NCBI GenBank assembly: GCA_021740785.1 | Contig: JAIOZI010000028.1 | Location: forward strand, 1 to 58,705 | Direction of reading: 5' to 3' | Origin: Melioribacteraceae bacterium | GTDB lineage: Bacteria; Bacteroidota; Ignavibacteria; Ignavibacteriales; Melioribacteraceae | DNA: 58,705 bases | In this document: positions 1 to 58,705 of the stretch, in pieces | How positions within the stretch are numbered: the first letter of the stretch is position 1 | Layout of the letters: every line of letters begins with the position of its first letter | The notes under the pieces: generated by a model | Databases searched by the model: none | The model's input: the letters and a program-made list of their open reading frames with translations, nothing else | What the model was told of the DNA's origin: nothing | Made by a program: the position numbers and the translations under genes

Positions 1-114
1 TTTGGGATATTAATTTTGTCTCGTTCGGATATAATGGTAGTTGTAATTGCATATTATACTTAATTTAATGCATTTTTATTTTGCGAACAACAACTCTTAA
101 TTCCTTATTTTTAT

Positions 115-1362
115 TCACGGGGTAAGGAGTTCTGAAACTCCGGATGTTAAGTTTGTATTTTCAATTGAAAATTGAACGGAATGTTTTCCGCTTTCCTGCA
201 CTGTATTTACAAGTGTTATCATTTCTCTACCCAAAATGTCATACACTTTCAACTTTACATTGCTTTTTACCGGCAGGTTATAATTTATTACAGTACCCGG
301 ATTAAAAGGATTCGGGTAGTTCTGCTCAAGCGAATATTCAGCCGGTAGATTATCCGGATTTTGGTTAATTCCCGTTACATGGATTGTATCGGTAAATCTT
401 ATCAATCCGAAGTCTGTGACGCAGTAAACATTTCTTGGATTTTCATTATCCGCTTTGATTTGCTGAATGGAAGAATCATAAATCTCCATCCATGTTTCAC
501 CTTCATCTTCGGTTAAATACAATCCGCCGTTCGATGAGCCATGTTTCTGTAATCCGACAAAAATTCTTTCCGGGTTTGATTCATCAAGCAGAAAGCCGGC
601 AACGTAAGTTTCGGAATCTAATTCACCCAAAGCCGAACCGAAAATTTCCCACGAAGTACCGCCGTCTGTTGTTCTGTAAATTTTACCATGAGTTCCCGCA
701 TACAACAATAAATCATTTGTTGACGATAATTGAATTGCTGTAAAAAACTCTTCACTCCTGTAAATAATATTAGCCCAGCTTTCTCCCATGTTCGTACTTT
801 TAATTACCGCATTCCCGTGATGAGCATAAACAAGATTGCTGTCGCCATTACCGGAACAAGGATTAATAAAAGCTCTTTCCAGGGTTGTATCTTTCCATGT
901 ATTTCCGCCGTCTGATGATGAATAAAAATGATACGGTCCCAAAGCCTGGTCGGGTGTTCCGATTGCAAAAATTATTTCCGGGTAATAAGGATTGACATCA
1001 ACCGTGTATAAATATTCCAGCATCCCGGTATCGAACCAGTTTTCCCCGCCATTGGTCGTTTTCAGTAATGTTTTTCCTCCGACACTAAATCCTATTGAAG
1101 GATTTGATTGGTTAAATGAAATATCGAAGCAGCCGTATAATGAATCGAACTCGGCATTTATCCATGTTTCGCCATAGTCAGTTGATTTTGAAATACAGAA
1201 TTGCTGATTTGTAAAAATTATTGTGCCCGCGTCACTAATTATTAGTTCCAGTTTCCCGGGATTACTGTCAATAAATACTGTATCAATTTCGACCGCGTTG
1301 ATTGTGACTGAAAGGAATATTGATAAGAGGGTTGTCTTTAAAATGCAATTTGATTGACTCAT
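115..1362 (-). CDS. Secreted Asp-box (BNR) repeat protein with truncated T9SS sorting domain
   Basis: This is a predicted secreted beta-propeller-like protein of 415 residues. The N-terminus is a signal peptide (hydrophobic stretch about residues 8-23). Six Asp-box motifs of the form S/T-x-D/N-x-G-x-T/S-W lie near residues 60, 102, 149, 189, 231 and 284, as in sialidase or photosystem-assembly-type propellers; no catalytic sialidase residues are recognisable, so enzymatic function is unproven. From residue 344 it carries the 'YSLEQNYPNPFNP' Por secretion C-terminal domain, which marks cargo of the type IX system. The domain stops abruptly after 'LTSGV' with the tail 'SELLTP'. The other T9SS protein in this window continues for about 20 further residues (YFYEV to a terminal Lys). 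The break coincides with a hairpin. The gene is the only protein gene I call on the minus strand. Confidence 0.85.
   Translation of the reverse strand: MSQSNCILKTTLLSIFLSVTINAVEIDTVFIDSNPGKLELIISDAGTIIFTNQQFCISKSTDYGETWINAEFDSLYGCFDISFNQSNPSIGFSVGGKTLLKTTNGGENWFDTGMLEYLYTVDVNPYYPEIIFAIGTPDQALGPYHFYSSSDGGNTWKDTTLERAFINPCSGNGDSNLVYAHHGNAVIKSTNMGESWANIIYRSEEFFTAIQLSSTNDLLLYAGTHGKIYRTTDGGTSWEIFGSALGELDSETYVAGFLLDESNPERIFVGLQKHGSSNGGLYLTEDEGETWMEIYDSSIQQIKADNENPRNVYCVTDFGLIRFTDTIHVTGINQNPDNLPAEYSLEQNYPNPFNPGTVINYNLPVKSNVKLKVYDILGREMITLVNTVQESGKHSVQFSIENTNLTSGVSELLTP
126..141. repeat. Hairpin at the break in the T9SS protein C-terminus
   Basis: A perfect inverted repeat, GGAGTT-CTGA-AACTCC, overlaps the last codons of the minus-strand T9SS protein exactly where its sorting domain loses similarity to the family. 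It could be an inserted palindromic element or part of a terminator, but no T-tract follows on the minus strand. Confidence 0.5.
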
Positions 1363-1982
1363 TTTTCACTCAATGTTTTACAATACAATGTAAAAAAAAA
1401 TATGAAAGTTTCAAATTGTCATAACTTGATTTATGATGTTATTGAGATGGGATCAATCAGGAGGGAAACGATAGTTTTTCACAAAAATATTGCTCGAAGT
1501 CGTAAAAATATTAAATAAGAAATTGGATAAAAATTGAGAAGAATTATTAACATGATATGCAAGTCCTATTGCAAAGTGTCGAAGTACATTTAAGAAATGA
1601 CTTGATATTGATGATAGTATAAATAATAATAATTAACAGCATATTAATAAAATACAATGATTTTCACGAAAAATAGAAGTATTTTTCAGTTGGAGCTTAT
1701 AAAGAGATTTGCAAGTCCGAATAATTTTTCAATTACAAAAAAAATACAAAAAATGAATTAATCCATCCGATTTTACTTGCGCTAGTTGAAACAACCATAT
1801 AAGTTTTCATTGTAAACAGAATGTTTTCATCCAATTAAGGAAAATCGTTTTGGGAATAGTTCAAAACAAAACTTACCAAATCACTTCCGGCAATCCGGGA
1901 GTGTTATCAAGAAAACACATTCTAATAATCAAATCAAACGACTTAAAAATCGAATCACAAAACAAAACTTAACGGAGTTACT
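1363..1982. other. 620-bp divergent intergenic region
   Basis: This AT-rich spacer separates the minus-strand Asp-box gene from plus-strand gdhA, so it should hold both promoters. I see no credible ORF. Two structured elements stand out: an inverted repeat TTTTACA-N6-TGTAAAA at 1376-1395, just upstream of the minus-strand start and operator-like in form, and a GC-richer hairpin at 1882-1903 upstream of gdhA. I could not pick a confident promoter box by eye. Confidence 0.6.
1882..1903 (+). promoter_or_regulatory. Leader hairpin upstream of gdhA
   Basis: CACTTCCGG-CAAT-CCGGGAGTG forms a 9-bp stem (one T-G wobble) with a 4-nt loop, about 80 nt before the gdhA start codon. It is much richer in GC than its surroundings and has no T-tract, so an RNA leader structure or protein site fits better than a terminator. 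Function is inferred only from position. Confidence 0.35.
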
Positions 1983-3344
1983 ATGTCAGATTTCGTAAAA
2001 AGCTTAATGGCTGGTGTAAAGGCAAAAAATCCTGCTGAACCTGAATTTCATCAGGCTGTACAGGAAGTGGCAGAATCATTAGATGTTGTACTGGAAAAAC
2101 ATCCCGAATACCGATCGGCGAAAGTACTTGAAAGAATTATTGAACCGGAAAGAGTAATTTTATTTAGAATTCCATGGGTTGATGATCAGGGAGAAGTCCA
2201 TGTTAATCGTGGATTCAGAATTGAGATGAACAGTGCAATCGGTCCTTATAAAGGCGGATTAAGATTTCACCCGTCGGTAAACCTAGGTATTCTCAAATTT
2301 TTAGCTTTCGAGCAGGTATTTAAAAACAGTTTAACAACGCTTCCTATGGGCGGCGGTAAAGGCGGATCGGACTTTGATCCCAAAGGTAAGAGTGATGATG
2401 AAGTTATGAGATTCTGCCAGAGTTTCATGACGGAATTATCACGTCATATCGGACCGAACACAGACGTTCCCGCCGGTGATATTGGTGTGGGCGGACGCGA
2501 AATCGGCTTCCTTTTCGGTCAGTACAAAAGAATTAGAAATGAATTTACCGGCGTGCTGACGGGCAAAGGTATTAACTGGGGCGGATCGTTGATCAGACCT
2601 GAAGCAACCGGTTACGGCGCTGTTTATTTTGCCGCTGAAATGCTCGGAACTCGAAACGAAACTCTTGAAGGAAAAACATGTTTGGTTTCAGGAAGCGGAA
2701 ATGTCGCCCAGTTTACAACCGAGAAAATTTTGGATCTCGGAGGTAAAATACTCACGTTGTCGGATTCAAGCGGATACATTTACGATGAAGAGGGAATTGA
2801 TAGAGAGAAACTGAAATTTGTTATGGATCTAAAGAACTTAAAACGCGGCAGGATTAAGGAATACGTTGAAAAATATCCAAACGCAGTTTACACCGGGATG
2901 GATCCGAATCAAGAGTTTAATCCGCTGTGGAATCACAAAGCAGATTGCGCATTCCCGTCTGCAACTCAAAATGAAATTAATGCAAAGGACGCTCAAAACT
3001 TACTGGATAACGGTGTTTATGTTGTTTCTGAAGGCGCAAATATGCCTACCGTTCCAGAAGGTGTCGAGTTATTCGTCGATAAGAAAATTTTATACGGACC
3101 GGGCAAAGCAGCTAATGCAGGCGGCGTTGCAGTTTCCGGTTTGGAGATGTCGCAAAACAGCATGAGATACGGCTGGACTCGCGAAGAAGTGGATGCAAAG
3201 CTGCATCAGATCATGAAGAGTATTCACAAAACATGTTACGACACTGCTGATAAATACGGTACGCCGGGCAATTATGTTAACGGCGCTAATATCGGCGGTT
3301 TTATTAAAGTTGCCGATGCAATGCTCGATCAAGGTGTTGTGTAA
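1983..3344 (+). CDS. gdhA: NADP-type glutamate dehydrogenase
   Basis: This enzyme performs the reversible reductive amination of 2-oxoglutarate to glutamate, an ammonium-assimilation reaction in the cytoplasm. The 453-residue length matches hexameric bacterial GdhA (about 447). The substrate-binding segment 'GPYKGGLRFHPSVN' (about 87-100) and the catalytic-lysine motif 'PMGGGKGGSDFDPKG' (Lys126) are intact. The dinucleotide-binding loop 'SGSGNVAQ' lies near residue 235. NADP preference is inferred from overall similarity to the E. coli-type enzyme, not from a tested residue. The ATG is preceded by ACGGAG about 6 nt upstream, supporting this start. A strong terminator follows directly, so the gene is probably monocistronic. 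Confidence 0.95.
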   Translation: MSDFVKSLMAGVKAKNPAEPEFHQAVQEVAESLDVVLEKHPEYRSAKVLERIIEPERVILFRIPWVDDQGEVHVNRGFRIEMNSAIGPYKGGLRFHPSVNLGILKFLAFEQVFKNSLTTLPMGGGKGGSDFDPKGKSDDEVMRFCQSFMTELSRHIGPNTDVPAGDIGVGGREIGFLFGQYKRIRNEFTGVLTGKGINWGGSLIRPEATGYGAVYFAAEMLGTRNETLEGKTCLVSGSGNVAQFTTEKILDLGGKILTLSDSSGYIYDEEGIDREKLKFVMDLKNLKRGRIKEYVEKYPNAVYTGMDPNQEFNPLWNHKADCAFPSATQNEINAKDAQNLLDNGVYVVSEGANMPTVPEGVELFVDKKILYGPGKAANAGGVAVSGLEMSQNSMRYGWTREEVDAKLHQIMKSIHKTCYDTADKYGTPGNYVNGANIGGFIKVADAMLDQGVV

Positions 3345-3360
3345 CTTTTTTGTTTTCGAT

Positions 3361-3390
3361 AAAGGGACGGTTTCGGCTGTCCCTTTTTTA
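3361..3390 (+). terminator. Rho-independent terminator of gdhA
   Basis: AAAGGGACGG and CTGTCCCTTT form a 10-bp stem (one G-T pair) around a TTTCGG loop and run into a T-tract. It lies 16 nt past the gdhA stop codon and points in the gdhA direction. Confidence 0.85.
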
Positions 3391-3475
3391 ATGATTCAAA
3401 ATATTTGATGAAACATTTGTTGACCAATTCATTATTTTACCACCAAAAATTATTTCAATTTCATCCGAATCACTT

Positions 3476-6400
3476 ATGAGAAAACCTGTTGTTACATTCA
3501 ATCAAGAAATAGTAAAGAAGAGTAAATTCGCTCAATTTCAAGATTTTCACAATTTAATGAAATACCGGATACGCGACATTCTTCTGGTTTCAAGCTTATA
3601 TGATTCGTTTATTTTTGAAGAGGATGGAAGGCTTTATGAGCTACTGAGAAAAGAATATCAAGGACTGAATCTTTCACACTCGCCCGAACTCATTCAGTGT
3701 TCCTCCGGCGCCGATGCTATCGAAATTGCAAAGGAAGAAAGAAGATTCGATTTGATAATTGCAACCCAGCATATTGATGATATGCATTCGATCGATTTTG
3801 CGAAAAAAGCACGTGATGCCGGATTGAATATTCCGATTGTTTTGCTTGGTTACGACAACCGCGAAATGTCCGATTTGATTAACCACAAGGAGATAAATAT
3901 TTTCGATAAAGTATTTATCTGGCAGGGTGATTTTAGAATTTTAATCGGTATGATAAAATACCTTGAAGACCTGCATAATATTGAAGCAGATGTCAACAAC
4001 GTCGGTGTGCAAGTTATCATTCTGATTGAAGACAGCGTGCGTTTTTATTCATCCTATCTTCCGATTGTTTATACCGAGGTGTTGAAGCAGTCCCAAAGTT
4101 TAATATCAGAAGGGATTAATTTATCTCATAAATTTTTAAGAATGAGAGCCAGACCAAAAATTATTTTGTGTTCCAATTATGAAGATGCATGGAAATATTA
4201 TGAAAAATACAAGGATTCAATTCTCGGCATAATTTCGGATATTGATTTTATGCGTAATGGTAAACAGGATCCGAAAGCTGGAATTATATTTGCGAAAAAT
4301 GTAAAAGATCAGCATCCCGATATACCTGTGCTTCTACAATCGAATGTATCGGAAAACGAAGAACTGGCTTACTCAATTGATGCATCGTTTCTTTTAAAAG
4401 ATTCTCCGTCTCTGCTCCTCGATCTGCGTACTTTTATGAAGGAGCATTTTAGTTTCGGCGATTTTATTTTTAAAACTTCTAAAGGAGAAGAAGTTGGCAG
4501 AGCAAAGAATCTCTATCAGCTTGAAGAACAGTTAAGATTAATACCGGAAGATAGTTTAGTTTTCCATGCTTCTCGAAATCACTTTTCGAATTGGCTTAAA
4601 GCAAGAACCGAATTTTTTCTCGCTCATAAATTAAGACCAAAAAAAGTCACTGATTTTAACAGTCCCGAAGACCTGCGTAAGCTGCTAATTCAATCAGTTG
4701 AAGAGTTCAGGTACTCGCGTCAGCTAGGAGTAGTTTCAGATTTCCGCACAGATACCTTCGACAGTAAAAGTTCATTCGCGAGAATCGGGGGCGGTTCTAT
4801 CGGCGGCAAAGCAAGGGGATTAGGATTTGTTAACCGTCTGCTGACTGATTTTAATATCAGGAATAAATTCAAAGATGTTGATTTATTTGTTCCGGCAGCG
4901 GTTGTTGTTGGTTCGGATGTATTCGATCATTTTTTAGAGGAAAATAATTTACGCGATTTCGCACTTTATTGTAAAAGTGACCAAGAACTATTCGAAAAAT
5001 TTCACGAAGCGCCGAAATTTCCTTATGGTCCTTTGCGTGATTTGCAAAAATTTATTGAAATTGTAAACGAGCCGATTGCCGTAAGATCATCTTCATTATT
5101 AGAAGATTCACAGGGACAGCCGTTCGCAGGTGTTTATGATACATTCATGCTGCCGAATAATCATCCCGACCGGAAGGTGCGTTTATATCAATTGCTCAGT
5201 ATGATTAAACGTATATATGCATCAATTTATTCGCAACGATCGAAAGATTACATCAAAGTTACATCCTATCGATTGGAAGAAGAGAAGATGGCTGTTATAA
5301 TCCAGAAAGTTCTTGGGGGAAGTCATGGTAATCGGTATTATCCCGAGTTCTCGGGGGTTGCACGGTCATACAATTTTTATCCGAATCCTCCGTTGAAATC
5401 TTCGGATGGTATAGTTTCGGTTGCATTCGGGCTCGGAAAAATAATTACAGAAGGGGGAAATTCAATTAGATTCTGCCCCAAGTATCCTCATCATTTATTG
5501 CAGTTCTCATCGATTGAAGATACTTTGAAATATAATCAAAAGGAATTCTTTGCCGTGAACCTGGATAAACTCAACGAAGATGATGAACTGGTTGAGGATA
5601 TTTTAGTAAAAAAATACCCGTTTTATTCGGCAGAAGAAGACGGCACGCTTAACCTTGTTGCTTCAACATATTCACATGATAATGAAGCGATTTATGACGG
5701 AACATCACGGCAGGGAATAAGATTATTCACATTAGCGCCCGTGTTAAAATATCATGTATTTCCTCTGCCCGAAATTCTTGAAGTGTTACTTGAGATGGGA
5801 CGATGGGGAATGGGATCCCCGGTTGAAATTGAGTTTGCAGTAAATTTATCGGTGCCTCGAGGTAAACCTAAAGAATTTGGTTTACTGCAAATGCGTCCAC
5901 TTGTAATCAGTAACGAATTAGAGGAATTGGATGTAAATAATTTTGACGATAAAGATCTGATTTGCAGAAGCAGTAATGTTCTGGGTAACGGTGTAATTAA
6001 TGATATTTATGATATTGTTTATGTTGATATCGACAGGTTCGACCGTTCAAGAAGTCAGGATGTTGCACTTGAAATCACACAGATGAATTCAAAATTAATT
6101 AGTGATAATAAGCGGTATCTATTAATTGGAGTCGGCAGATGGGGAACGTTTGATCCGTGGCTGGGTATCCCGGTAACCTGGGAGCAAATCTCCGGGGCTA
6201 ATACAATAATTGAAAGTGACTTTAAGGATTTTAATGTCGCACCTTCCCAAGGTTCTCATTTTTTCCAAAATCTAACTTCATTTAAAGTAGGCTACTTTAC
6301 GATCGATCATGAACAGAAAAATTTTATAGATTGGAATTGGTTGAAAAATCAAGAAGCAGTTGAGGAAAAGAATTTTATCCGGCATGTAAAATTAAAAGAA

Positions 6401-6499
6401 CCGGTATTGATTAAAATTAACGGACATGAAAATAAGGGTGTGATCATTAAGCCTGAAGCTGTGCAGAATTATAATCATTATGTAGATTATCTCGGCTGA
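3476..6499 (+). CDS. Tandem receiver-like plus PEP-synthase ATP-grasp domain protein
   Basis: This 1007-residue protein fuses signalling and phosphotransfer folds. Residues about 32-160 look like a degenerate response-regulator receiver: the usual acceptor aspartate is replaced in 'DLIIATQ'. Residues about 180-335 look like a second, apparently intact receiver with an acidic pair 'IEDS', candidate phosphoacceptor Asp255 ('IISDIDF') and Lys308 ('FLLKDS'). Residues about 430-810 match the ATP/pyruvate-binding domain of PEP synthase/PPDK: 'GGGSIGGKARGL' near 436, 'AVRSSSLLEDSQGQPFAG' near 534 and 'GLLQMRPL' near 803. I do not recognise the swivelling phospho-His domain or the PEP-binding TIM barrel, so it should not make PEP. 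The C-terminal 200 residues are unassigned. A phosphorelay-controlled ATP-dependent phosphotransferase is an inference. The gene stands alone between gdhA and an aminotransferase. Confidence 0.75.
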   Translation: MRKPVVTFNQEIVKKSKFAQFQDFHNLMKYRIRDILLVSSLYDSFIFEEDGRLYELLRKEYQGLNLSHSPELIQCSSGADAIEIAKEERRFDLIIATQHIDDMHSIDFAKKARDAGLNIPIVLLGYDNREMSDLINHKEINIFDKVFIWQGDFRILIGMIKYLEDLHNIEADVNNVGVQVIILIEDSVRFYSSYLPIVYTEVLKQSQSLISEGINLSHKFLRMRARPKIILCSNYEDAWKYYEKYKDSILGIISDIDFMRNGKQDPKAGIIFAKNVKDQHPDIPVLLQSNVSENEELAYSIDASFLLKDSPSLLLDLRTFMKEHFSFGDFIFKTSKGEEVGRAKNLYQLEEQLRLIPEDSLVFHASRNHFSNWLKARTEFFLAHKLRPKKVTDFNSPEDLRKLLIQSVEEFRYSRQLGVVSDFRTDTFDSKSSFARIGGGSIGGKARGLGFVNRLLTDFNIRNKFKDVDLFVPAAVVVGSDVFDHFLEENNLRDFALYCKSDQELFEKFHEAPKFPYGPLRDLQKFIEIVNEPIAVRSSSLLEDSQGQPFAGVYDTFMLPNNHPDRKVRLYQLLSMIKRIYASIYSQRSKDYIKVTSYRLEEEKMAVIIQKVLGGSHGNRYYPEFSGVARSYNFYPNPPLKSSDGIVSVAFGLGKIITEGGNSIRFCPKYPHHLLQFSSIEDTLKYNQKEFFAVNLDKLNEDDELVEDILVKKYPFYSAEEDGTLNLVASTYSHDNEAIYDGTSRQGIRLFTLAPVLKYHVFPLPEILEVLLEMGRWGMGSPVEIEFAVNLSVPRGKPKEFGLLQMRPLVISNELEELDVNNFDDKDLICRSSNVLGNGVINDIYDIVYVDIDRFDRSRSQDVALEITQMNSKLISDNKRYLLIGVGRWGTFDPWLGIPVTWEQISGANTIIESDFKDFNVAPSQGSHFFQNLTSFKVGYFTIDHEQKNFIDWNWLKNQEAVEEKNFIRHVKLKEPVLIKINGHENKGVIIKPEAVQNYNHYVDYLG

Positions 6500-6616
6500 T
6501 CGAATCAATAATATTTTTGAATTTCAAAAAAAAATGTGTACCCAATTTCAATTGCTATACTCACCGGAAAAAACTAATTTGAACAAGATAAAATTGTACT
6601 ATAATTGGAGTTTGGT

Positions 6617-7828
6617 ATGAATCAATTTGTAATAAAACCTGCTGATAGAACTGAAAAAATAACCTACGCGGTAAGAGATATTATTGTTCTTGCAAACGAG
6701 GTTGCAAAGTCGGGAAAAGAAATGCTGTACTTAAATATCGGTGATCCGAATTTGTATGATTTTGAACCTCCACGCCATATGATTGACGCTACGTACAAAG
6801 CAATGCTGGAAAATAAAAACGGGTATTCACCTTCTTCGGGAATTAAATCCGCAGTTGATGCAATTGAGCGGGAAGCGGTGCGAAAGGGAATTAAAAATAT
6901 TCATGATGTTTTTGTTACTACCGGCGCAAGTGAAGCAATTGAATTAGCGCTGACTGCACTCGTAAATAAAGGGGATAATGTATTAACTCCTACGCCCGGT
7001 TATCCTTTGTACACTGCGGTAGCAAGTAAACTTCAAGCGTATGAAAATCCATATTATCTTGATGAAGAAAACGGCTGGCAGCCTGATATAGAAGACATTA
7101 GAAGTAAGATTAATGAAAACACGAAAGGAATAATAATCATTAATCCTAATAATCCTACCGGTTCAAATTGTTCGAAAGAAACCCTAATAAAAATAATCGA
7201 ATTGGCGCAAGAGCATAATCTTGTAATATTCGCTGATGAAATTTATGATAAACTTCTTTTCGACGACGAAGAGCATATTTCGATTGCATCATTAAACAGT
7301 GATGTCCCGATCATTACATTCGGCGGTTTATCTAAGAATTATATGGTTCCGGGATTCAGAATCGGCTGGGGAGTAGTTAGCGGGGAACATTCTGTTCTAA
7401 AGGATTATATCGAAGCAATTAACAAAATGCTGCGTGCGAGGTTATCGGCAAATCACCCGGAGCAATATGGAATTCAACCGGCGCTTGAAGGAGATCAAAG
7501 TCACCTTACAACCGCAATCGAAAAACTTCACAGAAGACGTGATATGACTTACGAAATGCTGAATGCTGTTGAAGGAATAAGCTGCGTAAAACCGAAAGGT
7601 GCATTTTATGCATTCCCGAAATTTGAACTTAACAACGATGACAATCATTTTGTTGTGGAGCTTATTAAAGAGACCGGTGTTGTAGTAGTTCCGGGTTCAG
7701 GGTTCGGGCAAATTCCCGGTACAAAACATTGCCGTGTAGTTTTCTTACCACAGGATGAAGTACTAATGAAAGCCTATGAGAAAATCTCTGAATTCTATTT
7801 GAAATATCGAAAAAATTTTGACAGTTGA
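6617..7828 (+). CDS. PLP-dependent class I aminotransferase (AlaT/AspC-like)
   Basis: This is a fold-type I aminotransferase of 403 residues, probably moving amino groups between glutamate and a 2-oxoacid such as pyruvate. The PLP lysine is in 'GGLSKNYMVPGFRIGW' (Lys240 from this start). The 'NPNNPTG' motif and the 'FADEIYDKL' aspartate that contacts the pyridine ring are also present. Its sequence reads closest to alanine-synthesising AlaA/AlaT enzymes, but substrate cannot be settled from motifs. A TTG lies four codons upstream in frame, but the ATG is preferred because GGAG sits 6 nt before it. Two genes upstream lies gdhA, which makes the likely amino donor; the two are not obviously co-transcribed. 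Confidence 0.88.
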   Translation: MNQFVIKPADRTEKITYAVRDIIVLANEVAKSGKEMLYLNIGDPNLYDFEPPRHMIDATYKAMLENKNGYSPSSGIKSAVDAIEREAVRKGIKNIHDVFVTTGASEAIELALTALVNKGDNVLTPTPGYPLYTAVASKLQAYENPYYLDEENGWQPDIEDIRSKINENTKGIIIINPNNPTGSNCSKETLIKIIELAQEHNLVIFADEIYDKLLFDDEEHISIASLNSDVPIITFGGLSKNYMVPGFRIGWGVVSGEHSVLKDYIEAINKMLRARLSANHPEQYGIQPALEGDQSHLTTAIEKLHRRRDMTYEMLNAVEGISCVKPKGAFYAFPKFELNNDDNHFVVELIKETGVVVVPGSGFGQIPGTKHCRVVFLPQDEVLMKAYEKISEFYLKYRKNFDS

Positions 7829-7899
7829 TTCAACTCACATTTTCAAGTGGTAGCTATTATTAAGCAGTAGTTACCGCTATTTTCTCTTTCAATCTTCAT

Positions 7900-7922
7900 A
7901 GAGTTCCGCAGCAAGGAACTCT
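7900..7922 (+). terminator. Hairpin between aminotransferase and M16 protease genes
   Basis: AGAGTTCC-GCAGCAA-GGAACTCT is a perfect 8-bp stem about 70 nt past the aminotransferase stop. It lacks a proper T-tract, so it may be a weak terminator or an intergenic palindrome. A promoter-like pair begins just downstream. Confidence 0.45.
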
Positions 7923-7924
7923 TC

Positions 7925-7955
7925 TTGATTCACTTAACTACTTTATCTATATTTG
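7925..7955 (+). promoter_or_regulatory. Bacteroidota-type promoter for the M16 protease gene
   Basis: TTG at 7925 and TATATTTG at 7948-7955 are separated by 20 nt, close to the TTTG-N19-TAnnTTTG consensus known for the Bacteroidota primary sigma factor. The box lies 37 nt before the start codon. The same pair with the same spacing recurs before tRNA-Tyr. Confidence 0.5.
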
Positions 7956-7992
7956 AAATTTACTATTATAATGAATTTTAGAAAGTGTCCGA

Positions 7993-9243
7993 ATGCAAAA
8001 CATCCAGATTTCAGAACTTAAAAACGGTATCAAAGTCATTTCAGAACACATTCCTTATGTTCAATCTTTCTCGTTAGGATTTTGGTTCAATGTCGGTTCG
8101 CGTGACGAAAACGAAGCGAATAACGGGATAAGTCATTTCATCGAGCACATGCTTTTTAAAGGTACTAAAAAGCGAAGTGCAAAAAGAATCGCCGATGATA
8201 TTGAATCGCATGGCGGGTATCTTAATGCATTCACTTCAAAGGAACATACCTGCTATTACGGCAGAGGTTTGTATACTCATTTAGAAAAAACTTTCGGCGT
8301 ACTTGCTGATATGATTCAGAACTCGGTATTTAAATCCTCTGAAATTGCAAAAGAAGCTTCTGTCATTATAGATGAAATGAATGATATCAATGACTCTCCG
8401 GAAGAACTGATTTTTGATAAATTCGAAACGAATATTTTTAACGGAAATTCTTTGAGCAAACCTATTATCGGTAATGAAAAAAACATTAGGAAACTGGGCA
8501 AAAAAGATTTTCAAAAATATATTGAGCAGCACTATCATGCAGGCAACATGTTAATTGTTGCATCCGGTAAAATTGATCACAATAAATTGCTGAAGCTTTC
8601 GCAAAAATATTTTGACGAATATATAACAGGTAAACCGGCTGATAGAAAAAAAGTGGAGTGCAAACCTGTTGAAGATCTATTTGTTTACAAAGATATTCAG
8701 CAGGCGCATTTAATTATCGGGGCGTTGACGGACGGCTATACTAGAACCGAAAGAAATAAAGCCAGTGTTTTAACACATATTCTCGGCGAAGGGAGCAGTT
8801 CGAGATTGTTTCAAATTGTTAGAGAAAAGCATGGTATCGCTTATCAAATAAATACTTTTTTGAATTCATTCAGCGACATCTCAACATTCGGGATCTATTT
8901 TTCTACTAATGATAAATCTGTTGAAAAAGCTCAGCAGTTGATAAATAATGAATTCAATAAAATTAAAAAGAAGCATGTTAGTGAAAGAGAATTAAAACGT
9001 GCAAAGGAATACATTACCGGCAGCATTATTATGAGTATGGAAAACACAACAAATAGGATGCTGCGCGTTGCACATTCAATTATTTATTATGGCAGAATTA
9101 AAACTCTTGATGAAACTCTTAAGGAAATTAATTCAGTTACGAAAGAGGACATAATTAAGTTATCGAATAAAATTTTGGATGACAAAGTATTAAACCGGGT
9201 TGTAATAAGTTCGAAAAATCATTTATTACATTCAGCCGCATAA
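7993..9243 (+). CDS. M16 family zinc protease (processing-peptidase-like)
   Basis: This 416-residue protein has the inverted zinc motif HxxEH (His48, Glu51, His52 in 'HFIEHMLFKGT') and the distal ligand Glu128 in 'DEMND', 76 residues later as expected. It is therefore predicted to be an active metallopeptidase of the PqqL/mitochondrial-processing-peptidase type. The length fits a single two-domain subunit. No signal peptide is visible, so a cytoplasmic role in peptide turnover is likely. Only 10 nt separate it from nuoG, so the protease and nuoGHI may be co-transcribed from the promoter at 7925; a functional link to complex I is not implied by sequence. Confidence 0.88.
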   Translation: MQNIQISELKNGIKVISEHIPYVQSFSLGFWFNVGSRDENEANNGISHFIEHMLFKGTKKRSAKRIADDIESHGGYLNAFTSKEHTCYYGRGLYTHLEKTFGVLADMIQNSVFKSSEIAKEASVIIDEMNDINDSPEELIFDKFETNIFNGNSLSKPIIGNEKNIRKLGKKDFQKYIEQHYHAGNMLIVASGKIDHNKLLKLSQKYFDEYITGKPADRKKVECKPVEDLFVYKDIQQAHLIIGALTDGYTRTERNKASVLTHILGEGSSSRLFQIVREKHGIAYQINTFLNSFSDISTFGIYFSTNDKSVEKAQQLINNEFNKIKKKHVSERELKRAKEYITGSIIMSMENTTNRMLRVAHSIIYYGRIKTLDETLKEINSVTKEDIIKLSNKILDDKVLNRVVISSKNHLLHSAA

Positions 9244-9259
9244 ATAAAAGGTTTTGGAT

Positions 9260-10942
9260 ATGCCTAAAATTACGATAGATGGAAAGCAGTTTGATTTTAA
9301 TCATGGGCAGACAATAATTGAGACTGCCAAGGAAAATGGAATCGAAATTCCACATTTTTGCTGGCATCCAAAACTGTCCATCTCGGGAAACTGCCGCATT
9401 TGTTTGGTTGAAGTTGAGAAGATGCCGAAACTTGTAATCGCTTGTTCAACTTTGGCGGCTGACGGTATGGTTGTAAATACGCAATCTGATAAAACCATTG
9501 CCGCCCGTAATGCCGTGATGGAATTTATTTTGATAAATCACCCGCTGGATTGCCCGATATGCGATGAAGCCGGGGAATGCAAATTACAAGATTATGCATT
9601 TAAACACGGAACCGGTGAAAGCAGGTTCGTTGAGGAAAAACAGCATAAGGATAAACGCGTTGAGTTGGGTCCGAGAATTATGTTTGATGCCGAAAGATGT
9701 ATCTCATGTTCAAGGTGTATTAGGTTTTCCGATGAGATTGCCGGCAGGAATCAATTGACTTTCATACGAAGAGGCGATCGAGTTACAATTACAACTTTCC
9801 CGGGTGAGGAATTTGATAATCCTTACACAATGAATACAATCGATATATGTCCGGTCGGCGCATTAACCAGTAAGGATTTCAGATTTAAATCCAGAGTTTG
9901 GGAAATGTCATCAACAAACTCAGTCTGTACCGGATGTGCAAGAGGATGTAATACGGAAATTTGGGTTCGTGATAATAAAATTCAGCGGCTCACTCCTAGA
10001 ATTAATGAAACCGTAAACGGGCATTGGATGTGTGATGACGGAAGGCTGAACACATTCAAACATGTAAACAATGAAGAAACCAGAATCGATGGACCTCATA
10101 TTAGAGTAGATGGACAATTGACAAAAGTCACTTGGAATGAAGCGGTTAAAGAAGCGGTAAAAAGATTAAAGTCATTCAACAACACTGAAATTGCATTCAT
10201 TGGATCTGCTTTTGCAACAGTGGAAGATAATTATGCATTCCAAAAGTTTAGCAAAGCCAACTTCAATGCTACGAATTTGGATTTTGCCCGTCATGTTGTT
10301 CCCGGCTCAGGTGATGATATTCTTATTTGTGAAGATAAAACTCCGAATTCATTAGGGGCAGTACTGACCGGTATTCAGCCGGTTGCCGATGGGATGAACC
10401 TGGCTGAAATTATTAACGGTATTAAAAGCAAAAAAATTAAAGCGCTATATATAATGGAAGATGATATTGCACAACTTGATAGTGAATATGAAACTTTACT
10501 TGCAAAGCTTGATCTTCTTATTGTGCATGCTTCCAATAAAAACAAAACCACTACTCTTGCAGATATTTTACTGCCGGTTTCAACTTATGCAGAAAAACAT
10601 GGGACGATTGTAAATGTTGACGGAATGATTCAGCGAATGCGTCCTGCAGTTGCAACTGAAGAACTGGAAAGATCTTTGGATCAAATGCCAATGAGTCGTT
10701 GGGATAAATTCGGAACTAAATTCGATAGATGGGCACGCGGAAAAAAATATGATGCAAAACCGAGTTGGAAAATTCTTGGATTATTATCACAGGAGTTACC
10801 CAACAAATTAAAATATAAGATGGCGGAAGATGTATTCGAGGATGTTTCTCAACATGTAAAGGAGTTTAGTGGATTGGATTACGATCTGATTGGCGAAATG
10901 GGTGTAAAAATTAAATCAGATAAAATTACGGCAAAAGTATAA
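9260..10942 (+). CDS. nuoG: NADH-quinone oxidoreductase subunit G, short form
   Basis: This is the iron-sulfur electron-wire subunit of respiratory complex I. The N-terminus is a plant-type [2Fe-2S] domain ('FCWHPKLSISGNCRICLVEV'), followed by the His-ligated motif 'HPLDCPICDEAGECKLQ' and the [4Fe-4S] motif 'CISCSRC'. A further motif C-x2-C-x3-C-x27-C (Cys223, 226, 230, 258) matches the extra N7 cluster known in E. coli and Thermus NuoG. The rest is a short molybdopterin-oxidoreductase-like domain. At 560 residues it is far shorter than E. coli NuoG (about 910). I chose the ATG at 9260 over an in-frame TTG six bases earlier because the latter leaves too little room after the AAAGG. It is followed 16 nt later by nuoH. 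Confidence 0.88.
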   Translation: MPKITIDGKQFDFNHGQTIIETAKENGIEIPHFCWHPKLSISGNCRICLVEVEKMPKLVIACSTLAADGMVVNTQSDKTIAARNAVMEFILINHPLDCPICDEAGECKLQDYAFKHGTGESRFVEEKQHKDKRVELGPRIMFDAERCISCSRCIRFSDEIAGRNQLTFIRRGDRVTITTFPGEEFDNPYTMNTIDICPVGALTSKDFRFKSRVWEMSSTNSVCTGCARGCNTEIWVRDNKIQRLTPRINETVNGHWMCDDGRLNTFKHVNNEETRIDGPHIRVDGQLTKVTWNEAVKEAVKRLKSFNNTEIAFIGSAFATVEDNYAFQKFSKANFNATNLDFARHVVPGSGDDILICEDKTPNSLGAVLTGIQPVADGMNLAEIINGIKSKKIKALYIMEDDIAQLDSEYETLLAKLDLLIVHASNKNKTTTLADILLPVSTYAEKHGTIVNVDGMIQRMRPAVATEELERSLDQMPMSRWDKFGTKFDRWARGKKYDAKPSWKILGLLSQELPNKLKYKMAEDVFEDVSQHVKEFSGLDYDLIGEMGVKIKSDKITAKV

Positions 10943-10958
10943 CCCGGAGTAACACCAA

Positions 10959-11990
10959 ATGAATATTTGGGAAATAATTATAATCACTGTTATTAAGATA
11001 GGCGCTATACTTACAATTATGCTGCTTACAGTGTCTTACTTGGTATATTTTGAAAGAAGAATAAGCGCATGGATTCAAAGCAGGCTTGGTCCTAACCGGG
11101 TTGGGTGGGAAGGAATTTTGCAGCCATTTGCTGATGTATTCAAACTTTTGCTTAAGGAGGATATTAGTCCGGTTGCCGCCAACAAATTTATTCATGGACT
11201 TGCACCCTTCATTGCTGTATTTGTAGCGTTTTCAACTTACGCAGTTATCCCGATTGGACCTGATGTAACTATATTCGGTTATTCAATTCAGTTGGTTGTT
11301 GCTGATGTCAATATCGGTGTGCTTTATGTTTTGGCGCTTACATCACTTGGTGTTTACGGTTTAACTTTTGCAGGCTGGTCTTCAGGAAGTAAATACTCTT
11401 TACTTGGGGGAATACGCTCTTCTGCCCAAATGATTTCATACGAAGTGTCAATGGGTTTTTCCGTTGGCGGTGTTCTTTTAATGGCAGGTTCATTAAGTCC
11501 TATTGCAATTGTTGAAGCGCAATACGGATGGATGTGGAATGCGATTGTTCAGCCAATTGGATTTATAACCTTTACAGTTGCCGCATTTGCTGAGACAAAT
11601 CGATTACCATTCGACCTGCCCGAAGCGGAACCGGAATTAGTCGGCGGTTACCACACAGAATACAGCAGTATGAAATTTGCGGGTTTCTTCCTCGCCGAAT
11701 ATGCAAACATGATAATTGCGGCAGGAATGATTGTTACTTTATATTTGGGAGGATGGCAGGTTCCTTACATTGATAAATTAGGACTTGGTGAAATTGTAAC
11801 AGCACTTATGCAGGTAGGTTCATTTTTTGTTAAGATGGGAGCGATTCTATTTTTCTTTATTTGGGTGAGATGGAGTATTCCAAGATTCAGGTATGATCAA
11901 TTAATGAATTTAGGATGGAAGGTGATGTTTCCGTTATCATTAATAAACATCGTTTGGGTTGCCGCACTCATAATGATATTCAATTTATAA
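10959..11990 (+). CDS. nuoH: NADH-quinone oxidoreductase subunit H
   Basis: This integral membrane subunit forms the floor of the quinone pocket and links the peripheral arm of complex I to the proton-pumping arm. The 343-residue protein shows about eight hydrophobic segments. It has the family signatures '[18 protein letters not shown]' near the N-terminus and '[18 protein letters not shown]' with its conserved acidic loop near residue 215. It lies between nuoG and nuoI with short spacers (16 and 10 nt), as expected for a nuoGHI transcription unit. Confidence 0.96.
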
Positions 11991-12000
11991 GGGAATTATT

Positions 12001-12495
12001 ATGGGAGTTAAGAAAAGACAAAAAGATTTAACAACGCTTGATAAATTATACCTTCCGGAAATTTTTAAAGGATTAGCGCTCACTTTCAAAAGTATGTTCA
12101 AGCCGAAAGTCACGATGGAATATCCCGAGGTTAAATTTGAACCGCCGGCATCTTATAGAGGCAGACCTGTATTAGTTCAGGAAGAAAACGGTGTTGAAAG
12201 ATGCGTTGCATGTGGATTATGTTCGCGGGTATGCCCGGCTCTTGCCATTGAAGTACGTGCAAATGAAACGGAACTGGAGAAGGAAAGATACCCGGAAACA
12301 TTTGAGATAAATATGATTAGATGCATTTTTTGCGGATTTTGTGAAGAAGTTTGTCCCGAGGAAGCAATTGTGATGAGCAAGGATTATGAATTGGTTTTCA
12401 CAAATAGAGAGGACGCGGTTTATGGAAAAGATAAACTACTTGTTCCCGTTCACAAATTGAAAGATAGACTGGAATTTTTACGTAACTTTAAGTAA
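12001..12495 (+). CDS. nuoI: NADH-quinone oxidoreductase subunit I
   Basis: This 164-residue ferredoxin-like subunit carries the two [4Fe-4S] clusters (N6a, N6b) that pass electrons towards the terminal N2 cluster. Both motifs are complete: '[12 protein letters not shown]' near residue 68 and '[12 protein letters not shown]' near residue 107. The N-terminal '[21 protein letters not shown]' region is typical of the family. It closes the local complex I cluster: the next gene encodes an unrelated secreted protein and no other nuo gene is in the window. Confidence 0.96.
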
Positions 12496-12532
12496 ATTCT
12501 ATCATAGTATCAAATTAAAGGGCGCTTTATTG

Positions 12533-14209
12533 ATGAGAAGGATTTTCCTTTCCATATTGTTATTGGTTTCTTTCGTTTCGGCTCAGGAATTTCCGCTTTT
12601 TTTTAAAGCCTATTCACCCGAATTTATTCCTGCCAATAAAGAGTTCGAAGTTTCACTGGTAATGAGATTGCCGGAATATGATTTCGAAACTTTTGATTTT
12701 TACATTCTCACCGATCGATCAATAGATTTACTGAGCATTTTATATCAAGATTCCAGTTTAACCGAAAATATTAATTTTTATAACTCGCAGATGGATGGTT
12801 ACATTGGTCAGGTTTATAAAGCTCAGTTTGAAGATATAGATTCAATCAGGATCCGTCAAAATTCATTTCAGGTATTGATGAAAATTTTACCTGAAAATAT
12901 TGACGAAACCCAAATTAATTTTGTTCTTCGCTTAATAAATTCTGACGGTTCAGTTTTAGAATACAATACTACCAGCGCAATTAAATCTGCTGATCAAATT
13001 TCACCTGTTGACATATATTTCTTTCATCCTCAAGAATTGGGAGGAAATGCTCTTTACTTGAAAGACGACTCTAAAATTAACTTAACTTTTAATCCTGAAT
13101 CGGAAAGGCAGGTTAAAAATCCGCTTGTTGAATTTTGGATTAAATTTGATACTCTCGGTTCCTCATTTTTTAATGTAATTCAAAAAGAAATTTCTGATAC
13201 ATTGATTACACTAGCCGGTAATCGGTACCAAATGCTTTTTATTCCTCAGGCAAGAGATGAAATTATATTCAAGGATCATTTTTTAAGTGTGAATTCTTGG
13301 AATCATTTTATGATCAAATTTGACAATAGTTCCCAGTCTGCCGGGATTTTCATGAACTCTGAAAAAGTAATGGTTCTTAGTTTAAATACACTAATTGATG
13401 CAAGAAATTTAGCAATTACTTTTTCATCGGATGAGGCTGCCAAGTATGAAATCGATTTATTAAAGATATGGGATGCATCGAATTCACCGAAAATGTTTTT
13501 ACAAAACAAACACTACCTTAATTATAATGCCGATAGTTCTCGCTTGATTGCAAATTATACATTTGATAATATGGAGGAAAAATCCGAAGATCAAAAAACC
13601 GAACTCAATTTCAATTTAGAACGTACGTTGATTGATTACTCTTCGGCTCCGATTTTCTCAAGGGTACCTGAATTAGATGTTAAAGTTTATTCTACATTTT
13701 ATTCAATCGAGTGGTTCAACAATGATATTCTTTTGGCTGATTCATACGTACTCGAAAAATCATACGATGGCAGTACCTATACTCCAATTTTTGAAACCGA
13801 GTCCGAGGATGATCCTGAAAAAATATATTATTTTTCGGATGAAAAAAGTTTAGAAGAAGAAAGTGTATTTTATAGAATTAAGCAATTGAATAAAGACGGA
13901 TCGATGGTTTACTCACCTAGTATTCAAATTGGTGAAACAGGAAAAGAAATATTTTCTCTTGAACAAAATTATCCTAATCCGTTCAATCCCAAAACGACTA
14001 TCAATTTAGAAATTTTTGAAGCCGATGATTTTGAAATTACAGTTTATGATTTAGTGGGAAAGAAATTAGTTATTCTTCATAGCGGGATGTTAAGTCAGGG
14101 TGTTTACTCTTTCACTTTCGACGGAACAAAGTATCCTTCCGGAATTTATTTTTACGAAGTTAAAACTCCATCAGGTTCGATTGTTCGAAAAATGATTTTG
14201 GCAAAGTAA
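12533..14209 (+). CDS. LamG/concanavalin-like secreted protein with T9SS sorting domain
   Basis: This 558-residue protein begins with a signal peptide ('RRIFLSILLLVSFVSAQ'). Residues about 160-325 resemble a laminin-G/concanavalin A-like beta sandwich ('FWIKFDTLG', 'NHFMIKFDN', 'LLKIWDASN'). The C-terminus is a complete Por sorting domain: 'SLEQNYPNPFNPKTTINLEI' through 'GIYFYEV' to a final 'KMILAK'. It should be exported by the type IX system and attached or released at the outer membrane. Ligand and function are unknown. An in-frame TTG sits one codon before the chosen ATG. It follows nuoI by 37 nt, probably by chance proximity. Confidence 0.8.
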   Translation: MRRIFLSILLLVSFVSAQEFPLFFKAYSPEFIPANKEFEVSLVMRLPEYDFETFDFYILTDRSIDLLSILYQDSSLTENINFYNSQMDGYIGQVYKAQFEDIDSIRIRQNSFQVLMKILPENIDETQINFVLRLINSDGSVLEYNTTSAIKSADQISPVDIYFFHPQELGGNALYLKDDSKINLTFNPESERQVKNPLVEFWIKFDTLGSSFFNVIQKEISDTLITLAGNRYQMLFIPQARDEIIFKDHFLSVNSWNHFMIKFDNSSQSAGIFMNSEKVMVLSLNTLIDARNLAITFSSDEAAKYEIDLLKIWDASNSPKMFLQNKHYLNYNADSSRLIANYTFDNMEEKSEDQKTELNFNLERTLIDYSSAPIFSRVPELDVKVYSTFYSIEWFNNDILLADSYVLEKSYDGSTYTPIFETESEDDPEKIYYFSDEKSLEEESVFYRIKQLNKDGSMVYSPSIQIGETGKEIFSLEQNYPNPFNPKTTINLEIFEADDFEITVYDLVGKKLVILHSGMLSQGVYSFTFDGTKYPSGIYFYEVKTPSGSIVRKMILAK

Positions 14210-14268
14210 TTCATTTTTCTTAACTTCTATTATTCAAAATCGAATCTATCACTTACACAATACGAGTT

Positions 14269-15807
14269 ATGTTTTCAAAAGTATATTCTAGCTCAACAAT
14301 AGGAATAGATGCATTTATTGTTGAAGTAGAAACACATTCCGAGTCACAGATACCTGCAATCACAATTGTTGGTCTTCCCGATAGTGCGGTAAAGGAAAGC
14401 CGAGAGAGAGTAACTGCTGCTATTAAAAACAGCGGATTCAAATTCCCGAAGAAGAAACTCACAATAAACTTAGCGCCTGCCGACATTAAAAAAGAGGGAA
14501 GTTCATTTGATCTGCCGATTGCGATCGGACTTCTGGCTGCAACTGAATTAGTTGATTCCAAAATTCTTGAAGATACGGTTTTACTTGGTGAACTTTCCTT
14601 GGATGGAAGTTTGAGACAGGTAAAAGGCGCTCTGCCGATTACTGTTGAAGCTTTGAGGCAGAAAAAAAAGAGAATTATTCTTCCAAAGGAATCCGTCAAA
14701 GAAGCTTCAATTGTTGAAGGAATTGAAGTCTTCGGTCTGAATAATCTTAATGAAGTTGTAGCTCTCCTCGAAGAAAAGGAAAAATTTACCCCGGTCTTTA
14801 CAGATAGAAAAGAAGTTTTTTCGGAAGTGAACCTATACCATTTGGATTTTACGGATGTAAAAGGTCAGGAAAATGTAAAGCGCGCACTGGAAATTTCAGC
14901 AGCAGGCGGGCACAATATTTTGATGATAGGTCCGCCCGGCTCCGGTAAAACTATGCTGGCAAAACGAATCCCATCAATTTTACCGCCTCTTAGTTTTGGT
15001 GAAGCGCTTGAAACGACAAAAATACATTCGGTTGCCGGAATCTTACCGAAAGAAAAGGCATTAATTACCGAACGACCTTTCCGCAGCCCGCACCATACAG
15101 TTTCGGATGCAGCATTAATCGGCGGCGGATCATTCCCGCGTCCCGGAGAAGTTTCGTTTGCACATCATGGAGTTTTATTTTTAGATGAACTGCCTGAGTT
15201 TAAAAAGAACGTGCTGGAAGTGATGCGCCAGCCGTTGGAAGACAGCAGGGTAACGATCAGCAGATCCAAAATGTCGTTGGAATTTCCTGCTAATTTTATG
15301 TTGACCGCAGCGATGAATCCATGTCCGTGCGGCTATTTCACTGATCCGAATCGTGAATGCACATGCAACACGCCTCAGATTCAGAGATACATGGCAAAAA
15401 TATCCGGACCTTTGCTTGACCGTATTGACATTCATATTGAAGTACCTGCTGTGAAGTATCAGGAATTATCGTCAACTGCAAAAGGAGAAACATCATCTGA
15501 AATAAGAAAAAGAGTTGTTGCGGCAAGAGAAATTCAGCAGAGCAGGTTTATAGAAATGGATCATGTTTATAACAATGCAGATATGGGAACCAAAGAGCTT
15601 CGTACCTTCTGTAAATTGGATGAGTCGGGACAGGAACTTTTAAAGATGGCAATGACACGACTCGGTTTATCAGCCCGCGCATATGATAGAATACTAAAAG
15701 TAAGCAGAACTATTGCAGACGTGGATGGAGAAGAAAGAATTCTGCCGCAGCACATCAGCGAAGCGATTCAATACAGGAGTTTGGATAGGGAATTGTGGAA
15801 TCATTGA
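14269..15807 (+). CDS. comM: ComM/YifB family Mg-chelatase-like AAA+ ATPase
   Basis: This 512-residue protein matches YifB/ComM in length and order: an N-terminal Lon-protease-like fold (residues about 1-170), a central AAA+ chelatase module with Walker A 'GPPGSGKT' (221-228) and Walker B 'LFLDELPEF', the four-cysteine insert '[18 protein letters not shown]', and a C-terminal helical domain. ComM is known as a branch-migration helicase that aids integration of incoming DNA during natural transformation. Whether this organism is competent cannot be judged here. The start ATG has no good ribosome-binding site. The last codons (ELWNH) are repeated as DNA about 650 bp downstream. Confidence 0.93.
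15793..15805 (+). repeat. Direct repeat, left copy, at the comM 3' end
   Basis: TTGTGGAATCATT overlaps the last comM codons and recurs exactly at 16450-16462. Extended leftwards the match is 17 bp with one mismatch. It could be a target-site or att-type duplication flanking the decayed segment between the two copies. Confidence 0.4.
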
Positions 15808-15917
15808 ATCTTCTTGCAAATTATACTTGTAATACTAAAAAAAAGTTCGCTTATTTAAGACTGCTAAAGTAGTCATATGACTAAAATTATAGTCGGAGCT
15901 AAAATGATTGTTAATAA

Positions 15918-16196
15918 CTTATCATCCATTCAGCAATTGCCTATGCTGATGCGATAACAATTAAACTTTCCTCTTACAAAATGAAAGGGGATAGTCATTA
16001 CGATGTAATAGCTTTACTGAATAATGTAATCCCGCCGGAAAAGAAAAATAAAAGAGCACTGAGTAATTTGAATAAACTAATTGATCATAAAAACTTAGTC
16101 TCATATTCCGGTGAAGTATATCAAAAGGCGGACATAGAAAAATTGAGGAAGCACTTTGATAGATTTATAAAATGGGCAGAATTACTCTTAATTTAG
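15918..16196 (+). pseudogene. 5'-truncated HEPN-like protein remnant
   Basis: The frame is open from just after a stop at 15915 and reads 'IIHSAIAYADAITIKLSS' before the first ATG at 15981. It ends with 'NLNKLIDHKNLVSYSGEVYQ' and 'FIKWAELLLI'. Similarity clearly extends upstream of the ATG, where no start codon exists, so the 71-residue ATG ORF is probably the tail of a longer gene. The pattern (a helix with small residues plus 'D-A-I', then 'K-x-L-V-x-Y-S') resembles small HEPN-domain proteins often found with nucleotidyltransferase or toxin-antitoxin systems; this assignment is from memory of the family. No partner gene survives nearby. Confidence 0.5.
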
Positions 16197-16449
16197 CAAA
16201 TTTTTGCAGGCATAAACTGACATACTTGTAAAAAAAGGTAAAACCAGAAATTCTGCTTTTCCTAAAATATCCAGAGTATAGAGACGGGTCGGACAATTGT
16301 GCTTCAAAAATACATTTAACTATTTTCAAGTGAAAAAACGATTGAGACAATGGCGGCACAACTACCATAAACTAGAGCACATTGTTGATAAATAGGATTT
16401 ACAGACTCCTGCAAATTTCAAAATTGTGGAATTCTTAATATAAATGGAT

Positions 16450-16462
16450 TTGTGGAATCATT
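16450..16462 (+). repeat. Direct repeat, right copy
   Basis: This is the second exact copy of TTGTGGAATCATT from the comM 3' end. Read in the comM frame it would also encode LWNH, followed by several more codons. Confidence 0.4.
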
Positions 16463-16538
16463 TATTTAGTTTCATTTTTTAATGAAACTGCATATATTAA
16501 CAGACTGAAAAAAAATAAATCCTGCCAGATACATTATC

Positions 16539-16569
16539 TTGCTTTTTTATTTCTTTCGTTCTATATTTG
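16539..16569 (+). promoter_or_regulatory. Bacteroidota-type promoter of the tRNA cluster
   Basis: TTG at 16539-16541, a 20-nt spacer and TATATTTG at 16562-16569 lie 33 nt upstream of the tRNA-Tyr 5' end. Box sequence and spacing are identical to the pair before the M16 protease gene, which strengthens both calls. Confidence 0.6.
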
Positions 16570-16602
16570 TAGCTCGTCAATTTTTTTGAAATGTTGAACT
16601 AT

Positions 16603-16686
16603 GGGCGGACGCCGGAGTTGGAGAGCCGGGGCGGACTGTAAATCCGTTGGCAAACGCCTTTGGGGGTTCGAATCCCTCGCCGCCCA
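16603..16686 (+). tRNA. tRNA-Tyr (anticodon GTA)
   Basis: The 84-nt sequence folds as a class II tRNA with a long variable arm. The anticodon loop is CTGTAAA with GTA at the centre. The acceptor strands GGGCGGA and GCCGCCC pair except at the seventh position. The T-arm contains GTTCGAAT. CCA is not encoded. Confidence 0.93.
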
Positions 16687-16981
16687 CAAAATAGAAGAAC
16701 TGATGAAGGAGAGATTTCCCAAGGTTTCGTACTTCGTCGTTCAATCCTCATAAATAATACTTTTACTGAATTGCCTGGTTAATTGAAATCGGGACAAAAT
16801 GTTTTTTGTGTATTGGATAAGTTTTATTAACGGGAGGAAATCAGCCCGTCTCACTAAGTGAGACGAGGTCTCGATTCAACAGAGTTGAATTGGATTGGCT
16901 TTTAGCATCCCGCGTTTCGGAACCTGATAAGAAGGTGATTCCGGGAATAAAGTTCATATAAATATTGATTAGATAATATAA
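16687..16981. other. Spacer with palindromes between tRNA-Tyr and tRNA-Gly
   Basis: This 295-bp spacer is unusually long for a tRNA operon. It holds two clean palindromes: CGTCTCAC-TAA-GTGAGACG at 16847-16865 and ATTCAAC-AGA-GTTGAAT at 16874-16890. I see no coding potential: the minus-strand frame through here merely reads across the tRNA-Gly gene. Confidence 0.5.
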
Positions 16982-17055
16982 GCGGGAGTAACTCAGTTGG
17001 CTAGAGTCACAGCCTTCCAAGCTGTTGGTCGCGGGTTCGAATCCCGTCTCCCGCT
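16982..17055 (+). tRNA. tRNA-Gly (anticodon TCC)
   Basis: A 74-nt cloverleaf with acceptor GCGGGAG/CTCCCGC, anticodon loop CTTCCAA (TCC) and T-arm GCGGG-TTCGAAT-CCCGT. CCA is not encoded. Confidence 0.95.
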
Positions 17056-17085
17056 CAGAAAATTGTTTGCGCGGATTCAAGCTTG

Positions 17086-17100
17086 CCTGCCGAAGGCAGG
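17086..17100. repeat. Palindrome CCTGCC-GAA-GGCAGG
   Basis: A perfect 6-bp stem with a GAA loop lies between tRNA-Gly and tRNA-Thr. Short GC-rich palindromes of this form occur as dispersed intergenic repeats in related genomes, but copy number cannot be judged here. Confidence 0.5.
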
Positions 17101-17142
17101 TCACGTCTTCTGCTCAAAGATTTTATAAGTAATTTGATGAAG

Positions 17143-17215
17143 GCTGACGTAGCTCAGTCGGTAGAGCACATCCTTGGTAAGGATGAGGTCACCGGTTCAA
17201 TCCCGGTCGTCAGCT
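17143..17215 (+). tRNA. tRNA-Thr (anticodon GGT)
   Basis: A 73-nt cloverleaf with acceptor GCTGACG/CGTCAGC, anticodon stem CATCC/GGATG around TTGGTAA (GGT), and T-arm ACCGG-TTCAATC-CCGGT. It is the apparent parent of the 65-bp tandem repeats that start at its 3' end. CCA is not encoded. Confidence 0.95.
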
Positions 17216-17540
17216 CAAAGTTTGAAAGCGCATCGTTGGCAAGGATGAGGTCATCCCGATTTTAATCGGGATCGTCAGCTCAAAGTTTGAAAGCGCATCG
17301 TTGGTAAGGATGAGGTCATCCCGATTTTAATCGGGGTCGTCAGCTCAAAGTTTGAAAGCGCATCGTTGGTAAGGATAAGGTCATCCCGATTTTAATCGGG
17401 ATCGTCAGCTCAAAGTTTGAAAGCGCATCGTTGGTAAGGATGAGGTCATCCCGATTTTAATCGGGATCGTCAGCTCAAAGTTTGAAAGCGCATCGTTGGT
17501 AAGGATGAGGTCATCCCGATTTTAATCGGGATCGTCAGCT
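17216..17540 (+). repeat. Five 65-bp tandem tRNA-Thr-derived repeats
   Basis: Five head-to-tail units start at 17216, 17281, 17346, 17411 and 17476 and differ from each other at very few positions. Each keeps the tRNA-Thr anticodon loop TTGGTAA (TTGGCAA in unit 1), the 3' anticodon strand GGATG (GGATA in unit 3), the AGGTC variable region and the acceptor 3' strand CGTCAGCT. The D-arm is replaced by GCTCAAAGTTTGAAAGC. The T-arm is replaced by the near-perfect hairpin ATCCCGATT-TT-AATCGGGAT. In every unit the 5' anticodon strand reads CATCG, not CATCC, leaving one mismatch in the anticodon stem. The normal 5' acceptor strand is absent. They are tRNA-like but unlikely to be functional tRNAs. 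Confidence 0.85.
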
Positions 17541-17648
17541 CAAAAGAAACAAAGATTAGTTCTTTAAGAAGAATGAATAGAATAACACTGATACTGCTTC
17601 AATCAATATTAATTATAAATGTTATTTGGTTAAGCAGATCAAGAGTGA

Positions 17649-17694
17649 GCCCGTGATAAGGATGGGGCATCCCGGTAAATCGGGATCATCAGCA
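17649..17694 (+). repeat. Diverged sixth tRNA-Thr-like unit
   Basis: About 110 bp past the array, GATAAGGATGGGGC, the hairpin ATCCCG-GTAAAT-CGGGAT and CATCAGC recall the 3' half of the 65-bp unit in the same order. The anticodon loop is no longer recognisable. It looks like an older, decayed member of the array. Confidence 0.5.
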
Positions 17695-17704
17695 CTTGTT
17701 AGTT

Positions 17705-17727
17705 TTGGCGTAACGCCTATTTTTTTT
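17705..17727 (+). terminator. Possible terminator after the tRNA-Thr array
   Basis: GGCG-TAA-CGCC is followed by TATTTTTTTT, immediately before the rpmG leader. The stem is only 4 bp, so termination would be weak, but the T-tract is good. Confidence 0.45.
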
Positions 17728-17773
17728 GTCGAAATTAAATGGAGTATTTAACTACTCTTGGAGAAGCAAGGAA

Positions 17774-17941
17774 ATGGCAAAAGGTAAGAATATAAGACAG
17801 ACTGTAATTTTGGAAAGCACTGCAGGAACAGGGTACAGATATACTACTACTAAAAATAAAAGAAATCACCCTGGTAGAGTTGAATATAGAAAGTATGATC
17901 CTGTTGCAAGGAAGCATGTGATTTTCAAGGAAACTAAATAA
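17774..17941 (+). CDS. rpmG: 50S ribosomal protein L33
   Basis: This 55-residue protein of the large subunit reads '[18 protein letters not shown]' and ends 'KHVIFKETK'. It has no CxxC pairs, so it is the zinc-free form. The start at 17774 is preferred over an upstream in-frame start because it gives the standard family N-terminus and is preceded by AAGGA. It lies between the tRNA-Thr array and tRNA-Trp, at the head of the secE-nusG-rplK series. Confidence 0.95.
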
Positions 17942-17950
17942 TTTTTTTTT

Positions 17951-18024
17951 ACGTCAGTAGCTCAATTGGCTAGAGCAGCGGTCTCCAAAACCGCAGGTTG
18001 GGGGTTCGAGTCCCTCCTGACGTG
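17951..18024 (+). tRNA. tRNA-Trp (anticodon CCA)
   Basis: A 74-nt cloverleaf with acceptor ACGTCAG/CTGACGT, anticodon loop CTCCAAA (CCA) and T-arm TTGGGGG-TTCGAG-TCCCT. It lies 9 nt after rpmG and 24 nt before secE, so it is probably co-transcribed with them, as in many related bacteria. Confidence 0.94.
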
Positions 18025-18048
18025 CACAAAAACATCAAGACAAAGGCT

Positions 18049-18231
18049 ATGAAAGATAAGATAATCAACTTTTTTAACGACGTGGTTAAGGAAATGAAAA
18101 AAGTTACCTGGCCGACCAAAGAAGAGTTGAAGGAATCTACTAATATTGTGATTGTTGTCTGCTTGTTGTTAGCAGCCTTTACATATGCAATTGATATGAC
18201 AATTTCACAAATCTTCAAAGGGATATTTTAG
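18049..18231 (+). CDS. secE: Preprotein translocase subunit SecE
   Basis: This 60-residue, single-membrane-span clamp subunit of the SecYEG channel has the conserved amphipathic helix 'VVKEMKKVTWPTKEEL' followed by one hydrophobic segment. The chosen ATG at 18049 gives the usual short bacterial length. An upstream extension would read through the tRNA-Trp gene. nusG starts 2 nt after its stop, the classic secE-nusG pairing. Confidence 0.95.
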   Translation: MKDKIINFFNDVVKEMKKVTWPTKEELKESTNIVIVVCLLLAAFTYAIDMTISQIFKGIF

Positions 18232-18233
18232 TT

Positions 18234-18779
18234 TTGGAAAACCCAAACGCAAAATGGTATGTAGTTCGGACTTTCTCCGGTCATGAGAATAAAGTGAAAA
18301 CTTTAATCGAAGCTGAGCTGGAAGACAACGAAGAATTACGAGAAAGAATAGTTGAGGTTCTCGTTCCAACCGAAAAGGTTTTTGAAGTAAAGGACGGAAA
18401 GAAGAAGACGAAAACCAAAAATTTTTTCCCGGGATATATTTTAGTTAATGCCGAACTGGATCTAAGAGTAAAAGATTTTATTGTAAACACCTCTTCTGTT
18501 ATGGGATTTCTCGGGACTCAAAATAAACCTAATCCTCTTCAACCCGATGAAGTAAAAAGAATTGTAGGAAGAATTTCCAAGGACGAAGAAACCGAAAGAA
18601 CAGAAACCTTGTTCCGTGTTAGTGATTATGTTAAAATCATCGACGGTCCTTTTAACAATTTTTCCGGAACAGTTGAAGAAGTTTATGAAGAAAAAATGAA
18701 AATGAAAGTAATGGTTTCCATTTTCGGAAGAAAGACCCCGGTGGAAATCGATTTTGTTCAAGCGGAATTAGAAAAATAA
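18234..18779 (+). CDS. nusG: Transcription termination/antitermination factor NusG
   Basis: This 181-residue protein has the NGN domain ('AKWYVVRTFSGHENKVKTLI', 'FFPGYILVNAEL') and a C-terminal KOW domain ('VKIIDGPFNNFSGTVEEV'). It binds RNA polymerase, suppresses pausing and couples transcription to Rho or the ribosome. The start codon is TTG, 2 nt after secE. The length is standard for the family. Confidence 0.97.
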   Translation: MENPNAKWYVVRTFSGHENKVKTLIEAELEDNEELRERIVEVLVPTEKVFEVKDGKKKTKTKNFFPGYILVNAELDLRVKDFIVNTSSVMGFLGTQNKPNPLQPDEVKRIVGRISKDEETERTETLFRVSDYVKIIDGPFNNFSGTVEEVYEEKMKMKVMVSIFGRKTPVEIDFVQAELEK

Positions 18780-18794
18780 AAATTAGGTTAGACT

Positions 18795-19223
18795 ATGGCT
18801 AAAAAAATTAGTGGCTATATCAAGTTACAAATTCCTGCCGGACAGGCGAATCCATCACCTCCTGTTGGTCCTGCTTTAGGTCAGAAAGGCGTAAACATAA
18901 TGGAGTTTTGCAAACAGTTTAATGCAAAAACTTCTGAAAAAGCAGGTTTAATTATACCGGTTGTTATAACTGTATTTGCTGATAAATCATTTACATTTAT
19001 TACAAAAACTCCCCCGGCAGCAGTTTTATTGAAAAAAGCTGTTAAACTTGAAAAAGGTTCAGCCGAACCAAATAAAACAAAGATTGCTAAGGTTACCCGC
19101 GCTCAATTACAAGAAATTGCAGAATTGAAGATGCCTGATTTGAATGCGAATGATGTTGACCATGCAATTAGTATGATCGCCGGTACAGCTCGAAGTATGG
19201 GTATCACAGTTGAAGAAAACTAA
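18795..19223 (+). CDS. rplK: 50S ribosomal protein L11
   Basis: This 142-residue protein shows the family signatures '[18 protein letters not shown]' and '[20 protein letters not shown]'. It forms the GTPase-associated centre with 23S rRNA and the L10-L12 stalk. It follows nusG by 15 nt and precedes rplA, the conserved order. Confidence 0.98.
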
Positions 19224-19258
19224 TTTTTGAATGAACCAAAAAATTATCGGATTGGAAA

Positions 19259-19960
19259 ATGAAAGTTAGCAAGAGAGTTAAGAGTTTACGAGAAAAAATT
19301 AATTCCAAAGGTGAATACACTCTTATAGATGCAATCAAACAACTTAGAGTTGCTTCGAATGTAAAATTCACTGAATCTCTAGATTGTGCGATCAGACTTG
19401 GAGTTGATCCTCGTCATGCAGATCAAATGGTTCGTGGAACAGTATCACTGCCGAATGGTACCGGTAAAGAGGTCAAAGTTCTAGTGATTGCAAAAGGAAC
19501 CAAAGCCGAGGATGCATTAAAAGCCGGAGCTGATTATGCTGGATTCGAAGAGTATCTGGAAAAGATCAAAGGCGGCTGGGCAGATATTGATGTAATTATT
19601 GCTACTCCTGATTCGATGTCAGAACTCGGTAAACTCGGTAGAATACTCGGGCCTAAAGGTTTAATGCCGAATCCCAAAAGTGGAACTGTTACGATGGATG
19701 TTGAAAATGCCGTAAAAGAAGTTAAAGCCGGAAAGATTGAGTTCAGAGTTGATAAAACAGGAATTGTTCACACTTCACTCGGTAAAATGTCGTTCACAGA
19801 TGATCAGCTTTTAGAAAATACAAAAGCTTTTCTAAAAACTATCGTTAAAATGAGACCGGCTTCCGCAAAAGGGCAATATATTAAAAGCTTATTTTTATCA
19901 ACGACTATGGGTCCCGGATTAAAAATCAGCAGAGATGAAACACAAATTTTATTAAAATAG
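19259..19960 (+). CDS. rplA: 50S ribosomal protein L1
   Basis: This L1-stalk protein, 233 residues, carries the signature '[19 protein letters not shown]' and the C-terminal '[16 protein letters not shown]'. In other bacteria it represses its own L11-L1 mRNA, but I did not identify a matching RNA mimic here. Confidence 0.98.
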
Positions 19961-20027
19961 ATTACGCACTCATTTTACATAAATGCTTCTATAAATCTAA
20001 TTGATGAATTAAAGAATCGGGTAGACG

Positions 20028-20549
20028 ATGAACAAGAAAGAAAAAGCAGAAGTTGTTGCTGAAATTAAAGAACTGATTAGTAACTCTACAGCAATGTATC
20101 TTGTTGACTATTCTGGAGTTAATGTTGATAAAATTAACCAGTTAAGGTCAAGCTTCAGGCAAGAAGAAGTTACCTATAAGGTCTTTAAAAATACCCTTTT
20201 CAAAAAAGCACTTGAAGACAACAAAGGTTATGAAGAATTGAATGACCTCTTGGTTGGAATGACAGGTGTTGCTTTTGCAGGGGAGAATTTTGTAGCGCCC
20301 GCTAAGATTATCAAGAAGTTTTTTACTGATAATCAAAAATTTAGATTCAAAGGCTGCTACATTGAACAAACCTTTTATGAAGAAAACAAGCTTGATACTC
20401 TTGCATCTATGCCTACGAAAGATGAAATCATGTCTAGCATTGTCGGCAGTATTGCTCAGCCGGCAACAGGTATTGTTGGTGCAATCAACGCCGTAATGAG
20501 AGATCTCGTTAGTGTTGTTGACCAAATAAGCAAGAGAGAAGCAGCATAA
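20028..20549 (+). CDS. rplJ: 50S ribosomal protein L10
   Basis: This 173-residue stalk-base protein anchors L7/L12 dimers to the ribosome. The family pattern 'MYLVDYSGVNVDKINQLRSSF', 'YKVFKNTLFKKAL' and a C-terminal L12-binding helix is clear. It is followed by rplL after 39 nt. The 67-nt gap before it could hold a leader, but no structure was convincing by eye. Confidence 0.97.
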   Translation: MNKKEKAEVVAEIKELISNSTAMYLVDYSGVNVDKINQLRSSFRQEEVTYKVFKNTLFKKALEDNKGYEELNDLLVGMTGVAFAGENFVAPAKIIKKFFTDNQKFRFKGCYIEQTFYEENKLDTLASMPTKDEIMSSIVGSIAQPATGIVGAINAVMRDLVSVVDQISKREAA

Positions 20550-20588
20550 TTTTACAAGGAAATAAATTAATTCAAGGGAGAATATAAA

Positions 20589-20969
20589 ATGGCAGACAAA
20601 ATAGCAGAGATTGTTGAGCAAATCAAAGGTCTCACGTTAGTTGAAGCTTCTGAATTGAAGACAGCATTGGAAGATGAATTTGGTGTAACCGCAGCTGCTC
20701 CTATGGTTATGGCTGGCGCCGCTCCTGCTGGTGGCGAAGCTGCTGAAGCTGAAGAACAAACTGAATTCGATGTTGTACTCGCAACCGTTGGCGAAAAGAA
20801 AATCAACGTAATTAAAGTTGTTAGAGCTCATACCGGATTAGGTCTGAAAGAAGCTAAAGAATTAGTCGATTCAGCTCCGAAACCTGTTAAAGAAGCTGTT
20901 TCTAAAGACGAAGCAGAAAAAATTAAAAAGGAATTGGAAGAAGCTGGCGCAACTGTCGAAATTAAGTAA
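20589..20969 (+). CDS. rplL: 50S ribosomal protein L7/L12
   Basis: This 126-residue stalk protein has an N-terminal dimerisation domain, an Ala/Gly/Glu-rich hinge ('[18 protein letters not shown]') and a C-terminal factor-binding domain ('[20 protein letters not shown]'). It recruits translation GTPases. A structured spacer separates it from rpoB. Confidence 0.98.
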
Positions 20970-20998
20970 ACCGGTAAAAATATTACCAAGATTTTGAT

Positions 20999-21042
20999 TA
21001 CCAAAGTGGTAGGACGGTGAAAACCGTCTTTTCACTTTGGTA
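20999..21042 (+). promoter_or_regulatory. Two-tier hairpin between rplL and rpoB
   Basis: TACCAAAGTG (20999-21008) pairs perfectly with CACTTTGGTA (21033-21042). Nested inside is GACGGT-GAAA-ACCGTC (21013-21028) with a GNRA tetraloop. A smaller hairpin, GGTAA-N5-TTACC (20973-20987), lies just upstream, and its TTACCAAG arm could compete for the same CTTTGGTA strand. No T-tract follows. The position matches the rplL-rpoB attenuator/processing site known in E. coli, so control of ribosomal protein versus polymerase output is the likely role. Confidence 0.6.
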
Positions 21043-21104
21043 CGTTTATTTACAAGATTAATAGAAAAATTTTAACAAGTGAAATTCTTGTTAGGAGGTT
21101 AGGA

Positions 21105-24100
21105 TTGGAGAACTACAAAAAGAACGAATTAACAAATAGGATAACTTTCTCATCCATCACTCCAGCTATTGACGTCCCGGATTTATTGAATATTCAGCTC
21201 GAGTCATTCGAAGATTTTCTGCAGCTTAAAGTTCCGCCGTCTCAAAGAGAAGATAAGGGATTGCAGGGCGTTTTTAATACTAATTTCCCTATTTTTGACA
21301 ATAAGGAATTTTATAGGCTTGATTTTATTCAATATACTGTTGAGAAGCCTAGATTTTCAATTCCGGAATGTGAAGAAAGAGGGCTGACTTATAACGCGCC
21401 CATGAAAGCAAAATTAAGGCTTTCTACACGTGATGATGAAACGGGTGAATATGTAAACTCTGTTGAACAAGAAGTTTATTTAGGTAACCTTCCGTTTATG
21501 ACCGGAAGAGGGACCTTTATTATTAATGGTTCGGAAAGAGTTATAGTTAGTCAGCTACACCGGTCTCCTGGTGTTGCCTTTGCACAAACAGTCCACCCAA
21601 ATGGAACACCTATTTATTCAGCAAGAATTATTCCGTTTAGAGGTTCTTGGGTTGAATTTGCTACCGATATAAACCATATAATGTATGTTTATATTGATAG
21701 AAGAAAAAAATTCCCTGCTACTACACTTTTAAGAGCGCTCGATTACACGACAGACGAAGAAATTTTGAACTTATTTAAATTAGTGGAAGTAGTTGAGGTC
21801 AAAAATTTAAATCCCGATGATCACAATGGAAGAATGTCTGTTGATGATGTTATTGATATGGAAACCGGTGAAATATTTGTTCCGAAAGATGGGGAATTGA
21901 CAGAAGAAATTATTGATTCAATTAAAGCGTCTTCGATTAAAACGATAAAATTGATTACTTCAGATACTTCTCCCGATCAAGATCTTATCATTAATACTTT
22001 GCGAAAGGATTCTGCTAAAACAAAAGAGGAAGCCTTATTTGCAATTTATAGGCAGTTAAGATCCGGCGAAGCACCCGATGTAGATACGGCACAAAGTCTT
22101 ATCGATAAATTGTTCTTTAATGATAAGAGATATGATTTAGGCGAAGTTGGTAGATTTAGAATGAATGATAAGTTGGGTCTTGATATCCCAATGGATGTTA
22201 AAATCCTAACGATTGATGATATTATTGCGATTATGAAGAATATTATCAAACTGAAAAACGGAAACGTTGCAGTTGATGATATCGACCATTTGGGAAATAG
22301 ACGTGTTCGTACTGTAGGTGAACAATTAATGCAGCAGTACAATGTTGGTTTGGCTAGAATGTCTCGTACCATTCGAGAAAGAATGAATATGAGAGATACT
22401 GAAAATATGCAGCCGCAGGATTTGGTAAATGCCAGAACTATCAGCAGTGTAATAAATGCATTTTTCGGAACAAATCAGCTCTCCCAATTTATGGACCAAA
22501 CCAACCCGCTTTCCGAACTTACACATAAACGCAGAGTTTCTGCTTTAGGACCGGGTGGTTTGACTAGAGAAAGAGCCGGATTCGAAGTTCGTGACGTTCA
22601 TCATTCTCATTACGGAAGACTTTGCCCAATTGAAACTCCTGAAGGTCCGAACATTGGTCTAATTTCATCACTCACGATTTATTCAAGAGTAAATGGATTC
22701 GGATTTTTAGAAACGCCTTACCGCGTTGTTAAAAACGGAAAAGTGAAAAAGAATGTAGATTATTTGAGCGCCGATCAAGAGGATGAATTTACAATTGCAC
22801 AGGCTAATGCTCCTATTACTGATCAAGGTGAATTTATTCGAGAAAGAGTTAAGTGCCGTCATAAAGGTGAGTTCCCGGTAATTACTCCAGAGCATATTCA
22901 GTATATGGACGTTGCACCGGCGCAGCTTGTAAGTGCTGCAGCAGCATTGATTCCATTTCTTGAACATGATGACGCTAACCGTGCCTTGATGGGATCGAAC
23001 ATGCAGCGTCAAGCGGTTCCGTTATTGATTACTGAAGCCCCGATCGTAGGTACAGGAATGGAAAGTAAAGTTGCTCTCGATTCACGTTCTGTTATTCTTG
23101 CCGAAGATGATGGCGTAATTGAATTCGTTGATGCTTCCAGAATAGTTGTTAAATATAAAGTTGATGAAAAAAGTTTCGAATCAATGACCAGTTTTGACGA
23201 TGAGCGTCGTGTTGAATATAAATTGACTAAATTCGGCGGCACAAATCAAGAAACTTGTTTTAATCAGAAGCCAACCATTTTTACAGGACGTAAATTAAAG
23301 AAAGGCGATGTAATTGCCGACGGACCTGCAATAGATAAAGGTGAATTAGCGCTTGGTAAAAACGTACTTGTTGCATTCATGCCATGGCGTGGTTACAACT
23401 TTGAGGATGCAATTGTAATAAGTGAAAAACTTGTTTCGGAAGATACTTTTACCTCAATTCATATAGAAGAGTTCGAACTTCAAGTGCGTGAAACAAAGCG
23501 TGGAGAGGAAGAACTAACACGTGATATTCCAAACGTAAGTGAAGAAGCAACAAGAAATCTTGATGACAGCGGTATTATTAGAGAAGGTGCCGAAGTAAAA
23601 GAAGGTGATATCCTAATCGGTAAAATTACACCAAAAGGTGAAACCGATCCTACACCTGAAGAAAAATTACTTAAAGCCATATTTGGAGATAAAGCCGGAG
23701 ATGTAAAAGATGCATCTCTTAAAGCGCCTCCCGGATTGAAAGGCACGGTAATCAAAACTCGCTTATTCAGCAGAAAGAGAAAAGATCCTGAATCAAAGAA
23801 AATTGAGAAAAAACAGTTAGATCAATTGGATCATGAAAATAAAATTATTAAAGATAGACATTACTCTAAACTGATTGAAAAATTGACAAAAATTTGTAAC
23901 GGTCAAACATCAACTGGAATTCGTGATCTGGATGGTTCAGTGGTATTAAGAAGTGGAACGGCAATTAAGGACACTTCGATTCAATCAATAGAAGATGTTA
24001 CAAAATTGGATTATACTTTGGATTGGTTCAGCGATAAAAATACCAATTCAATGATTAATGAATTATATAAAAATTATTTTAGAATTTTAGCCGAAATTGA

Positions 24101-24884
24101 AGAAGATTATAAGCGTGAGAAATTGAAAATCCAGAGTGGAGACGAATTACCACCCGGAATTGTTCAATTGGCAAAAGTTTATGTTGCTAAAAAACGTAAG
24201 CTTACAGTCGGTGACAAAATGGCAGGGCGCCACGGTAACAAAGGCGTTGTTGCTAAAGTTGTACCGATTGAAGATATGCCGCATCTTGAAAACGGAACCC
24301 CGGTCGATATAGTACTCAATCCACTCGGCGTACCATCGAGAATGAACCTTGGTCAGTTATATGAAACTGCTCTAGGATGGGTAGGTAAAGAACTCGGGTT
24401 AAAATTCGAGACGCCTATATTCGATGGTGCTAAAGTAACCGATGTAGATAATTGGTTAACCGAAGCTAAACTTCCAACCGGTAGTAAAACTATTCTCGTT
24501 GACGGAAGGTCAGGCGAAAAATTCCATCAACCGGTTACTTGCGGATATATTTATATGTTAAAATTAGGTCATATGGTTGATGATAAAATTCATGCTCGAT
24601 CAATTGGACCTTACTCATTAATTACACAGCAGCCTCTTGGCGGTAAGGCTCAGTTCGGTGGTCAAAGATTCGGTGAAATGGAGGTCTGGGCTCTTGAAGG
24701 TTACGGTGCTGCTCACGTGCTCCAGGAAATTTTAACCGTAAAAAGTGACGATGTTGCAGGTAGAGCTAAAACGTATGAAGCAATTGTTAAAGGCGAAAAC
24801 TTGAGCGAACCAAATTTACCGGAAGCCTTTAACGTATTGATTAAGGAGCTCCAAGGTTTGGGGCTGGATATCAAGATTAACTAA
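21105..24884 (+). CDS. rpoB: RNA polymerase subunit beta
   Basis: This 1259-residue catalytic subunit is normal in length for the group. The rifampicin-binding segment 'LSQFMDQTNPLSELTHKRR' and 'ALGPGGLTRERAG' keep the Asp, His and Ser residues of drug-sensitive enzymes. 'HHSHYGRLCPIETPEGPNIG' and the C-terminal 'GGKAQFGGQRFGEMEVWAL' are intact. The start is TTG, 4 nt after a TAGGAGGTTAGGA ribosome-binding region. rpoC follows after 27 nt. Confidence 0.98.
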   Translation: MENYKKNELTNRITFSSITPAIDVPDLLNIQLESFEDFLQLKVPPSQREDKGLQGVFNTNFPIFDNKEFYRLDFIQYTVEKPRFSIPECEERGLTYNAPMKAKLRLSTRDDETGEYVNSVEQEVYLGNLPFMTGRGTFIINGSERVIVSQLHRSPGVAFAQTVHPNGTPIYSARIIPFRGSWVEFATDINHIMYVYIDRRKKFPATTLLRALDYTTDEEILNLFKLVEVVEVKNLNPDDHNGRMSVDDVIDMETGEIFVPKDGELTEEIIDSIKASSIKTIKLITSDTSPDQDLIINTLRKDSAKTKEEALFAIYRQLRSGEAPDVDTAQSLIDKLFFNDKRYDLGEVGRFRMNDKLGLDIPMDVKILTIDDIIAIMKNIIKLKNGNVAVDDIDHLGNRRVRTVGEQLMQQYNVGLARMSRTIRERMNMRDTENMQPQDLVNARTISSVINAFFGTNQLSQFMDQTNPLSELTHKRRVSALGPGGLTRERAGFEVRDVHHSHYGRLCPIETPEGPNIGLISSLTIYSRVNGFGFLETPYRVVKNGKVKKNVDYLSADQEDEFTIAQANAPITDQGEFIRERVKCRHKGEFPVITPEHIQYMDVAPAQLVSAAAALIPFLEHDDANRALMGSNMQRQAVPLLITEAPIVGTGMESKVALDSRSVILAEDDGVIEFVDASRIVVKYKVDEKSFESMTSFDDERRVEYKLTKFGGTNQETCFNQKPTIFTGRKLKKGDVIADGPAIDKGELALGKNVLVAFMPWRGYNFEDAIVISEKLVSEDTFTSIHIEEFELQVRETKRGEEELTRDIPNVSEEATRNLDDSGIIREGAEVKEGDILIGKITPKGETDPTPEEKLLKAIFGDKAGDVKDASLKAPPGLKGTVIKTRLFSRKRKDPESKKIEKKQLDQLDHENKIIKDRHYSKLIEKLTKICNGQTSTGIRDLDGSVVLRSGTAIKDTSIQSIEDVTKLDYTLDWFSDKNTNSMINELYKNYFRILAEIEEDYKREKLKIQSGDELPPGIVQLAKVYVAKKRKLTVGDKMAGRHGNKGVVAKVVPIEDMPHLENGTPVDIVLNPLGVPSRMNLGQLYETALGWVGKELGLKFETPIFDGAKVTDVDNWLTEAKLPTGSKTILVDGRSGEKFHQPVTCGYIYMLKLGHMVDDKIHARSIGPYSLITQQPLGGKAQFGGQRFGEMEVWALEGYGAAHVLQEILTVKSDDVAGRAKTYEAIVKGENLSEPNLPEAFNVLIKELQGLGLDIKIN

Positions 24885-24911
24885 GGTTGCAATTTGTAAA
24901 AGGAGAAAACC

Positions 24912-27900
24912 ATGAGATTTAGAGCTCAAGAAACAAAAGTAAAACATATAGATAAAATGACTATCAGCCTTGCTAGTCCTGATGATGTATTGTCGAGATC
25001 GCATGGGGAAGTTACGAAACCTGAGACGATTAATTATAGATCTTTCCGACCGGAAAAGGATGGTCTTTTTTGTGAAAAGATTTTTGGACCGGTAAAGGAT
25101 TGGGAATGTGCATGCGGTAAATATAAAGGTATTAGATATAAAGGAATTGTTTGTGATAGATGCGGTGTTGAAGTAACGCTTAAAAGTGTTAGACGTGAAC
25201 GAATGGGTCATATCGGCTTAGCTGTTCCTGTTGTTCATATTTGGTTCTTTAAAGCCCTGCCTTCGAAAATCGGCAATATCATAGGCGTAACTACAAAAGA
25301 ACTTGAAAAAATTATTTATTACGAATCCTACGTTGTTATTAATCCTGGTCCAACGGGATTGAATTTTAAAGACTTGATTTCAGAAGACCAGTATTTCGAA
25401 ATTATCAGTTCACTGCCTCATGATAATGATTCGCTGGATGAAGATGATCCTAAGAAATTCGTTGCTAAAATCGGAGGCGAAGCAGTAAAAGAACTTCTAA
25501 AATCAATTCCTATTGAAGACAAATTCATTGAACTGAAAGCACAGTTAAAAGAAGAAACCTCGCAGCAAAAAAGAAATGATTTGTTGAAAAGGCTCCGTGT
25601 GCTGGAAGCATTCAGAGAACGCGAAGGTAAAGTAATGAATAAACCCGAGTGGATGGTTCAAAGTGTTGTTCCTGTAATTCCGCCGGAGTTAAGACCTTTG
25701 GTTCCTCTAGAAGGCGGTAGATTTGCAACCAGTGATTTAAACGATTTATATCGAAGAGTTATTATTCGTAATAATAGATTAAAAAGATTGATCGATATTA
25801 AAGCTCCTGAAGTGATCTTAAGAAATGAAAAAAGAATGCTTCAGGAATCTGTCGATGCTCTTTATGACAATTCAAGAAGAACAAGCGCGGTTAGAAGTGA
25901 CGGCAACCGCCCATTAAAATCGTTGAGCGATATGCTCAAAGGTAAACAAGGACGTTTCCGTCAGAACCTTCTCGGTAAGCGAGTTGATTATTCCGGTCGT
26001 TCGGTTATTGTTGTAGGTCCTGAATTAAAACTTCATGAATGCGGATTGCCGAAGGATATGGGAGTTGAGTTATTCAAACCGTTCATCATCAGAAAACTTA
26101 TTGAACGCGGATATTATAAAACAGTTAAAAGCGCAAGGAAAGCAGTTGATAGAAAAGACCCGATGATTTGGGACATTCTTGAAAAACTGATCGAAGGACA
26201 TCCGATAATGCTCAACCGGGCTCCGACATTGCACAGGCTTGGTATTCAAGCGTTTCAGCCGAAACTAATTGATGGAAAAGCTATTCAGCTTCATCCGATG
26301 GTTTGTACTGCATTTAATGCTGACTTTGACGGTGACCAAATGGCAGTTCACGTACCGTTATCATACGAAGCTCAGTTAGAGGCTTCAGTACTGATGCTTT
26401 CCAGTCATAACATTTTATCGCCGCAGAACGGAAGTCCTATTGTCGTTCCTACTCAGGATATAGTTCTAGGTTGTTATTACTTGACTAAGGTTAGAGCAAA
26501 TGCAAAGGGCGAAGGAATGATTTTCGGCGGTGCTGACGAAGTGAAAATTGCTTATGATTCAAAAGTAATTGATCTACATGCTAAAATAAAAGTAAAGATT
26601 GATGGTGTATTTATTCAAACAACATGCGGTCGCGTAATTTTTAACGACATTGTTCCCAATGAAATGGGCTTCTTCAATGAATTGCTTGTTAAAAAGATAT
26701 TCAGTGGATTCATTTACAAAATGTTCATCAAATTAGGAAATGAAAAGACCGCTAAATTCTTAGATGATTTGAAAGCTTTGGGTTATCGATATGCAACTGC
26801 AGCCGGAATATCAATTAGTTTTAGTGATATGCTGATACCCGAGGAAAAAGAGAAATTAATTACGGATTCAAATCAAAAAGTAAGCTCAATACTTAACGAA
26901 CATGAGCAGGGACTGATTACTGACGCTGAACGTTATAACAAAATTATTGACGTTTGGACACACACAACGAACAACGTTAGTAAATCGTTGATGGATAAAA
27001 TTAAAACTGATCAAGGTGGTTTCAACTCATTGCATATGATGGTTGACTCGGGTGCTAGAGGTTCCCAGGAACAGGTTCGTCAGTTAGCCGGTATGCGTGG
27101 CTTGATGATGAAACCGCAGAAATCATTGACGGGACAATCAGGAGAGATTATCGAGAACCCGATCGTTGCAAACTTCAAAGAAGGTCTTTCTGTACTTGAG
27201 TATTTTATTTCTACTCACGGTGCTCGTAAAGGCTTGGCTGATACTGCGTTGAAAACTGCAGATGCCGGTTACTTAACAAGAAGATTATGCGACGTTGCAC
27301 AAGATGTAATTATTTCTGAGCTGGATTGCGGTACTATTCGTGGTGTTTATGTATCTGCACTCAAAGATATTGAATTGGAAAGAGAACCGCTGGCTGAACG
27401 TATTACGGGAAGAACCGCTCAAGAGGATATTTATGATCCGAAAAGTGACGAACTGATTATTGAAGCCGGTGATTTAATTGATGAAGAAATAGCAGAAAGA
27501 ATAGATGACGCAAACATTGATGCGGTATTTATTAGAACTGTATTAACTTGCGAATCAAAACGAGGTGTTTGTGCTAAATGTTATGGCAGGAATTTAACAA
27601 CCGGTCATTTGGTTGAATCGGGCGAAGCCGTTGGTATTATTGCCGCTCAGTCAATTGGTGAGCCGGGTACACAGCTTACACTAAGAACATTTCACCTTGG
27701 TGGTACATCATCACGTATTGCAAGTCAATCTCAGGTTGATTCAAGTGTCGATGGTGAAATTAGATTTGATAGAATCAATTTTGTTGAAAAGACAGACTTT
27801 TTCGGCAAAGTAAAAGTTGTTGTCGGTCGAAGAGGTTCAATTGGCGTCTTCGATGATGACAGTCGGCAGATCAAAAAATATGATATTCCGTACGGTGCGG

Positions 27901-29162
27901 AGTTAATGGTTAATGACGGTCAGAAAGTTAAAAGGGGTCAGCCTCTTTACAATCATGATCCTTATAATGCAGTTATACTAACCGAAGTTGCCGGAAGTGT
28001 ATCATTCCATGATTTGATTGACAACTCAACAATTCAGCAGGTAGCTGATGAACAAACCGGTCACGTGCAGAAAGTTGTTATTGATTCTAAAGACAAAACA
28101 TTAACGCCGTCAATTATTATTACAGATGCTGACGGCAATCAGAAAGTATTCAACATTCCGACTCGTGCATATCTCACGGTTGAAGAAGGTGAAACGATTC
28201 AAGCCGGTACAATTCTGGCAAAGATTTCAAAATCTGCTTCTAGATCACGAGACATTACTGGCGGTCTGCCGAGAGTAACTGAGTTATTCGAAGCGAGAAG
28301 TCCTCATGATCCTGCAATAGTTGCGGAGATAGAAGGAAGGGTTAAATTCGGCGCTCGTAAAAAAGGATCACGAGAAATTATTGTTGAATCATTCGACGGT
28401 TCGATACAGAAGGTTTATAATGTACCTTACGGTAAACATATTCTGGTTCAGGAAAATGATGAAATCCCTGCCGGTGAAAAAATTACCGATGGTCCAATCG
28501 ATCCGCATGATATTTTGAAAATAAAGGGTACAAATGCCGTGCAGGAATATCTTGTAAACGAAATTCAGGATGTTTACCGATTACAGGGTGTAAAAATTAA
28601 CGACAAACATATTGAGATAATCGTTAGACAAATGCTGCAAAAGTTAAAAGTAGTATTATCCGGCGATACCAACTTTATCGAGGAAGATTTGGTTAATAGA
28701 ATCAAGTTCAACAATGAAAACGATGAAGTAAAAACTATGGTTTATGTCGATGATCCCGGGCAGTCGAAGATAAAAAAAGGACAATTAATTACCCGTGCAA
28801 AATATCGTGAAATAAATGCAGATCTTACCAGGAAGAGTAGAGAACTTCTTGAAATAAGAGATGCAGAACCGGCAACATTTGATAATATACTATTAGGTAT
28901 AACTCAAGCTGCATTATCAACCGAAAGCTTTATCTCAGCAGCGTCATTCCAGGAAACAACAAAAGTATTGACGAACGCCGCTACTGAAGCACGTGTTGAC
29001 AATTTGATAGGCTTGAAAGAGAATGTTGTAATGGGTCATTTGATTCCAGCCGGTACAGGTCTTAAGAAATTTAAGAATCTGTTGATCGTAGAACCCGAAC
29101 CTGAAGTAACTGAAACAGAAACAGAAGGTGAGGAAGTAGAGAAGACAAAGGAGAAAGCGTAA
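24912..29162 (+). CDS. rpoC: RNA polymerase subunit beta prime
   Basis: This 1416-residue subunit carries the active-site Mg loop 'NADFDGDQ' (469-476, Asp471/473/475). It also has the N-terminal zinc site ('CACGKYKG' with 'CDRCG') and the second zinc site ('[13 protein letters not shown]'). The trigger-loop region '[21 protein letters not shown]' is intact. It ends with a short acidic tail rich in Glu and Thr. The upstream AAAAGGAG is a good ribosome-binding site. Transcription of the next (str) operon seems to restart from its own promoter. Confidence 0.98.
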
Positions 29163-29174
29163 AGCTAAAAAACA

Positions 29175-29197
29175 ACAACTGAAAATGATTCAGTTGT
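29175..29197 (+). terminator. Hairpin after rpoC
   Basis: ACAACTGAA-AATGA-TTCAGTTGT is a perfect 9-bp stem just past the rpoC stop. It lacks a T-tract and abuts the -35 box of the next promoter, so it may only partly terminate rpoBC transcription. Confidence 0.5.
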
Positions 29198-29198
29198 C

Positions 29199-29227
29199 TT
29201 GACAAAATAAATTAATATATCTATATT
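29199..29227 (+). promoter_or_regulatory. Promoter of the str operon (rpsL-rpsG-fusA-tuf)
   Basis: TTGACA (29199-29204), a 17-nt spacer and TATATT (29222-29227) form a near-canonical sigma-70 promoter 37 nt before the rpsL start. Unlike the two TATATTTG boxes elsewhere in the window it has a full TTGACA element. Confidence 0.65.
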
Positions 29228-29263
29228 GAGGGTCTGAATTTTTGATGACTTGGAGGAAAATTA

Positions 29264-29641
29264 GTGCCTACAATCAATCAGCTTGTTAGGAAAGGTAGAA
29301 AGGTAGTAACATCTAAAAATAAAGCTCCAGCACTGGAAGCTTGTCCGCAGAAACGCGGTGTGTGTACTAGGGTTTATACCACTACACCCAAAAAGCCGAA
29401 TTCGGCTTTACGTAAAGTTGCGAGAGTCCGTTTAACAAACGGTATGGAAGTTACTGCTTATATTCCGGGTGAAGGACATAATTTACAAGAGCACTCAATC
29501 GTAATGATTAGAGGCGGAAGAGTAAAAGATTTACCTGGTGTAAGATATCATATAATCCGTGGTACTTTAGATACTAGTGGTGTGGAAGACCGGAAGAAGG
29601 GTCGATCAAAGTACGGAACGAAAAAACCAAAAGCAAAATAG
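29264..29641 (+). CDS. rpsL: 30S ribosomal protein S12
   Basis: This 125-residue decoding-centre protein has '[19 protein letters not shown]' (Lys43 region) and '[17 protein letters not shown]', the streptomycin-sensitive residues both being present. The start codon is GTG, preceded by TTGGAGGAAAA. It is the first gene of the str operon. Confidence 0.98.
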
Positions 29642-29654
29642 CTAAGTTGAGACT

Positions 29655-30122
29655 ATGAGAAAAAGACGAGCAGAAAAGAATTTTATTAAACCCGATCCAA
29701 AATTCAATGATGTTTTAGTTTCGAAGTTTGTAAACTACATTATGTGGGACGGTAAAAAATCGGTTGCAAGAAATCTTGTTTACGAAAGTTTTGAAATCGT
29801 AGAGCAGCGTGCAAAAAAACCTGCGCTCGAAGTTTTTCAAAAAGCAGTTAACAACGTTCAACCTTTAGTAGAAGTTAGAAGTAGAAGAGTTGGCGGCGCA
29901 ACTTATCAAGTACCAATGGAAGTTAGACCCGAAAGACGAATAGCACTAGCTTTTAGATGGATTAGAAATTATGCCAGAGATAGAAAAGATAAAACGATGG
30001 CGTTAAGATTAGCAAACGAATTATTAGCTGCAGCTTCGGGTGAAGGCTCTGCAGTAAAGAAAAAAGATGATACACATAGAATGGCAGAAGCTAATAAAGC
30101 TTTTGCACACTTCAAATGGTAA
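29655..30122 (+). CDS. rpsG: 30S ribosomal protein S7
   Basis: This 155-residue protein organises the 3' domain of 16S rRNA at the head of the small subunit. It reads '[17 protein letters not shown]' with the signature '[20 protein letters not shown]'. In E. coli it represses the str operon. It lies 13 nt after rpsL and 21 nt before fusA. Confidence 0.98.
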
Positions 30123-30143
30123 GAAAGAGAGCACTGAAATTAG

Positions 30144-32246
30144 ATGTCGTATAAAAGAGTAGACATATCGAAAGTTAGAAATATTGGTATCATGGCGCAC
30201 ATTGACGCCGGTAAAACCACAACTACGGAAAGAATTCTGTATTATACCGGCAGACTTCATCGAATGGGTGAAGTTCATGACGGTGCGGCTACGATGGATT
30301 GGATGGAGCAGGAAAAAGAGCGCGGCATTACTATTACTAGCGCTGCTACAACTACTTACTGGAAGGATTACCAAATAAATATTATCGACACTCCCGGTCA
30401 CGTTGATTTTACTGTTGAGGTTGAAAGATCTCTTCGTGTACTTGACGGTGCGATAGCTTTATTCTGCGCGGTTGGAGGAGTTGAACCTCAATCGGAAACG
30501 GTTTGGAGACAGGCGGATAAATATAAAGTTCCTAGAATTGCATTTGTTAATAAAATGGATAGAGTTGGCGCTGATTTTTATAGTGCAGTTCAAATGATGA
30601 AAGACAGATTAGGCGCTAATGCAGTCCCGGTTACTTTACCAATTGGCGAAGGTGATCTCTTTAGAGGTGTTATAGATTTAATATCAATGAAAGCTAGAAT
30701 GTACCATGATGAAACCTTAGGTGCTACTTTTGAAGAAATTGATATTCCTATTGATTTAAAAGCTGTTGCTAATAAATATAGAACGTTGATGTTGGAAGCT
30801 GTATCTGAAGTTGATGATACACTTCTAGAAAAATATCTTGAAGGTGAAGATATTACGGAAGATGAGATTAGAAGAGTATTAAGAGAGGCAACGATAAGAT
30901 TAACTATTGTTCCGGTTCTCTGCGGTTCTTCATTCAAGAATAAAGGTGTTCAGAAATTGTTGGATGCTGTTATTGATTATCTCCCTTCTCCTTTTGATAT
31001 GGGAGAGATTCATGCTCATCATATACATAAAAATGATGATGTTGCAAGACAGCCTGATAAGGATGAAAAATTCTCGGCTCTTGCATTTAAAATTATGACA
31101 GACCCGTATGTTGGAAAGTTGACTTATGTAAGAGTTTACAGTGGATTGCTTGAATCCGGCTCTTATATTTATAACTCAGTATCCGGTAAGAAGGAAAGAG
31201 TAGGACGTGTGCTGTTTATGCATGCCAACACTAGAGCTGAAGCATCTGAAATTATGGTAGGTGATATTGCTGCAATTGTTGGTCTCAAGCATACGCGAAC
31301 CGGTGATACGCTTTGCACTGAGAATGATCCTGTTATTTTAGAGAAAATGGCATTCCCTGAACCGGTTATTCAAATTGCAATTGAACCGAAAACAAAAGCC
31401 GATCAAGATAAGTTATCTGAATCTTTGGTTAAACTATCCGACGAAGATCCAACATTTAAAATAAAAGTTGACGAAGAAACAGGTCAAACATTAATCAGCG
31501 GAATGGGTGAGCTTCATTTAGAGATACTTGTTGATAGAATGAAAAGAGAATTTAAAGTTGAGGCAAATGTTGGTAAACCTCAAGTTGCTTATAGAGAAAC
31601 GATAACGAAAGCGGTTAAAAGCGAAGGTAAATTCGTTAAACAATCCGGCGGTAGAGGTAAATACGGACATTGCTGGTTAGAAATTGAACCTAATGAAGTC
31701 GGGAAAGGATACGAATTTGAAAATGCAATTGTCGGGGGAGCAATCCCGAAAGAATATATACCGGCAGTTTCAAACGGTGTTCAGGATGCGTTGCGAAATG
31801 GTGTGATTGCAGGATACCCGATGGTTGATGTTAAAGTAAAAGTTTATGATGGTTCTTATCATGATGTTGATTCGGATGAGATATCATTCAAAGTTGCGGG
31901 TTCTATGGCATTTAGAGACGGGGCAAGAAAAGCTAACCCTGTTTTGCTTGAACCAATGATGAAAGTTGAAGTTACAACTCCCGAAGAATATTTGGGCGAT
32001 GTAATGGGAGATCTTAACAGCAGGCGCGGGAAAATTGAAGGTTTTAATGCTAGAAGAGATGCACAAGTAATTAGAGCTACTGTGCCGTTAGCTGAGATGT
32101 TTGGATATGCAACTATATTGCGTTCAATGACCCAAGGTAGAGCAATCTATTCAATGCAATTTTCACATTATTCTCAAGTACCCAAATCAGTGGCGGATGA
32201 AATTTCGGAAAAAGTTCAATCAAAAAAGAAATCCGTAGAATCGTAA
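30144..32246 (+). CDS. fusA: Elongation factor G
   Basis: This 700-residue translocase has P-loop '[19 protein letters not shown]', switch II '[21 protein letters not shown]' and '[11 protein letters not shown]', followed by domains II-V. The length and its place in rpsL-rpsG-fusA-tuf indicate canonical EF-G, not a paralogue specialised for recycling. Confidence 0.98.
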
Positions 32247-32293
32247 AAGAAAATAAATTTTAACTAATAAGAAAAAACAACAAGGAGAATTCG

Positions 32294-33502
32294 ATGGCAA
32301 AAGAAAAATTTGATAGGAGTAAGCCTCACGTCAATATCGGAACAATTGGACACGTTGACCATGGTAAAACTACTCTTACTGCTGCTATCACTATGGCTCT
32401 TAATAAAAGAGGTCTGTCGGAAATTAGATCTTTCGATAGTATCGATAATGCACCTGAAGAAAGAGAAAGAGGTATTACAATTGCTACTGCTCACGTAGAG
32501 TATGCAACCGAGAATAGACACTATGCACATGTCGACTGTCCGGGTCACGCTGACTATGTTAAGAACATGATTACCGGTGCTGCCCAGATGGACGGAGCAA
32601 TATTGGTTGTAGCTGCAACTGACGGTCCTATGCCGCAAACAAGAGAGCATATTCTTCTAGCTCGTCAGGTTGGTGTTCCTAGAATCGTTGTATTCATGAA
32701 CAAAATTGATATGATGGATGATGAAGAGTTGATTGATCTGGTTGAAATGGAACTAAGAGAACTATTGACCGAATATGAATTCCCCGGTGATGACATTCCG
32801 ATAATCAAAGGATCAGCTCTGCGGGCTTTAGAAGCTGCTTCAGATGCAGATGCTCCGGATTCTGATGAAAGATTAAATTGCATTTGGGAATTAATGTCTG
32901 CAGTCGATGATTATGTTCCGTTACCTGAGCGTGATGTTGACAAACCTTTCTTAATGCCGGTTGAGGACGTTTTCTCAATTACCGGTAGAGGTACTGTTGC
33001 TACTGGTAGAGTAGAAAGAGGTCAAGTTAAATTAAATGAAGAAGCTGAACTTATTGGTTTAGGTATGCATAAGAAAACCGTTGTTACCGGAATCGAAATG
33101 TTCAGAAAAGAATTGGATTTAGCTTTGGCTGGCGACAATGCCGGAATTCTATTACGCGGTGTTGATAAAAAAGAAATTGAAAGAGGAATGGTTATTGCGA
33201 AACCCGGTTCAATAACTCCTCATAAAGTATTTGAAGGTAACGTTTATATCTTATCAAAAGATGAAGGCGGAAGACATACACCATTCTTCAACGGATATAG
33301 ACCGCAGTTTTATTTCAGAACAACCGACGTAACAGGTGTTGCAACATTACCTGAAGGAACTGAAATGGTTATGCCCGGTGATGATGTTAAACTGAAAGTT
33401 GAATTGATATCCGAAATTGCAATGGAAGAAGGATTGAGATTTGCTATCCGTGAAGGCGGTAGAACGGTTGGCGCCGGAGTTGTTACTAAGATATATGAAT
33501 AA
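32294..33502 (+). CDS. tuf: Elongation factor Tu
   Basis: This 402-residue GTPase delivers aminoacyl-tRNA to the ribosome. It has P-loop '[14 protein letters not shown]', switch I '[17 protein letters not shown]', '[20 protein letters not shown]' and 'NKIDM'. 'ATAHVEYAT' in switch I is typical of the Bacteroidota/Chlorobiota group. It is the only tuf copy in the window; the site after tRNA-Thr where a second copy often lies has none. Confidence 0.98.
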
Positions 33503-33517
33503 TAATTAGAAGAAATA

Positions 33518-33550
33518 GGGAAGGTTGGATTTTCTGATCTTCCCATTTTA
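33518..33550 (+). terminator. Weak terminator between tuf and rpsJ
   Basis: GGGAAG (33518-33523) pairs with CTTCCC (33539-33544) around a 15-nt loop, followed by ATTTTAATCTTT. The stem is short and the loop large, so readthrough into the S10 operon is likely. Confidence 0.4.
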
Positions 33551-33571
33551 ATCTTTATAGGAGAAGAAGAA

Positions 33572-33880
33572 TTGCCTGGTCAAAAGATAAGAATAAAGCT
33601 AAAGTCATACGATCACATATTGATTGATAAGTCGACCGAAAAAATTATCAAGACTGTCAAGAGCACCGGAGCGGTTGTTTCCGGACCTATTCCGTTACCA
33701 ACTAAAAGAAGTGTTTATACGGTTTTGCGTTCGCCGCACGTTGATAAAAAATCGCGTGAACAATTTGAGATTAGATCGCATAAAAGAATAATAGATATTC
33801 ATAATTCAAACAACAAAACCGTCGACTCTCTGAGTAAATTGGAAATACCGGCGGGTGTAGATATTGAGATAAAGTTATAG
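33572..33880 (+). CDS. rpsJ: 30S ribosomal protein S10
   Basis: This 102-residue protein reads '[20 protein letters not shown]' with the signature '[20 protein letters not shown]'. It opens the S10-spc-alpha series. The start codon is TTG, preceded by AGGAG. S10 also acts as NusE with antitermination complexes in other bacteria. Confidence 0.98.
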
Positions 33881-33890
33881 GGAATTGATC

Positions 33891-34511
33891 ATGCCAGGAT
33901 TGTTAGGTAAAAAAATAGGAATGACAAGCATTTATACCGAAGACGGTCGATTGGTGCCTGTCACTGTACTTGAAGCGGGACCATGTCAGGTAGTTGACAT
34001 TAAAACTGAAAAGAGAGATGGTTACAGCGCTTTGAAGTTAGGATACGGAATTCGTAAAGAGAAACATGCCAACAAACCGCAGATAGAACAGTATAAAAAG
34101 GCAGGTGTTGATTTACCTGTAAAAGTTAAAGAATTTAAAAGTTTTGATGCTGCTGAATTTAAAATTGGCGATAAAATTCTTGCTGATTTGTTTAAAGAAG
34201 GTGAGACTGTTCGAGTTGTTGGTAAAAGTAAAGGAAAAGGTTTTCAGGGAGTTATGCGAAGACATGGATTTCACGGTGTCGGAGGTAGAACTCACGGTCA
34301 AAGTGATAGAGAAAGAGCTCCTGGTTCAATCGGGCAGAGTTCTTACCCTTCAAGAGTATTTAAGGGAACTAAAATGGCAGGAAGAATGGGTCAAAGACAA
34401 TTTACAACCGGTAAGTTGCGAGTTATGAGAGTAATACCTGATAAAAATGTAATTTTAGTTAAAGGTGCAGTTCCCGGTTCAATTAATTCACTTGTTGAAA
34501 TTATTAAGTAG
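33891..34511 (+). CDS. rplC: 50S ribosomal protein L3
   Basis: This 206-residue protein begins 'MPGLLGKKIGMTSIYTEDG' and has the conserved arm 'GFQGVMRRHGFHGVGGRTHG' that reaches the peptidyl-transferase centre. The ATG at 33891 is chosen over an in-frame TTG two codons earlier because it matches the family N-terminus. It follows rpsJ by 10 nt. Confidence 0.97.
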   Translation: MPGLLGKKIGMTSIYTEDGRLVPVTVLEAGPCQVVDIKTEKRDGYSALKLGYGIRKEKHANKPQIEQYKKAGVDLPVKVKEFKSFDAAEFKIGDKILADLFKEGETVRVVGKSKGKGFQGVMRRHGFHGVGGRTHGQSDRERAPGSIGQSSYPSRVFKGTKMAGRMGQRQFTTGKLRVMRVIPDKNVILVKGAVPGSINSLVEIIK

Positions 34512-34522
34512 TTGGTTTGGTG

Positions 34523-35149
34523 ATGAAAGTAGATATTTATAAAATTGATGGTTCAAAGAGCGGTAGTCAGCTTGATCTAAATGATGATATTTTTGGTGTT
34601 GAACCAAATGATCATGTTGTTTATTTGGCTGTAAAAGCTCACTTAGCTAATAAAAGACAGGGCACACATAAAGCAAAAGAACGAAATGAAGTACGCGGCG
34701 GAGGTAGAAAACCTTGGAGGCAAAAAGGTCGCGGTACTGCAAGAGCCGGTACATCAAGATCCCCAATTTGGGTTGGCGGCGGAAGAATTTTCGGACCTAA
34801 GCCTAGAGATTATTCACAAAAATTGAATAAAAAAGTTAGTGTCCTTGCAAGAAAATCAGCTCTCTCTTATAAAGCAAAAGCTGAACAAATTGTTATTGTC
34901 GAAGATTTTAATTTCGACGAGCCTAAAACAAAAGATTTTGCTAAAATATTGGATGCATTAAAAATTTCCGGTAAAAGAGCTTTGTTGCTTACTAACGGAA
35001 CCCTGCTAAATGTTTATAAATCCGGTAGAAATATTCCAAAAGTAAACATTGTTGAAGCAAATAAAGCATCTACATACGATTTAGTTAATAACCAGGTGTT
35101 GCTTCTTCAACAGAGTGCTGTTGAGCAATTAGTAAATACATTAAACTAA
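34523..35149 (+). CDS. rplD: 50S ribosomal protein L4
   Basis: This 208-residue tunnel-wall protein has the extended loop 'EVRGGGRKPWRQKGRGTARA' and 'SRSPIWVGGGRIFGP'. TTG and GTG codons lie in frame directly before the ATG, so the exact start could be one or two codons earlier. In E. coli L4 represses the S10 operon; no leader equivalent was recognised here. Confidence 0.96.
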   Translation: MKVDIYKIDGSKSGSQLDLNDDIFGVEPNDHVVYLAVKAHLANKRQGTHKAKERNEVRGGGRKPWRQKGRGTARAGTSRSPIWVGGGRIFGPKPRDYSQKLNKKVSVLARKSALSYKAKAEQIVIVEDFNFDEPKTKDFAKILDALKISGKRALLLTNGTLLNVYKSGRNIPKVNIVEANKASTYDLVNNQVLLLQQSAVEQLVNTLN

Positions 35150-35164
35150 GGATTTGAATTAGAA

Positions 35165-35458
35165 ATGCGAAAAGTTTTAATTAGACCGTTGATAACTGAG
35201 AAAATGACCGAGTTGACTGAAAGAGAAGTAAAATACGGTTTCGTTGTGGATATTAATGCTAATAAGGTCGAAATAGCTAAAGCCATCGAATCTAAATTTG
35301 AAGTTGACGTTGTTAGCGTTAATACAATACGACACAAAGGTAAAAAGAAAACTCAGTTTACTAAAAAAGGTAGATTTACAGGAAGAACACCTAAGTTCAA
35401 GAAAGCAATTATTACTTTGAAAGAAGGTCAGACAATAGACATTTTTGGAGAAGCATAG
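35165..35458 (+). CDS. rplW: 50S ribosomal protein L23
   Basis: This 97-residue tunnel-exit protein, docking site for trigger factor and SRP, begins 'MRKVLIRPLITEKMTELTER' and has the typical 'VNTIRHKGKKKTQFTKKGRF' loop. It lies between rplD and rplB as usual. Confidence 0.97.
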   Translation: MRKVLIRPLITEKMTELTEREVKYGFVVDINANKVEIAKAIESKFEVDVVSVNTIRHKGKKKTQFTKKGRFTGRTPKFKKAIITLKEGQTIDIFGEA

Positions 35459-35483
35459 AAATTTCGGTATTGGAGTTTAAGTA

Positions 35484-36311
35484 ATGGCGATAAGAAAAAT
35501 AAAACCAAATACACCAGGAACAAGATTTATGTCAATTTCATCTTTTGATGATATTACAAAATCGACACCTGAAAAATCATTAACCGTTTCGTTGAAGAAA
35601 AGCGGTGGTAGAAATAATAATGGTAGAATAACCACCAGATTTAGAGGCGGCGGTCATAAGAGAAGATATAGAATTATTGATTTCAAAAGAGATAAACACG
35701 GAATACCGGCAAAAGTATTCTCAATTGAATATGATCCGAATAGAACAGCTAGAATTGCTTTACTGCATTATGCCGATGGTGAGAAAAGATACATTCTTGC
35801 TCCCGATGGACTTAAGGTTGGTGATTCCGTAATGTCGGGTCCTAATAGTGAAATAAAATTAGGCAACTCGTTGAAATTAAAAGATCTTCCGCTCGGCAGT
35901 TTTCTGCACAATGTTGAAATTAAACCCGGAAAGGGCGGACAAATAGGAAGATCAGCCGGTGCTGCAATCCAATTGATGGCAAAAGAAGGTAGATATGCAC
36001 AATTGAAGATGCCCTCTGGTGAAGTTAGAGTGATTAGTTTGGAATGTATGGCAACTTATGGAAGTGTCGGAAATGCAGATCATGAAAATATTAGTTTAGG
36101 TAAAGCAGGAAGAAAAAGATGGCTCGGTAAAAGACCGCATGTTAGAGGTGTTGCCATGAATCCTGTTGATCACCCAATGGGTGGCGGTGAAGGAAAATCA
36201 TCCGGCGGTGGTCACCCGGTATCCCCGTGGGGACAAAAAGCCAAAGGATTAAAAACACGAAAACGTAAAAATCAATCTAATAAATACATTGTAAAACGTA
36301 GAAAAAGCTAG
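35484..36311 (+). CDS. rplB: 50S ribosomal protein L2
   Basis: This 275-residue protein is needed for subunit association and peptidyl transfer. It has '[18 protein letters not shown]' near the N-terminus and the C-terminal signature '[20 protein letters not shown]', which contains the conserved histidine near the catalytic centre. Confidence 0.98.
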
Positions 36312-36320
36312 AGATTAAAA

Positions 36321-36608
36321 ATGCCAAGATCAGTTAAAAAAGGTCCGTTTATTAGCTACAAGTTGCTGCAAAAAATTCAGCAGTTGAATGATAAAAGTCA
36401 GAAAAAAATTGTAAAAACCTGGTCTCGATCAAGTACAATTTCACCTGATTTTGTCGGACATACAATCGCTGTACATAATGGAAATAAGATGATTCCTGTT
36501 TATATTTCTGAAAATATGGTGGGACATAAATTAGGTGAATTTTCACCAACAAGAATTTTTAGAGGTCATCCAGGAACAAAAGCTGAAAAGGCTTCAAAAG
36601 TTAAGTAA
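36321..36608 (+). CDS. rpsS: 30S ribosomal protein S19
   Basis: This 95-residue small-subunit head protein begins '[19 protein letters not shown]' and ends with the signature '[20 protein letters not shown]'. It lies 9 nt after rplB. Confidence 0.98.
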
Positions 36609-36627
36609 GAGATATCGAGGATTATAA

Positions 36628-36978
36628 ATGGAAGCAGTTGCAAAACATAAGTACATCGGTTCATCACCGCGCAAAATGAGATTAGTGATTGATTTGATTC
36701 GCGGTCAGTCGGTTGATAAAGCAATTGAGATTTTGCATTTCAACACGAAGCATTCTTCAAATGTTGCGGAAAAAGTTTTAAGGTCGGCTGTAGCCAACCT
36801 ATATAACAAAGATGAAGAAGCAAGTTACGATACATCGGATTTAGTTGTAAAAACAGCATTTGTTGATGTGGGACCCACATTAAAAAGGATTTCACCGGCT
36901 CCGATGGGACGTGCTTTTAGAGTGAGAAAAAGATCAAATCATTTAACAATAGTTGTATCAACAAAAGAAGATAAATAG
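36628..36978 (+). CDS. rplV: 50S ribosomal protein L22
   Basis: This 116-residue tunnel protein begins '[20 protein letters not shown]' and has the beta-hairpin signature '[20 protein letters not shown]' that lines the exit tunnel. It precedes rpsC by 11 nt. Confidence 0.97.
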
Positions 36979-36989
36979 CGGAGGAATTT

Positions 36990-37631
36990 TTGGGTCAGAA
37001 GACACATCCAATAGGTTTTAGAGTAGGGGTTATTCGTGGTTGGGAATCTAACTGGTACGAAAGTAAGAGCTACGCTGAAAAGCTTCAAGAAGATATTAAG
37101 CTGAGAAGTTATATCAGGAACAGACTTAAGAAAGCTGGTATATCAAGAATTATTATCGATAGAACTTCGAAGAATCTGATTATTACAATACATACTTCCC
37201 GGCCTGGTGTTGTAATAGGCAAGAGCGGTAAAGAAATTGCCCAACTCGAAGAAGAATTGAAGCAGGTTTCTGCAAAGGAAGTTAAAGTACAGATCAATGA
37301 AATAAAAAGACCTGAATTAGATGCATATTTGGTTGGTGAAAATATTGCACAGCAGCTGCAGGGAAGAATTTCATTCCGTCGTGCGATGAAATCCGCAATT
37401 ACTTCTGCAATGCGAATGGGTGCTGAAGGAATTAGAGTTATGTGTTCCGGTCGTTTAGGCGGAGCAGAAATGGCAAGAAGCGAGCAATATAAAGAAGGTA
37501 GAATTCCGCTTCATACATTAAGAGCAGATATTGATTATGCAACTGCAACTGCTCAAACAATTTACGGTTCAATAGGAATAAAAGTTTGGATTTGCCGGGG
37601 TGAAATCTTAGGCAAACGATTATCTGAATAA
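36990..37631 (+). CDS. rpsC: 30S ribosomal protein S3
   Basis: This 213-residue mRNA-entry protein begins '[20 protein letters not shown]' and carries the KH-domain loop '[13 protein letters not shown]' and C-terminal '[20 protein letters not shown]'. The start codon is TTG, 5 nt after GCGGAGGAA. Confidence 0.98.
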
Positions 37632-37652
37632 AGAGTTTTAGGAGTTTTTCTC

Positions 37653-38072
37653 ATGTTAATGCCCAAAAGAGTAAAATATAGAAAAAGTCAAAGAGGACGC
37701 CGAGCCGGCAAAGCACAGCGCGGTCATAGAGTTTCATTTGGTGATTTTGGATTGAAAGCGATGGAACCAGCTTGGATAACAAGCAGGCAGATTGAAGCTT
37801 GTCGTGTTGCTATGACTAGAAGAATGAAAAGAGACGGTAAAGTTTGGATACGAATATTTCCTGATAAGCCTGTATCGAAGAAACCTTTGGAAACGAGAAT
37901 GGGTAAAGGAAAAGGAGCTCCTGAATTTTGGGTAGCCGTTGTTAAACCGGGAAGAATACTTTTTGAAGTTGCCGGTGTTTCAAAAGCTATTGCCGATGAA
38001 GCATTAAAATTAGCTTCGCATAAATTACCGATTAAAACTAAAGTGGTCGTTAGACCAGATTTCGAGGAATAA
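37653..38072 (+). CDS. rplP: 50S ribosomal protein L16
   Basis: This 139-residue protein contacts the A-site tRNA elbow. It begins '[16 protein letters not shown]' and has the '[20 protein letters not shown]' segment followed by '[18 protein letters not shown]'. The first ATG is chosen because M-L-x-P-K-R is the family start. Confidence 0.98.
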
Positions 38073-38087
38073 GATAAAGGTTTGGAA

Positions 38088-38318
38088 ATGAAGATCTATG
38101 AAATTCGTGAAATGTCTAACGAAGAAATAATAAAGAGAATTGAAGAAGAAGAAAATAATCTGGTTGATATGAGATTTCAGCATGAGCTGAAGAATCTGAC
38201 GAATACCTCAAAACTACATTTAGTAAGAAGAGATATTGCAAAGATGAAAACAGTTTTAAGGGAAAGAGATTTGGAAGCTCAGAAAGCTGTAAAAGTTAAT
38301 AAAGAAGGAGATAATTAA
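38088..38318 (+). CDS. rpmC: 50S ribosomal protein L29
   Basis: This 76-residue helical-hairpin protein at the tunnel exit begins '[20 protein letters not shown]'. The ATG at 38088 is chosen over an in-frame TTG two codons upstream. The C-terminus runs slightly longer than in E. coli (63), with a charged tail. Confidence 0.94.
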
Positions 38319-38323
38319 ACTAT

Positions 38324-38581
38324 ATGGAAACGCGTGGAATCAGAAAAGCCAGAATAGGTATGGTCGTTTCGGAAAAAATGGATAAAAGTATATTAGTTGC
38401 AATAGAAAGACGCGTATCTCATCCATTATACAGAAAGTATTTTAAGAAAACTACCAAGCTAATGGCTCATGATGCAAAAAATGAATGCAGAGTCGGCGAT
38501 AAGGTTAAAATAATGGAAACCAGACCTTACAGCAAAAGAAAGAAATGGCGGTTAGTAGAAATTGTTGAAAAAGCCAAGTAA
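38324..38581 (+). CDS. rpsQ: 30S ribosomal protein S17
   Basis: This 85-residue OB-fold protein is recognised by '[20 protein letters not shown]' and '[20 protein letters not shown]'. It lies 5 nt after rpmC. Confidence 0.97.
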
Positions 38582-38607
38582 AAATTGTAGCTAAGGAGTA
38601 GATTGAA

Positions 38608-38976
38608 ATGATCCAACAAGAAACAAAATTGATAGTTGCGGATAATTCCGGTGCCAAAAGAGTTAGTTGTATTAAGGTTTTGGGTGGAAGCAGTAGAAGA
38701 TATGCGAGTGTCGGCGACTTAATTGTTGTTAGTGTTAAAACTGCAATACCTGGCGGCGGTGTAAAAAAAGGTGAAGTTTCCAGGGCAGTTGTAGTAAGAA
38801 CAAAAAAGGAAGTTAGACGTAATGATGGTTCCTATATCAGATTTGATGAAAATGCAGCAGTTCTTTTGAATAATCAAAATGAACCGCGTGGAACTAGGAT
38901 TTTTGGTCCCGTCGCAAGGGAATTAAGAGATAAAAAATTTATGAAAATAATTTCTTTAGCCCCAGAGGTTCTTTAA
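38608..38976 (+). CDS. rplN: 50S ribosomal protein L14
   Basis: This 122-residue intersubunit-bridge protein begins '[20 protein letters not shown]' and keeps '[20 protein letters not shown]' at the C-terminus. It has an AAGGAG ribosome-binding site. Confidence 0.98.
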
Positions 38977-38994
38977 GAAAAGGGATTTAAGTAA

Positions 38995-39318
38995 ATGAAG
39001 ATAAAGAAAGATGATAATGTAATGGTAATAGCCGGTAACTATAACGGAAAAACCGGTAAAGTTCTGAAGGTTTACCCTAAAACTCAGAGAGTGATTATTG
39101 AGGGTGTAAATATCAGAAAACGACATACCAAACCTAGCCAGCAAAACCCGCAAGGTGGTATAGTTGAAAAAGAAGCACCGATCAATATGTCGAATGTAAT
39201 GGTGCTTGATCCAAAATCGAACGAACCGACTAGGATTGGTAAAAAAATAATTATCGATGACAAAACCGGTAAGAAAAAAACAGCAAGAGTTAGCAAGTTA
39301 AGCGGTGAAATGTTGTAA
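38995..39318 (+). CDS. rplX: 50S ribosomal protein L24
   Basis: This 107-residue assembly-initiator protein has a KOW motif ('[20 protein letters not shown]') and the typical '[20 protein letters not shown]' segment. It follows rplN and precedes rplE. Confidence 0.97.
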
Positions 39319-39342
39319 TAATTTTAAAGACTGAGAATAAAA

Positions 39343-39990
39343 ATGGCAAAGAAGCAAAATCAAGAAAAAACGACTAAAGAACAAAAGAGTGCAAGTAAGG
39401 CTAAAGCTACAGAGAAAAAAGTAGTTGAAGAAAAAATTACGCCGAGATTGTACGATAAATACAGGAAAGAAATTGTTCCGAATTTAATGAAACAATATTC
39501 ATACAAAAGTATTATGCAAGTTCCGAAGTTGGATAAAATTGTATTAAACATGGGTGTTGGTGATGCTGTACAAGATCCTAAACTTCTCGAAGAAGCCGTA
39601 AAGGAAATGGAAGTGATCACCGGTCAAAAAGTTTCTGTTAGAACATCTAAGAAAGCAATTTCTAACTTTAAGCTTCGTGAAGGAATGAAAATTGGAGCGA
39701 AGGTTACTCTTAGAAGAGAGAGGATGTATGAATTTTTAGATCGATTAATAAGTGTTGCTCTACCACGTGTGCGTGACTTTAGAGGAATTTCCGATAAATC
39801 ATTTGACGGGCACGGAAATTATACACTTGGTTTAAAAGAACAATTTATCTTTCCGGAAATTAATGTTGACAAAGTTAATAAGGTATTAGGAATGGATATT
39901 ACATTTGTCACAAATGCAGAATCCGATAAAGAAGCACACGACTTATTGGTTGCATTCGGTGTTCCATTCAGAAAGAAAGAAATAAATTAA
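39343..39990 (+). CDS. rplE: 50S ribosomal protein L5 with Lys-rich N-terminal extension
   Basis: The core (about residues 32-215) is typical L5, the 5S-rRNA-binding protein of the central protuberance, with '[20 protein letters not shown]' and '[20 protein letters not shown]'. It is preceded by about 30 extra residues rich in Lys, Glu and Thr, so the total is 215 against about 179 usually. The ATG used has no alternative close to the core start, and the extension keeps the reading frame, so it appears real. It may be a disordered rRNA-binding tail. Confidence 0.94.
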
Positions 39991-39999
39991 AGGTTTATT

Positions 40000-40269
40000 A
40001 TGGCAAGAAAAGGATTGTTAGCTCGAGAAGCGAAAAAACAGAGAATGGTCGAAAAATACGCCGAAAAAAGGAAAGAATTAAAAGAAGCCGGCGATTATGA
40101 TGCACTTCAAAAATTACCTAGGAATGCATCACCTGTTAGGCTGCATAATCGATGTATGTTGACCGGGAGACCGAGAGGATATTATAGAAAATTTGGAATT
40201 TCTCGCCTTTCATTTAGAGAAATGGCACTGAAAGGGGAAATTCCTGGTATTAAGAAATCTAGTTGGTAA
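40000..40269 (+). CDS. rpsN: 30S ribosomal protein S14 (zinc-free long form)
   Basis: This 89-residue protein has the C-terminal signature '[20 protein letters not shown]' but lacks the CxxC-CxxC zinc ribbon of the short form. It lies in the standard position between rplE and rpsH. Confidence 0.97.
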
Positions 40270-40289
40270 AAGATAGGGAGACTTTATAG

Positions 40290-40685
40290 ATGTCACACAC
40301 AGATCCGATTGCAGATTTTTTGACGAGAATCAGAAACGCGGTTGGCGCAAAAAAGAAATTTGTTGATATCCCTTCATCTAATATGAAGGCAGGTATGGCT
40401 GAATTGCTGAAACAAACGAAATTTATAAGAGATTATAATGTAATTGAAGATAGCAAACAAAATATTCTCAGAATTCATCTGCAGTATTTAAACGGACAAT
40501 CATCGATTACCGGTATCAAGAAAATCAGTACTCCCGGGTTGAGAAATTATGTGAATAAAGATCAATTACCACGTGTATTAAACGGTTTGGGAATTGCAAT
40601 TATTTCAACATCTAAAGGATTAATGACCGATCACCAGGCTCGGAAAGAGCAGGTTGGTGGAGAAGTTGTTTGTCATATTTGGTAA
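40290..40685 (+). CDS. rpsH: 30S ribosomal protein S8
   Basis: This 131-residue protein begins '[20 protein letters not shown]' and ends with the '[20 protein letters not shown]' signature. In E. coli S8 represses the spc operon at the rplE region. Confidence 0.98.
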
Positions 40686-40707
40686 AATTTTTGAATGAGG
40701 TATTGAA

Positions 40708-41241
40708 GTGTCTAGAGTAGGAAAACAACCAATAAATATCAAAGACGTTGAGTTTACGCATAAGGGCAACGTTGTTAAAGTTAAAGGCAAATTAGGCGAA
40801 ATTGAAAAATCTGTTTCTGATATAATGAAATTGGACGTTGAAGGTGATGAATTACATGTTAAGAGACCTAATGAAACTAAAACGGTAAAATCACTTCATG
40901 GTTTAACAAGAGCCTTGATTAATAATATGGTAGAAGGTGTAACTAAAGGTTATTCAAAATCTTTAGAGATTGTTGGGGTTGGTTACAGAGCCGAAGCTAA
41001 AGGGAATAATTTATTTCTCAACATTGGCTATTCTCATCCAATTTATTTTGTTCCGCCCGAAGGCATTACTATTGAGGTGCCTGTTCAGACTCAAATAAAA
41101 ATTACTGGTATTGATAAAGAATTGGTTGGACTGGTTGCAGCAAAAATTCGATCTTTCAGAAAACCTGAACCTTACAAAGGAAAAGGTATTAAATACTCTA
41201 ACGAACTTATTATAAAGAAAGCCGGTAAAACCGCTGGTTAA
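40708..41241 (+). CDS. rplF: 50S ribosomal protein L6
   Basis: This 177-residue protein near the factor-binding site begins 'MSRVGKQPINIKDVEFTHKG' and has the C-terminal signature 'RKPEPYKGKGIKY'. The start codon is GTG. Confidence 0.97.
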   Translation: MSRVGKQPINIKDVEFTHKGNVVKVKGKLGEIEKSVSDIMKLDVEGDELHVKRPNETKTVKSLHGLTRALINNMVEGVTKGYSKSLEIVGVGYRAEAKGNNLFLNIGYSHPIYFVPPEGITIEVPVQTQIKITGIDKELVGLVAAKIRSFRKPEPYKGKGIKYSNELIIKKAGKTAG

Positions 41242-41263
41242 TTATTAGGAGTTTAGGAATAAA

Positions 41264-41629
41264 ATGATTAAGAAAGATTATTATAGACAAGCTAGAAAAA
41301 GAGTAAGAATTAGAAAAAAGATTTCCGGAACAACGGAAAAGCCAAGATTAAGTGTAAGTAGAAGCTTAATCCAGATTTATGCTCAGTTAATTGATGATTC
41401 ACAAGGAAAGACTGTAGCCGCTGCATCATCCTTATCAAAGGAAATTGCAGACGAAATAAAAAATGCCAAGACGAAAGTTGAAAAATCAAAAATAGTCGGA
41501 ACTCTTATTGCAAAAAAAGCTATTGATGCAGGTTTTACAAATGTTGTGTTCGATAGAAGCGGTTATCGATATCATGGAAGAATTAAAGCTTTAGCCGAAG
41601 GTGCACGAGAGGGAGGACTTAAATTTTAG
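41264..41629 (+). CDS. rplR: 50S ribosomal protein L18
   Basis: This 121-residue 5S-rRNA-binding protein has 'RVRIRKKISGTTEKPRLSVS' and C-terminal 'VVFDRSGYRYHGRIKALAEG'. Instead of rpsE following directly, a tRNA gene starts 8 nt after its stop. Confidence 0.97.
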   Translation: MIKKDYYRQARKRVRIRKKISGTTEKPRLSVSRSLIQIYAQLIDDSQGKTVAAASSLSKEIADEIKNAKTKVEKSKIVGTLIAKKAIDAGFTNVVFDRSGYRYHGRIKALAEGAREGGLKF

Positions 41630-41637
41630 TTTATTTT

Positions 41638-41711
41638 TGCCGGGTCGTCTAACGGTAGGACTACGCCCTTTGGAGGCGTCTGTAGAGGTTCGAATCCTCT
41701 CCCGGCAGCCA
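41638..41711 (+). tRNA. tRNA-Gln (anticodon TTG) inside the spc operon
   Basis: A cloverleaf with acceptor TGCCGGG/CCCGGCA, discriminator G, anticodon stem ACGCC/GGCGT around CTTTGGA (TTG), and T-arm AGAGG-TTCGAAT-CCTCT. Unlike the other tRNAs here, CCA is encoded (41709-41711). It lies between rplR and rpsE on the same strand, so it would be cut out of the ribosomal-protein mRNA or transcribed separately. Confidence 0.93.
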
Positions 41712-41757
41712 AAGATAAAAATAAAAGAACGAAATCTGTTTTTATAAGGAGTAGAAA

Positions 41758-42264
41758 TTGAAGCATAAAAAAGTATCGGGATTAGAATCACTAAAGGAAA
41801 AGGTTGTACACATCAATCGTGTTGCTAAGGTTGTTAAAGGTGGTAGACGTTTTAGCTTCAATGCGATTGTAGTTGTTGGTGACGGTGAAGGGCATGTTGG
41901 TGTTGGGCTTGGTAAAGCGAATGAAGTTACCGATGCAATTTCCAAAGGTATTGATGACGCTAAAAAGAATGTTTATAAAATTCCTTTGGTTAAAGGAACA
42001 ATCCCGCATCAAATTATTGGTAAATATGGTGCAGGAAAAGTTTTACTGAAACCTGCTTCTCCCGGTACCGGTCTTATTGCCGGCGGAGGTGTTCGAGCTG
42101 TATTGGAATCTGCAGGTGTTCAGGATGTTTTAACCAAATCTTTGGGTTCAAGTAATCCGCATAATCAAGTTAAAGCAACTTTGAACGGATTAATGCATTT
42201 ATTTGACGCCCATAAAATGGCTGAAAAAAGAAATATGACTGTAAGCGAACTATTTAACGCTTAA
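41758..42264 (+). CDS. rpsE: 30S ribosomal protein S5
   Basis: This 168-residue protein acts in mRNA unwinding and decoding fidelity. It has '[20 protein letters not shown]' and '[20 protein letters not shown]'. The start codon is TTG, 5 nt after AAGGAG. It is separated from rplR by the tRNA-Gln gene. Confidence 0.97.
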
Positions 42265-42277
42265 TTGAGGAAAAGTA

Positions 42278-42466
42278 ATGGCAAAGAAGTTAAAAATTAC
42301 ACAAACAAGAAGTATTATCGATAGACCTAAAACTCAGAAACGGACTATTGAAGCATTAGGTCTTGGGAGACCAAATTATTTTACTGTAAAAAACGATACT
42401 CCTCAAATTAGAGGTATGATTAATAAAGTATCACACTTGGTAACCGTTGAAGAAATTGAAGAATAA
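42278..42466 (+). CDS. rpmD: 50S ribosomal protein L30
   Basis: This 62-residue protein reads '[20 protein letters not shown]' with '[23 protein letters not shown]' shortened here to its key motif L-G-L-G-R. It lies 13 nt after rpsE and before rplO. Confidence 0.95.
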
Positions 42467-42475
42467 GAGGAATAA

Positions 42476-42940
42476 ATGGATATTCTAAGTAACCTAAAAC
42501 ATGCAGACGGCGCTGTTAAAAAAAGAAAAAGAATTGCCCGCGGTGAAGGCTCGGGAAGAGGCGGTCAAGCTACAAAAGGTATGAACGGACAGCGATCACG
42601 TTCAGGTCACAAGAATAGAGCCTGGTTTGAAGGCGGTCAGATGCCGTTACAAAGACGTGTTCCGAAAAGAGGATTTCACAATCATTTTAGAGTTGAATTT
42701 CAACCGGTTAATGTTGCGAGATTGCAAAACCTTGTAGACGATAATAAAGTTGAAGAAAATAATTTTACTCCGGCTGTTCTTTATAAATTAGGTGTAATTT
42801 CTAAAGCAACCGCACCTTATAAAATTTTGGGTAACGGAGAATTGACAGCTAAAATAACTATCGAAGCTCACAAAGTCAGTGCTGCCGCAAAAGTTAAAAT
42901 CGAAGCGGCTGGCGGAACTGTAAAAGAGATTAGTTTATAA
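42476..42940 (+). CDS. rplO: 50S ribosomal protein L15
   Basis: This 154-residue protein has the Gly/Arg-rich N-terminal extension 'RIARGEGSGRGGQATKGMNG' and 'GQMPLQRRVPKRGF' that thread through 23S rRNA. Its stop codon overlaps the secY start by one base, implying translational coupling. Confidence 0.97.
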   Translation: MDILSNLKHADGAVKKRKRIARGEGSGRGGQATKGMNGQRSRSGHKNRAWFEGGQMPLQRRVPKRGFHNHFRVEFQPVNVARLQNLVDDNKVEENNFTPAVLYKLGVISKATAPYKILGNGELTAKITIEAHKVSAAAKVKIEAAGGTVKEISL

Positions 42941-44277
42941 TGGGAAAAATACAGGAAACATTCAGAAATATTTTTAAGATTCACGAATTAAGACAGAGAA
43001 TATTATATACTCTCGGTCTGCTCGTGGTTGTTAGAATCGGTGCACATGTCACACTTCCTGGTATTGATTCAGGATTATTAGCCGAGGCAATGAGTAACGC
43101 TACATCCGATAATTTGCTCGGTTTGTATGATCTGTTTGTTGGCGGTGCATATTCTAATGCGGCAATTTTTGCACTTGGAATAATGCCTTATATCAGTGCA
43201 TCAATTATCATTCAATTGATGGGCGCTGTTGTTCCTTACTTCCAGAAGTTACAGAGAGAAGGAGAAGAAGGAAGAAAGAAAATTACACAGCTTACCAGGT
43301 ACGGAACGGTTTTAATTTCTGCTTTTCAGGCATACGGAACAACGGTTCATTTAAACAATTTGTCATTCAACGGAATGCCGGTTGTGCCTGCAGAGGTTCA
43401 AGGTATTAGTTTTATATTATCTACTATAGTTTTGCTAGTAGCGGGAACTGTATTTATGATGTGGATGGGTGAACAGATTACTGAAAAAGGAATTGGTAAC
43501 GGTATTTCACTTATAATTTTTATTGGAATTATCAACAGGCTGCCGTTTGCGCTTCTCGATGAGTTTAGATTGTTGAGTGCTGGTCAAAGAAACTTGGTAA
43601 TTGAAATAGTAATTTTAGCTTTCATGGTTCTAGTTATTGCCGGTATTGTTTTAGTTACTCAGGGTACAAGACGAATACCTGTCCAATATGCAAAGAGAGT
43701 TGTCGGTAGAAAGGTCTATGGCGGTGTTACGCAATATATCCCGTTAAGAGTTAATACAGCGGGTGTAATGCCGATTATATTTGCGCAGGCGATTATGTTC
43801 TTACCGAATACGGTTTTATCATTTTTCCCTGACAGCGAATTTATGCAGTCTCTTGCGAGCCATTTTCAGTGGACATCATTTACATACAGTTTTATATATG
43901 CATTGATGATCGTCTTCTTTACATATTTTTATACAGCAATAGCTTTCAACCCGCAGGATGTTGCTGAAAACATGAAAAAACAAGGTGGATTCGTTCCGGG
44001 AATTAGACCCGGAAAGCAAACTGCTGATTTTATTGATAATATTTTAACAAAAATAACTTTGCCCGGTTCTATCTTTTTAGCAATAGTTGCGATACTTCCG
44101 GCATTTGTTTCTAGATTCGGTGTTTCGGGTAATTTTGCATCTTTCTTCGGCGGCACCAGCTTATTAATTATGGTTGGCGTTGCATTAGATACGCTTCAGC
44201 AGATTGAATCGCATTTATTGATGCGTCATTATGACGGATTTATGAAAACCGGAAAAATGAGAGGAAGAAGAGCTTAA
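42940..44277 (+). CDS. secY: Preprotein translocase subunit SecY
   Basis: This 445-residue channel-forming subunit of SecYEG has about ten hydrophobic segments. Family motifs include 'PYISASIIIQLMGAVVPYFQ', 'EGRKKITQLTRYGT' and the cytosolic loop 'RRIPVQYAKRVVGRKVYGG'. It sits at the end of the spc operon as usual, upstream of map and infA. Confidence 0.98.
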   Translation: MGKIQETFRNIFKIHELRQRILYTLGLLVVVRIGAHVTLPGIDSGLLAEAMSNATSDNLLGLYDLFVGGAYSNAAIFALGIMPYISASIIIQLMGAVVPYFQKLQREGEEGRKKITQLTRYGTVLISAFQAYGTTVHLNNLSFNGMPVVPAEVQGISFILSTIVLLVAGTVFMMWMGEQITEKGIGNGISLIIFIGIINRLPFALLDEFRLLSAGQRNLVIEIVILAFMVLVIAGIVLVTQGTRRIPVQYAKRVVGRKVYGGVTQYIPLRVNTAGVMPIIFAQAIMFLPNTVLSFFPDSEFMQSLASHFQWTSFTYSFIYALMIVFFTYFYTAIAFNPQDVAENMKKQGGFVPGIRPGKQTADFIDNILTKITLPGSIFLAIVAILPAFVSRFGVSGNFASFFGGTSLLIMVGVALDTLQQIESHLLMRHYDGFMKTGKMRGRRA

Positions 44278-44294
44278 TTTTAGGCTGATAAGTT

Positions 44295-45056
44295 GTGATA
44301 TTATTTAAAAGCAAAAAAGAAATTGATTATATAAGAGAAAGTTGTAAGATTGTTGCTGAAACATTGCAGTTGTGTAAAAGTTATGTAAAGCCCGGAGTAA
44401 CTACTCTGGAACTTGATAAGATTGCAGAAGATTATATAAGAAGTAATGATGCTGTTCCTGCCTTTAAAGGATATTCACAAGGCGGGGCAAAACCCTTTCC
44501 CGGGTCAATTTGTGCTTCATTAAATTCGGAAGTTGTACATGGTATACCGGGAAATAGAGTTCTTAAAAATGGTGATATAATCTCGATTGATGTTGGTGTT
44601 CTGAAAAATCGTTATTACGGCGATGCAGCTTTAAGCGTTGCGGTTGGCGAGCTCAATAATGAGAAAATGAAATTGATGGATGTTACGGAGAAATCACTTT
44701 ATCTCGGAATTGAGCAGGCAAAAACAAACAATAGGATTGGAGACATCTCATCGGCTGTTCAGCAATTTGTTGAAAGCAATGGGTTTTCAATAGTTAGGGA
44801 ATTGTGCGGTCATGGTGTCGGAAGATACTTGCACGAAGATCCGCAGATACCCAATTTTGGCAAAAGAGGAACCGGTTCTTTAATAAAATCCGGAATGACT
44901 TTTGCGATTGAACCGATGGTAAATTTAGGAACACATAAAGTAAATGTTGCAAATGATGGTTGGACAGTGATTACAGCCGATAATTTACCTTCGGCACATT
45001 TTGAACATACAGTTGCGATTATTGATGGAAAAGCAGAAATATTAACAGTTACTTAA
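44295..45056 (+). CDS. map: Methionine aminopeptidase type I
   Basis: This 253-residue enzyme removes initiator methionine. Metal ligands are present in 'SIDVGVLKNRYYGDAA' (two Asp), 'ELCGHGVGRYLHEDP' (His), 'FAIEPMVNLG' (Glu) and 'FEHTVAI' (Glu). The start codon is GTG. It lies between secY and infA, the common order in this group. Confidence 0.97.
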   Translation: MILFKSKKEIDYIRESCKIVAETLQLCKSYVKPGVTTLELDKIAEDYIRSNDAVPAFKGYSQGGAKPFPGSICASLNSEVVHGIPGNRVLKNGDIISIDVGVLKNRYYGDAALSVAVGELNNEKMKLMDVTEKSLYLGIEQAKTNNRIGDISSAVQQFVESNGFSIVRELCGHGVGRYLHEDPQIPNFGKRGTGSLIKSGMTFAIEPMVNLGTHKVNVANDGWTVITADNLPSAHFEHTVAIIDGKAEILTVT

Positions 45057-45062
45057 AAACTT

Positions 45063-45281
45063 ATGGCAAAACAAGAACAAATTAAAGTAGACGGCGTAGT
45101 AACCGAAACATTACCAAATGCACATTTTAAAGTGAAATTGGACAATGGTCATGAAATACTTGCCCATATATCCGGTAAAATGAGAATGCATTTCATAAAA
45201 ATTCTGGTAGGTGATAAGGTAGCCATCGAATTATCGCCATATGATTTGAACAAAGGAAGAATAACATACAGATATAAATAG
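45063..45281 (+). CDS. infA: Translation initiation factor IF-1
   Basis: This 72-residue OB-fold factor binds the ribosomal A site during initiation. It has '[20 protein letters not shown]' and ends '[15 protein letters not shown]'. It follows map by 6 nt. Confidence 0.98.
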
Positions 45282-45292
45282 GAATTACACAA

Positions 45293-45406
45293 ATGAAAGT
45301 TCGTGCATCCGTAAGAAAAATTTGTGAGCATTGTAAAATTATCAAACGTCGAGGCGTTGTAAGAGTAATTTGCAAAAATCCAAAACACAAACAACGTCAA
45401 GGATAA
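45293..45406 (+). CDS. rpmJ: 50S ribosomal protein L36
   Basis: This 37-residue protein reads '[20 protein letters not shown]' and ends 'KHKQRQG'. It keeps the zinc ligands C-x2-C, C and H, so it is the zinc-binding form. It lies in its standard place between infA and rpsM. Confidence 0.97.
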
Positions 45407-45427
45407 AAGAAATCAGGAGGATTTGAT

Positions 45428-45811
45428 TTGGCTCGTATCGCAGGAATTGATTTACCAAAACAAAAAAAAGCTTATATCGGGTTAACTTACATTTACGGTA
45501 TAGGTGAAGTAACTTCTCTTAAAATACTTGAAAGAGCAAGTGTTGATCCTAATAAGAAAGTAGCCGATTTAACAGATGCGGAAGTTGCTGAAATCCGTTC
45601 TATTATGACAACCGAATATAAGGTTGAAGGTTCTCTTAGAAGTGAAGTTCAACAAAACATAAAACGTTTGATGGACATTGGTTGCTACAGAGGATTGAGA
45701 CATAGAAGAGGACTTCCCGTCCGTGGGCAGAGAACCAGGACTAATTCAAGAACCCGTAAAGGTAAAAGAAGAACTGTTGCCGGTAAGAAGAAAACACCCG
45801 GTAAGAAGTAA
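45428..45811 (+). CDS. rpsM: 30S ribosomal protein S13
   Basis: This 127-residue head protein begins '[20 protein letters not shown]' and has '[20 protein letters not shown]' before a basic tail. The start codon is TTG, about 6 nt after CAGGAGGA. Confidence 0.98.
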
Positions 45812-45836
45812 TGTGTAAATAATAAGGAGTTTGAAC

Positions 45837-46223
45837 TTGGCTAAACCCGTTAGAAAAACTAAAAAGAAAGTTCATGTTGATTCTGTTGGTGTTGCTCATA
45901 TTAAAGCATCATTTAACAATATACTTGTAACTATTACAGACGTTTACGGAAATACTATTTCTTGGTCATCTGCCGGTAAAAACGGTTTTAAAGGATCTAG
46001 AAAAAATACACCGTATGCTTCTCAGGTTACCGCAGAATCAGCTGCCAAAGAAGCATATGATTTAGGACTTCGAAGAGTTGATGTTTATATCAAAGGACCC
46101 GGTTCCGGGCGTGAAGCCGCTATCAGAGCTTTAAATACTGCCGGATTGCAGATAATGTCTATTAAAGATATTACTCCAATTCCTCATAATGGCTGTAGAC
46201 CACCGAAACGAAGAAGAGTTTAA
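45837..46223 (+). CDS. rpsK: 30S ribosomal protein S11
   Basis: This 128-residue platform protein has '[20 protein letters not shown]' and ends '[17 protein letters not shown]'. Two in-frame TTG codons are possible; the second, at 45837, is chosen because it lies 7 nt from AAGGAG and gives the family start 'MAKPVRK'. Confidence 0.96.
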
Positions 46224-46238
46224 TTTAGGAGAATTTAG

Positions 46239-46865
46239 ATGGCAAGATATACTGGACCAGTTTGTAAGCTGTGTAGAAGAGAAAAGCAAAAATTATTTTT
46301 AAAGGGAAGTAAATGTCATTCGGATAGATGTCCGATTGAAACTAAAAATTATCCGCCTGGGCAGCATGGTATGTCCCGTAGATCAAAATTCTCTGAATAC
46401 GGTGTTCAGTTAAGAGAGAAACAAAAAGTTAAAAGAATTTACGGACTGCTCGAAGCACAATTTAGAATTTATTTTGAAAAAGCGAATAAACAAAAAGGTG
46501 TAACGGGCGAAAATTTAATTAAAATGCTCGAACGTAGATTAGACAATGTTGTATTCAGGTTGGGTTTTGCTCCCTCACGAAAGGCAGCAAGACAAATGAT
46601 TTTGCATAGACATTTTTTGGTAAATGGACACACTGTTGATATTGCTTCATTTTTATTGGAACCCGGTGATGAAGTGTCTGTTAGAGATAAAAGCAAAAAG
46701 ATGGATGTCATTCATAACTCATTAAGACGAACAAAGGAAAATCTTTATAACTGGCTTTCAGTTGATAAAGCAAAACTTGTTGGTACTTTTGTTCAGGTAC
46801 CAGAAAGAGAAGAAGTTCCGCTTAATGCAAATGAACAATTAATCGTCGAGTTATACTCTAAGTAA
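46239..46865 (+). CDS. rpsD: 30S ribosomal protein S4 (zinc-binding form)
   Basis: This 208-residue assembly-nucleating protein has an N-terminal four-cysteine site (Cys9, 12, 26, 31) and the S4 RNA-binding motif around '[20 protein letters not shown]'. It lies between rpsK and rpoA. Confidence 0.98.
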
Positions 46866-46891
46866 TCATAAAAATTTAGGATGAGGATTTC

Positions 46892-47887
46892 ATGAGCTAT
46901 CCTTTTTTAAAAATGCCAGAAGGTGTGGTATTAGAAGAAACATCAGCAAGCGACTTTTACGGAAAATTTACTATTCAACCGTTAGAGAGAGGTTTCGGTG
47001 TTACATTAGGTAATGCATTCAGACGTGTATTGTTATCATCTCTAACCGGTGCAGCAATTACAGCGATAAAAATTGAAGGCGTGTTACACGAATTTACCAC
47101 AATTCCTGGTGTTGTTGAAGATGTTACAGAGGTAATATTAAACCTCAAACGTGTTCGAATGAGAATCATTAATAAAAAATCGAACCGTATGGAAGTCTCT
47201 TTAACCGGCGGTAGAAACATTACCGGTAAAGACTTGCAGGCTGCGTCTCCGGATATCGAAGTATTGAATCCCGATCAGCATATCGCAACTCTTAATGATA
47301 ATGCCAAATTAACAATGGAATTAAGATTTGGATTCGGTAAGGGATATGTACCGGCAAATGAACAGCAAATAACTGATCAAACTATCGGTATAATTCCAAT
47401 CGATGCAATTTTCACGCCGCTTAAGAATGTAAGGTATGATGTTGAAAATGTTCGAATTGGCGAAAGCGCTGATTTTGAAAAATTATCACTCGAAGTAACA
47501 ACCGATGGTTCTATTACACCGGAAGATGCATTATCAAATGCCGGTAAAATATTAAAAGATCATATCAACCTTTTCATCAATTTCGATGTTGAACCCGAAG
47601 AAGAAAAAGTTGAAAGCGAAAAAGATGCTGAATTTGAACGCGTGAAGAAAATCTTATTAACCAGCGTTGATGATTTGGAATTAAGCGTAAGATCGCATAA
47701 CTGTCTAAAAGCCGCCAATATCAAATCACTCGGTGACCTAGTTAGAAAAGATGAAAATGAGATGTTGAAGTTTAGAAACTTCGGTAGAAAATCATTAGCC
47801 GAATTGGTTGAGATCGTTGATAATTACGGTTTGGAATTCGGTATGGATGTTGACAAATACGTAAAGGAAAAAGTAGAAACTAACTAA
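46892..47887 (+). CDS. rpoA: RNA polymerase subunit alpha
   Basis: This 331-residue subunit has an N-terminal dimerisation domain ('FTIQPLERGFGVTLGNAFRR') and a C-terminal DNA/activator-binding domain ('LELSVRSHNCLKAANIKSLG' and 'FGRKSLAELVEI') joined by an acidic linker. It scaffolds polymerase assembly. Confidence 0.98.
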   Translation: MSYPFLKMPEGVVLEETSASDFYGKFTIQPLERGFGVTLGNAFRRVLLSSLTGAAITAIKIEGVLHEFTTIPGVVEDVTEVILNLKRVRMRIINKKSNRMEVSLTGGRNITGKDLQAASPDIEVLNPDQHIATLNDNAKLTMELRFGFGKGYVPANEQQITDQTIGIIPIDAIFTPLKNVRYDVENVRIGESADFEKLSLEVTTDGSITPEDALSNAGKILKDHINLFINFDVEPEEEKVESEKDAEFERVKKILLTSVDDLELSVRSHNCLKAANIKSLGDLVRKDENEMLKFRNFGRKSLAELVEIVDNYGLEFGMDVDKYVKEKVETN

Positions 47888-47908
47888 ATTTCGGTTAAAG
47901 GTATTGTA

Positions 47909-48514
47909 ATGAGACATAGAGTTAAAGGAAGAAAACTTAACAGAACAAATAGTCATTATGTTGCAACAATGCGCGCTTTGTCTACTTCTCTTATCAAACA
48001 TAAGAAGATTAAGACAACAACGGCAAAAGCAAAAGAATTAAGAACATTTGTTGAACCGCTTATTACCAAGGCGAAAGTTGATAATTTCAATTCCCGCAGG
48101 GCAGTCGCTCGTCATATTCATGATAAAGATGCTATGAATGAACTGTTTAGTGAAATTAAAGATAAAGTTGCTGAAAGAAACGGCGGTTATACCCGTGTAA
48201 TTAAAATCGGCACAAGACCTGGTGATGCAGCCGAACTTTCGATAATTGAATTGGTTGATTTTAACGATCTCGGAGATAAGAAAGAAAAAACCACTAAGAC
48301 AAAAAAATCGAAAAAGAAAGCAGACACCGAAAAAGCAACGAAGGCAGAAACTCCGGCTGAAGAAATTAAAGATGAAGATGTTCAAGATGCTGAAGTGATT
48401 GAAGAAAAAGTAGAAGAGCCGGAAGAAATTAAAGAAGAAAAAACTGAAGAAGAACCTAAAGCTGAAGAAAAGAAAGAAGACGAAGCTGAAGGGGACAAAG
48501 ATAAGAGTAAATAA
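47909..48514 (+). CDS. rplQ: 50S ribosomal protein L17 with long acidic tail
   Basis: The first ~125 residues are normal L17, beginning 'MRHRVKGRKLNRTNSHYVAT', a tunnel-exit protein. They are followed by a ~75-residue Lys/Glu-rich low-complexity tail with blocks such as 'EEPKAEEKKEDEAE'. Related bacteria often have extended L17, but this tail is long and strongly acidic at its end. A strong terminator follows, closing the ribosomal supercluster. Confidence 0.95.
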   Translation: MRHRVKGRKLNRTNSHYVATMRALSTSLIKHKKIKTTTAKAKELRTFVEPLITKAKVDNFNSRRAVARHIHDKDAMNELFSEIKDKVAERNGGYTRVIKIGTRPGDAAELSIIELVDFNDLGDKKEKTTKTKKSKKKADTEKATKAETPAEEIKDEDVQDAEVIEEKVEEPEEIKEEKTEEEPKAEEKKEDEAEGDKDKSK

Positions 48515-48534
48515 AACTCACAACAATATTATGG

Positions 48535-48570
48535 AAAAGAGTAATCGTTGAACGGTTACTCTTTTTTTTT
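48535..48570 (+). terminator. Rho-independent terminator after rplQ
   Basis: AAAAGAGTAA pairs with TTACTCTTTT around an 11-nt loop and continues into a run of T. It ends only a few bases before the ysxC start codon. Confidence 0.88.
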
Positions 48571-48576
48571 ACCATT

Positions 48577-49158
48577 ATGAAAAATGTTCAGTTTATAAAA
48601 TCAGTTTATAATCTGAACGATTTACCGAAAAGACTTCTCCCGGAAATTGTCTTGTGCGGTCGGTCCAATGTCGGTAAGTCTTCATTTATAAATTCTTTTT
48701 TTAATAAGAAGAATCTTGCTAAAATTAGTTCTACTCCCGGTAAAACCCGCTCCCTAAATTATTATCTTGTAGAAGATAAATTTTACATCGTGGACTTACC
48801 AGGGTTCGGTTATGCTAAGGGACCTGTTAAAGAAAAACTTGCCTGGCAAAAATTGATTGAGCAATATTTGAACTCGGGGAGAATGATTGTTAATGCATTC
48901 CACTTTATCGACAGCAGGCACAAACCGATGGAACTGGATTTAATGCTTAATGATTTCTTTCGAACTACGGATATACCGTACCTTGTTTTATTGAATAAGG
49001 TTGATAAACTAAAACAAGCGGAAATTTCAAAATCAATTAAAACGGTTTGTGATTATTTCCCGGAATTAATCCCCGGCGAAAACTTGTTCAGATATTCATC
49101 CGTTAAAGGAATTGGGAAAAAAGAAGTAGCAAAAAGACTCTCTCAATTAATTACATAA
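48577..49158 (+). CDS. ysxC: Ribosome-biogenesis GTPase YsxC/EngB
   Basis: This 193-residue GTPase needed for large-subunit assembly has G1 'GRSNVGKSSFINS', the threonine-containing G2 region 'STPGKTRSLNYY', G3 'DLPGFGYA' and G4 'NKVDKL'. The start codon follows the rplQ terminator by 6 nt, so either the terminator leaks or the promoter lies within the end of rplQ. Confidence 0.96.
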   Translation: MKNVQFIKSVYNLNDLPKRLLPEIVLCGRSNVGKSSFINSFFNKKNLAKISSTPGKTRSLNYYLVEDKFYIVDLPGFGYAKGPVKEKLAWQKLIEQYLNSGRMIVNAFHFIDSRHKPMELDLMLNDFFRTTDIPYLVLLNKVDKLKQAEISKSIKTVCDYFPELIPGENLFRYSSVKGIGKKEVAKRLSQLIT

Positions 49159-49246
49159 TGATAATTTTATAAAGTTTTAGTATTATTCTACTTCATAAGT
49201 AATTTTTTAGTACCGGTGCTTTTTATAATTTTAGATAGAGAATCCG

Positions 49247-51136
49247 ATGGGTCTTACAAATAAAATTAAAAAACGAATTTTAATTTTTTTCATTGTACCC
49301 ATACTAGCTTCAATTCAATTTTTCACTCATGATTTTATTCTTCAGGTAATTGCGGCAAGCGTGTTGGTTATTTATGTTGGGTTTATAATCTTCCTGCGTG
49401 ATTCCGTAAGAGTCGATGAACCTTACCCTCCTTCTTATGATGAACCTGATGAAGCGCCTGTCGATCCGGATGGTTTCGAATCACATAATAAAAGTGTACA
49501 TGAAACCGATGAAGGCGAAGGTTTTGAAATTGTATCAAGAACGAAAAAAATTGAAGTGATCACATCTGATAATTATACTACCGATACACATTCAAACAGA
49601 AAAGATTTATTTAAACCTCCGAATTTAAAAGAGAATTTTCAGAAAATTGCAAATGAAGAATTACCCGATGATGTGAGTCACGATGAACAATTCTCATTTG
49701 TACTCGGAAAGCTGCTTTCAATAATTAAAGAATCATTTCTTGCCCACACCGCAATTTTCTTCTGGTATAATGCTAAAAAGAGTCGCTTGACTCTTGAGCG
49801 ATATGTATCCAGTTCAAATGATATTACCGAGCAAAAGTTTGATATCGAAGATGATATACTAAGTAAAATTGTGCAGCGTGAAGAACCCGAACTGCTAACT
49901 GATATAACATCTAATGCAGAAAAAGATGTTATTAGGTATTACGGTGTTCCGCAGGGAATTAAAAGTTTTGTCGGAGTACCGTTATTTTATGGAAAGCAAA
50001 TGGCAGGACTTTTAGCGCTCGATTCCAAAGCCAGCGATGCTTTTGGAGTTGAATCGATTTATTCATTAGGAAGATTTGTAAGGGTGATTTCAATAATCAT
50101 TTCACTTTTTGAGGATAAGTTTGCTGAATCACAGTCCGAGCAAAGATTAAAAGCTTTACTCGGAGTTCTTACCATCGATAAACGTTTTGATAAGGAATCT
50201 GAACTCTATTCTTCATTAGAAAATGCCGTTACGCATCTGCTGCACTGGGATGCATTCACATTCATTTATTATAATCCGTCGGATCAAAAATTCAGATCAT
50301 CGAAAATTGTAAATAAAACGTCGCTCAAATATATCGGGGAACATCTCGAAATTGATTTAAGCGGTACACTTGTGGGTAAAGCAATCATGACAGGTATGCC
50401 GATTAAAATTGATGATACTTCGACAGGTGAATATCATAGATTTGTAAAGAACGAAGATGTAAGTTTCGACGGATCATTTTTAGCCATACCGCTCGTGTAT
50501 GATAACCAGAACTACGGCGTACTTTGTTTTGAAAGTTTGAAGAAGAATGTTTATTCGAATGAAGATGTTAAATTCATGAAAAGCGCGACGAGAATATTTG
50601 CATTCATTGTTTATTCATTTTCAACACAGAATATTTTAAAAGGACTGCTCTCTGTTGATATTGAAACAAAGATGCTGAACTATGATTCTTTTGTTGACCG
50701 ACTCGGAATTGAATTGATAAAATTAAAGGAACTAGATGCTCCCGGTGCTGTTGCATTGATTCAAATCGATGAATTTTTAGAAGAAGATTCGTTGTTTGAA
50801 GGAGATCCTTTTCCCAAGGTTTTAAAAGCGGTCGCAAACATGGTAGCTGAAGAAACAACCGAAATTAATTTTATCGGCAGATTGAGTGATAAAATATTCG
50901 GCGTATATTTCTTTAATACCACAACCAAAGATGTTTTCCTCTGGGCTGAGAAGTTGAGAATTAAAATTGCGAGAAAACCAATATCGGTTGTATCCAAACA
51001 AACCACATTTACCGTATCCATAGGTGTAGCAGCAACTACTAACAGAGTTGATGTTGATGAAATTCTGCACAACGCCGAACTGGCACTCAACAAAGCTATT
51101 GAAAAAGGTGGGAATACTGTCAAGAGCATTAATTGA
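49247..51136 (+). CDS. Membrane-anchored double-GAF protein with degenerate GGDEF domain
   Basis: This 629-residue protein has two N-terminal membrane segments (about residues 9-50), an acidic linker, two GAF-like sensor domains (about 145-300 and 305-465) and a C-terminal GGDEF-type fold. In that fold the active-site loop reads 'GRLSDKIFGVYF' in place of G-R-x-G-G-D-E-F, so diguanylate cyclase activity should be lost. The following 'TFTVSIGVAATTNRVDVDEI' and 'AELALNKAIEKGGN' are typical of the fold. A receptor or scaffold role is inferred. It precedes deoB by 9 nt. Confidence 0.78.
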   Translation: MGLTNKIKKRILIFFIVPILASIQFFTHDFILQVIAASVLVIYVGFIIFLRDSVRVDEPYPPSYDEPDEAPVDPDGFESHNKSVHETDEGEGFEIVSRTKKIEVITSDNYTTDTHSNRKDLFKPPNLKENFQKIANEELPDDVSHDEQFSFVLGKLLSIIKESFLAHTAIFFWYNAKKSRLTLERYVSSSNDITEQKFDIEDDILSKIVQREEPELLTDITSNAEKDVIRYYGVPQGIKSFVGVPLFYGKQMAGLLALDSKASDAFGVESIYSLGRFVRVISIIISLFEDKFAESQSEQRLKALLGVLTIDKRFDKESELYSSLENAVTHLLHWDAFTFIYYNPSDQKFRSSKIVNKTSLKYIGEHLEIDLSGTLVGKAIMTGMPIKIDDTSTGEYHRFVKNEDVSFDGSFLAIPLVYDNQNYGVLCFESLKKNVYSNEDVKFMKSATRIFAFIVYSFSTQNILKGLLSVDIETKMLNYDSFVDRLGIELIKLKELDAPGAVALIQIDEFLEEDSLFEGDPFPKVLKAVANMVAEETTEINFIGRLSDKIFGVYFFNTTTKDVFLWAEKLRIKIARKPISVVSKQTTFTVSIGVAATTNRVDVDEILHNAELALNKAIEKGGNTVKSIN

Positions 51137-51145
51137 GGAATCATT

Positions 51146-52309
51146 TTGAATAATTTTATTGTTATTGTTTTAGACGGTGTTGGTGTCGGAGAACTACCGG
51201 ATGCTAATAAATTCGGAGATTCCGGCAGCAATACCTTGGGAAATATGGCTGAGAAGTTAAACGGATTGAACCTGCCGAATTTACAAAAATTTGGGCTTGG
51301 GAATATTATTCCGATTAAAGGAGTTGAGCCGGCTTCAGATCCGCAGGCTTCATTTGGGAAAATGACTGAAGTATCAACGGGTAAAGATTCAACAACAGGT
51401 CATTGGGAACTAGGCGGATTAAAAATAGATTTTGACTTTCCATATTATCCAAACGGTTTTCCTGAAGATGTGATGAACATGTTTCTACAAAAGAATAATT
51501 TAGAAGGATACCTGGCAAACAAACCGGCTTCCGGTACCGAAATCATTGAGGAATTGGGCGATGAACATGTGCAAACCGGTTACCCTATTGTTTATACTTC
51601 GGCTGATTCCGTTTTTCAAATTGCAGCTCACGAAGAGATTATTCCTCTTGATCGATTATATAAAATTTGTGAAGTAACACGTAACGAAATTCTTATCAAT
51701 GAACATGCAGTTGGCAGGGTGATTGCCAGACCCTTTATCGGAACGCACGGAAATTATTCACGCACAACAAACCGTAAAGATTTTTCAATCGATCCTCCCC
51801 AAAAAACAATAATTGAAATCCTTTCCGGTAACGGTATTAATACAATTGCAATAGGTAAGATAAATGATTTGTTTAATTACCGTGGTATTAATAACCAATT
51901 AAAAACAAAAACAAATTCGGAAGGAATCAAAAAAATAATTGAGAGTATTGAGTCTAACAATCACTCATACATAATGGCTAACCTCGTTGATTTTGATGTT
52001 TATTACGGGCATCGAAATGATCCTGTTGGTTTTCATAAAGCATTGCAGGAGTTTGATAATAAACTGCCTGAAATAATTGAGTCGATGGATAAAAGCGATG
52101 CACTGATCCTAACAGCAGATCACGGGAACGATCCAACAACACCAAGCACGGATCATAGTAGAGAATACGTTCCGCTTTTGTACTATTCAAAGAATCGATC
52201 CGGAAAAAATTTAGGAACACGGAAAACCTTTTCGGATGTTGCACAGACTGCAGCTCATTTCTTCAAAGTAAATAATGCTTTGGAAGGAGAGAGTTTTTTA
52301 AATGCATGA
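51146..52309 (+). CDS. deoB: Phosphopentomutase
   Basis: This 387-residue alkaline-phosphatase-superfamily enzyme interconverts (deoxy)ribose 1-phosphate and 5-phosphate in nucleoside salvage. It has 'VLDGVGVGELPDANKFGD' with metal Asp residues, 'GKDSTTGHWELGG' with the phosphorylated Thr, and 'LTADHGNDPTTPSTDHSREY' with further metal ligands. The start codon is TTG, just after TTGAGGAATC. Its last 8 bases overlap the next gene. Its product, deoxyribose 5-phosphate, is the substrate of DeoC, which is not in the window. Confidence 0.96.
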   Translation: MNNFIVIVLDGVGVGELPDANKFGDSGSNTLGNMAEKLNGLNLPNLQKFGLGNIIPIKGVEPASDPQASFGKMTEVSTGKDSTTGHWELGGLKIDFDFPYYPNGFPEDVMNMFLQKNNLEGYLANKPASGTEIIEELGDEHVQTGYPIVYTSADSVFQIAAHEEIIPLDRLYKICEVTRNEILINEHAVGRVIARPFIGTHGNYSRTTNRKDFSIDPPQKTIIEILSGNGINTIAIGKINDLFNYRGINNQLKTKTNSEGIKKIIESIESNNHSYIMANLVDFDVYYGHRNDPVGFHKALQEFDNKLPEIIESMDKSDALILTADHGNDPTTPSTDHSREYVPLLYYSKNRSGKNLGTRKTFSDVAQTAAHFFKVNNALEGESFLNA

Positions 52310-52571
52310 AGATGTAAAAACAAAAGTATTTGAGTTCGATACTGAAATAAATTATAACGATAAGCTAGAAATCCCAGCTGCTGTGATCGATAAATTAAAA
52401 ACTACGGGATACCGAAAACTATCAATTGAAATCTACGCTAACGCTGAAGAAGCAGTGAAGAATTCCGGTCTTGATATTGACATGTTCAAGAAAATTAGGA
52501 CAGTACAGGATTTGCCTGATTACGTTGTGCTGGAATTCCTGCGTTCAAAGGGTTCTAATAAAAATCTGTAA
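52302..52571 (+). CDS. Small VapB/AbrB-like protein, candidate antitoxin
   Basis: This 89-residue protein overlaps deoB by 8 bp and ends 1 nt before the PIN-domain gene. Its N-terminus, 'FEFDTEINYNDKLEIPAAVI', has the beta-strand pattern of AbrB/MazE/VapB DNA-binding domains. The C-terminal half is charged and helical, as expected for a toxin-binding tail. Size, order and tight spacing before a PIN protein support an antitoxin, but sequence similarity is weak and the call is an inference. Confidence 0.55.
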   Translation: MHEDVKTKVFEFDTEINYNDKLEIPAAVIDKLKTTGYRKLSIEIYANAEEAVKNSGLDIDMFKKIRTVQDLPDYVVLEFLRSKGSNKNL

Positions 52572-52572
52572 A

Positions 52573-52956
52573 ATGCAAAACACACAAAAGTATCTCATAG
52601 AAACTGACGTTATCCTTGACCATCTTTCACATGAGGGCAAGAATCTTTCTTACTTAGAAATAATGATGACAAAAGGAATATGCTTTACTACTGTAATTAA
52701 TGCATCAGAACTGCTTTATAATTTGGAAACGGAAGAACAGAGAAATAATGCAATGAAAGCGCTTACAGCATTAAAAGTAATAGGGATGCACTCCCGGTAT
52801 TCTCTGAACATTTCAAAATTTTCAGGTAAAGTAAAAACATTACGAGATGCTCTAGTTTGTGCGATTGCAAGTGAAAATAAATTGCCCATTATTTCATTAG
52901 AAAACAGTAAATTTGCGGGAACAGAAATAGTAACAATTCATCCAAAAGAATTGTGA
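52573..52956 (+). CDS. PIN-domain protein, VapC-like
   Basis: This 127-residue protein fits a PIN-fold ribonuclease: acidic residues in 'LIETDVILDHL' (Asp near 11), 'INASELLYNLE' (Glu) and 'TLRDALVCAIA' (Asp), with a final 'ISLENSKFAG' strand. The ATG at 52573 is used because it directly follows the preceding stop and gives the standard PIN length. It would act as the toxin of a VapBC pair with the upstream small protein, or as an RNase linked to the neighbouring operon. It lies 7 nt before the first EutN gene. Confidence 0.75.
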   Translation: MQNTQKYLIETDVILDHLSHEGKNLSYLEIMMTKGICFTTVINASELLYNLETEEQRNNAMKALTALKVIGMHSRYSLNISKFSGKVKTLRDALVCAIASENKLPIISLENSKFAGTEIVTIHPKEL

Positions 52957-52963
52957 GGTATAA

Positions 52964-53263
52964 TTGGTTTTAGGTAAAGTTATCGGCACAGTGTGGTCGA
53001 CTCGTAAAGATGAAAATCTTGTCGGCGCTAAGTTTTTAATCGTAAGGGAACTGAACCTTGATTACACACCGAGGAAAAAGTTTGTTGTAGCTGTTGATTC
53101 TGTCGGAGCCGGGGTCGGCGAAATAGTACTCGTAGCACAGGGAAGCTCGGCACGACAAACAACCTTCACTCATAATAAGCCGGTTGATGCGGTTATTATG
53201 GCGATAGTTGATAAACTGGATATTTCCGTAAAAGAGAAACTTGAAGAGATGATTGAAAACTGA
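52964..53263 (+). CDS. EutN/CcmL family microcompartment vertex protein, copy 1
   Basis: This 99-residue protein is a bacterial-microcompartment pentamer candidate: 'LGKVIGTVWSTRKDENLVGA' at the N-terminus, the 'VAVDSVGAGVGEIVLVAQGS' core and 'VDAVIMAIVDKLDI' at the end. Such pentamers cap the vertices of icosahedral shells. The start is TTG after GAGG. No hexameric shell protein is in the window. Its stop overlaps the second copy by one base. Confidence 0.9.
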   Translation: MVLGKVIGTVWSTRKDENLVGAKFLIVRELNLDYTPRKKFVVAVDSVGAGVGEIVLVAQGSSARQTTFTHNKPVDAVIMAIVDKLDISVKEKLEEMIEN

Positions 53264-53538
53264 TGGAACTCGGAAAAGTAATCGGTAATATTTGGGCTAC
53301 AAGAAAATATGAAACCATTAAGGGTTATAAAATGCTGTGGGTTCAACCCTTAAAGTCAGATAAGTCAATAAAAGGTGATCCGATTGTAGCTGTTGATACA
53401 ATAGGTGCGGGTCCGGGTGAAATTATATTTTATGTTACAGCAAGTGAAGCCGTTATTCCGATGGATGTTAAAATGGCGCCGGTTGATGCATCAATAGTAG
53501 GGATAGTTGATTCAATCAATATTGAAATTAACAAGTAG
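53263..53538 (+). CDS. EutN/CcmL family microcompartment vertex protein, copy 2
   Basis: This 91-residue paralogue starts inside the stop of copy 1 (TGATG). It has '[20 protein letters not shown]', '[20 protein letters not shown]' and '[15 protein letters not shown]'. The two copies are clearly diverged from each other, so they may form distinct pentamers. rpoD follows after 11 nt. Confidence 0.9.
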
Positions 53539-53549
53539 GAGGAGCAAAA

Positions 53550-54404
53550 TTGAAGATTACTAAACAGTTTACTAATCGTGAGAGTCAATCACTTGATAAA
53601 TACCTCCAGGAAATTGGAAAGGTTGATCTCTTAACTCCGGATGAAGAAATCGATCTCGCGATTAAGATCAAAAAGGGCGATCAGCTTGCACTTGAAAAAC
53701 TTGTAAAGGCTAACCTTAGATTTGTTGTTAGTGTTGCAAAACAATATCAGAATCAAGGACTGTCTCTCGGAGATTTGATAAATGAAGGCAACCTCGGATT
53801 GATAAAAGCTGCAAAAAGATTTGATGAAACCCGCGGATTTAAATTTATTTCTTACGCTGTTTGGTGGATCAGGCAATCTATACTTCAAGCATTGGCAGAG
53901 CAGTCTAGAATTGTTCGGCTTCCCCTCAATAGAGTAGGAGCGCTTAATAAAATTGGGAAAGCTTACAGTAACCTTGAGCAGGAATTTGAAAGAGAACCAA
54001 GCGCATCCGAACTAGCTACCGAATTGGAAATGGATATCAACGAAGTAGCAGATACATTAAAAATATCGGGTCGTCATGTATCGATGGATGCCCCTTTTTC
54101 ACAGGGCGAAGATAACCGTCTATTGGACGTTCTCTCAAATGATCAGCAGCCGACTCCCGATTATACATTGATGTCGGATTCATTAAAAAATGAAATCGAA
54201 AGAGCCCTATCTACTTTAACGGAAAGAGAAGCTGAAGTTATAAAATTATATTTCGGATTGAATAAAGAACACTCACTTACACTTGAAGAAATTGGTGAAA
54301 AATTTAATCTTACCAGGGAAAGGGTAAGACAAATTAAGGAAAAAGCAATTCGCAGATTAAGACATGCATCCAGAAGTAAAAACCTGCGCGCTTACTTAGG
54401 TTAA
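53550..54404 (+). CDS. rpoD: Primary sigma factor RpoD (short Bacteroidota-type)
   Basis: This 284-residue sigma factor lacks region 1.1 and the long non-conserved insert. It begins '[20 protein letters not shown]' and has region 2 '[20 protein letters not shown]' with '[13 protein letters not shown]', region 3 and the region 4 helix-turn-helix '[20 protein letters not shown]'. This form in Bacteroidota recognises TTTG/TAnnTTTG promoters, in line with two boxes found in this window. The start is TTG, 5 nt after AGGAGGAGC. It is packed behind the vertex-protein genes. Confidence 0.95.
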
Positions 54405-54419
54405 CATACATCTAACGTG

Positions 54420-55109
54420 ATGTTTAAACTATATAATAAAATTCTAATTGGAGTGGCTGCTGTAATTATCAGCAGTTGTTCCTCCTCGTCTTATAATACC
54501 AGATACAACAAACCCCCGGAAAAAGAAGATGAGCCGTCTTCATCCGTTCGATTTACATCCGATGAAAATGAAGATAAGCATCCACGAGATATTTCCGATG
54601 AAAAGAAAGTATTTTCAGATCCGGGGTATTCGGAATTTGACGATGAACCTGTTGAAGAATACAAAGTGGATGTCGATAGGTTCGTTGAAAAATTTGACAA
54701 GCTTGCTTCACTTGAATCTGCTCTAACGACCCGTGAGAAAATGCTTTTTGAAATCATCAAGTATTTGGATACACCTTACCAATACGGCGGCGAAACAGTT
54801 AATGGAATCGATTGTTCCGCATTCACAAGAGCGGTATTCGATAGTGCAATTGGCGAACCTTTGCCGCGTACGGCTTCGGAGCAGTTTGAAAAGGGTAGTA
54901 GAATCAGCAGCAAAGAAAGTCTTGAGTTCGGGGATTTGATTTTTTTTAATACGACTAGTAGATCTTATCCGGGGCATGTCGGAATTTATATCGGTGACAA
55001 TCTCTTTGCACATGCCAGCAGAAGCAAAGGGGTAATAATTTCATCGATGAAAAGCGAATATTATAACAAGCGTTTTATCGGCGCTAACAGGGTAAAAGAA
55101 ATTCAATAA
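54420..55109 (+). CDS. NlpC/P60 family cell-wall hydrolase lipoprotein
   Basis: This 229-residue protein has a lipoprotein signal ending 'VIISSC' (Cys20), an acidic, Ser/Pro-rich linker and a C-terminal NlpC/P60 domain. Catalytic Cys132 lies in 'YGGETVNGIDCSAFTRAVF', His186 in 'YPGHVGIYIG', and a third polar residue in 'LFAHASRSKG'. It probably cleaves peptide stems of peptidoglycan in the periplasm. The ATG at 54420 is preferred to the adjacent in-frame GTG. Confidence 0.88.
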   Translation: MFKLYNKILIGVAAVIISSCSSSSYNTRYNKPPEKEDEPSSSVRFTSDENEDKHPRDISDEKKVFSDPGYSEFDDEPVEEYKVDVDRFVEKFDKLASLESALTTREKMLFEIIKYLDTPYQYGGETVNGIDCSAFTRAVFDSAIGEPLPRTASEQFEKGSRISSKESLEFGDLIFFNTTSRSYPGHVGIYIGDNLFAHASRSKGVIISSMKSEYYNKRFIGANRVKEIQ

Positions 55110-55214
55110 AAATATTTTTATAGATAGAATCCAACTTCATTTTATAATTTGATAAAAAGGTCATATTAAAGTAATTTGATGTGTTCAAATTTCTCATCAA
55201 AAGGAGATTAAAAA

Positions 55215-56606
55215 ATGGAATTTAGAATTGAAACCGATACTATGGGAGAAACACAAGTCCCATCAAATGTGTATTACGGCGCACAGACAGCAAGATCATT
55301 AATGAATTTTAAAATCGGCGGCGAAAGATTTCCGCGTGAATTAATTCGTGCATTAGGTGTTTTGAAGAAAGCAGCAGCCCTTACCAATATGGAATTGGGA
55401 ATGATGCCGAAAGAAAAAGGCGACTTAATTATTCAAGCAGCCGATGAAGTAATCGAAGGAAAACTAGATGAACACTTCCCGTTAGTAGTTTGGCAGACCG
55501 GCAGCGGTACTCAAACAAATATGAATTCAAACGAAGTAATTGCTAACAGGGCGATTGAAATTGCCGGCGGTGAACTCGGAAGCAAAAAACCTGTGCATCC
55601 GAATGATGATGTTAACAAAGCCCAATCTTCAAATGATACTTTCCCAACAGCAATGCACATCGCAGCGGTTGAAGAAATTTATAGAAGACTGATCCCAATG
55701 GTAACTAAACTCCGCGATGCTCTTGATGTGAAAGCGAAAGAATTTAAGGATGTTATTAAAATCGGTCGTACTCATTTAATGGATGCAGTGCCGTTAACAT
55801 TAGGTCAGGAATTCTCCGGTTATGTACAGCAGTTAACCTACGGATTAGATAGAATTAACGGATGCCTACCGAGATTATCGGAATTGGCGCTCGGCGGAAC
55901 TGCAGTTGGCACAGGATTAAACACTCATAAAGATTTCGCGGAATTATCAGCTAAGAAAATTAGTGAAATAACCGGACAACAATTCACATCCGCGCCCAAT
56001 AAATTTGAAGCCCTTGCAGCGCATGATGCCGTAGTTGAGGCAAGCGGAGTTATGAAAACATTAGCCGCATCATTACATAAAATTGCAAATGATATTCGCT
56101 GGCTCGGCTCGGGTCCAAGATGCGGGATAGGTGAAATTAGTCTGCCTGCAAACGAACCCGGAAGTTCAATAATGCCGGGCAAAGTAAACCCGACTCAGCC
56201 TGAAGCGATGACAATGGTCTGCGCTCAAGTTATGGGGAATGATACTGCGATAAACTTTGCAGGTGCAAGCGGAAATTTTGAACTGAATGTTTATAAGCCG
56301 GTGATGATATTTAACCTGCTTCAATCAATTAGATTAATTGCTGATTCATGCGAAAGTTTCACGGATAATTGTGTCGTTGGAATCACAGCTAATGATGAAA
56401 ACATCAAAAAGCATCTTCAAAATTCATTGATGCTTGTTACAGCATTAAATCCTCATATAGGTTATGATAATGCTGCAAAAGTTGCAAAGAAAGCATTCAC
56501 TGATAACAGTACATTGAAAGAAGCTGCTGTTGAACTTGGGTTATTGACTGCAGAAGAGTTTGATGAAAAAGTAAAACCGGAAAATATGATTGGACCGAAA
56601 AGCTGA
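55215..56606 (+). CDS. fumC: Fumarate hydratase class II
   Basis: This 463-residue iron-independent fumarase converts fumarate to malate in the TCA cycle. It has '[20 protein letters not shown]', '[20 protein letters not shown]' and the superfamily loop '[20 protein letters not shown]' near residue 316. AAAAGGAGAT precedes the ATG. The 105-bp upstream gap contains TATAAT but no convincing -35 partner. Confidence 0.96.
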
Positions 56607-56672
56607 TCGTCAGACTCAATGTTCTTAAGAGATCGACTAAATAATTGATCAAATAAGATAAACGGAAAATCT

Positions 56673-57623
56673 ATGCAGATCAAAATTATTGAGCCTTTTT
56701 CTAAAGCGTGGAAACGGACGAAGAAGGCTCTCTTTCATCAATTCGATATTCGCAAATGGTTTATTCTCGGTTTCACTGCATTTTTGGCAGGTTTAACCGA
56801 ATGTTCAGGTGTAGGGGGAGACAAACCTGATTTCAATTACAATTTCTCTTTTGATGAATTTTTCAACTTGCCGAAAGCTGCTTCCGAATGGCTGGCTGAA
56901 CATCCCCTGCTGTTTGTATTAATTATTACCGGTATCATTTTCCTATTCATTCTTGTAGTTTTATTTACGTGGTTAAGCTCGCGCGGTAAGTTTATGTTTC
57001 TTGATAACGTAGTTTTAGACCGTGCAGAAATCTCGAAACCCTGGTATGAATTTTCTTCACAGGGTAATTCTCTTTTTCTCTGGCATCTTGTTTACAACAT
57101 TGTTGTTTTTGCTGTGTTTATTTTCTTCTTTATTTTTTCGTTCATGATTGCTTACAACATACATGTAGATCCCGAACCCCTTCCATACTTAATATTGATA
57201 ATTTTATTTGGAATACTGGTATTCATTTCATTGGCGCTGATAACGGTTTTTATTGAGATGCTGCTTGTAGATTTTGTCGTACCGGTTATGTACAAAAATA
57301 AGATAAACGTTTTGGAAGCCTGGGGAATATTCTTAAGGTTATTCGGCGCTCATTTCTGGAATTTTATCCTGTACGGATTATTTATTTTTGCCGTTATGAT
57401 TTTAGTTGTCATGGGCATTATAGCTTTCGGTTTTATGACTTGCTGCATCGGATTCTTATTGTTAATCATTCCGGTAATAGGTGATGTTATTCTGCTTCCG
57501 CTTACTTATACTTTACGTGCGTTCAGCGTTGAGTTTCTGGAACAATTCGGTGATGAATTCAAAATATTTCCTGATATAAATAATTCCAATGATGAGACAG
57601 TTTTAGATGATACTAGCGGGTAG
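56673..57623 (+). CDS. Multi-pass membrane protein of unknown function
   Basis: This 316-residue protein has a polar N-terminal stretch with 'AWKRTKKALFHQFDIRKWF' and about six hydrophobic segments, including two long ones near residues 90-110 and 150-180. I do not recognise a catalytic motif. Conserved-looking parts are 'RGKFMFLDNVVLDRAEI' and 'LLVDFVVPVMYKNKINVLEA', the latter resembling membrane proteins of unknown function found in many bacteria and archaea. It is followed 8 nt later by the DUF2752 gene, so they are probably co-expressed. Confidence 0.65.
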   Translation: MQIKIIEPFSKAWKRTKKALFHQFDIRKWFILGFTAFLAGLTECSGVGGDKPDFNYNFSFDEFFNLPKAASEWLAEHPLLFVLIITGIIFLFILVVLFTWLSSRGKFMFLDNVVLDRAEISKPWYEFSSQGNSLFLWHLVYNIVVFAVFIFFFIFSFMIAYNIHVDPEPLPYLILIILFGILVFISLALITVFIEMLLVDFVVPVMYKNKINVLEAWGIFLRLFGAHFWNFILYGLFIFAVMILVVMGIIAFGFMTCCIGFLLLIIPVIGDVILLPLTYTLRAFSVEFLEQFGDEFKIFPDINNSNDETVLDDTSG

Positions 57624-57631
57624 AATTTGAA

Positions 57632-58030
57632 ATGCGAATTGAAGTAAAAAATTATCTGCCGGATCGAATTAAAAGAAATCGATTGTTTTTTCTTTCACTT
57701 TTTGTATCAATTAGTTTGTATTCGATTTTTATTAATCCGATGGAATTCAGCCCGGTTTCATGTCAGTACAAATCACTCACAAATCACGAATGTTTATCCT
57801 GCGGTATAAGCAGATCTTTTCATTCGGCGGCAAATTTTAATTTCCAGGATGCTTTCACTTATAATCCGTTCGGGTTAATTCTGTTTGTACTTATGATTTT
57901 CCTCTCCACTAAATATTCCATTGAATTATTATTGAAAAAAGAGATACGGTTAAATTTATCGCCGGTTATAGTTAAAGCGGGATTGCTAGCAGCATGTTTA
58001 GTACTTCTGGTTTATTGGATTAATAAATGA
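57632..58030 (+). CDS. DUF2752 family membrane protein
   Basis: This 132-residue protein has three hydrophobic segments and the DUF2752 signature: 'CQYKSLTNHECLSCGISRSF' followed by 'FTYNPFGLILFVLM'. The CxxCG-x-x-R core is intact. Function of the family is unknown. It ends the gene-bearing part of the window. Confidence 0.8.
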   Translation: MRIEVKNYLPDRIKRNRLFFLSLFVSISLYSIFINPMEFSPVSCQYKSLTNHECLSCGISRSFHSAANFNFQDAFTYNPFGLILFVLMIFLSTKYSIELLLKKEIRLNLSPVIVKAGLLAACLVLLVYWINK

Positions 58031-58705
58031 TGAATCATTATAACTCGTGCATCATAGCCTGCGCCTCTACAATAAGTGTTTGTGCGGGGAAGTGATTCTG
58101 AACAGTCGTGTCATAAAAATCACAGTTGGGAAATTTTCGTCAAGTAAGAAGTTTGTGTTTATGAAATAATTGTAGAGCGATTCGCTGAATCGCTTATACT
58201 AATTTGAATGAAAGAATTTTTAGAGCCGATCAGGCAATCGGCTCTACATAACTGAAAACCACTCGCGCATTCATGCTCTTATTGAGATCCCGGTATTGCC
58301 AATTAAAACCAATTGCCTAGTTGGAATGATTGATTGCTAAAAAGCAATTCATAACTCACCCCAACTTTTCCCCTCTCTTTTCCGAGAGGGGAACGAGTAC
58401 AATCAACAAGGAAAAGGCTTATCTCGGGACATCAAGTCCCACTCTTTGACGATAAACCATAAAACCAGTGTCGAGAAGTTCCTCATGCACTTATCAGTTA
58501 CGGCGGATAAAGGTTCTCGACACCCGAATATATTCCATAAATCATAATTGATTAGGGTAGCAGTTCCCGTCACTGTAAGAACCTCCAACCTCGTAGAGGT
58601 TGAAATTACTGTAGACTGATGAAATAACCATATGATTTAATCCTTGTAGAGGATTTATAATTGAAAACAATTTGTGAATATGATTTTATAGATCATCTCC
58701 AATGA
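58031..58705. repeat. Hairpin-rich intergenic region, no gene
   Basis: This 675-bp tail has no credible ORF. It holds a series of palindromes: AGCGATTC/GAATCGCT at 58176-58194; TAGAGCCGAT/ATCGGCTCTA at 58221-58246; ATTGCT/AGCAAT at 58333-58348; TTCCCCTCTC/GAGAGGGGAA at 58368-58393; GGGAC/GTCCC at 58426-58440; GTGTCGAGAA/TTCTCGACAC at 58468-58523 with a 36-nt spacer; CAACCTC/GAGGTTG at 58586-58602; and AATCC/GGATT at 58639-58655. The phrase TGTAGAGC or GTAGAGG recurs next to several of them. They look like small dispersed intergenic repeats accumulated in one place. Confidence 0.6.

Follow-up and report, generated by a model that had tools for sequence, protein, structure and literature searches.

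The window, by which we mean the whole stretch of 58,705 nucleotides analyzed here, is contig C77 of a 4.85-Mb draft genome in 115 contigs, the sole genome of its genus in our comparison set. The genes at the locus follow the order tRNA-Tyr, tRNA-Gly, tRNA-Thr, an rpmG-like ORF (17774-17941, read by eye), and tRNA-Trp. The tRNA-Thr(GGT) gene (17143..17216, + strand) is intact, being called by ARAGORN and scoring 72.3 bits with the Rfam tRNA model at 17143-17215, and it is the parent of five 65-bp units that follow it in tandem on the same strand, at 17219..17283 (unit 1), 17284..17348 (unit 2), 17349..17413 (unit 3), 17414..17478 (unit 4), and 17479..17543 (unit 5). TRF reports this as one array with a period of 65, 5.9 copies, and a score of 669, the two other rows for the window scoring 53 and 74. 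Alignment of the five units to the tRNA gives scores of 50-60, and none of 7,770 shuffled searches reached 26. Each unit is made up of the tRNA trailer, the 3' strand of the D-stem, the anticodon arm, the variable region, a hairpin replacing the T-arm, and the 3' strand of the acceptor, and is devoid of the 5' acceptor strand, the 5' D-stem, and the T-arm itself. The T-arm CCGGTTCAATCCCGG of the tRNA has become TCCCGATTTTAATCGGGA, a TCCCG..CGGGA hairpin. In unit 1 the replacing hairpin is ATCCCGATTTTAATCGGGAT (17253..17272, no strand assigned), and it recurs at the same place in units 2 to 5 (17318-17337, with the last pair changed, 17383-17402, 17448-17467, and 17513-17532). A diverged sixth unit, read from the sequence at 17642..17695 (+ strand), has a hairpin of its own in the place of the T-arm (ATCCCGGTAAATCGGGAT), and its last 16 nt were recovered as a repeat copy at 17678-17693.

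Much of this anatomy had been proposed in a first-pass annotation of the DNA, and its account of five tandem units derived from tRNA-Thr, of the retained anticodon loop, variable region, and 3' acceptor strand, of the T-arm exchanged for a hairpin, and of a decayed further unit downstream is borne out here. So is its claim that the array was amplified after a common change: all five units read CATCG where the tRNA-Thr gene reads CATCC, a shared C-to-G change in the anticodon arm. Units 4 and 5 are identical, and units 1, 2, and 3 each depart from that sequence at a single base. The core CCCGATTTTAATCGGG is present at five places in the 4.85-Mb genome, every one of them within the array, as against none for a reversed-pattern control, and the exact 37-base unit core has no match in the wider collection of genome contigs. 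In 71 of 79 family genomes, the match is mainly to the tRNA itself.

The same annotation saw in each unit a new pseudo-D-arm and suggested that the array might yield a chain of tRNA-like RNAs acting as sponges. Neither proposal is supported by the analysis. The supposed D-arm is the tRNA trailer (AAAGTTTGAA) joined to the 3' strand of the D-stem. Covariance-model scoring, which had been put forward as a check, was done over 16900-18100 at E<=10; it returned the three intact tRNAs and weak matches on or beside them and found no tRNA in any unit. The folding z-score is -3.05 for tRNA-Thr, -1.78 for unit 1, -0.85 for unit 4, and -1.26 for the sixth unit, and the predicted folds of these three units are hairpins rather than cloverleaves. 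With an arm and several strands missing from the units as well, the reading as a chain of tRNA-like RNAs was rejected on the covariance search and the folds.

Between the array and the rpmG-like ORF lies a terminator-like sequence, GGCG-TAA-CGCC followed by a run of T (17707..17728, + strand, read by eye). Its stem has four pairs, and a terminator scan with a five-pair limit did not report it. If it works, the array would lie within the 3' trailer of the tRNA transcript. The scan itself gave five sites in comparison to 2.4 in shuffled sequence; four of these, each formed by GGATGAGGTCATCC and a T-rich tail, are inside the array, and we regard them as weak. Directly after tRNA-Gly is a possible decayed copy of the 3' part of that gene with a GCCTGCCGAAGGCAGG hairpin in the place of the T-loop (17071..17115, + strand); it was seen by eye, scores below 24, and is tentative. 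Further hairpins, CGTCTCACTAAGTGAGACG and GATTCAACAGAGTTGAATT, are found between tRNA-Tyr and tRNA-Gly at 16841-16950 and are perhaps relics of more units.

Arm-swapped tRNA copies in related operons and beyond

To place the array in context, related operons were gathered as 66 loci from family genomes (of 71 stretches) and 80 loci via NusG; three loci had no anchor, and removal of duplicates gave 104 regions including the window, of which 97 have two or more tRNAs. The tRNAs of each region were aligned to the spacers of that region with a cutoff score of 26, no hairpin pattern entering the search. Matches of at least 26 to a region's own tRNAs were found in 29 regions, as compared to none in the 7,770 shuffled searches. 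We set aside L240, where a true tRNA is broken by N, the weak match of L195 (score 26), and the first match of L065, a genuine tRNA-Gly with N next to it; also left out of the count are L093, L118, and the Thr copy of L085, which were recognized by eye and score below 26. In all, about 28 of the 97 related tRNA operons, the window included, bear partial tRNA copies with a swapped arm. The first-pass annotation had named the lack of any comparable array in close relatives as one of the signs that would reduce the array to a neutral tandem duplication; comparable copies are present in many relatives.

These copies follow common rules. Those lying 5' of the intact gene mostly keep its 5' part, those lying 3' of it mostly keep its 3' part, and the replacement hairpin is mostly of the TCCCG..CGGGA kind. 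In tRNA-Gly copies, the CAGCC..GCTG arm between GAGTCA and TTGG is replaced by TCCCG..CGGGA, and in tRNA-Thr copies TCCCG..CGGGA stands between GAGCA and AGGTCACC. This swap of the anticodon arm has the same boundaries in the Gly and Thr copies of many operons. The T-arm is the swapped arm in the window, in L207 (two units), L105, and L113, and in the Gly copy of L085. Further hairpins are present in the D- or T-loop of some copies (L097, L103, L183, L214, and L229). The copies of L062, L086, and L195 are too decayed to be assigned to a class, and in L062 it is a 5' part that lies downstream of the gene. Swapped copies can be mistaken for real tRNAs in annotation: ARAGORN called tRNA-Leu(TAA) at 981-1057 of the L250 region, which is a Gly copy with a hairpin swap, and tRNA-Lys(TTT) at 1479-1573 of L376, which is a Val copy with such a swap.

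Beyond the operon, 57 of the 164 genomes in the order contain the pattern AGAGN{1,2}ATCCCGN{2,14}CGGGA, as against two matches overall for the reversed-pattern control. At 25 of 62 pattern loci (two of these loci taken twice) a tRNA lies within 700 bp of the first site, including tRNAs for Val, Lys, Arg, Asp, and Thr(TGT); of the remaining 37 loci, many lie in genes or simple repeats. L255, L258, L272, L285, L298, and L299, among others, have tRNA sequence at the site with no tRNA call near it. A scan of the phylum with AGAGCATCCCGN{2,14}CGGGA matched 54 of 395 genomes (control, 2), some of the matches looking like chance occurrences in genes. Both patterns preset the boundary AGAG..ATCCCG, and the exactness of the anticodon-arm swap therefore rests on the operon alignment survey. 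At one pattern locus, L314/L270 (G122:C1:1721761-1722481), there are six tandem units of ~140 bp that combine the 5' part of an Ala-like tRNA with a swap of the anticodon arm; within 700 bp of the first site, no tRNA was called.

Hairpins of the TCCCG..CGGGA kind are also dispersed away from tRNAs. The looser ATCCCGN{3,14}CGGGA was enriched in all 17 genomes tested, with 39 forward matches in this genome versus one in the control, and many sites are outside tRNA loci. Viral contigs were scanned for the palindrome, and eight contigs match. Derivation of the array hairpin from a dispersed element was considered and rejected, as the array palindrome is found nowhere else in the genome; hence, the array core does not behave as REP/RPE-like elements do, in which the same palindrome stands at many genome sites, and it is the loose class ATCCCG..CGGGA that is dispersed. 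In genome G003, all eight examined copies (L316-L323) of a 16-base palindrome, ATCCCGCTATGCGGGAT or its reverse, are situated inside a dispersed non-tRNA element, ..TATATAACA[palindrome]TGTTGTGTATA..; this palindrome, too, was dismissed as a source, its copies sharing that other, longer context free of tRNA sequence. In genome G079, simple GTGAAGGGTGA-type repeats (L304-L306) are studded with TCCCGAC..GTCGGGA hairpins whose loops differ, another sign of such hairpins spreading in these genomes.

GIY-YIG ORFs linked to tRNA genes

What the first-pass annotation missed is that the exchange of an arm for a hairpin recurs beside many tRNA genes and is often joined to a GIY-YIG ORF, in this genome as well. 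An ORF runs from upstream up to or into several of the swapped copies, and the six such ORFs tested have GIY-YIG domains (E values of 6e-14 to 8e-19). The full unit consists of a GIY-YIG ORF of ~75-100 residues and a partial tRNA copy that has a hairpin interrupting an arm or standing in its place. It sits directly 3' of an intact tRNA or, as a mirror image, on the 5' side. This genome has 16 matches to PF01541, of which two, in frames of 610 and 566 residues, are probably UvrC-type. Among the 14 short matches, 11 belong to series starting no more than ~220 bp from a tRNA on the same strand, and three have no tRNA nearby. The tRNA-Lys gene is followed by two units, each a GIY-YIG ORF with a Lys copy bearing CTCCGACTGATAAGTCGGAG for its anticodon arm, and then a third, partial ORF; tRNA-Leu is preceded by two units formed by Leu nt 1-24, a CTGCCTACCGGCAGGCAG hairpin, and a GIY-YIG ORF; and tRNA-Ser(GCT) has after it three ORFs, the last of them disrupted, and two Ser copies interrupted in the anticodon loop. 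The Ser(CGA), Ala, and Ser(TGA) cases are single or at contig ends, and no swapped copy was found at these three GIY-YIG loci.

At L330 (contig C14 of this genome, G000; tRNA-Ser(CGA)), the GIY-YIG ORF lies between direct repeats of more than 100 bp that start with the tRNA 3' end; with no swapped arm in view, this is perhaps a younger or a different form of insertion. Contigs C20, C56, and C107 of G000 have GIY-YIG matches at their ends, two of them adjoining tRNA-Ala and tRNA-Ser(TGA), and tandem tRNA-linked units probably broke the assembly there.

The linkage extends to the relatives. PF01541 matches are present in all 75 family genomes searched, UvrC included. At high-scoring GIY-YIG loci of the family, a same-strand tRNA lies within 700 bp in 13 of 29 cases, compared to 0 of 42 controls, the other 16 having no tRNA nearby. 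A copy of the locus's own tRNA, scoring at least 26, accompanies nine of the 13; at L342, L344, and L347 a tRNA is near and no such copy was recovered at a score of 26. In the operon survey, a GIY-YIG ORF directly follows tRNA-Gly in seven of the 104 regions (L058, L062, L065, L077, L109, L195, and L250), that of L062 being interrupted by a stop. Outside the order, four of 10 loci examined (L373, L376, L377, and L378) have GIY-YIG matches, and L378 shows three of them at a spacing of 358 bp with a swapped copy after each.

Two loci place units with and without the ORF side by side. At L358 (G009, tRNA-Asp), downstream of the intact gene come first an ORF-less unit in which TCCCGATCTGCAAGATCGGGA takes the place of the T-arm, then a GIY-YIG ORF ending inside a second T-arm-swapped copy, and last another ORF-less unit with the same hairpin and, save for one base, the same trailer. 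At L349 (tRNA-Cys), the swap spans the anticodon stem into the T-loop and occurs both in a 5' copy that has no ORF and in a 3' copy flanked by two ORFs. Thus, the design seen in the window exists inside ORF-bearing arrays. Two loci of one genus further differ by the element: L076 reads Gly, 9 nt, Thr, and L077 reads Gly, ORF with swapped Gly copy, 9 nt, Thr. They are an empty and an occupied site bounded by the tRNA 3' end, and they are the one such pair.

The residues Y, Y, G, R, H, T, E, and K are invariant in 15 proteins encoded by ORFs chosen for their position next to a tRNA or a tRNA copy, and the catalytic-type residues Y7, Y18, G20, R28, and E64 are conserved in all 15. Four intact tandem pairs differ at 12 synonymous changes per 203 sites versus 10 nonsynonymous changes per 799 (p=0.0003), a test that leaves out two pairs with the truncated third ORF of the Ser locus, with which the pooled nonsynonymous/synonymous ratio is 0.69, and that excludes L058, L077, L373, L378, and the second ORF of L274. 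By this comparison of coding sequences, the ORF is under purifying selection. Profile searches identify two UPF0213 proteins, the SLX1 structure-specific endonucleases, and I-TevI as its relatives of solved structure, and the link to SLX1 raises the possibility that hairpin or branched DNA is a substrate of the nuclease. GIY-YIG protein entries of Bacteroidota presumably often have tRNA-encoded tails, and the end of the L373 protein, ..LAQLVQSIPIQSGGS, looks like one. A phage source of the ORF was considered and dropped: the one protein compared with phage records gave no match at E<=1e-5.

Origin of the array

We interpret the array as probably an ORF-less form, either non-autonomous or relic, of the tRNA-linked GIY-YIG nuclease element described above. 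The window has no GIY-YIG match or remnant (four query proteins, E<=1e-3), and its sister units and the operon of its relatives do have the ORF; the array is therefore non-autonomous or a relic at most. The nuclease would cut the intact tRNA gene or its 3' junction, and repair from a unit sharing the tRNA 3' end and trailer would restore the tRNA and add a unit, so that repeated gains could build up tandem arrays. The hairpin may take the cut site out of the copy and so render it immune. The units of the window would then have been multiplied in trans, the nuclease acting from another place in the genome, or left behind after loss of the ORF. The main weakness of this interpretation lies in the missing GIY-YIG match of the window together with the surveyed Thr 3' copies, none of which has an ORF. 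The GIY-YIG loci with no tRNA near them, 16 of 29 in the family and 3 of 14 in this genome, and the hairpins dispersed away from tRNAs also speak against it, and the immunity step lacks an explanation for the intact tRNA, which adjoins the element with no visible protection.

The same weaknesses lend some substance to an account in which no nuclease is involved, with slippage or unequal recombination duplicating tRNA ends, the dead copies collecting TCCCG..CGGGA palindromes, and GIY-YIG genes merely settling at such places. It would accommodate both the ORF-less Thr copies, those of the window among them, and the enrichment of ATCCCGN{3,14}CGGGA in all 17 genomes, with its many sites outside tRNA loci. 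However, such a scenario does not sit well with an anticodon-arm swap that keeps the same boundaries across operons in a survey free of any hairpin pattern, nor with an array palindrome that is found nowhere else in the genome or with the alternation of ORF-less and ORF-bearing units in one array (L358), and we consider this account unlikely. The near-identity of the five units, their position in a probable 3' trailer of the tRNA transcript, and the replacement of arms by hairpins rather than their simple loss might alternatively be taken to mean that the units are functional RNAs under selection, be it as a sponge for processing enzymes or the synthetase or as a source of tRNA fragments. Yet they have no tRNA covariance match and fold weakly, and the array is conserved in no other genome, its exact core being unmatched and most of the family matches residing in the tRNA, all of which makes such a role very improbable; the units of the window are probably selfish or neutral DNA. 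An artefact of assembly, or a wrong number of units, deserves a thought in a draft of 115 contigs in which three GIY-YIG matches fall at contig ends (C20, C56, and C107) and in which such repeats break assemblies, but units 1 to 3 have private changes, and like arrays appear in many separate assemblies, one of them a single contig (G049, L341), so that this can be given very little credence.

Returning to the nuclease-linked element, a broader proposal can be made tentatively, one that we think rather doubtful as it stands. Bacteroidota may harbor widespread elements parasitic on tRNA genes, composed of a small, perhaps structure-specific GIY-YIG nuclease and hairpin-swapped copies, in which the hairpin would play an active part as an immunity mark or a substrate and ORF-less units would be multiplied in trans, akin to miniature elements built from tRNA. 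If true, tRNA genes across a bacterial phylum would carry tiny selfish nuclease elements that leave arm-swapped copies behind, which would explain unusual tRNA pseudogenes, tRNAs that are called falsely, assemblies that break at tRNA genes, and GIY-YIG proteins with tRNA-encoded tails. It would also open to testing how a homing nuclease targets an essential, highly conserved gene without killing its host and why the copies need the hairpin.

Comparison with known systems

Several systems share one or another feature with the array. REP and Rickettsia palindromic elements are small palindromes scattered through the genome, the interior of genes included; here, in contrast, the hairpin replaces a tRNA arm, its inner stem varies by locus, and the palindrome of the array is undispersed. 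The tyrT repeats of Escherichia coli are tandem, follow a tRNA gene, and contain its 3' end, and we know of no arm-for-hairpin swap or linked nuclease in repeats of this type. In the open-access literature, covered as titles and the starts of abstracts with most subscription journals and all preprints outside its range, no description was found of GIY-YIG elements linked to tRNA genes, or of tRNA copies with a swapped arm, in the chromosomes of bacteria.

A closer likeness is seen in the mORFs of fungal mitochondria (Glomus atp6, atp9, cox2, and nad3; Allomyces atp6), where a homing-endonuclease ORF is inserted together with a duplicate of the 3' end of its target, which stays whole, with its native 3' end downstream (PMC3630166). 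As in the tRNA element, the nuclease ORF arrives with a spare copy of the target's 3' end; unlike it, the mORFs target protein genes and, in the part of that account available to us, are described with neither a hairpin swap nor short tandem arrays (PMC3630166). SegB of phages T4/T6, as presented in the accessible portion of the report, cuts within tRNA genes and is required for the tandem amplification of a tRNA segment, probably via microhomology of tRNA and segB ends (PMC13096335). Like SegB in that source, the nuclease described here is a free-standing GIY-YIG enzyme encoded beside tRNA genes (PMC13096335). It differs from SegB in being chromosomal, in the small size of its ORF, and in its association with partial, hairpin-swapped tRNA copies and with ORF-less units. 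The array is probably allied to the free-standing GIY-YIG homing elements as a non-autonomous form, rather than being a member of the SegB family. If the interpretation is correct, it would represent a chromosomal counterpart of the SegB-driven amplification of tRNA genes in phages.
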